A stretch of 32,915 nt of DNA from Bacteroidota bacterium (GTDB lineage: Bacteria; Bacteroidota; Ignavibacteria; UBA10030): the NCBI GenBank assembly GCA_026416125.1, contig JAOAFT010000023.1:1-32915 (forward strand), written 5' to 3'. The notes under the pieces are model-generated. The model was not told the origin of the DNA. It did not search any database and saw only the letters and a list, made by a program, of their open reading frames with translations. Position numbers and translations under genes: made by a program. Positions 1-32,915 of the stretch are shown here, one piece after another. Positions within the stretch are counted from its first letter, which is position 1, and every line of letters starts with the position of its first letter.

Positions 1-19
1 AGATGTGTATAAGAGACAG
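1..19 (+). other. Tn5/Nextera mosaic-end adapter remnant
   Basis: The first 19 bases, AGATGTGTATAAGAGACAG, are identical to the transposase mosaic end used in tagmentation sequencing libraries. The match sits exactly at the window edge and interrupts a coding sequence (PgeF-like, minus strand). It is untrimmed adapter at a contig end, so gene content should be read only from base 20 onward. Confidence 0.95.
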
Positions 20-258
20 GGTTTATGAACAACGATGACTGTATCGGTATGCTGTTGTTGCGGCTGTGCCAGCTGTGATAGATTAATATTGAACAATTGA
101 AAGAAGTATTCTCTATTGTGTGTAATCGTTTCAGGTGAAATAGCCCCTGAATATCCCATGCTCATTTCATACTCTATAATTCCTTCATTTCTCCATCGTG
201 TGCTCATGCCAGCACGTACAAATATGAAATTACTAAATATCTTTGGTACAATGATCAT
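20..258 (-). CDS. pgeF: PgeF/YfiH laccase-domain protein, N-terminal part only
   Basis: An open frame runs leftward from an ATG at 258 into the adapter at 1-19, giving about 79 residues. The N-terminus reads NFIFVRAGMSTR, matching the family signature in which a short beta strand precedes G-F-S-T-R. It is followed by an asparagine/arginine segment (THNREYFFQLFNI) and a Q-Q-H-T-D-T-V segment that corresponds to the family's 'QvHg..V' metal-site histidine. Family members are copper- or zinc-dependent enzymes linked to purine nucleoside cleavage or to peptidoglycan editing (established knowledge). The start lies 3 nt after the kinase stop, so it is probably the next cistron of the pyr-kinase operon. 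The C-terminal two thirds are missing because the contig ends. Family assignment rests on a short stretch but several motifs agree. Confidence 0.72.
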
Positions 259-261
259 GCT

Positions 262-3200
262 TCACTTTGGGAATGTGATGGTAAATGTTGTTCCATGTCC
301 AACAACACTTTCACATTCAATAGTACCTCCCATTTCTTCTATAATTCTGCGTGCGATTGCTAATCCCAATCCCATCCCTTCCGTTTTTGTCGAGAAATTA
401 GGTTCGAAAATTTTCGAAATATGTTCTGGTGGTATACCAGGTCCTGTGTCACGAATCTGGACTCTACTACTTTGTTCATCGAGAGAAACCGTAACAGTGA
501 TTGTCCCACCTTGTTCAAGCACTTGTACTGCGTTTTTTATGATATTGATAAATGCGCGCTGGAGATGTTCGGGATCTGCAAGAATTTCAACTAGAGTCGG
601 TGGAACAAAAACCTGAAATTGTATTGTTTGCATTGAAGCGAAAACCTGGACCGCTTGTTGAACGATCGTTGTAAGATTTACTTTTTCATATTGGAATGTG
701 GGCATCTTTCCAAACGAAGAAAACTCTGATGCAATTCGTGAAAGAGATTCTATTTGTTCAATTAACGATTGAGCAATATTTTTTAAAATATCCTCCCGTT
801 CAGGAACTTTATCCTTGAATACCTGTACGAGATGTTGCACTGAGAGTTTCATTGGTGTTAATGGATTTCGTATTTCATGAGCAACCTGTTTAGCCATCTC
901 ACGCCATGCTCGTTCTCGTTCTACCTTTTCTGCTTCTTCTCTGTGATGCCGTAATTCTCGAATCATACTATTGAACGATGTTATGAGTTCATCAAATTCA
1001 TTCTTGAACCGTGCCACAATTTCATAGTTGAGTTCACCAGTACTTAGCCGCTGTGTTGCATCTTGAAGCACTCTAATGGGCTTTGCTACAGTAACTGTTA
1101 CCACTCCAGCTGTAAACAACACAATTATACATACAACAGCGTAAAAACTTAAGAGTGTCGCATTCTTGCGGATTATTTCAATCTCAAGTTCGGGATACTG
1201 ACCTAATGTTGTTATACGAATAATTCCAACCGGCTTACCACCTATGCGTATTCCTTTATACCCAGCAACGACATTGGTTCCCCGAACTACTTCCTGCCTA
1301 AATATACTCATGCTCCCACCAGAAAGGATTTGTGCGTACAGTACCCCATTAAGTCGATTACCTAAAATGCCGGTTCTATACAATTCTGGTGTACTGCTCG
1401 CTTGTACGTACATATTTTGAAAAACTGTAAAATCAATACCAGACTCCACTGCAAGAGCTTTACAAAAATCATCATCCACACCGTTAATAAAATCCTCTTC
1501 GTCTTCAACGTATGATCCAATGCGACGCTCTAATGCATCGAGATCTCTCATGAGTGATGCCTGAATTAATTGTTGTAACATGTCGTGTGAAATTGACTGT
1601 GTATAGAAAACTAAAAACCCCAGAGGAAGGATTGCAACTATAAGGATACCAACAAACAATTTTGTCCGAAAACCATAGAGAATTGCCCGAAGCGATATTT
1701 TCTGAAGAAGAGCTGGCGTAATGAAGATTAAGGCAACAAGTGCAAACATGAACAGCAACTTTACGCAATTGAAGAGCAAGACTCCAGTACTCGGTAACCC
1801 CACAAGAATTCCAACAATCTTATGCTTTTCTCCTTTTGCAACAACAAAAAATCCGGACATTTTCTGTTCGTGTGAAGAAAGAGAGTACCATGAGCTTTGC
1901 AGACCTGTATTCACTGCGGAAAGAATGCTGTCTGGAAGAACCACAGGAATGTTTTTTACTGTACCTATCGTTGATATAATTCGTCCACTATTATATTCAA
2001 CAACGCTGATATCACGAGTAATAAGGTATGAAAGAGGTAACGCATCTACCAAGGGTGTGATAGTACTAACAGTGCTGGTTTTGTACGGCGAAAGGATACA
2101 TGCTACCGTTCCTTGAATTCGTTCATTCGCATCACGAAGAGTAAACCATACACCGTAGTACGGTATACTTTTTTGGTTCTGTTGAATGGTAATTGTCTGA
2201 GATACCTCTTCTTCATGCTCGAACAATAAACGGAGTACTTCTCTGATTTCGTAACTACTCATGCCTATAACGAACTGATCACGCTCTTCCCCATTCTCAT
2301 CATAATAATAAAGACCTCCTTGAACGTTTGTCTTTGAAGCTTGTGTGAAACTCCACAGCCTGTAAGCAAGAAGATCGTATGTTGAATACTTGTGTTGACG
2401 TAACACATGGATAAAGTTTTGTCGAATACTAGAAAGGACATCTGCTACAAGCAATTGCATTCGAACGTCGATTGGTTGAGCAAGCTCCTTTGCTAGAGAT
2501 TCGTAGCGCTCATACTCCTTCGAAACGCTATACCGGTAAAGTATTGGAAGACAGAGAACATACGCAGCAATAACAGTACATACCCAGAAACAGTACTCCG
2601 AAGATCGAAATAACTTCCATTGTTTTACAGTATGTAAGTATTGTGTACTCAAGAAAAAGAAGAAGAGAAAGTACCATATCCAAAATGGTGTTTTCTGCTC
2701 ATTGACAAACAACAAAAAAACAACTATCCCAGCTGTTGCGACGAGAGCAACTATGAACACTCTCCGCCAATAAGGAACCGGTACCGTATGTTCAACGAAT
2801 ACCCATTGAATAGTGAATATTACATTCGAACTATACACAAGTGCTATTGAAAGAAATATTGTGCTAAAGATGAGAATCATTGATTCAAACGAGGGGAATA
2901 CTGCAGAACTGAAGAATAAATCAACAGTAGAATCATATACAAAGCTCCGAATCGATGCACCATATCCATGAATAAGCAACAAATGGAACGCAAAAAGTAC
3001 TCCAAGTATAATTCCAATAACACTTTTACTATACGTTTGAGTACTTAGAGAAAAAAGCCCAGCACCACGTGGTTTGATTTCTCTTCCAAGAATGATAATA
3101 GAGACCAGAAGGACTATAGTTGTAAAGAGTAGGTCACCTAGCGACGATGCCAAACCACTTCCAAATGATGACCCATAGAAATATGGTGTAAAGAGTTTCA

Positions 3201-4080
3201 ACTCAAATAATGAGTTTGGAATTTCGAAGTAGATGCACGCATAGCGAATTACCCAAAGAAGAGCTATCTTTCCAGTGAGAACAATCCACCGTTTCCTATA
3301 TTTTGACAAGAGAACCCACCCAACACCTATGACGTAAACACATAGGAAGAAAATTCCCCATTTCCGTATTGCATCGAACGTTGAGAACGTTTTCCCCTCA
3401 TATTGGGCTAAACCTTGTTTATCAAATGCAATGTAGCCTAGTACTCGGTTATTAGAGAAAGTTAGCGGGACATAATATTCCGACGGTAAAGCTTCTGAAG
3501 TATTCTTTATAACTCGACCGCTAATTCCAATGTTATTCTCGAGTTCTTCTTGAAACATCGTTTTAATAGCAGGGACTCGATGCGCTGCATTAAGACACTT
3601 GTACAGTACTAAAATCACATTTTTCTCTTTAATAGGCATGGTAAGAGCAAGGTACACCATACCATTTTTTTCAACGAGGGTCATTGTTGTATCAATTTGA
3701 GTTTGAGAATCGTAGCTATCCCGCACTGCATCACCTACCCATGCTACCAATGTACCATTTGTATCGATAACATCGATTGTATAGTCTTCTTCCTTAGTAC
3801 ACTTTTCTAAAAATGCAAATAGAACTCTGTTGTTCTCACTTGTTTGATAACTAAGTTGGTACTCAATATCTTTGCAAGTATTCAACATTTTTTTAATAGT
3901 AGAATAAAAAATACTACTCACACCTTCTTGGATCGATGCATAATTTTGTTCGCTTTCGTGAAAAAGCACACCATTGGAAGATCGTTGACCCAAACCCCGC
4001 AGTGTAACTGTAAGAACACCTACACCAAAGAGAAGACAGAGTCCCACAATAAGTATTATAGAGTTCTCATATTTTTTCAT
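262..4080 (-). CDS. Giant NtrY-like membrane sensor histidine kinase
   Basis: A 1272-residue sensor kinase. From the N-terminus: one membrane helix (about residues 5-27), an extracytoplasmic domain to about 235, a polytopic membrane block (about 240-525, roughly seven or eight helices), a second soluble domain (about 530-755), two further helices (about 765-835), a third extracytoplasmic domain (about 840-970), a last helix (about 975-998), HAMP (about 1000-1045), a HisKA H-box AHEIRNPLTPMKLS with the phospho-acceptor near H1068, and a HATPase domain with N box (NIIKNAVQ), G1 (DTGPGIP) and G2 (GMGLGLAI). The PMKLS after the H-box is typical of NtrY/AtoS-like kinases. I prefer the ATG at 4080 over the GTG at 4110, because 4080 makes an ATGA overlap with the preceding gene. 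No response regulator is visible nearby. The signal is unknown. Confidence 0.9.
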   Translation of the reverse strand: MKKYENSIILIVGLCLLFGVGVLTVTLRGLGQRSSNGVLFHESEQNYASIQEGVSSIFYSTIKKMLNTCKDIEYQLSYQTSENNRVLFAFLEKCTKEEDYTIDVIDTNGTLVAWVGDAVRDSYDSQTQIDTTMTLVEKNGMVYLALTMPIKEKNVILVLYKCLNAAHRVPAIKTMFQEELENNIGISGRVIKNTSEALPSEYYVPLTFSNNRVLGYIAFDKQGLAQYEGKTFSTFDAIRKWGIFFLCVYVIGVGWVLLSKYRKRWIVLTGKIALLWVIRYACIYFEIPNSLFELKLFTPYFYGSSFGSGLASSLGDLLFTTIVLLVSIIILGREIKPRGAGLFSLSTQTYSKSVIGIILGVLFAFHLLLIHGYGASIRSFVYDSTVDLFFSSAVFPSFESMILIFSTIFLSIALVYSSNVIFTIQWVFVEHTVPVPYWRRVFIVALVATAGIVVFLLFVNEQKTPFWIWYFLFFFFLSTQYLHTVKQWKLFRSSEYCFWVCTVIAAYVLCLPILYRYSVSKEYERYESLAKELAQPIDVRMQLLVADVLSSIRQNFIHVLRQHKYSTYDLLAYRLWSFTQASKTNVQGGLYYYDENGEERDQFVIGMSSYEIREVLRLLFEHEEEVSQTITIQQNQKSIPYYGVWFTLRDANERIQGTVACILSPYKTSTVSTITPLVDALPLSYLITRDISVVEYNSGRIISTIGTVKNIPVVLPDSILSAVNTGLQSSWYSLSSHEQKMSGFFVVAKGEKHKIVGILVGLPSTGVLLFNCVKLLFMFALVALIFITPALLQKISLRAILYGFRTKLFVGILIVAILPLGFLVFYTQSISHDMLQQLIQASLMRDLDALERRIGSYVEDEEDFINGVDDDFCKALAVESGIDFTVFQNMYVQASSTPELYRTGILGNRLNGVLYAQILSGGSMSIFRQEVVRGTNVVAGYKGIRIGGKPVGIIRITTLGQYPELEIEIIRKNATLLSFYAVVCIIVLFTAGVVTVTVAKPIRVLQDATQRLSTGELNYEIVARFKNEFDELITSFNSMIRELRHHREEAEKVERERAWREMAKQVAHEIRNPLTPMKLSVQHLVQVFKDKVPEREDILKNIAQSLIEQIESLSRIASEFSSFGKMPTFQYEKVNLTTIVQQAVQVFASMQTIQFQVFVPPTLVEILADPEHLQRAFINIIKNAVQVLEQGGTITVTVSLDEQSSRVQIRDTGPGIPPEHISKIFEPNFSTKTEGMGLGLAIARRIIEEMGGTIECESVVGHGTTFTITFPK

Positions 4081-4508
4081 TCGTATATACACAGTTGCAC
4101 TATGGACCACCTGCTGTTGTCTTGATCAAGTACAACGAAAAGAGTAGCTGTTCGTTTTGTCCCCTTTTCAATCCAACTTAGCTTTGCAAGTGCATATGGC
4201 TGTGGTAATTGTACATGCATCGTAATGTAAGAAAACGATATAATACGATGCGTTGCAAGAAAATGAGAGAGGAGTACCTCGGCTTGATTCTGAGATACAA
4301 CCGTTTCAGTTGAAAGGATTGCCACTCTCAGAATTGGTGCAAAATAGATTGTAAGGTGAGCTGAATGACGTTGTTCAAATGCGTATTGAACTACACTAAA
4401 CAGTACCTGTGGTGTGGGTTGAGTGCTTTGCTCTCCTCTATGTGCATTATACAGTTGTACTCCAATAACTATACCGAATGTACAGACAATCGATTTGATT
4501 AAAACCAT
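4077..4508 (-). CDS. DUF4783-like exported protein
   Basis: A 143-residue protein with an N-terminal hydrophobic segment (about residues 3-18), probably a signal peptide or membrane anchor. The body follows the pattern of Bacteroidota DUF4783 proteins, which are small NTF2-like folds: a strand ending in AILSTETVVSQNQAEVLLSHF, then an aromatic strand, then a C-terminal strand ending QLCIYE that corresponds to the family's usual 'QLRIE' end. The function of DUF4783 is unknown. The gene lies 24 nt after pyrC and its TGA overlaps the kinase ATG (ATGA), so the two are likely translationally coupled. A periplasmic partner of the kinase is a possible role, but that is inference from position only. 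Confidence 0.7.
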   Translation of the reverse strand: MVLIKSIVCTFGIVIGVQLYNAHRGEQSTQPTPQVLFSVVQYAFEQRHSAHLTIYFAPILRVAILSTETVVSQNQAEVLLSHFLATHRIISFSYITMHVQLPQPYALAKLSWIEKGTKRTATLFVVLDQDNSRWSIVQLCIYE

Positions 4509-4532
4509 CCTAGTAAAACTCTTTCCAAATTC

Positions 4533-5819
4533 TCATATAAAGAATGTATAAGAATTCCCATTCATTACTCCAATTGCACGGCCTGTCAACTTCCAACCAT
4601 GAAATAGGCTATTCTTTGATTTCGAATGGAACGTATTGATATCCACAACCCACTCACATTCAGGATCAAGAAAAGTAAAGTTTGCCTTTTCCCCTTCTTG
4701 TATAAGAATAGATCCAACACCAACAATTTTCCGTGGGTTAACAGACATCTTTTCAACTAGTTCATAGAGAGTTAAAATACCAGTTGTAACAAGGGTTGTC
4801 ATCGATAATCCCACCGCTGTTTCTAATCCGACAATTCCAAATGGTGCAATGGTGTACTCAACATCCTTTTCATCAATAGTATGTGGCGCATGATCACTTG
4901 CAATTACATCGATTGTACCATCCCGTAAGGCATCCTTCAATGCAGCAATATCTTCTTCTGTACGGAGTGGTGGATTTATTTTTGTGTTTGTATCGTAACC
5001 ATCAACAACCGTGTCAGTGAGTGAAATGTGATGTGGTGTTACTTCTGCAGTTATTGGCAGTCCATTTGCTTTTGCTCGACGAATAACTTCAACGGTTCCA
5101 GCTGTGCTAACATGAGCGACATGATACTTTGCATGTGGTACATAACGAAGTAGTACACAATCACGGACAACGATTATTTCTTCTGCAATAGGGGGTATTC
5201 CGGGTAATCCTAATCGGGTGGATTGAAACCCTTCATTCATTACCCCCCCTTTTGCCAATGTAGGCTCTTCTGCATGTTGAATTACAGGCAACCCAAACAT
5301 GGAAGAGTACTCAAAAATCCTACGCATTAATTCAGCACTTGCTATTGTTGAACCATCGTCCGAAAGAGCCACAGCCCCAGCTTCAGCCAGCTCTGCAATT
5401 GGCGCGAGTTCTTCACCTTGTCGACCTTTTGTTGCCGCTGCAATGGGATACACATCAACTAACCCTTTAGTAGCTTTTTTCCCTGTATCTTGTATATACC
5501 GAACAACAGATTCATCATCAATAACAGGATTTGTATTTGGCATACAGCACACGGCAGTAAACCCTCCAGCAGCTGCTGCTGCACATCCTGTTGCGATAGT
5601 TTCTTTGTGTTCATACCCAGGCTCGCGTAAGTGAACATGCATATCCATAAAACCTGGTGCAATAATCTTCCCAGGCAAACTAATTACTTCGTATGAACGA
5701 TCAGCTGTAATGTTTTTCCTGATTTTTTCAATAATTCCATCGACAATGAGAATATCCATTGATTCATCGATCCCACGTACCGGGTCAACAAGGTGAGCAC
5801 CTTTCAGATGTAGTTTCAT
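4533..5819 (-). CDS. pyrC: Dihydroorotase, class I type
   Basis: A 428-residue dihydroorotase, which cyclises N-carbamoyl-aspartate to dihydroorotate in pyrimidine synthesis. Metal-site residues are all present: HVH at about H61/H63 in the MDMHVHLREPG motif, D in SDDG near 154, H182 in QHAEE, H236 in HVS, and D309 in ASDHAPH. The length and the GFTAVCCMPNTNP motif match the bacterial class I (about 45 kDa) enzymes. The AAGGAG at 5825-5830 sits 5 nt before the ATG, and the gene begins 9 nt after pyrB. It is the third pyrimidine gene under the PyrR attenuator. Confidence 0.97.
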   Translation of the reverse strand: MKLHLKGAHLVDPVRGIDESMDILIVDGIIEKIRKNITADRSYEVISLPGKIIAPGFMDMHVHLREPGYEHKETIATGCAAAAAGGFTAVCCMPNTNPVIDDESVVRYIQDTGKKATKGLVDVYPIAAATKGRQGEELAPIAELAEAGAVALSDDGSTIASAELMRRIFEYSSMFGLPVIQHAEEPTLAKGGVMNEGFQSTRLGLPGIPPIAEEIIVVRDCVLLRYVPHAKYHVAHVSTAGTVEVIRRAKANGLPITAEVTPHHISLTDTVVDGYDTNTKINPPLRTEEDIAALKDALRDGTIDVIASDHAPHTIDEKDVEYTIAPFGIVGLETAVGLSMTTLVTTGILTLYELVEKMSVNPRKIVGVGSILIQEGEKANFTFLDPECEWVVDINTFHSKSKNSLFHGWKLTGRAIGVMNGNSYTFFI

Positions 5820-5828
5820 ATGTTCTCC

Positions 5829-6749
5829 TTAATTCGATAAACCAAGTAAATACAGCACAGCCATTCGTACTGCGACGCCGTTTGTAACTTGTTCAAGTAT
5901 AACTGAATGTGGTCCATCAGCAAGATCTGCTGAAAGCTCAACGTCACGGTTAATTGGTCCTGGATGCATAATTGTAATCGGGTGCTGTGCTTTCTCAATC
6001 TTCTCTTTTGTAACGCCAAAATATCGATGGAATTCACGAAGCGAAGGGAATAACCCACTTTTTTGCCGCTCGAGTTGAATCCTCAAGACATTGAGAACAT
6101 CGATATGAGGTATGACATCTTCCAACCGGTGATATACGCGAACACCTAACCGTTCGATGTAGCGGGGTATAAGTGTAGCTGGACCACAAACGGAAACTTC
6201 AGCACCCATTGTTGTAAGTCCAAAAATGTTCGAGCGAGCAACGCGACTGTGAAGAATATCACCAACAATACAGACACGAAGTCCTTCCAACGTTTTATAT
6301 TTTTGTCGCAAAGTCATCATATCCAACAACGCTTGCGTTGGATGCTCATGAAGTCCATCACCAGCATTGATGACATTCGCTTTTACTACCCGACTGAGAA
6401 AATGTGGAACCCCAGCTGAAGAGTGTCGAACAACAACCATATCAATCTTCATAGCTTCGATGTTGCGTGCAGTGTCTTTGAGTGTTTCGCCCTTTGCTAC
6501 ACTGCTTCCTGATGTTGTGAAGTTCACAACGTCAGCAGAAAGCCGACGTTCAGCTAATTCAAAAGATATACGTGTACGTGTGGAATTTTCAAAAAAGAGG
6601 TTGACAATTGTTTTCCCTTGAAGAGGGGGAACTTTCTTAATTGGACGTTCGAGTACCTCTTTGAATGATTCTGCAGTATCTAAAATCAGTGTAATATCAT
6701 CCTTGCTCATTCCTTCCAATCCAAGTAAATGCCTGTTTTGGAGTTTCAT
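5829..6749 (-). CDS. pyrB: Aspartate carbamoyltransferase catalytic subunit
   Basis: A 306-residue enzyme joining carbamoyl phosphate and aspartate, the committed step of pyrimidine synthesis. The carbamoyl-phosphate loop ENSTRTRISFE is at about residues 54-64, HPTQALLDMM and HSRVARSN lie in the middle, and HPGPINRDVEL is near residue 264. Length is normal for the family. A regulatory subunit gene (pyrI) is not present here, so the enzyme may be unregulated by nucleotides or form another complex (inference). It starts 6 nt after pyrR and ends 9 nt before pyrC, which indicates one transcript. Confidence 0.97.
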   Translation of the reverse strand: MKLQNRHLLGLEGMSKDDITLILDTAESFKEVLERPIKKVPPLQGKTIVNLFFENSTRTRISFELAERRLSADVVNFTTSGSSVAKGETLKDTARNIEAMKIDMVVVRHSSAGVPHFLSRVVKANVINAGDGLHEHPTQALLDMMTLRQKYKTLEGLRVCIVGDILHSRVARSNIFGLTTMGAEVSVCGPATLIPRYIERLGVRVYHRLEDVIPHIDVLNVLRIQLERQKSGLFPSLREFHRYFGVTKEKIEKAQHPITIMHPGPINRDVELSADLADGPHSVILEQVTNGVAVRMAVLYLLGLSN

Positions 6750-6755
6750 CTCTCC

Positions 6756-7298
6756 CTACTCCTTCTTCCGATCATGGTTTACTAGATAAACACTGTCATC
6801 ACCGTCAATTTCTTGGAGAAGTACCCGGATCTCATGAGTTTTTGCTGTCGGTACATTCTTCCCAACAAAATCTGCTTTTATTGGAAGCTCACGATGACCC
6901 CTATCGACAAGGACAAGAAGTTCAATCCTCGCGGGTCGGCCAAGATCCATCAGTGCATTGAGAGCTGAACGCACAGTTCTTCCAGTAAATAGTACATCAT
7001 CGACTAAGATTATTATCTTATCCTTTACATCAAACAGGATTTCAGTACTCTTGAGTACAGGTTGATCAAGTCGTCCTCGAAGATCATCTCGATATAATGT
7101 AATATCAAGAACCCCCACAGGGAGTTGCTTCCCTTCAAGTTCGAAAATTTTCCGGGCAATACGATGAGCAAGGTATTCCCCTCTAGTTCGAATACCAACG
7201 AAAGCGAGTCTTTCCAAGTCTTTATTCCGTTCGATTACTTCGTGTGCTAACCTGTTTATCGTTCGTTGGAGACCTTTTGCATCAAGAATTTGTTGCAT
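6756..7298 (-). CDS. pyrR: PyrR pyrimidine attenuation regulator / uracil phosphoribosyltransferase
   Basis: A 180-residue PyrR. The PRPP-binding motif ILVDDVLFTGRTVRSAL (about residues 97-113) is intact, as are the N-terminal RTINRLAHEV helix and the GIRTRGEYLA loop typical of PyrR rather than of other phosphoribosyltransferases. PyrR binds UMP or UTP and then binds a hairpin in pyr leader RNA, favouring termination; many members also convert uracil to UMP. The leader in front of this gene carries just such a hairpin and a terminator (7315-7408), so autoregulation of pyrR-pyrB-pyrC is strongly suggested. A GGAGG at 7305-7309 lies 6 nt from the ATG. Confidence 0.96.
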   Translation of the reverse strand: MQQILDAKGLQRTINRLAHEVIERNKDLERLAFVGIRTRGEYLAHRIARKIFELEGKQLPVGVLDITLYRDDLRGRLDQPVLKSTEILFDVKDKIIILVDDVLFTGRTVRSALNALMDLGRPARIELLVLVDRGHRELPIKADFVGKNVPTAKTHEIRVLLQEIDGDDSVYLVNHDRKKE

Positions 7299-7304
7299 TA
7301 ACTA

Positions 7305-7309
7305 CCTCC
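7305..7309 (-). promoter_or_regulatory. Shine-Dalgarno sequence of pyrR
   Basis: GGAGG on the minus strand, 6 nt before the pyrR ATG at 7298. It lies only a few bases beyond the attenuator's U-tract, so any RNA that escapes termination reaches the ribosome site immediately. Confidence 0.85.
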
Positions 7310-7314
7310 AGAAA

Positions 7315-7350
7315 TAAAAAATCCCCACCTCCATTCTCGTAAGGTGAGGG
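7315..7350 (-). terminator. Intrinsic terminator of the pyr attenuator
   Basis: On the minus strand CCCTCACCTT (7350-7341) pairs with GGAGGTGGGG (7332-7323) to give nine base pairs with one bulged U and a 9-nt loop. A run of T residues follows directly (ATTTTTTAT, 7322-7314). It lies between the PyrR-binding hairpin and pyrR, so it is a leader terminator rather than a gene-end terminator. Its 5' arm can instead pair with the antiterminator strand at 7373-7380. Confidence 0.88.
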
Positions 7351-7380
7351 TTTCTAATAACAGAACTCATTTCTCTCCTT
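7341..7380 (-). promoter_or_regulatory. Antiterminator pairing of the pyr leader
   Basis: AAGGAGAG (7380-7373) can pair with CUCACCUU (7348-7341), seven of eight positions with one A-A mismatch. The left strand shares AAGG with the lower stem of the PyrR-binding hairpin, and the right strand is the 5' arm of the terminator. The antiterminator is therefore exclusive with both, which is the logic of the Bacillus-type pyr attenuator. Pairing was done by eye, without energy calculation. Confidence 0.72.
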
Positions 7381-7408
7381 TCCTATCTCACTGGATAGGC
7401 TTTAAAGG
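7377..7408 (-). promoter_or_regulatory. PyrR-binding hairpin (anti-antiterminator)
   Basis: On the minus strand: lower stem CCTTT/AAAGG, a 5'-side purine-rich internal loop AAAG, upper stem CCTATC/GATAGG, and a terminal hexaloop CAGTGA. The hexaloop fits the CNGNGA consensus of the PyrR-binding loop and UCCAGUGAGA matches the conserved core of Bacillus pyr binding loops (established knowledge). The purine-rich bulge is on the expected side. It begins 20 nt downstream of the tRNA-Val 3' end and lies upstream of the leader terminator and pyrR. Confidence 0.9.
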
Positions 7409-7428
7409 TTTTTTCCACTGATTGCTTG

Positions 7429-7503
7429 TGGGCGCTACTGGAGTCGAACCAGTGACCTTACGCGTGTGAAGCGTACGCTCTAGACCAACTGAGCTAAGCG
7501 CCC
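7429..7503 (-). tRNA. tRNA-Val (anticodon CAC)
   Basis: A complete 75-nt cloverleaf on the minus strand: acceptor GGGCGCT/AGCGCCC with discriminator A, D arm GCTC/GAGC, anticodon stem TACGC/GCGTA with loop TTCACAC (anticodon CAC at 7466-7468), a five-base variable loop, and T arm ACTGG-TTCGACT-CCAGT. The CAC anticodon reads GUG (valine). CCA is not encoded; CAAGC follows the discriminator, so RNase Z plus CCA addition is expected. The pyr leader hairpin starts only 20 nt downstream on the same strand. Confidence 0.95.
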
Positions 7504-7517
7504 GTTATGTCATAGCC

Positions 7518-7546
7518 AATATACGAAAGGAATGAGTAGGAAACAA
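7518..7546 (-). promoter_or_regulatory. Sigma-70 type promoter of tRNA-Val and probably the pyr operon
   Basis: On the minus strand a -35 TTGTTT (7546-7541) and a -10 TATATT (7523-7518) are separated by exactly 17 bp, and the -10 ends 14 nt before the tRNA 5' end. No comparable promoter fits between the tRNA and the PyrR hairpin, so this is the best candidate for the whole tRNA-pyr transcript. Found by inspection only. Confidence 0.6.
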
Positions 7547-7649
7547 GATAAGCAAAATTACAGATCAATCATTATTGGATACATACTTTTTTCGCTCTTC
7601 TTCTGTATTGGAAGAAAAGAAACTTCACATGAATGCTTCAAGGTTTAGA

Positions 7650-9122
7650 CTAAAATTTTGCACTCACTGTAACACTTACAACGTGCGAGAGGATCGATTC
7701 GTAAGTTTGTCGTGCACCTAGAACTGAAAATAAGTCACTGGTTCTACGATATGACTTCCAGTCACCTAACGTATAACCAATATGAAGATAAACATCGCCA
7801 GACATTCGAATGCTTGTACCAGCACTGTAGTACACTTTATCATATTTTGTAGTATGTTGATCTTCTTTATAGGGTGATGGGTACCACGCAATACCTCCAC
7901 GGATTTTCATTTCACCGTCAAGGAGTGTAAACTCAGCACCACCCCGTAGGTTGATTGTTTCGCGAAAGAGATCGAACTTTGCTTTTTGTGTTTGGAGCTT
8001 CAAATGACTATTCAGTGTCGGATCATCAGCCTCTAATTCTAGTTGAGTCCAATCAACATATTCAACATCAGCAGCTACAAGAAGCCACTGAACTGGAAAG
8101 AGAGAGAAGCCTCCACTGATTACCATCGGTGTTGTAATGCGATACTCTGTTTCGTTTGTATTTGTCTGCCATAATTGATATCCATCATCAAACTCACTCT
8201 GGTACTTTGTGCCGTATCGTTCTGAAATACTGTACCATGTTGGAGTTCTCAATGAAATTCCAAAACGCAGTTTATCTTTGCTTCGATACAGTAGCCCAAT
8301 AAGAGCGTTAAAGCCACTTACATTATCATCAATCGTTTGTGTAAAGAGAAATCGATCAATGTTCCATGGGAATCCATAACGGTATACATTGTACTTATCT
8401 TCTTCCACATACGTACGATCATAGCCGTAATGACCAGAAGCAATATTCAGAGAAACTCCAAAGGAAATATTCGGAGCAATATCGATCCCCATCCCTATAG
8501 ACCAGTGGTTTAAACCACCATCTTCAAGGATTGTTGCTCGCTGGTTTAGACTGTCCGTCAAAATAGGCCAAAGAAATCCATTCGCAGTGTCAGAAACTGC
8601 TAAGTAGTATGAGAGATCGTTTTCCAAAAATCTCTTTCGTTCTGTTGGACTCATTGCCCAAAGGTCATCTTTAGGAGTGATAACTTCCACATACGAATTT
8701 TGAATATTGAAACCACCAAATGTAGCTGCTGCATTGTATTGTTGCAGACGACCAACTCCAAATCCGAAGGTTAGGCTACCTCGTTTCGTAGGTAGAGGAT
8801 ATACAATTCCAATATTATCAAGATTAAATTTATTGTTTTCGATAGTTTCTTTTGTATTCCAAAATGTGACATTATTACTAAAGCCATTATGAGACAAACC
8901 AAAAGAAAACTCATAAACACGCAGTTGTGCCAATCCAGCCGGATTTGTGAAAAGAGCAGTAAAATCATTTGCTATTCCAACACTTGTGCCTCCAAATCCA
9001 AGAGATTGGGCACCTATAGCTGGCCTGTACTGTGAAAAACGCAACGCATCTTCTGCAAGTTGTGCATGTACAAACGATATTGAAATTGCTACAATTCCAT
9101 AGAGACATAGAATTCGCTTCAT
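7650..9122 (-). CDS. FadL/OmpP1-like (PorV-like) outer-membrane protein
   Basis: A 490-residue exported beta-barrel protein. A signal peptide (about residues 1-20, ending VHA-Q) is followed by RFSQYRPAIGAQSLGFGGTSVGIANDFTALFTNPAGLAQL. This is the N-terminal pattern of OmpP1/FadL/TodX proteins and of PorV-like proteins in Bacteroidota. The rest is alternating aromatic beta strands, and the protein ends in VTVSAKF with a C-terminal Phe, as expected for outer-membrane insertion. The ATG at 9122 is chosen because GGAG at 9131-9134 lies 8 nt before it; the upstream ATG at 9140 has no such site. It follows a lipoprotein gene by 32 nt. The substrate is unknown; hydrophobic-compound uptake or a secretion-accessory role are both possible. 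Confidence 0.82.
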   Translation of the reverse strand: MKRILCLYGIVAISISFVHAQLAEDALRFSQYRPAIGAQSLGFGGTSVGIANDFTALFTNPAGLAQLRVYEFSFGLSHNGFSNNVTFWNTKETIENNKFNLDNIGIVYPLPTKRGSLTFGFGVGRLQQYNAAATFGGFNIQNSYVEVITPKDDLWAMSPTERKRFLENDLSYYLAVSDTANGFLWPILTDSLNQRATILEDGGLNHWSIGMGIDIAPNISFGVSLNIASGHYGYDRTYVEEDKYNVYRYGFPWNIDRFLFTQTIDDNVSGFNALIGLLYRSKDKLRFGISLRTPTWYSISERYGTKYQSEFDDGYQLWQTNTNETEYRITTPMVISGGFSLFPVQWLLVAADVEYVDWTQLELEADDPTLNSHLKLQTQKAKFDLFRETINLRGGAEFTLLDGEMKIRGGIAWYPSPYKEDQHTTKYDKVYYSAGTSIRMSGDVYLHIGYTLGDWKSYRRTSDLFSVLGARQTYESILSHVVSVTVSAKF

Positions 9123-9130
9123 GATGTATA

Positions 9131-9134
9131 CTCC
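9131..9134 (-). promoter_or_regulatory. Ribosome-binding site fixing the FadL-like start
   Basis: GGAG on the minus strand, 8 nt before the ATG at 9122 and overlapping the region just inside the alternative ATG at 9140. It supports the shorter product, which then begins directly with a signal peptide. Confidence 0.7.
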
Positions 9135-9154
9135 AATCATTTCAAGTAAGTAAA

Positions 9155-10093
9155 CTACCGTGACCGCCCACTTCCACGCGCTTCAGAGCCAGAAGATCTG
9201 CCACCACTGTAGTCACGTGCCGGTGGTGGGGAAGATGGTTGTGTGTGTTGCGGTGAACCCCTTTCAACTGATCGCTCTGATGAACGCTCTGAGCTACTAC
9301 GCGGTACTGATGGATATGATGAGTCTGAACTTCGACGGTAAGATCGACTCTCACTGCTTTCAGCTCGACGCTCTCCACTACCTGGCTGCAATTCACGACG
9401 ATTTATAGCTTCACGATCTTCAGAACGCTGTTGCGGAACTATATCTGCTTGCCTTGGTGTTCTAGCAACACGCCCTGTTGAAAATCTCCGTGTTGTTTCA
9501 CGAGACTCCGAACTATGCCGACGTAATGTTGAATTATTTATAGTTTCCGTACTAGTGGCACTCCCAGATGGTGGGAGCGTTACTGAACCGCTTGGCGAGC
9601 CTAATGTACCACGTGTGCCACCAAAATCTCTATACCCCTTTTCCTCCCCACGTGTTGTACCCCACTCACGAGGACTCATTTCACTTGAATATATCCGTGA
9701 GTAACCCCTATATCTGCTATGCCATCCCCAAAGATATCCATCGTGGTAAATATGGCGATGATACCACCAATATGGTGCAGGATGCACAATAATCGTTGTA
9801 CCAAACCATGGGGAATACCATGGATCATGCCATATATGTGTGTATGGATACCACCGTTCGTAATACCAAAATGAGTACCAACTAGGATAATAAAATCGAA
9901 ACCCCCAATATGTGTACGGTGGTGGATAATCGTACGGATCGTAATATTCTTGTCGACCAGGAGAACTGCTCTCAGTTTCACCGTATGTGTATTCTTCGTC
10001 TTCTTCTGTTGTTGCTAATTGGGTGTAACATCCTTGTAAATGGATTACAACGGGGAGTAATAATATTATCAAAAATATCTTTTGTAGCTTCAT
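9155..10093 (-). CDS. Aromatic-rich, Arg/Ser-rich lipoprotein of unknown function
   Basis: A 312-residue predicted lipoprotein: MKLQKIF, a hydrophobic core, then lipobox L-Q-G-C with C22. Two strongly biased regions follow. Residues about 40-135 are extremely rich in Tyr and Trp (clusters such as YYPSWYSFWYYERWYPY). Residues about 170-312 are rich in Arg, Ser, Glu and Gly, with many R-S and S-E-R steps and a final GSGRSR. No enzymatic motif was seen. AGAGG lies 5 nt before the ATG. The gene is 32 nt upstream of the FadL-like gene, so they are probably co-expressed at the outer membrane. I do not recognise a named family; proteins with a similar aromatic-rich section occur in related phyla as hypothetical proteins. 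Confidence 0.75.
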   Translation of the reverse strand: MKLQKIFLIILLLPVVIHLQGCYTQLATTEEDEEYTYGETESSSPGRQEYYDPYDYPPPYTYWGFRFYYPSWYSFWYYERWYPYTHIWHDPWYSPWFGTTIIVHPAPYWWYHRHIYHDGYLWGWHSRYRGYSRIYSSEMSPREWGTTRGEEKGYRDFGGTRGTLGSPSGSVTLPPSGSATSTETINNSTLRRHSSESRETTRRFSTGRVARTPRQADIVPQQRSEDREAINRRELQPGSGERRAESSESRSYRRSSDSSYPSVPRSSSERSSERSVERGSPQHTQPSSPPPARDYSGGRSSGSEARGSGRSR

Positions 10094-10262
10094 AACAACC
10101 TCTCACGTTAATGTCTTACTCTATATCAGATTAGACTCAAAAATTCTGCCAAAGTACCGCACGAGGTCAAACTGATAAAATGCCTGATTTTTCATCATAA
10201 GTGACATATATTTAGGCATCCTTCCTTTATACACTGTCTTCTTTTATAACCACCCCTGTCTA

Positions 10263-11039
10263 TTAAAATGAACCAACGTAATCAAGTTGCAATGTCCTAT
10301 TTCCCACGTGAATATTGTTTTGATTTTTCACAACATTTTTAAGGTTAACTCCTACAACAAGACCTTTTGAAACACTCCATCGAAAGCCAAAATTTAAGTA
10401 TCCATTCCCTTTACCCAATGCTTGGTTATTATTATCATTCGTAGCAAAATCGTACTCAAAGAGAAGTGATATGTCTTTCCCAAGAGATTTTTCGATACCA
10501 AGGTAGATGTTTAGATCCTTATCACCATCATTAATTTCAAAAGACCGATTAACCCCAGCATGAAGACTAAGATTACCAAGGATAGAATAATTCTTACTTA
10601 CGACAACAAATATTCCGGGCGATTTTATCGTATACCGATTCAATGAATCAGCAGGGTAATACAGTTCCTTCCCTTGCGAATCGAATCCAACGGTTAATGC
10701 GGGCACTGAAACATCTTCGTTCAGAATCCTCAGTTTTGCTTGCACACCAGGCCATGGATTCATTGTAATCTTTTCATGGCCAAGAATATTTGTACCACCA
10801 TACGAAATTCCAATAGAAAATGGCTCAAACACACCAACACCGATTCCAAGTAACACACCACCTTGTTGAAAAAACTCAGATGTAATTGCAAACGTTCCCC
10901 GCTTTAGCATACCAGCTGTCGGTTTATCAATAAGCGTAGTTAGCTCACCTTGAGCTTGATGCCCCGCATAACTTTGCGCGCGAACATCTGACACGAATAA
11001 AAATGTCACAATTACAAAGATAACCAATCGCTGTTTCAC
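10263..11039 (-). CDS. YjbH-like outer-membrane beta-barrel protein
   Basis: A 258-residue exported protein starting with GTG at 11039. AAGGAG at 11047-11052 lies 7 nt before that GTG and directly abuts the stop of the previous gene. Longer in-frame starts would overlap that gene heavily and place basic residues before the signal peptide. A signal peptide (VKQRLVIFVIVTFLFVSDVRAQ) precedes TLIDKPTAGMLKRGTFAITSEF and then short amphipathic strands (GIGVGVFEPFSIGISYGG, LNFGFRWSVSKGLVVGVNLKN). This resembles YjbH-type barrel proteins and other small surface barrels of this lineage. The function is not known here; YjbH proteins elsewhere are associated with exopolysaccharide. The family call is tentative. 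Confidence 0.62.
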   Translation of the reverse strand: MKQRLVIFVIVTFLFVSDVRAQSYAGHQAQGELTTLIDKPTAGMLKRGTFAITSEFFQQGGVLLGIGVGVFEPFSIGISYGGTNILGHEKITMNPWPGVQAKLRILNEDVSVPALTVGFDSQGKELYYPADSLNRYTIKSPGIFVVVSKNYSILGNLSLHAGVNRSFEINDGDKDLNIYLGIEKSLGKDISLLFEYDFATNDNNNQALGKGNGYLNFGFRWSVSKGLVVGVNLKNVVKNQNNIHVGNRTLQLDYVGSF

Positions 11040-11046
11040 CGTTGCT

Positions 11047-11052
11047 CTCCTT
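11047..11052 (-). promoter_or_regulatory. Ribosome-binding site that decides a GTG start
   Basis: AAGGAG on the minus strand, 7 nt upstream of the GTG at 11039 and immediately after the stop codon at 11053-11055. It supports the short 258-residue product with an N-terminal signal peptide. Confidence 0.75.
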
Positions 11053-12552
11053 TCATTCTTGAATATCATCATCACCATAAATTCGTTGTACATTTTTCGG
11101 TAACTCAGGGTGGTTGGTCCTGGGTGTATTATCGTGTGGTTGTTTTTTTTTGATAACACGAAACCCTTCCTCGAAGGGGATTGCATCACTCTCGTCTTGA
11201 GGGATAGTTGGTAATTTGAAAATTTCTGCTTTTGGTATCACATTACTCATCAACCTTGGAAGTTTTGAATAAATTTTTTCAACAAGCTTTTCTATATCGC
11301 GTACAAGCAGTTCTTCCGATGCCATTAACAAATTACCATCGCGTATAACGAATTCCCCTCCAATCATAACATCAGTAATGTTGGCACTTTCGGTTTCCGA
11401 AATTAAGAACTTCATAAGGAGTTCAGGATAATCATAACTGCAAAACGGTTCCTTCAAGATCCCCGTACAATCAATAAACAATAAATCTGCTTTCTTTCCT
11501 TCTTCAATACTTCCTATTTCGCGTTCTAAAAACAGTGCATGTGCTGCCTGAATGGTCACAGCACCAACCATGTCATATGGTGATACCGGTACCTCATGCC
11601 ATAAACAGAGTTTTGTTATATCGCGTATCTTTTCCAACTGGCGTGGAACACCCCATCCAGTTGCAAACGTTAGTGGTATGGTTTGATTTAGAAAGTCAAT
11701 AGCACGTGGAATACCTTTTGTACGTTGTGTTGCAAACTCAAGAGTAATGATCACTGGGCGTTGAATTTCACGAAGAATATGGAGATCTGAACTTTCATAT
11801 AAACCTACATTAAGGAGAATAGTTGGAATTTCTAAAACTTTGAATTCCTTACATATTTGAAGAATGCTCTTCCCAAACTTTTTCTTTACTGCTTCATGAA
11901 TTTGCTTTGTGCTACTATCTTTTACAAGGATCGGTATGTTGTATTGATGAGCGTAGCGTAGTGTTGACTGTAAATTATAGAGTGTAAGATCGTGTTCTGG
12001 GGGCAAGACTGAGAAAAAACGAATCGATTTTGCAGAGCATCGCTGAACTACCTCATATTGCTCTGCTGAGTGAAGACCGATCATACCCCGTATTTCTGCT
12101 TGCCGCATTGCTTCACATGCTGCTTGAACCGAACCATCAAGGGAATCTAATCCGTACTCTACTAGAGTTGTTATCCCCATCTTCAACGCTGAGAAATATG
12201 CAAGTTTATAGAGTGCTGTAAGTTCATCAAGAGTTGCCTGTGAAGAAAGATATCGATAAGCATCCTGTATAGCTTCATTTGTAAAGTTTTGGTCTGGAAA
12301 GATCGTTGATCGAATACAACGAAGAATTATAGACTCACCTTTAAAGAATGGTTCAATAAACCCTGGTACAATTACTTTCCCTCGCTGATCTATTCGTTCA
12401 AGTTGTGAATACTGCCGACTTAATGCTTGTGCTCGTTCACCGAGTGCCTGAATTGTATCTCCTTTAATTAAAATCGGGAAGAAACCACTCTTTCGTTCTT
12501 TATCCCCTGTAAATACATATGCATTTTCTATAAGTGTAAGTTGTTCTTGCAT
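11053..12552 (-). CDS. Amidohydrolase-fold protein lacking metal ligands (probable pseudoenzyme)
   Basis: A 499-residue protein with the overall layout of ATZ/TRZ-type amidohydrolases. The N-terminal strand is ENAYVFTGD, IVPGFIEPFF (about 61-70) stands in place of the usual PG-F-I-x-x-H-x-H, and the C-terminal part AVTIQAAHALFLEREIGSIE plus EGKKADLLFID is well conserved. Every usual metal or catalytic position I can align is changed. The H-x-H becomes F69-F-K71, the beta-5 His falls at ILVKDS, the beta-6 His becomes N248 (LLNVG), and the beta-8 Asp becomes G299 (FATGW). A charged tail follows residue 450. It is therefore probably a binding or structural protein rather than a hydrolase. It lies between cysS and the YjbH-like gene. 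There is no sign of decay: the frame is open and the length normal. Confidence 0.75.
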   Translation of the reverse strand: MQEQLTLIENAYVFTGDKERKSGFFPILIKGDTIQALGERAQALSRQYSQLERIDQRGKVIVPGFIEPFFKGESIILRCIRSTIFPDQNFTNEAIQDAYRYLSSQATLDELTALYKLAYFSALKMGITTLVEYGLDSLDGSVQAACEAMRQAEIRGMIGLHSAEQYEVVQRCSAKSIRFFSVLPPEHDLTLYNLQSTLRYAHQYNIPILVKDSSTKQIHEAVKKKFGKSILQICKEFKVLEIPTILLNVGLYESSDLHILREIQRPVIITLEFATQRTKGIPRAIDFLNQTIPLTFATGWGVPRQLEKIRDITKLCLWHEVPVSPYDMVGAVTIQAAHALFLEREIGSIEEGKKADLLFIDCTGILKEPFCSYDYPELLMKFLISETESANITDVMIGGEFVIRDGNLLMASEELLVRDIEKLVEKIYSKLPRLMSNVIPKAEIFKLPTIPQDESDAIPFEEGFRVIKKKQPHDNTPRTNHPELPKNVQRIYGDDDIQE

Positions 12553-12608
12553 AGATCGTTTTAAGTCAACAAACTAGCTAGAATATAGGATCTTGTAAAT
12601 TTGTGTAC

Positions 12609-14063
12609 TCAACTTTTCCGCCATGTTGTACCATCTCTCTTATCCTCAAGAATGTAGCCCAACTCACGTAACTTATCTCGAATCTGATCTGAAAGACCCC
12701 ACAACTTTTGTTTCCGAACCTCCGAACGAACATAGACCAACAAATCAACTAATGCACCTTCACTACTCTGATTAGAACTAGTAATAGTTGTCTTTCCACT
12801 GAGTAGCCCAAGTACAGTACCTGCACAATTATGAATGATGTTTTCTATGCGTGAAAGAGCTTGCTTATTCAAACGATGATCTAGTGTAAGAAGTTGATTC
12901 ACTTCTTTTGTAAGTTCGAACAGTACTGCAAGTGCTTGGGGCGTGTTGAAATCATCATCCATTGCCTCATGAAAACGTCGTTCGTACATTTGAATGTCAA
13001 ACGGAAGTTCCTTTTGTTCAGGGGTATCAGGTACTTTGGTTATTTCCCGTTGTAAGTTCGCAACAGTATTCAAAAGTTTCTCATATCCAGCTTTAGCTGC
13101 GTGGAGACCCTCATCGCTGAAATCTAACGTGCTCCGATAGTGACTCTGTAGAATTAAAAACCGTACTACTTCAGGATTATACTTTTGAAAAATATCTTTC
13201 AAAGTAATAAAATTACCAAGCGATTTCGACATTTTTTGCCCATTTACCGTTACGAGGTTATTGTGCATCCAATACTTCACAAATGGTTTCCCCGTTGCAC
13301 CTTCACTCTGGGCAATTTCACATTCGTGATGGGGGAATCGATTATCCATACCACCACCATGGATATCAAAGCTTTCACCCAAGTATTTCATTGACATCGC
13401 TGAACACTCGATATGCCACCCAGGGTACCCCTCACCCCAAGGACTTTTCCATCGCATAATGTGCCCTTTCTCAGCCCTTTTCCAGAGTGCAAAATCTGCA
13501 GGATGACGTTTTTCCGATCGTACCTCTACTCGCGTACCTTCAATTGCTTCCTCAAGGGTACGACCAGACAATTTTCCATAATCAACAAATTTTTGAACAT
13601 CGAAGTATACAGAGCCATTGACTACATACGCATAACCACGAGCAAGTAACCGTTCTATTAACTCAATTTGCTCAGGAATATGTCCAGATGCACGCGGTGA
13701 TATGTCGGGACGAATGACGTTTAGTGCATCCATATCCTCAAAGTAACTACGAGTTATCATTTCAGCTACTTGCATTGGATGTACTTTTTCGAGGCGTGCC
13801 TGCCTGGCAATTTTATCTTCTCCTTCATCAGCGTCATCTGTCAAGTGTCCTACGTCCGTTATATTTTGGACATAGAGAACCTTGTATCCTAAGTATCGTA
13901 AATATCGTACAACTACATCAAAGGAAACGTAACTCTTTGCATGGCCAAGATGAGAATGGCTATAAACTGTTGGACCACAGACGTACATACCAACATACCC
14001 TGGTGTAAGAGGAATAAACTCTTCCTTCCTACGTGTTAAAGAATTATAAAGTGAGAGCGCCAT
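12609..14063 (-). CDS. cysS: Cysteinyl-tRNA synthetase
   Basis: A 484-residue class I synthetase that charges tRNA-Cys. The N-terminal YVCGPTVYSHSHLGHAKS contains a zinc-binding Cys and the HIGH-type motif as HLGH. HIECSAMS, HGGGMDNRFPHHECEIAQSE and QKMSKSLGNFITL give the remaining zinc ligands and the KMSKS loop. A short anticodon-recognition tail ends the protein. The start at 14063 (MALSLYN) is preferred because typical CysS N-termini begin two to five residues before LYN. The ATG at 14072 lies only 2 nt after the AAGGA, although 14063 is 11 nt away, so the choice is not certain. It follows recN by 18 nt. Confidence 0.96.
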   Translation of the reverse strand: MALSLYNSLTRRKEEFIPLTPGYVGMYVCGPTVYSHSHLGHAKSYVSFDVVVRYLRYLGYKVLYVQNITDVGHLTDDADEGEDKIARQARLEKVHPMQVAEMITRSYFEDMDALNVIRPDISPRASGHIPEQIELIERLLARGYAYVVNGSVYFDVQKFVDYGKLSGRTLEEAIEGTRVEVRSEKRHPADFALWKRAEKGHIMRWKSPWGEGYPGWHIECSAMSMKYLGESFDIHGGGMDNRFPHHECEIAQSEGATGKPFVKYWMHNNLVTVNGQKMSKSLGNFITLKDIFQKYNPEVVRFLILQSHYRSTLDFSDEGLHAAKAGYEKLLNTVANLQREITKVPDTPEQKELPFDIQMYERRFHEAMDDDFNTPQALAVLFELTKEVNQLLTLDHRLNKQALSRIENIIHNCAGTVLGLLSGKTTITSSNQSSEGALVDLLVYVRSEVRKQKLWGLSDQIRDKLRELGYILEDKRDGTTWRKS

Positions 14064-14081
14064 AACAACCATGTTCCTTTC

Positions 14082-15797
14082 TTACGACTCTATAAGTTCC
14101 CTGGCACTTTGTAAACTTGTTTCGGTTATAACTTCCCCACTGAGCAATTTTGCTACTTCTCGTACTCTTTCTTCCATATTCAATTTTCTGATAGTTGTGA
14201 CCGTCCTCTCACCTTGTTCCAATTTTTCGACTGCAAAATGGCAATCTGCACATGCAGCAATCTGAGGAAGGTGAGTGATTGCAATAATCTGATGATATTC
14301 AGACAGTTGTTTCAAACTCTTACCAACTGCTTGTGCAATTCTCCCACTAATACCAACGTCAATTTCATCAAACACGAGGAGTGGGAGTCGATCTGCCTTT
14401 GCAAGGATTGTTTTCAATGCTAACATAATTCGGGAGACTTCTCCCCCAGAGGCAACTTTCACCAACGGCTGCAGAGGTTCTCCAACATTTGTTGATATGT
14501 AAAATTCAATGGTATCGATACCATCTCTCGTTGCTTCGTAGTACTCGCGACCAAGTTTTACATATGCATACTGAACTCTCCCATTATCCCGAGCAAGTTT
14601 CTTTTGTTCCATAGAGACATTAAACTGTGCATTTGATATACCAAGTTTTGCAAGTTCATTACAAACTGCAGTATTGAGCGACGGGATCAATTCTTGACGT
14701 TTTTCAGAAAGTCGTTGAGCTCGCTGAGAGCAGCGGGTACGTTCTTCTTCGATTGCTTTATGAATTTGCTCAAGCTCGTGATCAAAATTCTCAGCCAGTG
14801 CAAATGCTTCACCAATCTTCTTACGGTACGCAAGTACAGCCTCCATCGACCCACCATACTTCTTTTTAAGGAGGGTAAATTGACCAAGACGCTCTCGAAC
14901 AAATTCAAGACGTTCTGGATTGAATTCAATTTTTGAGTTGTACCGTTGTATAAATTTTGTAATCTCACTCACAATCACTACAGCAGTGGAACACTCTCGC
15001 TGTATTTCGCTGAAGGAAGTATCAATTCTTGCTAAATCCTCAAGTTGGTTTCGCACTTTCACGAGCATATCGTGGACAGATTGCTCTCCTTCATAGAGAA
15101 GTTGGTAGAGTTGATTGGTTGACTCGAAAAGTTTTTCAGCATTCTCGAGGACTCGTAGCTCATTCTCCAATACCTCTTCTTCACCTTCCTGAGGATTAAT
15201 TGCATCAATTTCACGAATTTGAAATTCAAATAATTGTTGCCGCTCTTTCAATTCTTTCTCACGCTGGAGTAAATCATTCAGTGTTGTAAAAAGTTCTGTC
15301 ATACGATCATAGGAATCTTGATACTCGTCCCGTAATCCTTCTAAACCGCCATATTCATCCAATAAGTACTTGTGAGTTTCAACACGAAGTAACGATTGGT
15401 GTTCATGCTGTCCGTGCAAGTCCACAAGAAGGTCGCCAAGGATTTTGAGAGTCGAAACAGGAACGGGAGAATCATTTACAAAACATCGCGATTGACCTTT
15501 TACCGATATCTCACGTCGAATAAGTAGCTCATCATTCCATTCAAGAGATTCATTTTCAAACAATTGCTTCAGACGTTTGTTGGTACTAACAATGAAGACT
15601 CCTTCAACAACAGCCTTCTCGGCTCCTCGACGAATGTTATCAATGGTGGCTCGTTCACCAAGGAGCAAGTTCAGTGCATCGATAATAATAGATTTTCCTG
15701 CCCCTGTTTCACCTGTTATAATATTTAACCCACTCTCGAACTCTACTTCAATAGACTCGATAAGGGCATAATTTTTTATTGAAAGGTGTTTCAGCAT
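14082..15797 (-). CDS. recN: DNA repair protein RecN
   Basis: A 571-residue SMC-like ATPase acting in recombinational repair of double-strand breaks. Walker A GETGAGKS is at residues 29-36, a long coiled-coil region spans about 160-380, the ABC-type signature ASGGEVSRIMLAL is near 455, and Walker B LLVFDEIDVGISG is followed by IAITHLPQIAA. Length is standard for RecN (550-570). It is the first gene of a run recN-cysS-amidohydrolase-YjbH-like transcribed away from the TonB receptor. No SOS box could be recognised upstream. Confidence 0.97.
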   Translation of the reverse strand: MLKHLSIKNYALIESIEVEFESGLNIITGETGAGKSIIIDALNLLLGERATIDNIRRGAEKAVVEGVFIVSTNKRLKQLFENESLEWNDELLIRREISVKGQSRCFVNDSPVPVSTLKILGDLLVDLHGQHEHQSLLRVETHKYLLDEYGGLEGLRDEYQDSYDRMTELFTTLNDLLQREKELKERQQLFEFQIREIDAINPQEGEEEVLENELRVLENAEKLFESTNQLYQLLYEGEQSVHDMLVKVRNQLEDLARIDTSFSEIQRECSTAVVIVSEITKFIQRYNSKIEFNPERLEFVRERLGQFTLLKKKYGGSMEAVLAYRKKIGEAFALAENFDHELEQIHKAIEEERTRCSQRAQRLSEKRQELIPSLNTAVCNELAKLGISNAQFNVSMEQKKLARDNGRVQYAYVKLGREYYEATRDGIDTIEFYISTNVGEPLQPLVKVASGGEVSRIMLALKTILAKADRLPLLVFDEIDVGISGRIAQAVGKSLKQLSEYHQIIAITHLPQIAACADCHFAVEKLEQGERTVTTIRKLNMEERVREVAKLLSGEVITETSLQSARELIES

Positions 15798-15936
15798 ATT
15801 TACGGTATGAATGTACTCAAAAATGATGATATTTCAATTATGATCGCAACCGTTTCTCTTCCCATTGAATCTTTTTGACTTTAGTATTCTTCTCATAATA
15901 AAAGGTTAAAATCATCAACGTTCATGGAGAATTACA

Positions 15937-18210
15937 ATGGTACGTTATTTTACAAACGCTGTGGTTGCAGCAACATTCATTACAAACATCGTTGCAGCAC
16001 AAACTGGTATAATCGAAGGGGTAGTACTCGAGTCTGGAACAAAATCACCTGTTGTGGGTGCAAGCGTTATTGTTGTTGGCACAACTTTGGGATCAGCGAC
16101 AGATGATAACGGCCGTTTCACTATTAAGAACATCCCAGTTGGGATGCATGCTGTACGCATTTCATCAATAGGGTACGCTCCCTTCATCGAAACCGATATT
16201 ATGGTTTCGGCAGTTAAACCAGTAACACTCACAGTTTACCTTGTAGAACAACCTCTTGAATATAATGGAATTCAAGTCACTGAAACGTACTTCCAAAAAC
16301 TACCAGAGCAAACCGTAAGTTCAATCATACAAACAAACGAAGAAATCCGCCGATTGCCTGGTGGTTTAGAAGATGTAGTACGAGCACTCTCTATTGCACC
16401 TGGCGTTGCCCAGGTACAAGCAGGACGCAACGATCTCATTATACGTGGTGGTGCACCTTCGGAAAATTTATTCCTCATCGATAATATTGAAGTTCCTAAT
16501 ATAAATCACTTTGGTACACAAGGCGCTAGCGGTGGACCTCTTAGCTTTATCAATATAGACTACATTGACCGCACAACCTTTTCAACTGGAGGATTTAGTG
16601 TCGAGTATGGAGACAAACTATCCTCAGTACTTTCAATCGCACTGAAAGATGGCAGAACCGATCGTACAGGTTTGAAAGGTACGCTTTCAGCCAGTCAATT
16701 TGGGTTTAATGTGGAAGGACCACTCTCCACTAACGGAAACTACTTCTTCACTGCACGCCGAAGTTACCTTGATTTTATTTTCAAAGCCGCAGGTTTTGGT
16801 TTTGTTCCTGAATACTGGGATTTTCTTGGTCGAACTAAATTCAAGATTTCTAGCACTGATAACATTTCAATACTTGCAATCGGAGTGCTCGATCGTGTCC
16901 GATATTTCAACGATACGCCAGAAAAACGATTCAGCAACTCCCGTATTCTTGGAAGCAATCAAAATCAGTTCATCGGTGGTGTAACGTGGAATCATATCGG
17001 TGAGAACCAGTTTACATCGGTAACACTTAGTGAAAATTACGTTGAGTATGAATACAAACAAAGTGACACTCTCCTGAATCCAATATTTCAAAATTATTCA
17101 TATGAACATGAAGGAACACTTAAGTTGACTACAACACGTAAAATTACTCGCGCAACAGAATTATTAATTGGGGCGAGCGTAAAAAGTGCCCAATCCTCAG
17201 CAAATATCTTTGTTCGCCCCCAAGTAACAAGTTTTGGAGATTCGATAGCATTTCAGAACATTTACAAAACAGGTGCTACAAAAGCTGCGGCGTTTGTACA
17301 ACTCATTCAAACCTTCAACAAGTTCAAAGTAAATATTGGGAGTCGAGTAGATTACTTCGACTTGATAACTAAGAAATTTGCTTTTTCACCGCGTCTTGCA
17401 GTAACGTACTCTGTATCACCTGAATTAAACATCAATGCCAGTGTTGGTCGATATTATCAAGCCCCATCATACATCTGGCTTGTTGCCAATCCCTTCAATA
17501 AAAATTTGAAGTTCATTGGCTTGACACAGTACATTCTCGGTGGAGAATATTTTTTTGACTCAGATGTTAAATTTACTCTCGAAGTGTATCGTAAACAGTA
17601 CATTAATTACCCAACAAGTATCACTCGACCATACCTCGTTTTTGCCAATACCGGTGCAGGGTTCGGGGGCACTGAAGAAGGATTTGCTTCATTCGGGTTT
17701 GATCCACTTGTAAGTAAAGGCGAAGGAACCGCTCGTGGAATTGAATTGTTTGTTCAAAAAAAACTTTCAGAGAGTCCATACTACGGTACTGTGAGCTTTA
17801 GTTACAGCAAAACTGACTTTAAGGCTCTGGATAGAATATCACGACCCAGCTCATTCGATCAACGGTTGATTGTGAACCTCGGTGGTGGGTACATGCTTGG
17901 TAAGGAATGGGAGTTCAGTGCAAAATTTCGGTATGCAACTGGTCGACCATACACACCTTTTAGTAATAACAATATGAAAATCCCAGCTCTCTATAATACT
18001 GCACGAACAGCATCGAACCATAGTCTTGATGTACGTGTCGACCGATTTTGGATGTTTGAACGGTGGAATCTCGTTGTATTCCTTGATATTCAAAATATTT
18101 ACAATAGGAAGCCAGTTGATATTCCTCGCTTTAACACACGTACAAATAGCTACGAGCAAACTTCATCAATTGGCATACTACCTTCCATTGGGGTAAGTAT
18201 TGAATATTAA
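15937..18210 (+). CDS. TonB-dependent receptor with carboxypeptidase-like N-terminal domain
   Basis: A 757-residue outer-membrane receptor. A signal peptide (to about residue 21, AAQ) is followed by a carboxypeptidase-regulatory-like domain (about 25-108, with the VVGASVIVVGTTLGSATDDNGRFTIKNIPVG pattern). Then come a plug domain (about 120-225, DLIIRGGAPSENLFLIDNIEVP) and a beta-barrel ending in ILPSIGVSIEY with a terminal aromatic residue. It is short for the class but complete. GGAG lies 7 nt before the ATG. No SusD-like partner is adjacent, so a nutrient-uptake locus of the Sus type is not supported and the substrate is unknown. It diverges from recN and converges on the MqnA-like gene with an 8-nt gap. 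Confidence 0.92.
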   Translation: MVRYFTNAVVAATFITNIVAAQTGIIEGVVLESGTKSPVVGASVIVVGTTLGSATDDNGRFTIKNIPVGMHAVRISSIGYAPFIETDIMVSAVKPVTLTVYLVEQPLEYNGIQVTETYFQKLPEQTVSSIIQTNEEIRRLPGGLEDVVRALSIAPGVAQVQAGRNDLIIRGGAPSENLFLIDNIEVPNINHFGTQGASGGPLSFINIDYIDRTTFSTGGFSVEYGDKLSSVLSIALKDGRTDRTGLKGTLSASQFGFNVEGPLSTNGNYFFTARRSYLDFIFKAAGFGFVPEYWDFLGRTKFKISSTDNISILAIGVLDRVRYFNDTPEKRFSNSRILGSNQNQFIGGVTWNHIGENQFTSVTLSENYVEYEYKQSDTLLNPIFQNYSYEHEGTLKLTTTRKITRATELLIGASVKSAQSSANIFVRPQVTSFGDSIAFQNIYKTGATKAAAFVQLIQTFNKFKVNIGSRVDYFDLITKKFAFSPRLAVTYSVSPELNINASVGRYYQAPSYIWLVANPFNKNLKFIGLTQYILGGEYFFDSDVKFTLEVYRKQYINYPTSITRPYLVFANTGAGFGGTEEGFASFGFDPLVSKGEGTARGIELFVQKKLSESPYYGTVSFSYSKTDFKALDRISRPSSFDQRLIVNLGGGYMLGKEWEFSAKFRYATGRPYTPFSNNNMKIPALYNTARTASNHSLDVRVDRFWMFERWNLVVFLDIQNIYNRKPVDIPRFNTRTNSYEQTSSIGILPSIGVSIEY

Positions 18211-18218
18211 AAAGTGGA

Positions 18219-19061
18219 TTACTCATTACTTCTAGGTATATCGATGGGTGGGAGATCGAAGTATCGAATTAGAGGTACATCAGGGAGAGCACCATGAAAA
18301 AAAGCATAGTGGAAAAATTCTTCCAAACTCTCTTCATGAGCTTGAGTGAAGGTGTACGTAAATGTTTGTAAGTACTGACTTACAAACTCAATGTTAAGGT
18401 TATATTTTTGTGCAAGCATGTTTGCGATTTCTGTGAGTACACGGGTTCCCTCCCTTTGAGCCATGAGCAGTGCTTTTGCCTCGACTTCATTCAGTTCTTC
18501 TTCTCGACCTACCCATACTCCGTGAACATAAGGTAACCCTGTCAAATCGTACCACTCTTCAACAAGATCAAGTGCAAAAATATTATTCCGATTCTCCATG
18601 AGTGGTGGTGATTGAACAATGAGTGCTGCATCTGCTTTCCTAAGCATAGTGTCTAAGTCAGGCATCATCGGAATAAACTGTAAAGCATTGGAAACTGAAG
18701 ATAGATTACGGTATTTCTCAAGCAGAATTATCTTTGCCAGAATAATTTCTGACGTGAACCGAATATCGACAGCTATACGTGTAATATTACGGACATTTTT
18801 ATTAATAAAGAGGAGGATTGTTTTTGTTGCATAGGACGAAGCTACACCAATTTCAGGAACAATACAATATTCAGCACCATGACGAGCATAATCGAGAGGG
18901 GAAAGGAAAGCGCCCCGAAGATTACTGGAGCGCTCACTCATGGCAAGTGAATTTCGCGCTGGGATATCGACAACGAGCTCAAAGGGTGACTGAGGTTTTT
19001 CCAAGCCATACAGTAAGGGTTGAAGGTATCCCAAATCGGGGATTGCGAGTCGCGACTTCAT
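18219..19061 (-). CDS. mqnA: MqnA-like protein (menaquinone futalosine pathway family)
   Basis: A 280-residue member of the MqnA/MqnD periplasmic-binding-like fold family. MqnA dehydrates chorismate to 3-enolpyruvylbenzoate in the futalosine route to menaquinone. Shared features are PLLYGLE at 15-21, SPLDYARHGAEYCIVPEIGVASS (about 54-76), a central PDLDTMLRKADAALIV, and EEWYDLTGLPYVHGVW near 184. Two positions usually conserved in MqnA look different: the Asn of the 'YLN..P' motif and the Ser of the 'V.SVLLF' motif (ATKTILLF here). It may be a divergent MqnA or a paralogue. The start codon overlaps the rplS stop by one base (TAATG), so it is coupled to the ribosomal operon. Confidence 0.68.
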   Translation of the reverse strand: MKSRLAIPDLGYLQPLLYGLEKPQSPFELVVDIPARNSLAMSERSSNLRGAFLSPLDYARHGAEYCIVPEIGVASSYATKTILLFINKNVRNITRIAVDIRFTSEIILAKIILLEKYRNLSSVSNALQFIPMMPDLDTMLRKADAALIVQSPPLMENRNNIFALDLVEEWYDLTGLPYVHGVWVGREEELNEVEAKALLMAQREGTRVLTEIANMLAQKYNLNIEFVSQYLQTFTYTFTQAHEESLEEFFHYAFFHGALPDVPLIRYFDLPPIDIPRSNE

Positions 19062-19402
19062 TACGCAGAAGTCTTCTGTGTCACAGCTTTGGCAGCTAGC
19101 TTTCGAATGTAGTATAACTTCGCCCGTCGTACACGTCCTGCTTTCACTTTCTCAATTTTTGCTATCCGTGGGGAGTGAAGTGGGAAAATTCGTTCTACTC
19201 CCACACCATCTGATATTTTCCGAACCGTAAATGTCTCGTTAATTCCAGAACCTCGTCTGCTTATAACAATTCCCTGGAATTCCTGAATTCGTTCTTTGTC
19301 ACCTTCCTTAACGATGACATGGACATTAACAGTATCTCCTGGTTTAAAATCTGGTATGTCTGACTTCAATTGTGTCGCTTCAATCAATTTTATTTTATCC
19401 AT
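19061..19402 (-). CDS. rplS: 50S ribosomal protein L19
   Basis: A 113-residue bL19. [35 protein letters not shown], then [21 protein letters not shown], and a basic C-terminus [19 protein letters not shown] match the family throughout. Length is normal. It ends the ffh-rpsP-khpA-rimM-trmD-rplS order common in bacteria. A 123-nt gap to trmD holds a possible internal promoter. Confidence 0.98.
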
Positions 19403-19450
19403 TGTTCTCTCTGCTCCATTCAGTGATGATTAAACATTGCATGCTTTTAT

Positions 19451-19478
19451 ATTTTATCTAATTCTAGATGTGGTACAA
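19451..19478 (-). promoter_or_regulatory. Possible sigma-70 promoter for rplS-mqnA
   Basis: On the minus strand TTGTAC (19478-19473) and TAAAAT (19456-19451) are spaced by 16 bp, about 50 nt upstream of the rplS ATG, in the 123-nt trmD-rplS gap. It would give a separate transcript for L19 and the MqnA-like gene. Found by inspection only. Confidence 0.42.
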
Positions 19479-19525
19479 CTCTATCACTCAACAGGAATAG
19501 TTCATTGTAATCAAGTTTTCCTTCG

Positions 19526-20212
19526 TTACACACCAATTTGTTTCAATTGATCGCGGAAACGCTTCGTTCTTAGTAAACGCTGTTTATGACGCCAGTCAGC
19601 TATTTTTTGATGATCTCCAGACAGTAATACCTCAGGTACTTTTAATCCTCTATATTCTGGTGGCCGAGTATACACAGGATACCCCGCCAAATCATCGACG
19701 AAAGAATCTGTAAGTGCCGACTCGCTATCATTCAAGACACCAGGGATCAAGCGAACAACTGCATCGACAATAACAAGGGCAGGGAGTTCTCCACCAGTGA
19801 GTACATATGGACCTATAGAAACTTCACGTGTTGCAAGTGCATCTCGTACTCGCTGATCAACTCCTTTATAGTGTCCACAGAGTATCAACAGATTTTTTTT
19901 CAACGATAGCTCGATAGCATGTTTTTGAGTAAATAGTTCGCCATCAGCAGCAAGGAAAATTACTTCATCGTACTGCCGCTGTTGCTTTAACAAATCAACA
20001 CATTCAAAGAACGGTTCCGGCTTAAGGACCATACCTGCCCCTCCACCGTAAGGAACGTCATCAATGGTGCGATGTTTATCTTGCGTAAACTGCCGTAAAT
20101 CGTGAATCACAACTTCAGCGAGCCCTTTCTCTTGTGCACGCTTGAGAATACTTTCTCGAAGTGGACTCTCGAGAACTCTTGGAAGCCCTGTTACAATGTC
20201 GATGCGAATCAT
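19526..20212 (-). CDS. trmD: tRNA (guanine37-N1)-methyltransferase
   Basis: A 228-residue SPOUT methyltransferase that makes m1G37 in tRNAs and prevents frameshifting. PYGGGAGMVLKPEP (about 55-68), LCGHYKGVDQR and the knot motif GPYVLTGGELPALVIVDAVVRLIPGVL are intact. Its ATG overlaps the rimM stop (ATGA at 20209-20212). The N-terminus MIRIDIVTGLPRVL has a Gly where most members have Phe, a minor variation. Confidence 0.97.
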   Translation of the reverse strand: MIRIDIVTGLPRVLESPLRESILKRAQEKGLAEVVIHDLRQFTQDKHRTIDDVPYGGGAGMVLKPEPFFECVDLLKQQRQYDEVIFLAADGELFTQKHAIELSLKKNLLILCGHYKGVDQRVRDALATREVSIGPYVLTGGELPALVIVDAVVRLIPGVLNDSESALTDSFVDDLAGYPVYTRPPEYRGLKVPEVLLSGDHQKIADWRHKQRLLRTKRFRDQLKQIGV

Positions 20213-20715
20213 TCCAGAAGACCTTCTATGACATGAAGAACGATTCGTTTATTACTAACATCAACAGCGCGTATGAACGCTTTAACCGCTGGTACCATAA
20301 TCTCTCGTGTTTCCATTTTTACTATCCACACATCGTGTGCAGGCATCTGTAACACATCGTGTAGTGTGCCGATGAAGGTATTTGCTTCATCGAAAACACT
20401 ACAGCCGATGAGTTCATCAATGAAGTACGTTCCTTCTGGAATGCGAATTCGTTCTTCTTGCCTAATAAAGATATACCCACTGCGGAGTGCATCGACCTGT
20501 TCAACACTTTCTACGGACTCGACAGTAAGAACAACGCACTTTTCACGTACATCCACTGACCTGACGTAGCACTCACGTACACAGTCTGGTGTAAAACCTA
20601 TCCACACTCTCCGAAGCTCATGGAAGCGTTCAGGTGCGCACGTCAAGGCTTCAATTTTCATTGCACCCCGTGTACCGACGGGCTTTAAAATTTTTCCAAT
20701 TGCAATAAGGTCCAT
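20209..20715 (-). CDS. rimM: 16S rRNA processing protein RimM
   Basis: A 168-residue 30S maturation factor binding ribosomal protein S19. IAIGKILKPVGTRGAMKIEAL is the conserved N-terminal barrel, and GTYFIDELIGCSVFDE opens the C-terminal PRC barrel (about 95-168). Length is normal. It lies 37 nt after khpA and overlaps trmD by 4 nt. Confidence 0.95.
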   Translation of the reverse strand: MDLIAIGKILKPVGTRGAMKIEALTCAPERFHELRRVWIGFTPDCVRECYVRSVDVREKCVVLTVESVESVEQVDALRSGYIFIRQEERIRIPEGTYFIDELIGCSVFDEANTFIGTLHDVLQMPAHDVWIVKMETREIMVPAVKAFIRAVDVSNKRIVLHVIEGLLE

Positions 20716-20752
20716 CGGTTAAAGAGAGTAGAACGGGGAGCTGATGCAATCG

Positions 20753-20995
20753 TTAACCAATTATATCCAGCACAACCCGTTTTCCTTCTTTTGCAGCAAC
20801 AGCACGAAGAAGTACCCGAACTGCCGATGCAGTTTTCCCACCGCGTCCAATAACCTTACCGACATCGCCTTCTGCAACCTTGAGTTTGAAGATCAGCTTT
20901 CCATCCTTTTCTTCAGACTCAATGGTTATCTGATCTGGATGATCGACTAGGTGCTTTGCGACAAATTCGAGAAATTCTTTCATGATTCCACCCAC
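20753..20995 (-). CDS. khpA: KH-domain RNA-binding protein KhpA
   Basis: An 80-residue single KH-domain protein. The core DVGKVIGRGGKTASAVRVLLRAVA carries the GxxG nucleic-acid loop (GRGG). The short form, the N-terminal FLEFVAKHLVDHPDQI and the position between rpsP and rimM identify it as KhpA, an RNA chaperone-like protein. A purine-rich GGGTGGAATC precedes the ATG. The 118-nt gap before it contains two hairpins. Confidence 0.93.
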   Translation of the reverse strand: MGGIMKEFLEFVAKHLVDHPDQITIESEEKDGKLIFKLKVAEGDVGKVIGRGGKTASAVRVLLRAVAAKEGKRVVLDIIG

Positions 20996-21008
20996 CTTCC
21001 GATTGTTA

Positions 21009-21035
21009 TAAAAAGTTCCTACAAGCTTGCAGAAA
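21009..21035 (-). terminator. Weak intrinsic-terminator-like hairpin upstream of khpA
   Basis: On the minus strand TTTCTGCA pairs with TGTAGGAA (two G-U pairs) across a 4-nt loop, positions 21035-21016, followed by CTTTTTAT (21015-21008). It lies 13 nt before khpA, leaving no room for a promoter after it. If real, it would tune readthrough from ffh-rpsP into khpA and beyond rather than end the operon. Confidence 0.4.
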
Positions 21036-21058
21036 CCATTCCAGTTTGCGGAAACATT

Positions 21059-21083
21059 ACCAGGGTCATAATACTACCCTGGT
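21059..21083 (-). other. Perfect 8-bp hairpin in the rpsP-khpA gap
   Basis: ACCAGGGT and ACCCTGGT form a perfect eight-pair stem with a 9-nt loop, 30 nt after the rpsP stop. It lacks a U-tract on the minus strand, so it is not a classic terminator. It could protect the 3' end of an ffh-rpsP mRNA segment or mark a processing site (inference). Confidence 0.55.
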
Positions 21084-21113
21084 CGTGAATTAAATAAAGA
21101 ACATAAACTCAAT

Positions 21114-21518
21114 TTACGCAGAGGCTTCTGCTTGTTGAGCTGAGCTCTTTTTCTTCGCTTTTCGACGTTGTTTCCGCTCAGCTTCCCGTTTTGCTTTCTC
21201 TGCTTGGAGCATTTGCCAACGTTCCATTACCTTTTGAATTGTTTCTTGATCTTTCCCTTGTCGTCGAAGTGTCCACCGCAACCAAAAGCCAGTACGTTTT
21301 AAGAGTGAACGGACTGTTTCTGTTGGTTGAGCACCTCTCTTCAACCACGTTTCCACTTTATCTTCTCTAAGCGTAATGGTAATAGGATCGGTATGTGGAT
21401 TATACTGCCCAAGTGCTTCAAGGTATCCACCATCACGAGGTGAACGAGCATCTGCCGCTACAATTTTGTAAATGGGATATTTCTTTTTCCCTTCTCTACG
21501 TAATCGAATTTTGACCAC
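21114..21518 (-). CDS. rpsP: 30S ribosomal protein S16
   Basis: A 134-residue bS16. MVKIRLRREGKKKYPIYKIVAADARSPRDGGYLEALGQYNPHT and the following KVETWLKRGAQPTETVRSLLKRTG are diagnostic. Beyond about residue 85 there is a Lys/Ala/Glu-rich tail, longer than the Escherichia coli protein (82 residues) but common in Bacteroidota relatives. The start is GTG with GAGGAG 8 nt upstream. It lies 33 nt after ffh. Confidence 0.98.
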   Translation of the reverse strand: MVKIRLRREGKKKYPIYKIVAADARSPRDGGYLEALGQYNPHTDPITITLREDKVETWLKRGAQPTETVRSLLKRTGFWLRWTLRRQGKDQETIQKVMERWQMLQAEKAKREAERKQRRKAKKKSSAQQAEASA

Positions 21519-21551
21519 TGTTGTTGCTCCTCAGTTAAATGAACTGGTTAG

Positions 21552-22877
21552 TTAGAGTGAAAACTGCATTCCACGCAACGATCGACGAAGCGATCCTTTG
21601 CTGAGCCGTTTCATCATTTTCTGCATGTCCTCAAATTGCTTTAACAGTCGATTCACATCCTGCACAGTCGTACCACTTCCCATGGCAATACGTCGACGCC
21701 GACTTCCATTGATAATTGATGGACGACGACGTTCGTCTTTAGTCATCGATTGAATGATGGCTTCGATTCGTGTCAAATTCCTCTCATCCACAGACGCATT
21801 TGCTGGAAGTTTATTCATCCCTGGAATCATTGAGAGGACTTGACTCAGAGGACCCATTTTCTTGATTTCTCGCAGTTGTTCAAGGAAGTCATCAAACGTA
21901 AATTCAGCTCTTCGAAGTTTTTCCTCTAGTTTTTGTGCCTTCTGTTGGTCGAATTGTTCTTGTGCTTTCTCAACAAGCGTAACAATGTCACCCATACCAA
22001 GGATGCGCGAAGCAATTCGATCAGGATAGAAAGGTTCGAGCGCATCAAGTTTTTCACCAACACCAATGAACTTTATCGGTTTTCCAACAACAGCACGAAT
22101 TGATAGCGCTGCACCTCCCCGGCTATCACCATCGAGCTTTGTCATAACGATACCATCGTATCGCAAACGATCATAAAACACTTTTGCGACGTTGACAGCA
22201 TCCTGACCTGTCATAGCATCGACAACAAAGAGCGTTTCATGTGGATTCACAGTGCTTCGTACAGCTTCGATTTCTCTCATCATCTCTTCATCAATGTGGA
22301 GACGGCCCGCTGTGTCAATAATAACAGTATCACGGATATTCTTCCGCGCATATTCTATTGAATTCCTGGCTATTGTAACAGCCTCAGTGTCTTGCTGTGA
22401 AAACACAGGTACATCGATCTGCTTCCCCAACATTTCTAATTGATTAATTGCAGCAGGTCGATGAACATCCGCTGCTACAAGCAATGGAAGTCGGCCTTTC
22501 GTATGGAGGTAGCGAGCTAGCTTTGCACAGAATGTTGTCTTTCCAGAACCCTGGAGCCCTGCCACCAACACTACAGTGGGAGGAAGCGGTGCTTGCGTTA
22601 TATCGGCACGCGATTCTCCAAGCAACTTCACCATTTCATCGTAGATTATTTTTATAATGAGTTGGCCTGGTGTTATACTCGAAATGACTTCTTGGCCAAC
22701 AGCGCGTGCCTGGACATCAGCGATGAATTGCTTTGCAACCTTGTAATTAACATCGGCATCAAGAAGAGCGCGCCGAACTTCCCTCAAGGCATCTTCAATA
22801 TTCTGCGGCGTTAACTTCCCTTCGCCACGAATCTTCCTGAAAACTGACTCTAATTTTTGTGTTAAATTATCAAACAT
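21552..22877 (-). CDS. ffh: Signal recognition particle protein Ffh
   Basis: A 441-residue SRP54 GTPase that targets nascent membrane proteins. The N domain is at 1-90. The G domain has G1 GLQGSGKTT, DVHRPAA, G3 DTAGR, G4 TKLDGDSRGG and GVGEKLDALEPF. The M domain (about 300-441) is Met-rich, with SMIPGMNKL and RIAMGSG signal-sequence and RNA-binding motifs. Length is normal. It is the first gene of the translation operon, with its own promoter at 22958-22986 and a structured leader. Confidence 0.98.
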   Translation of the reverse strand: MFDNLTQKLESVFRKIRGEGKLTPQNIEDALREVRRALLDADVNYKVAKQFIADVQARAVGQEVISSITPGQLIIKIIYDEMVKLLGESRADITQAPLPPTVVLVAGLQGSGKTTFCAKLARYLHTKGRLPLLVAADVHRPAAINQLEMLGKQIDVPVFSQQDTEAVTIARNSIEYARKNIRDTVIIDTAGRLHIDEEMMREIEAVRSTVNPHETLFVVDAMTGQDAVNVAKVFYDRLRYDGIVMTKLDGDSRGGAALSIRAVVGKPIKFIGVGEKLDALEPFYPDRIASRILGMGDIVTLVEKAQEQFDQQKAQKLEEKLRRAEFTFDDFLEQLREIKKMGPLSQVLSMIPGMNKLPANASVDERNLTRIEAIIQSMTKDERRRPSIINGSRRRRIAMGSGTTVQDVNRLLKQFEDMQKMMKRLSKGSLRRSLRGMQFSL

Positions 22878-22904
22878 TCCACAACAACTGCTTTATGACA
22901 GAAA

Positions 22905-22944
22905 GACTTCCCGACTCCATCCTTGAGTGGAGATACAGGAAGTC
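22905..22944 (-). other. Two-tier stem-loop in the ffh 5' leader
   Basis: On the minus strand outer arms GACTTCC (22944-22938) and GGAAGTC (22911-22905) enclose inner arms CTCCA (22932-22928) and TGGAG (22919-22915) with an 8-nt loop. Seven and five perfect pairs are separated by a small asymmetric internal loop. It lies about 27 nt upstream of the ffh ATG and a few bases downstream of the predicted transcription start, so it would be the 5' end structure of the operon mRNA. Confidence 0.6.
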
Positions 22945-22957
22945 AGACGCAAGTTAC

Positions 22958-22986
22958 AAAATAGCAAAATTTTACATGGATTGCAA
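22958..22986 (-). promoter_or_regulatory. Sigma-70 type promoter of the ffh operon
   Basis: On the minus strand TTGCAA (22986-22981) and TATTTT (22963-22958) are spaced by 17 bp, about 80 nt before the ffh ATG. It precedes the leader stem-loop at 22905-22944. By eye only. Confidence 0.5.
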
Positions 22987-23233
22987 GGAATACCAAAGGA
23001 TTTTCTTAACAAATAGTAGATTCGGTGATTGATATAAAACACTCATCTACTTTACCATACCCAGAAATTCTATGCATCGAAAAAGGTGACACCTAAGTAA
23101 ACTATATCCGTAGCATGCTTTGCTTATGAACATTCATTATGGCTACCGTAAGCACACAAATTCATTTTATAACTCTATACATAAACGGCTGACAACACTT
23201 ACAAAGATCTAAAATTTGTGTGATTTTGGTCCC
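22987..23233 (-). other. Intergenic stretch with no recognisable gene
   Basis: Together with the ffh leader and promoter this forms a 356-nt gap between ffh and the FG-GAP protein gene. I see no coding frame, RNA gene or convincing terminator here. A short AGGT/ACCT hairpin followed by TTTTT (about 23080-23094, minus strand) is too weak to call. Confidence 0.6.
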
Positions 23234-25279
23234 CTATTTACTCCATTGTTTAGGTATAGAAACATTAGTCCTATAATTCGATTCGTTATACAATGGACTT
23301 CGATGCGGGTTGTATAGTGGCTCAGTTTTTGGATTATCGGTTTGCGTGTATATCCATATTTCCTGAGGATCCCACACAATAATCTCATCTCGACAATCCC
23401 CAATGAGATCTAATGCTGCACAACACATATCTGGATGTCCATCATCGGGAAACATCAGTACACGTCTTCCCCATCCATCGTATATACCTCCCTCATCAAC
23501 ATTTGCGTTGAGGATAAAGTACTCTTCTGTCTTACCGGTCCAATTGAGCGGGAGACACATACTACCGTATTGGTTTGGCTCAAATTCGTGATAAATATTT
23601 CCTTCAGCATCATAGAGATGAATAATTCCCTGGTTTCCCCAGAAATTAACAGTTACAACTTCTAACCCTGGTAAATCATCACGGAAATTTGCAACTGCTG
23701 GATTTTGACAGTGTCCGTTGTAGTAATGCCGCCGAATACTACCATCCCTATTCATAAAAATCATTCCTTCGTCGCTCGCTGCACAGAGTACTAATGGTTG
23801 CTCCCCCTTTTTCATTGGTACAATTACAACACCATCTGCATGATCTTTCAATGTCGAATCGTGTGACCATAGTTTTTCCCCATTGTCATCGAAAAGTGTA
23901 TAGCCCATCAGAATTTCATCCTTGCCATCATTATCAATATCATAAGCATGTGGGTAGTGACCTGTGTTACACTGCGCTGACCAAAGAATCCGAAGATCAC
24001 CAGAATATACCCAGAACGAAGTATAGCGATCTTTGAGAATAATGTTCGTTGGATATCCTTTTCCTTCAACATCACAAAAGAAAATACAATCACCAAGTAT
24101 ACGTTCAAACTTATTGTGACCAGTTGGTAATGTTTTCCCGCTTGGTGCCAATGGTGTAGGTACACTAGTCAGTGTTCTTCCAGTGCTACCATCGGCAACT
24201 ATAAGTTGTTGATTCATGCAATAAACAACTTCCATTCGTCCATCACGATCAATGTCATGTATTTGAAATGCAACATCGTTCGTCAGGATGGTTTTCCAAG
24301 GGTCTGGTGAACCAATTTGCCACACAATACTGCCATCGAGCTTGACAGCTGTTAAGCAGGATAGTTCGCTATTTGCATCCTTAGGTCCATGATGTATAAC
24401 CTGCCCAAGAAGTATGTCAATTTCACCATTGTTGTCAAGATCTCCGAACCTTACATTCCGACCAGTACCAAACCCTTTGGTAGAAATTTTCTTCCACAGT
24501 TTCATTTGTGGTTGGAGTGCTTGAACTCTTTGCTCCTCCCTTTTCTGCTTTTTTAATGCTCGTTGGTATGCATCGAAAGACTTTTTTGACATAGTAACCC
24601 GAACGGAACTAAAAGCTGTTGGAGCGTCGGCAAGCAGTCCGATCCTCCCATGCGATCGCGGTGCATTGTGTATAGTAAGCGTAGGCCCTCCGATAATCCT
24701 TGCTGTAATTTTCCATCTATCAACAGAGAGAACAAGTGTTGTCCACGATGGTTCGATTGTACTAAGTGGTACTTCAGCTGCAACCTGTTCATTGAGTGTT
24801 CTAAAAGCAGACCCGTGTTCAACATGTTTAATTCGAAAATATCCATCCTCAAAACAAGCTACACTATACCGACGGTCATGGATGTAGTGGAAAACAATTC
24901 CACTTTGATAGTAAAGTGAGGATGGTTTCAATGTACAACGTATGGTGTATGTTGACCATAAGGTATCGCCTGCTATAATTAGTGGATGCCAGCCTTTCTC
25001 TGTGTTTATTGCGCGCTGGTAGATGGATTTTTTTCCATCAACTGTTTGGATAAACCAAGAACTTGGTAATGTCCAACGAAATGTTGAAACAATCCACTGG
25101 GAACGAGGGGCTGCTTCAGGCAAATAATGATACTCCGTACGTGCCCCAACATCACTTGCTATAGGTCCAGATCGGAGTTCTGCAATCCCATCATGAAAAA
25201 CCAGAATTTCATCTTGTGAAAGTGCATGATGTAAACAAAGTACACCACAGATGAAAATCAACCTCCAGGTGAATTTCAT
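23234..25279 (-). CDS. Secreted FG-GAP beta-propeller protein, rhamnogalacturonan-lyase-like
   Basis: A 681-residue exported protein starting at the ATG at 25279, chosen because GGAGG (25284-25288) lies 4 nt upstream and a signal peptide (MKFTWRLIFICGVLCLHHALSQ) follows directly. Earlier in-frame codons would overlap the preceding gene. Residues about 75-235 resemble a concanavalin-like sandwich (WSTYTIRCTLKP, GIVFHYIHDRRYSV, IGLLADAPTAFSSV). The rest is a propeller with FG-GAP/VCBS calcium loops: DLDNNGEIDILLG, DIDRDGRMEVVY, DIDNDGKDEILMG, DLIGDCRDEIIVW. The NTGHYPHAYDID segment and the ending YNESNYRTNVSIPKQW resemble PL11-type and related rhamnogalacturonan lyases. Catalysis is not shown. 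It is probably secreted and sugar-binding or sugar-cleaving (inference). Confidence 0.68.
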   Translation of the reverse strand: MKFTWRLIFICGVLCLHHALSQDEILVFHDGIAELRSGPIASDVGARTEYHYLPEAAPRSQWIVSTFRWTLPSSWFIQTVDGKKSIYQRAINTEKGWHPLIIAGDTLWSTYTIRCTLKPSSLYYQSGIVFHYIHDRRYSVACFEDGYFRIKHVEHGSAFRTLNEQVAAEVPLSTIEPSWTTLVLSVDRWKITARIIGGPTLTIHNAPRSHGRIGLLADAPTAFSSVRVTMSKKSFDAYQRALKKQKREEQRVQALQPQMKLWKKISTKGFGTGRNVRFGDLDNNGEIDILLGQVIHHGPKDANSELSCLTAVKLDGSIVWQIGSPDPWKTILTNDVAFQIHDIDRDGRMEVVYCMNQQLIVADGSTGRTLTSVPTPLAPSGKTLPTGHNKFERILGDCIFFCDVEGKGYPTNIILKDRYTSFWVYSGDLRILWSAQCNTGHYPHAYDIDNDGKDEILMGYTLFDDNGEKLWSHDSTLKDHADGVVIVPMKKGEQPLVLCAASDEGMIFMNRDGSIRRHYYNGHCQNPAVANFRDDLPGLEVVTVNFWGNQGIIHLYDAEGNIYHEFEPNQYGSMCLPLNWTGKTEEYFILNANVDEGGIYDGWGRRVLMFPDDGHPDMCCAALDLIGDCRDEIIVWDPQEIWIYTQTDNPKTEPLYNPHRSPLYNESNYRTNVSIPKQWSK

Positions 25280-25283
25280 ACAA

Positions 25284-25288
25284 CCTCC
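25284..25288 (-). promoter_or_regulatory. Ribosome-binding site for the FG-GAP protein
   Basis: GGAGG on the minus strand, 4 nt before the ATG at 25279. It decides in favour of the start that begins with a signal peptide over the longer upstream extension. Confidence 0.72.
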
Positions 25289-25325
25289 AACACTTTGTTT
25301 ATCACGACCATTGGTCCAATAGTTT

Positions 25326-27449
25326 TTACTCAACGAGTTTCGCAGAATGGATAACATCGCCAAGCATAATGGACTGGATAACATCCATTCCCTTAATAAC
25401 TCTACCAAATAGTGTGTATCGGCCATTGAGGTGTGGTGTTGGTACGTGTGTAACAAAAAACTGACTCCCTTCGGTATCCTTCCCTGCACTCGCCATTCCA
25501 CACATCCCTTCTTCGTAGTATGTTTCTGGGTAAACTTCAGTACGAATTGTATACCCAGGCCCACCCCAGCCGTCACCCCGTGGGTCGCCACCTTGTACAA
25601 CAAAACCAGGAACTACACGATGGAATGTAAGACCATTGTAAAACTTCTTTTCGACTAATTCTACTATCGAAAGAACAGTTGCAGGTGCCACCTCCTTGAA
25701 TAATTCAATTGTAAAAACACCCTTCGTAGTTGTAAATTCAATTCTTGGACGTACAGCGAGCTTGTCGAAACGAGACCAATTCAGTGAACGAGGTTCTGGT
25801 AGTGATCCCATTTCATTTTCATGTGGTTCTTGGTTTGTTATGTGCTTAAGGGTTTGCTGTGCTTCGTGCACAAGCCGTTGATCGTTACTTTTCATTACCT
25901 TCTGGAGAAAAGGTACAGCAGAATGAGTACCAATGTACCGAAGTGCACGAAGAATCATCCGTCGACCCTCATACCCTTCTGCTATTGGTAATGTTTCATA
26001 GGCTTTGGTAAATATTGCCTGCATTCTCTCTTTGTATGGAGGTTGCGCAAAAATCCACGCCGTTTGGAGTGAACTGCCAAGATCTGCAACAATGGTAGTA
26101 AGAGCAAGGTCGGAGCGTTTCAGTGTTGCTTCTGCCTTTTCACAAATTTCACCTGCCAACTTCATGGCACGTGCGGAATCATACTGAAGTGTACGTAGTG
26201 CATGGATCGTCAACAAGTTCCTACTAAAATCCCACGCTGCCATCGCAATACGAATAGTTGGATCAGTGAAACGTGCAATCAAAGTGTCGAGATGCCTCTG
26301 CGAAATTGACTGTGAAAGTGCTTCTAACCGTTTTCGTTGTAAGAACACATCTGCGTACCGCAACCATACTGAGTCTTTTGCATCAAAATAAAGCGGGAAC
26401 AGTTTACCAATTGTCACGAGTGCTTCACCACGAATGCTCAATGGCTGGGTAGTGTCGCCAACAATTTCTGTTAATTCTTTTGCGAGTGCTTCTGCGATAC
26501 CAGCAGAACTGTATAATGACGGAGAAACCAAGCCGACACTTTGTATTGCAGTTAACCGAACGTAGGGATGTATATGGTGAATATAGTTTACAAAGCGAGA
26601 AATACTTTTTTGATTCAATGGTACTTGCACAGCACGTGCTTTAATACAATTCATGAGAACACGCCAATCGTTGAATTTGCGTACTTCTATGTTTTCTAAA
26701 GAATCTAACAATGCATTTCTGTATTCACCATGTGCCCTGCTGAGAAGTTGTGCTAATGACATTCTAACGTATGGGTTGCTACTTTGTGCGAGTGATTGGA
26801 GCATTTGGTCGTTCTTTGCAATTTCAATATTTATGAGTTCGTATGGTGCCATTCTACTAAGAGCATAGAGTGCCTTCCAACGTACTTCACTTGATGTATC
26901 ATTCAACAGCTCAACGCAATGCCATACTGTACGTTCCGTTTTGATTCCTCTCACTGCAAAGTGAGCATAGCACAATGCTAACTCCTCCCGTAGCTCTTGC
27001 TTGAGAACATTAGGAGTGAAATCAGTAAGTTTATCCAATATTTCTTTTGTTCCAATAACACCAAGAGCTCTCAATGCTGCACGTTGAACTCTGGTATTGG
27101 GATCTGTAAGGACAAGTGTGAGAAGTGTTGAACTTATTGTATCGGGTGCAATGAAACTGAGTGCAAAAATTGCAGCAACACGCACACTAATACTTTTATC
27201 ATATATCATGGGTACAACCTGACCAACTGCAAGTGTATCTCCGATATTTGCAAGCGCAACAAGTGCTCGGAAACGAACTTGCTCATTGGAATGGTGTAAG
27301 TATGTATACAAGTGCTGGCTGCCAATAACCCTTTTATTTTGAAGCTCAATAATTTCTTTTTCTTCTTTTGTGAGTTCGATTGAAAGTCCTCTTATGGGTA
27401 GACTAATCAAGAGGAAAAATATAATTGTTGTCTGTATCGACGAGTTCAT
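25326..27449 (-). CDS. Exported HEAT-repeat / cyclophilin-type peptidyl-prolyl isomerase fusion
   Basis: A 707-residue protein. An N-terminal signal peptide (about residues 1-24) precedes HEAT repeats over about 35-530 (VRFRALVALANIGD, VRVAAIFALSFIAPD, VQRAALRALGVIGT, VRWKALYALSRMAP and others). A C-terminal cyclophilin domain (about 565-705) retains FHRVVPGFVVQGGDP, MASAGKDTEGSQFFVTH and the NGRYTLFGRV loop. The active Arg and Gln of cyclophilin are therefore intact; the tryptophan typical of cyclosporin-sensitive forms appears to be His. Likely a periplasmic folding factor whose HEAT array binds a partner. Its ATG overlaps the tatD stop (ATGA at 27446-27449). Confidence 0.9.
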   Translation of the reverse strand: MNSSIQTTIIFFLLISLPIRGLSIELTKEEKEIIELQNKRVIGSQHLYTYLHHSNEQVRFRALVALANIGDTLAVGQVVPMIYDKSISVRVAAIFALSFIAPDTISSTLLTLVLTDPNTRVQRAALRALGVIGTKEILDKLTDFTPNVLKQELREELALCYAHFAVRGIKTERTVWHCVELLNDTSSEVRWKALYALSRMAPYELINIEIAKNDQMLQSLAQSSNPYVRMSLAQLLSRAHGEYRNALLDSLENIEVRKFNDWRVLMNCIKARAVQVPLNQKSISRFVNYIHHIHPYVRLTAIQSVGLVSPSLYSSAGIAEALAKELTEIVGDTTQPLSIRGEALVTIGKLFPLYFDAKDSVWLRYADVFLQRKRLEALSQSISQRHLDTLIARFTDPTIRIAMAAWDFSRNLLTIHALRTLQYDSARAMKLAGEICEKAEATLKRSDLALTTIVADLGSSLQTAWIFAQPPYKERMQAIFTKAYETLPIAEGYEGRRMILRALRYIGTHSAVPFLQKVMKSNDQRLVHEAQQTLKHITNQEPHENEMGSLPEPRSLNWSRFDKLAVRPRIEFTTTKGVFTIELFKEVAPATVLSIVELVEKKFYNGLTFHRVVPGFVVQGGDPRGDGWGGPGYTIRTEVYPETYYEEGMCGMASAGKDTEGSQFFVTHVPTPHLNGRYTLFGRVIKGMDVIQSIMLGDVIHSAKLVE

Positions 27450-28252
27450 ACCAAGACTCCAAAGAGTTTTACTGCATTGTCCGTTGTCACGCGAGCAACA
27501 GTAATAAGCGGTTCGTTACACACAGTTGTTATTTTCTGAGCAATTGGGAGTATATAGGAGGGTTCATTCCGTTTCCCACGATAAGGTACAGGTGCCATGA
27601 ACGGCGAATCTGTTTCAAGAAGTATGTGTTTAATTCCAACCTCTCTGAGTACTTCTTGTGAACGAGAATTTCTAAATGTTATACTTCCCGTAAATGAGAT
27701 AAGAAAATTCATCTCAAAGACCTTTGTAGCATCTGCAATCGAACCTGGAAAACAGTGAAATACACCACGAGGGCGTAACGGCGTACTTCTCCATGTAGTG
27801 TTCTGTTCAATAAATAACCGAAGAAGTTCAAGAACATCTGGCATTGAATCACGCGAGTGGATGATAACTGGGAGATCTCTTAAGGCAGCAAGTTCAAGTT
27901 GATTCCATAACACTTTTTTTTGAATATCCCACGGTGAGTAGGTATAGTAAAAATCAAGTCCAATTTCACCTACCGCAACAACTTTTGGGTGTGTTGTTAG
28001 AGTAGCAATTTCGTTTAATAATTCTTTCGTTACTTTCTGTGAATCATGGGGATGGAAACCAACTGCTGCGTACACATCAGAGTACCGTTCTGCAAGTTCA
28101 AGAGCATACCGACTAGTAACAACATCTGTCCCTGGTATAATAAAAGCGCGCACACCAACTGCTCGTGCGCGCTCGAGTACCTCATCTCTATCCGTTGCAT
28201 AGTCACTGAAAAAAAGATGCACATGTGTATCGACAAAAATTGGATCTGTCAT
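27446..28252 (-). CDS. tatD: TatD family metal-dependent deoxyribonuclease
   Basis: A 268-residue TatD/YcfH hydrolase. Metal ligands are complete: DTHVH at the N-terminus, GEIGLDFYY, IHSRDS, FHCFPGS and LETDSPFMAP. Family members are 3'-5' exonucleases or other metal-dependent hydrolases. No signal peptide, so cytoplasmic. It sits between the secreted PLD protein (18-nt gap) and the HEAT-cyclophilin gene (4-nt overlap). Confidence 0.93.
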   Translation of the reverse strand: MTDPIFVDTHVHLFFSDYATDRDEVLERARAVGVRAFIIPGTDVVTSRYALELAERYSDVYAAVGFHPHDSQKVTKELLNEIATLTTHPKVVAVGEIGLDFYYTYSPWDIQKKVLWNQLELAALRDLPVIIHSRDSMPDVLELLRLFIEQNTTWRSTPLRPRGVFHCFPGSIADATKVFEMNFLISFTGSITFRNSRSQEVLREVGIKHILLETDSPFMAPVPYRGKRNEPSYILPIAQKITTVCNEPLITVARVTTDNAVKLFGVLV

Positions 28253-28270
28253 TTTGTATAATTTACATTC

Positions 28271-31200
28271 CTACTTGAGAACAACCATCCTCTTCGTTAT
28301 TACAAAGGGACCACTTACAAGTTTATAAAAGTACACACCACTGGCAACATTCCTTGCGTCCCAGACTACTCTGTATGAACCAGGTTGTTTAATTTCATTA
28401 ACCAATTGGGCTATTTCACGGCCGAGCACATCATAAATTGCTAACGTGGTGTGCGATGTTGTTGGCACAAGAAAGTCAATTGTTGTTGTCGGATTGAAGG
28501 GATTTGGAAAGTTTTGGGCCAAGTAGAACTCGAACGGTTGGATACTCTCACTGTCCGTACGTACTAGAACATCTGTACCACCTGCATCTTTATAACGTTG
28601 CGAAAATTCCTGTAAGAAGAGATTTACGATACGAGGACTTTGGATAATTACTGTGTTTTCATCGTTCGAGTACTCTGCACTACTACTCCAATTGTGAGAT
28701 CCCGTTAATACAAATTTATTTGAATCTTCACCATTCGCATCGATGATTGCATATTTGTGATGTAAATACCCTGTTAAATTTGCTTTTAATCGTACATCCA
28801 ACCCTCGTGCAAGAAGAGTATCGTATTCATTTCCACTATCTGTCCTATTATCAAAGATCCCTCGTACTTTGACACCGTTTCTATACTTATACGTCAACGC
28901 ATTTGCAATGTCATTACGGGTAAAAGACAGAATTGCAAAATTAACTGATTCGCGTGCTTTATTAATCGTTTTGATAATTTTAGCTGTCGTACCGTCAGAA
29001 GGACTAAAGTATACTTCAATTGGTACCCCTTTAACATTAAAGAAATGCGGAGTGTTATCTGTTTTGTGCGATCCAAACCGAGCGTTTGCTGAATTTGGTG
29101 TTGCGGTGGAACTACCCCACATTTCCTCGAACTCCATTGTAAAGGCACGAGCTACTGCTTTATCTTGTATTTCAATAACATTCTGAGCATCATTGTTGTC
29201 ACCAGGATCTGTCGCATTCCATGAGCCAGTCCACACCCAATCGTTAGTTTCATCACCATCATCACCATTATCGATGACTACAAATTTGTTATGCATGAAA
29301 CCCTGTCCATAGTTCACCCCATCAACATTATCAAAGAGCACAGCAACTCCATTTGTTTGGAGAGTGGACCACGCAGTTGTGTTTGAATTATCCTTTTCAC
29401 CAATAACTCTCACTTGAACTCCTCGTTGTTTTGCAGATACAAGTGCAGAAGCGATTGCACTGCCAACTGTACCACTCAGGCTATAGAATGCTGCATCGAT
29501 TCTGTTCTTTGCTGCATTGATTCGATTAATAAGACGTTGGTACAATGTGCCTGAGACCGCATTTTCACCACGTGCTACCGTATGATCAACAGACTTAGTA
29601 AAGTAAACATTAATTACCCCTGTTGATGCTGCAGATGTTGTTGAAAAAAGATAGTTAAATGTAAAGGTTGTGTCGGTTCCTCTGGATGAGCCAAATTTTG
29701 CATTGTAGACTGTAGCAGGCTGTAAATTACTTAGAGTTACTTCATGAACAGTAACGAGCGTTGTATCAACAATTTTACTACTGTAAGCTGTTGTTGTCCC
29801 ATAGTACACAATACTCGTCGATGGCAAATCTGTAATCCATCGAAATGTAACAGATGTAGCACCAAGTTTGCTCTCATACGGCACACCAGAGATAATTCGA
29901 GGACCTGCACTATTAATAACGATATCATCCAAGGATCGTGGGTGTAGTTGGTATGTAGAGTAGTACTGCCCCAAGACACCTACAATATCGAAAATGCCAG
30001 ACGGTATAGAGGTGTTGGCAATATTCGTTCTCGCTAAAATTCGCACTTCAAGCGTATCCGTACCAGAAACAACCTTGTAGTTTGTCCCACTACCAGTTAC
30101 TGACCACGTTGTTGCTGGTTCATTGTTCGTTGTTAATACGGCTTTGATGTTCGATATTCGTACAAGTTTACATTCGTAGGGCTCAACACCTTTTTGTGGT
30201 TGATTTTTTATGTCAGGAATCGTTAAAAGTAGTGTATCAAATGTATTCCCCTCACTCACCTTTTCTAAAATTTTACAAGGAGTTAACTCAAACAGTTCAT
30301 AGTATGGCGATACTCTTCCTAAGAGAATAACTTCATCGCCTCTGTTAACGTACTTCGAGACACTCGAATCGTATACTGCAATAGCTGCAGTCTTATCTTC
30401 AAGGTATGATGGACCTCCAAATTCATTTGCAACTATTACAATCCCTTTTACAACGACGTACTTGTTGTTATGTATTGGTGTACCACTGGCATCTTTTGCT
30501 TTTATCCAACTCATTGGCCGTGGCGACCCGTAAATGAGTATGCTTGGTTGCCACGAGAGTGAATAAAATGATTTCCCATCACTGGATGTTCTAATAGTGA
30601 ACACGGCTTGCACTGTTGTATCCATAGCTGTCACAAGTGGAAAAGTAACAGTAACACTATCGGACCCAATAATTGTAATATTCGATACAGTGAGTGTATC
30701 ATTTGAAATAGTAAGTACTGCGCTCGACGGTTGAAGTGCAACACTGTTGCGATTCCATAAAACAAACGGTGGAACGATAATTTGAAATGCTCGTACAGTA
30801 TCCGTTTGTGAACTAATTGAAAGTGTTAATGTAGTTGGATCCGAAAATTTCCACTCCCTAGGTACGAGTATTGCATTCCCCTTTCCAGTCGCTGGAGTAA
30901 GATTGTACGGATTGATTTCAATTGGACTATTGGAATTTTGAGGGTTTTTAGCACTTGCACTATTCTGAAAGAAATCGAGAGAATTATTATTCGAATCCCA
31001 CGCATTCCCTAGATTATCCGGTCCAGTTGCTGCTTGACTGCTTTTGCGCTCAAAAGACTTTCCATCTGAGGTTGTATTTGTTGGAGTAAATCTTGTCCCT
31101 TCCCCTGATAAGGTTGTACTCACATCCCAAGCAAATGCATCAAGAATAGTAGCACCATCACGCAACTGCACACACGAACGAATACCTGAATTCGAAAGGT

Positions 31201-31543
31201 TTTTATTTGCTGGGAAGTATACATCGGGTGTAACTTGTGTTACACCACCATCACCAATAAGAAGAAAACCATAGGCTTTTATTGTTTTTCCAGCTAACGA
31301 TACTTCCCATTCGGCTGGATTTGTTCCTGGTGGTGTAGCACCAGAAACAATTTTTACATTTGGTCCAAATGTTACATCGACAGCAAATGGATTGTAGAGT
31401 TCAATAAATTCACCAGTATTATACTGAGAGCTCGAGCCACCCATTGGTGCAACTTCACTAATAACAACAGTCGTCGCAGGTTGCGATACGACGGTATAAA
31501 AGATTAAAAATAATAATGGAACAATGTATTGTATTCGAATCAT
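28271..31543 (-). CDS. Secreted lamin-tail / OB / FN3 / phospholipase-D-fold protein with type IX sorting domain
   Basis: A 1090-residue exported protein, start at the ATG at 31543 because AAGGAG (31552-31557) lies 8 nt upstream; the ATG at 31564 would put this site inside the gene. In order: signal peptide (1-21); lamin-tail domain (about 24-190, VVISEVAP...GEFIELYNPF); two OB-like domains (about 355-430 and 455-540); FN3-like domain (about 547-640); two PLD half-sites with HKD motifs HNKFVVID (H751, K753, D758) and HHKYAIID (H928, K930, D935), each followed by a G-S-x-N motif; C-terminal type IX sorting domain (AQNFPNPFNPTTTIDF to KRMVVLK). Both catalytic motifs look intact. LTD, OB and PLD modules together are typical of extracellular nucleases, so a DNA or phosphodiester target is likely (inference). 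Confidence 0.88.
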   Translation of the reverse strand: MIRIQYIVPLLFLIFYTVVSQPATTVVISEVAPMGGSSSQYNTGEFIELYNPFAVDVTFGPNVKIVSGATPPGTNPAEWEVSLAGKTIKAYGFLLIGDGGVTQVTPDVYFPANKNLSNSGIRSCVQLRDGATILDAFAWDVSTTLSGEGTRFTPTNTTSDGKSFERKSSQAATGPDNLGNAWDSNNNSLDFFQNSASAKNPQNSNSPIEINPYNLTPATGKGNAILVPREWKFSDPTTLTLSISSQTDTVRAFQIIVPPFVLWNRNSVALQPSSAVLTISNDTLTVSNITIIGSDSVTVTFPLVTAMDTTVQAVFTIRTSSDGKSFYSLSWQPSILIYGSPRPMSWIKAKDASGTPIHNNKYVVVKGIVIVANEFGGPSYLEDKTAAIAVYDSSVSKYVNRGDEVILLGRVSPYYELFELTPCKILEKVSEGNTFDTLLLTIPDIKNQPQKGVEPYECKLVRISNIKAVLTTNNEPATTWSVTGSGTNYKVVSGTDTLEVRILARTNIANTSIPSGIFDIVGVLGQYYSTYQLHPRSLDDIVINSAGPRIISGVPYESKLGATSVTFRWITDLPSTSIVYYGTTTAYSSKIVDTTLVTVHEVTLSNLQPATVYNAKFGSSRGTDTTFTFNYLFSTTSAASTGVINVYFTKSVDHTVARGENAVSGTLYQRLINRINAAKNRIDAAFYSLSGTVGSAIASALVSAKQRGVQVRVIGEKDNSNTTAWSTLQTNGVAVLFDNVDGVNYGQGFMHNKFVVIDNGDDGDETNDWVWTGSWNATDPGDNNDAQNVIEIQDKAVARAFTMEFEEMWGSSTATPNSANARFGSHKTDNTPHFFNVKGVPIEVYFSPSDGTTAKIIKTINKARESVNFAILSFTRNDIANALTYKYRNGVKVRGIFDNRTDSGNEYDTLLARGLDVRLKANLTGYLHHKYAIIDANGEDSNKFVLTGSHNWSSSAEYSNDENTVIIQSPRIVNLFLQEFSQRYKDAGGTDVLVRTDSESIQPFEFYLAQNFPNPFNPTTTIDFLVPTTSHTTLAIYDVLGREIAQLVNEIKQPGSYRVVWDARNVASGVYFYKLVSGPFVITKRMVVLK

Positions 31544-31551
31544 AAATTTTT

Positions 31552-31557
31552 CTCCTT
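31552..31557 (-). promoter_or_regulatory. Ribosome-binding site for the secreted PLD protein
   Basis: AAGGAG on the minus strand, 8 nt before the ATG at 31543. The alternative ATG at 31564 is upstream of this site, so the site argues for the shorter form beginning with the signal peptide. Confidence 0.75.
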
Positions 31558-31651
31558 TTTTCATAATGTAGCTAATTTCCCTACTACTTGGAAGTTAAAT
31601 TTTGGTAACACCAATTTGCTTTTACTATGAGTTTCAATATATTTGAAAACC

Positions 31652-32059
31652 ATGAACTATGAGAACTCTCCAACAAAGGTAGCTGTCGGCATCGTATGGT
31701 GCGAGGGAAAAGTTCTTGTCTGTCAACGCAGACGAGGAAGTCGTTATGAGTTAAAATGGGAATTCCCTGGTGGAAAACTTGAACAAGGTGAAACAATTCT
31801 CAAATGCCTTCACCGTGAATTATACGAAGAACTCTCAATTCACGTTTTGTCTGTATCACATATCGAAACTCATTTAGCTTACTACGACGATGGCGGTTGG
31901 TTCGAAGTAGCATACTGTTTTGTCGAATCGTTTCTTGGAACACCGGTAAACAACGTTTTCGAATCTATTCAGTGGGTTACACCTACAGAACTCGAGACAA
32001 TGGATATGCTCCATGGGAACGCAGTCATTATCAAAAAACTTATTGAACAGAACACCTAA
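31652..32059 (+). CDS. mutT: NUDIX hydrolase, MutT-like (8-oxo-dGTP diphosphatase candidate)
   Basis: A 135-residue NUDIX protein. The box GGKLEQGETILKCLHRELYEEL fits G-x5-E-x7-R-E-x-x-E-E, except that the last consensus Gly is Ser (EELSI). KVAVGIVWCEGKVLVCQRRRGSRYELKWEFPGGK is the MutT-type strand preceding it. MutT removes oxidised guanine nucleotides. I use the ATG at 31652; a TTG at 31643 is possible and neither has a clear ribosome site. The stop at 32057-32059 is very close to, or inside, the downstream MutY-like gene. Confidence 0.88.
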   Translation: MNYENSPTKVAVGIVWCEGKVLVCQRRRGSRYELKWEFPGGKLEQGETILKCLHRELYEELSIHVLSVSHIETHLAYYDDGGWFEVAYCFVESFLGTPVNNVFESIQWVTPTELETMDMLHGNAVIIKKLIEQNT

Positions 32060-32093
32060 AGAAAAAGAAGTTCAACCTCCATCGTACTATCAA

Positions 32094-32915
32094 ATGTTCA
32101 CTCGAGCTCTCTTTGCATGGTTTCGAAAAAATGCCCGGTCATTACCATGGCGTCAAACAAGCAATCCATACTATATTCTTCTTTCAGAGATTATGCTTCA
32201 ACAAACACAAGTCTCCCGTGTTATACCAAAGTATCTTGAATTTATACACCGATACCCAACTCTTCATCATGTAGCTGCTGCATCAAAAGCAGAAATTATT
32301 CACATCTGGAGTGGGATGGGATACAACAATCGGGCACTTCGACTTCGCGAACTTGCAGAAATTCTTGTGACTAAAAACAACGGGATTATACCATCAACAC
32401 CAGAGGAGCTTATTAAGTTACCAGGAATTGGAAAGTACACAGCCCATGCTGTAGCCAGTTTTGCATTTAAAAAACGGGTTCCTGTTGTGGATACAAATAT
32501 TGACCGTGTCTTGAAACGATGTTTTCCTCAATGGTGTAAAGAACAAAGTGTATGGGAGATAGCACGTGCTCTACTCCCTCAAAAACGTTCCCACGTGTGG
32601 AACCAAGCACTTATGGAACTTGGTTCCTTGTGCTGTACATCGCAATCACCCCGTTGTAATACTTGCCCATGGGAACAATGGTGCGCTAAAGACATTCAAT
32701 ACCAACAACGGAAAAACTCCAAACGAACAGAACCTAGTTTTCGAGGAATTCCAAATCGATTGTATCGAGGAAAGATTGTCCAATTTCTTCGACAACACCA
32801 TAAAGCAACCTTTGATGATCTAGCTGAATTCTTTTCTCTCAGTAGAAACGAGTATAACTGGCTTCAATCCCTTCTCCAAAAAATGGAAAACGATGGGATT
32901 ATTAATATTCGAGCA
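32094..32915 (+). CDS. mutY: MutY-like A/G-specific adenine glycosylase, 3' end outside window
   Basis: An open frame of 274 codons running to the window end. LPWRQTSNPYYILLSEIMLQQTQV carries the catalytic Glu (E32), LPGIGKYTAHAV is the helix-hairpin-helix, VVDTNIDRV carries the catalytic Asp (D133), and C181-x6-C188-x2-C191-x5-C197 is the 4Fe-4S loop. MutY removes adenine opposite 8-oxoguanine. After the iron-sulfur loop comes YRGKIVQFLRQHHKATFDDL...DGIINI, a short winged-helix-like tail as in actinobacterial short MutY, not the NUDIX-like C-terminal domain. The start is unsure: ATG 32094 or an in-frame TTG at 32043 that would overlap mutT. VDTN rather than VDGN resembles thymine-glycosylase relatives, so specificity is not certain. 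Confidence 0.88.
   Translation, partial: MFTRALFAWFRKNARSLPWRQTSNPYYILLSEIMLQQTQVSRVIPKYLEFIHRYPTLHHVAAASKAEIIHIWSGMGYNNRALRLRELAEILVTKNNGIIPSTPEELIKLPGIGKYTAHAVASFAFKKRVPVVDTNIDRVLKRCFPQWCKEQSVWEIARALLPQKRSHVWNQALMELGSLCCTSQSPRCNTCPWEQWCAKDIQYQQRKNSKRTEPSFRGIPNRLYRGKIVQFLRQHHKATFDDLAEFFSLSRNEYNWLQSLLQKMENDGIINIRA

Follow-up and report, generated by a model that had tools for sequence, protein, structure and literature searches.

How is a pyrimidine operon transcribed when its PyrR-binding hairpin follows directly on a tRNA gene of the same strand? The window (the whole stretch of 32,915 nt that was analyzed) contains such a locus, at which the first-pass annotation had proposed that tRNA-Val is the first cistron of the pyr operon, with a shared promoter upstream of the tRNA and none in between. 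Comparison of sequences across the order strongly supports this proposal, and we consider it very likely that tRNA-Val and pyrRBC are cotranscribed from one tRNA-type promoter.

Layout of the tRNA-Val and pyr locus

The features of the locus, in the direction of transcription, are as follows.

7518..7546, minus strand: promoter of the tRNA-pyr transcription unit; TTGTTT (7546-7541), 17 nt, TATATT (7523-7518), of the form TTG-N20-TAnnTT
7429..7503, minus strand: tRNA-Val(CAC), without encoded CCA; ARAGORN and Rfam RF00005 (69.6 bits)
7409..7428, minus strand: 20-nt spacer from the tRNA to the PyrR loop, without promoter motif or terminator; sequence and promoter scan
7377..7408, minus strand: PyrR-binding loop (anti-antiterminator), CCTTT-AAAG-CCTAT-CCAGTGAG-ATAGG-AAAGG; RF00515 (46.7 bits)
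7302..7370, minus strand: putative leader open reading frame (ORF), MSSVIRNPHLTRMEVGIFYFWR, with its stop 3 nt 5' of the pyrR ATG
7312..7349, minus strand: intrinsic terminator, 9-bp stem (7349-7341 with 7331-7323) and T-rich tail to 7312; folding
6756..7298, minus strand: pyrR, bifunctional pyr operon regulator/uracil phosphoribosyltransferase; NCBIfam NF003549 (244.8 bits, cutoff 138)
5829..6749, minus strand: pyrB, aspartate carbamoyltransferase; NCBIfam NF002032 (416.6 bits, cutoff 263)
4533..5819, minus strand: pyrC, dihydroorotase; NCBIfam TIGR00857 (413.8 bits, cutoff 279)

The discriminator base of tRNA-Val is A7429, the lower stem of the PyrR loop begins at C7408, and pyrR starts with an ATG at 7298. 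The distance of 20 nt that had been read between the tRNA 3' end and the hairpin is thus correct (spacer 7428-7409). The hairpin is present, and its position (7408-7377) is just below the interval 7429-7546 given in the first-pass annotation. The promoter claimed 5' of the tRNA, TTGTTT-17-TATATT, is found at 7546-7518; of the 42 tRNA genes detected in the genome, 25 are preceded by a motif of this type, which is present in the rrn leader too. ARAGORN places tRNA-Val(CAC) at 7428-7503 on the minus strand and Rfam at 7429-7503. The gene is the only Val-CAC copy among the 42. Because none of the 42 tRNA genes encodes CCA, we expect an RNase Z-type enzyme to cut after A7429 and CCA to be added subsequently; the candidate RNase Z of the genome is a weak match (73 bits against a curated cutoff of 293). 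When the leader was cofolded, the tRNA, the PyrR loop, and the terminator each formed independently. The gene 5' of the unit, on the same strand (window positions 7650-9140), encodes an outer-membrane-type protein with weak matches to BamG/PorV families.

Conservation of the tRNA and placement of the promoter

Of 100 relatives, 89 have pyrR, and the sequences upstream of the gene were collected from these. A same-strand tRNA-Val(CAC) lies within 400 nt upstream of pyrR at 39 of 67 loci from families f1 (18/31), f2 (5/5), f3 (6/15), and f6 (10/16), and at none of the 17 loci of f5 or the 3 loci of f4. Among the genomes compared, a tRNA-Val gene before the pyr control region is therefore a feature of most families of the order. 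The first-pass annotation had suggested looking in related genomes for a tRNA gene closely upstream of a PyrR loop, and this arrangement was found: of 35 loci that could be scored, 23 have no more than 35 nt between the tRNA and the start of the loop. In L153, L154, and L163 the loop starts 2 nt past the discriminator base, and in L131 and L133 it starts 4 nt past it, spacers that leave no room for a promoter between tRNA and loop. The tRNA is interrupted by a contig end or a gap of N in L128, L137 (only the last bases left), and L168. Longer gaps between tRNA and loop often hold inserted repeats or broken tRNA copies, and in L132, L134, and L166 the tRNA gene is broken, with only a 3' remnant kept beside the PyrR loop.

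Chance proximity was considered and is excluded by recurrence in four families. As a rough estimate, the probability that a tRNA gene falls, in the required orientation, less than ~30 nt away from a single given site is 3e-4 (42 genes × 30/4.8 Mb, for a genome of 2.41 Mb). On a PyrR tree, the presence of the tRNA changes state 12 times, versus 29.7 times with shuffled labels, which fits an old association that was repeatedly lost; independent gains of the tRNA at pyr loci may also have occurred. Upstream genes differ among most tRNA-bearing loci, the largest cluster with a shared neighbor comprising 10 loci, and since most of these loci have no common upstream gene, the tRNA-pyr pair is not merely part of one long conserved block.

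The arrangement appears to be specific to the order. A search for the tRNA-plus-loop pattern in 395 genomes of the phylum and 391 of the class gave convincing matches within the order only; the matches outside it were set aside, as they appear to be tRNA genes followed by other sequence or to be due to chance. Among 75 pyrR loci that belong to other groups, none has a tRNA in the 1,500 nt upstream, insofar as the contigs cover this distance. PyrR loops do exist elsewhere in the class, and at 29 such loci from other families no same-strand tRNA was found near the loop, only a few opposite-strand tRNA-Pro genes.

A strict E. coli-type promoter scan missed the window promoter, and the motif used here, TTG-N20-TAnnTT, was instead derived from relatives together with the tRNA genes of the genome itself. 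It is close to the -7 box TAnnTTTG of Bacteroidota sigma-A (PMC9723704). At tRNA-Val/pyr loci, the motif lies 5' of the tRNA in 26 of 35 cases (1.3 expected from shuffled sequences) and is lacking there in the other 9; within the tRNA plus gap it occurs in only two, L141 and L143, both of f3, and a scan of this interval in the window found no motif. Of 42 loci that have no tRNA, 32 carry the motif directly 5' of the PyrR loop (1.7 expected from shuffles). The promoter thus appears to head whatever begins the unit, the tRNA if present and otherwise the leader, and this shift argues more strongly than any other observation for a single transcript. The window itself has, at the level of sequence, the anatomy of a tRNA-headed operon, with a promoter 5' of the tRNA and none before the first protein gene. 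Related genomes in which tRNA and leader are separated had been named as evidence that would count against the shared transcript. Such relatives do occur (all of f5 and part of f1 and f3); the promoter then lies at the leader, consistent with a shared transcript. Two or three f3 relatives (L141, L143, and probably L128) do carry a promoter in the gap, which, like the 9 loci that lack the motif 5' of the tRNA, counts against it.

A rival explanation could be that pyrRBC has a promoter of its own, situated within the tRNA gene or the 20-nt spacer and overlooked by the motif, and that the tRNA is a mere neighbor. Precedent exists in E. coli metY-nusA, where P2 lies at the 3' side of the tRNA gene (PMC6511841), and TTG-N20-TATATT is found in the gap of L141 and L143. 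In the other 33 of 35 loci, the window included, tRNA plus gap lacks the motif, although it is found at the head of the unit in 26 of 35 loci with the tRNA and 32 of 42 without, and at the loci with spacers of 2 to 4 nt such a promoter would have to lie entirely in tRNA sequence. A gap promoter as a general solution was accordingly rejected, and for the window we regard it as improbable. Alternatively, slow decay of gene order could have conserved a neighborhood that has no function, the tRNA and the pyr genes each keeping their own start and stop. The tRNA is indeed missing at several f1 and f3 loci, and the link must therefore be dispensable. Against this explanation, no terminator separates the tRNA from the pyr genes, the interval is often too short for a promoter, upstream neighbors vary among most loci, and where the tRNA is missing a promoter is found at the loop. 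We consider a functionless neighborhood more improbable still, and cotranscription of tRNA-Val and pyrRBC remains the reading that we favor.

PyrR control and the leader ORF

The PyrR element of the window matches RF00515 at 7412-7313 (46.7 bits, E 2.6e-5), the sole match in the whole genome. The score is below the curated Rfam gathering cutoff of 54 bits, which only 7 of 83 genomes of the class with RF00515 matches reach, a sign that the Rfam model is a poor fit to this lineage. Among 64 distinct PyrR loops of the order, the lower stem is invariant (CCTTT/AAAGG-type), the upper stem covaries with C-G, T-A, and G-C exchanges, and nearly all loops, the window's included, carry CCnGnGAG. These loops match the ARUCCAGAGAGGYU element of Bacillus (PMC7430163). 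The window's site has the conserved loop and the purine-rich bulge in a two-part stem, an intrinsic terminator lies between it and pyrR, and a cognate PyrR is encoded with pyrB and pyrC downstream. A hairpin with a T-rich tail and a folding energy below -8 kcal/mol is present in 72 of 77 loci. The antiterminator was dropped as the main proof of attenuation: in the window the pairing is weak (-7.8 kcal/mol, with mismatches), and in relatives 17 of 69 beat 95% of shuffles, no more than moderate support overall.

From these elements a course of events can be proposed. The pyrRBC operon would have no promoter of its own; polymerase would start at the tRNA-Val promoter (7546-7518) and read through the tRNA and into the pyr leader without a break. 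RNase P and an RNase Z-type 3' endonuclease would release the tRNA and leave a pyr RNA whose predicted 5' end lies ~20 nt before the PyrR loop. At high UMP, PyrR-UMP would hold the loop, the terminator would form, and a short transcript would stop there; at low UMP, transcription would proceed into pyrRBC. The attenuator would double as terminator of the tRNA transcript and mark its presumed 3' end. Output of the tRNA would be independent of pyrimidines, and the stable-RNA promoter would set the ceiling of pyr transcription. For this organism, we infer both the excision of the tRNA and PyrR/UMP-dependent termination from sequence features.

The first-pass annotation had pyrimidine control exerted by attenuation alone. 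Translation may be involved too, given a leader ORF for which AAAGGAG, within the loop's 3' arm, is the likely Shine-Dalgarno sequence (SD). An ATG follows the loop's AAGGR by 3 to 13 nt in 53 of 77 loci of the order (13.5 expected from shuffles). For 28 of these 53, the ORF that it opens ends between -12 and +8 nt relative to the start of pyrR, frequently with an ATGA overlap; the other two frames give 1 and 7 such stops. These counts and the weak antiterminator of the window would agree with a PyrR that acts mainly on translation, with the SD of the leader ORF masked by the loop, the ORF coupled to pyrR, and the terminator of secondary importance. Set against them are the T-tailed hairpins of nearly all loci and the frame of the leader ORF, which is not constant through the terminator. 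We think it rather unlikely that translation is the main level of control, a reading that is in any case compatible with cotranscription of tRNA and pyr genes. Somewhat less doubtful, and still offered tentatively, is a leader that combines three roles, in which the tRNA would give the promoter and the processed 5' end, the loop would govern the terminator, and its 3' arm would serve as SD of the leader peptide. If so, PyrR-UMP would shut off transcription and translation of pyrR together, on an RNA made from a tRNA promoter.

The leader ORF was rejected as a trait of the order alone, since it is also enriched in other phyla. Of 45 PyrR loops from those phyla (among L034-L110), 23 have an ATG 3 to 13 nt downstream, where 8.9 would be expected, and short ORFs may be common to PyrR leaders in general. 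At 24 of 30 f1 loci, the 45 nt that precede the loop contain GTTCTTT[GCT], for which the background rate is 0.007 per 45 nt. This motif is the same as the boxA GTTCTTTGA in the rrn leaders of genomes G000 (that of the window), G007, and G012, which suggests Nus-type antitermination in f1 pyr leaders. This boxA-like sequence (e.g., in L009, L021, and L006) occurs with or without a tRNA, and it is absent from the window's own leader.

Known systems and further tRNA arrangements

In tRNA-tufB-type operons, tRNA genes head a protein-coding operon and share with it a stable-RNA promoter. Unlike at the locus described here, the downstream gene there serves translation rather than regulated biosynthesis, and no attenuator abuts the tRNA. 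The E. coli metY-rimP-nusA-infB operon is similar to the present locus in that a tRNA is the first cistron and is excised from a polycistronic RNA, and in the trait of terminators between the tRNA and the first protein gene; it differs in its promoter at the 3' side of the tRNA and in having no metabolite-sensing attenuator protein (PMC6511841), whereas here a pyrimidine attenuator follows the tRNA immediately. The Bacillus pyr operon (RF00515; PMC7430163) shares with this locus pyrR as first gene, an intrinsic terminator before pyrR, and a regulator of the same family. Its loop has a CCAGAGAG-type sequence, the counterpart of CCnGnGAG, and, in contrast to this locus, it has a constitutive promoter of its own and three attenuators (PMC7430163); the locus described here has a single site, with a tRNA gene and the promoter of that gene in front of it. 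Both tRNA-headed operons and PyrR attenuators are thus already known, and their direct fusion, kept across several families, is apparently undescribed: in the open literature searched we found no description of a tRNA-PyrR fusion, a result that does not prove absence.

In this fusion, a metabolic operon seems to have surrendered its own promoter for that of a stable RNA and to have left specific control to a downstream attenuator, which would here double as a tRNA terminator. Closely related pyr loci with and without the tRNA offer a natural comparison, and the arrangement would connect the synthesis of a tRNA with the supply of nucleotides in a way that can be tested.

Several loci of the order carry traces of tRNA replacement. 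In L166, an intact Val tRNA lies ~700 nt farther upstream of the remnant noted above, resembling an insertion footprint at a tRNA. An intact tRNA-Val lies in or beside a broken tRNA-Val in L005 (about 1000-1210), L125 (about 2130-2320), and L151 (about 2010-2240), in pyrR-oriented coordinates (for comparison, L127, L157, L114, and L135). In several families, the anticodon, D, or T loop of the broken tRNA-Val is split by palindromic repeats (e.g., CCGCCTGCC...GGCGGGCAGG), as if a small repeat element carried or provoked a replacement tRNA copy.

Elsewhere in genome G000, tRNA-Arg TCG (L213), tRNA-Arg CCG (L219), tRNA-Trp (L207), and tRNA-Lys (L208) are each followed within about 50 nt by an apparent ribosome site and start codon, and tRNA-headed coding units may be frequent in this genome.
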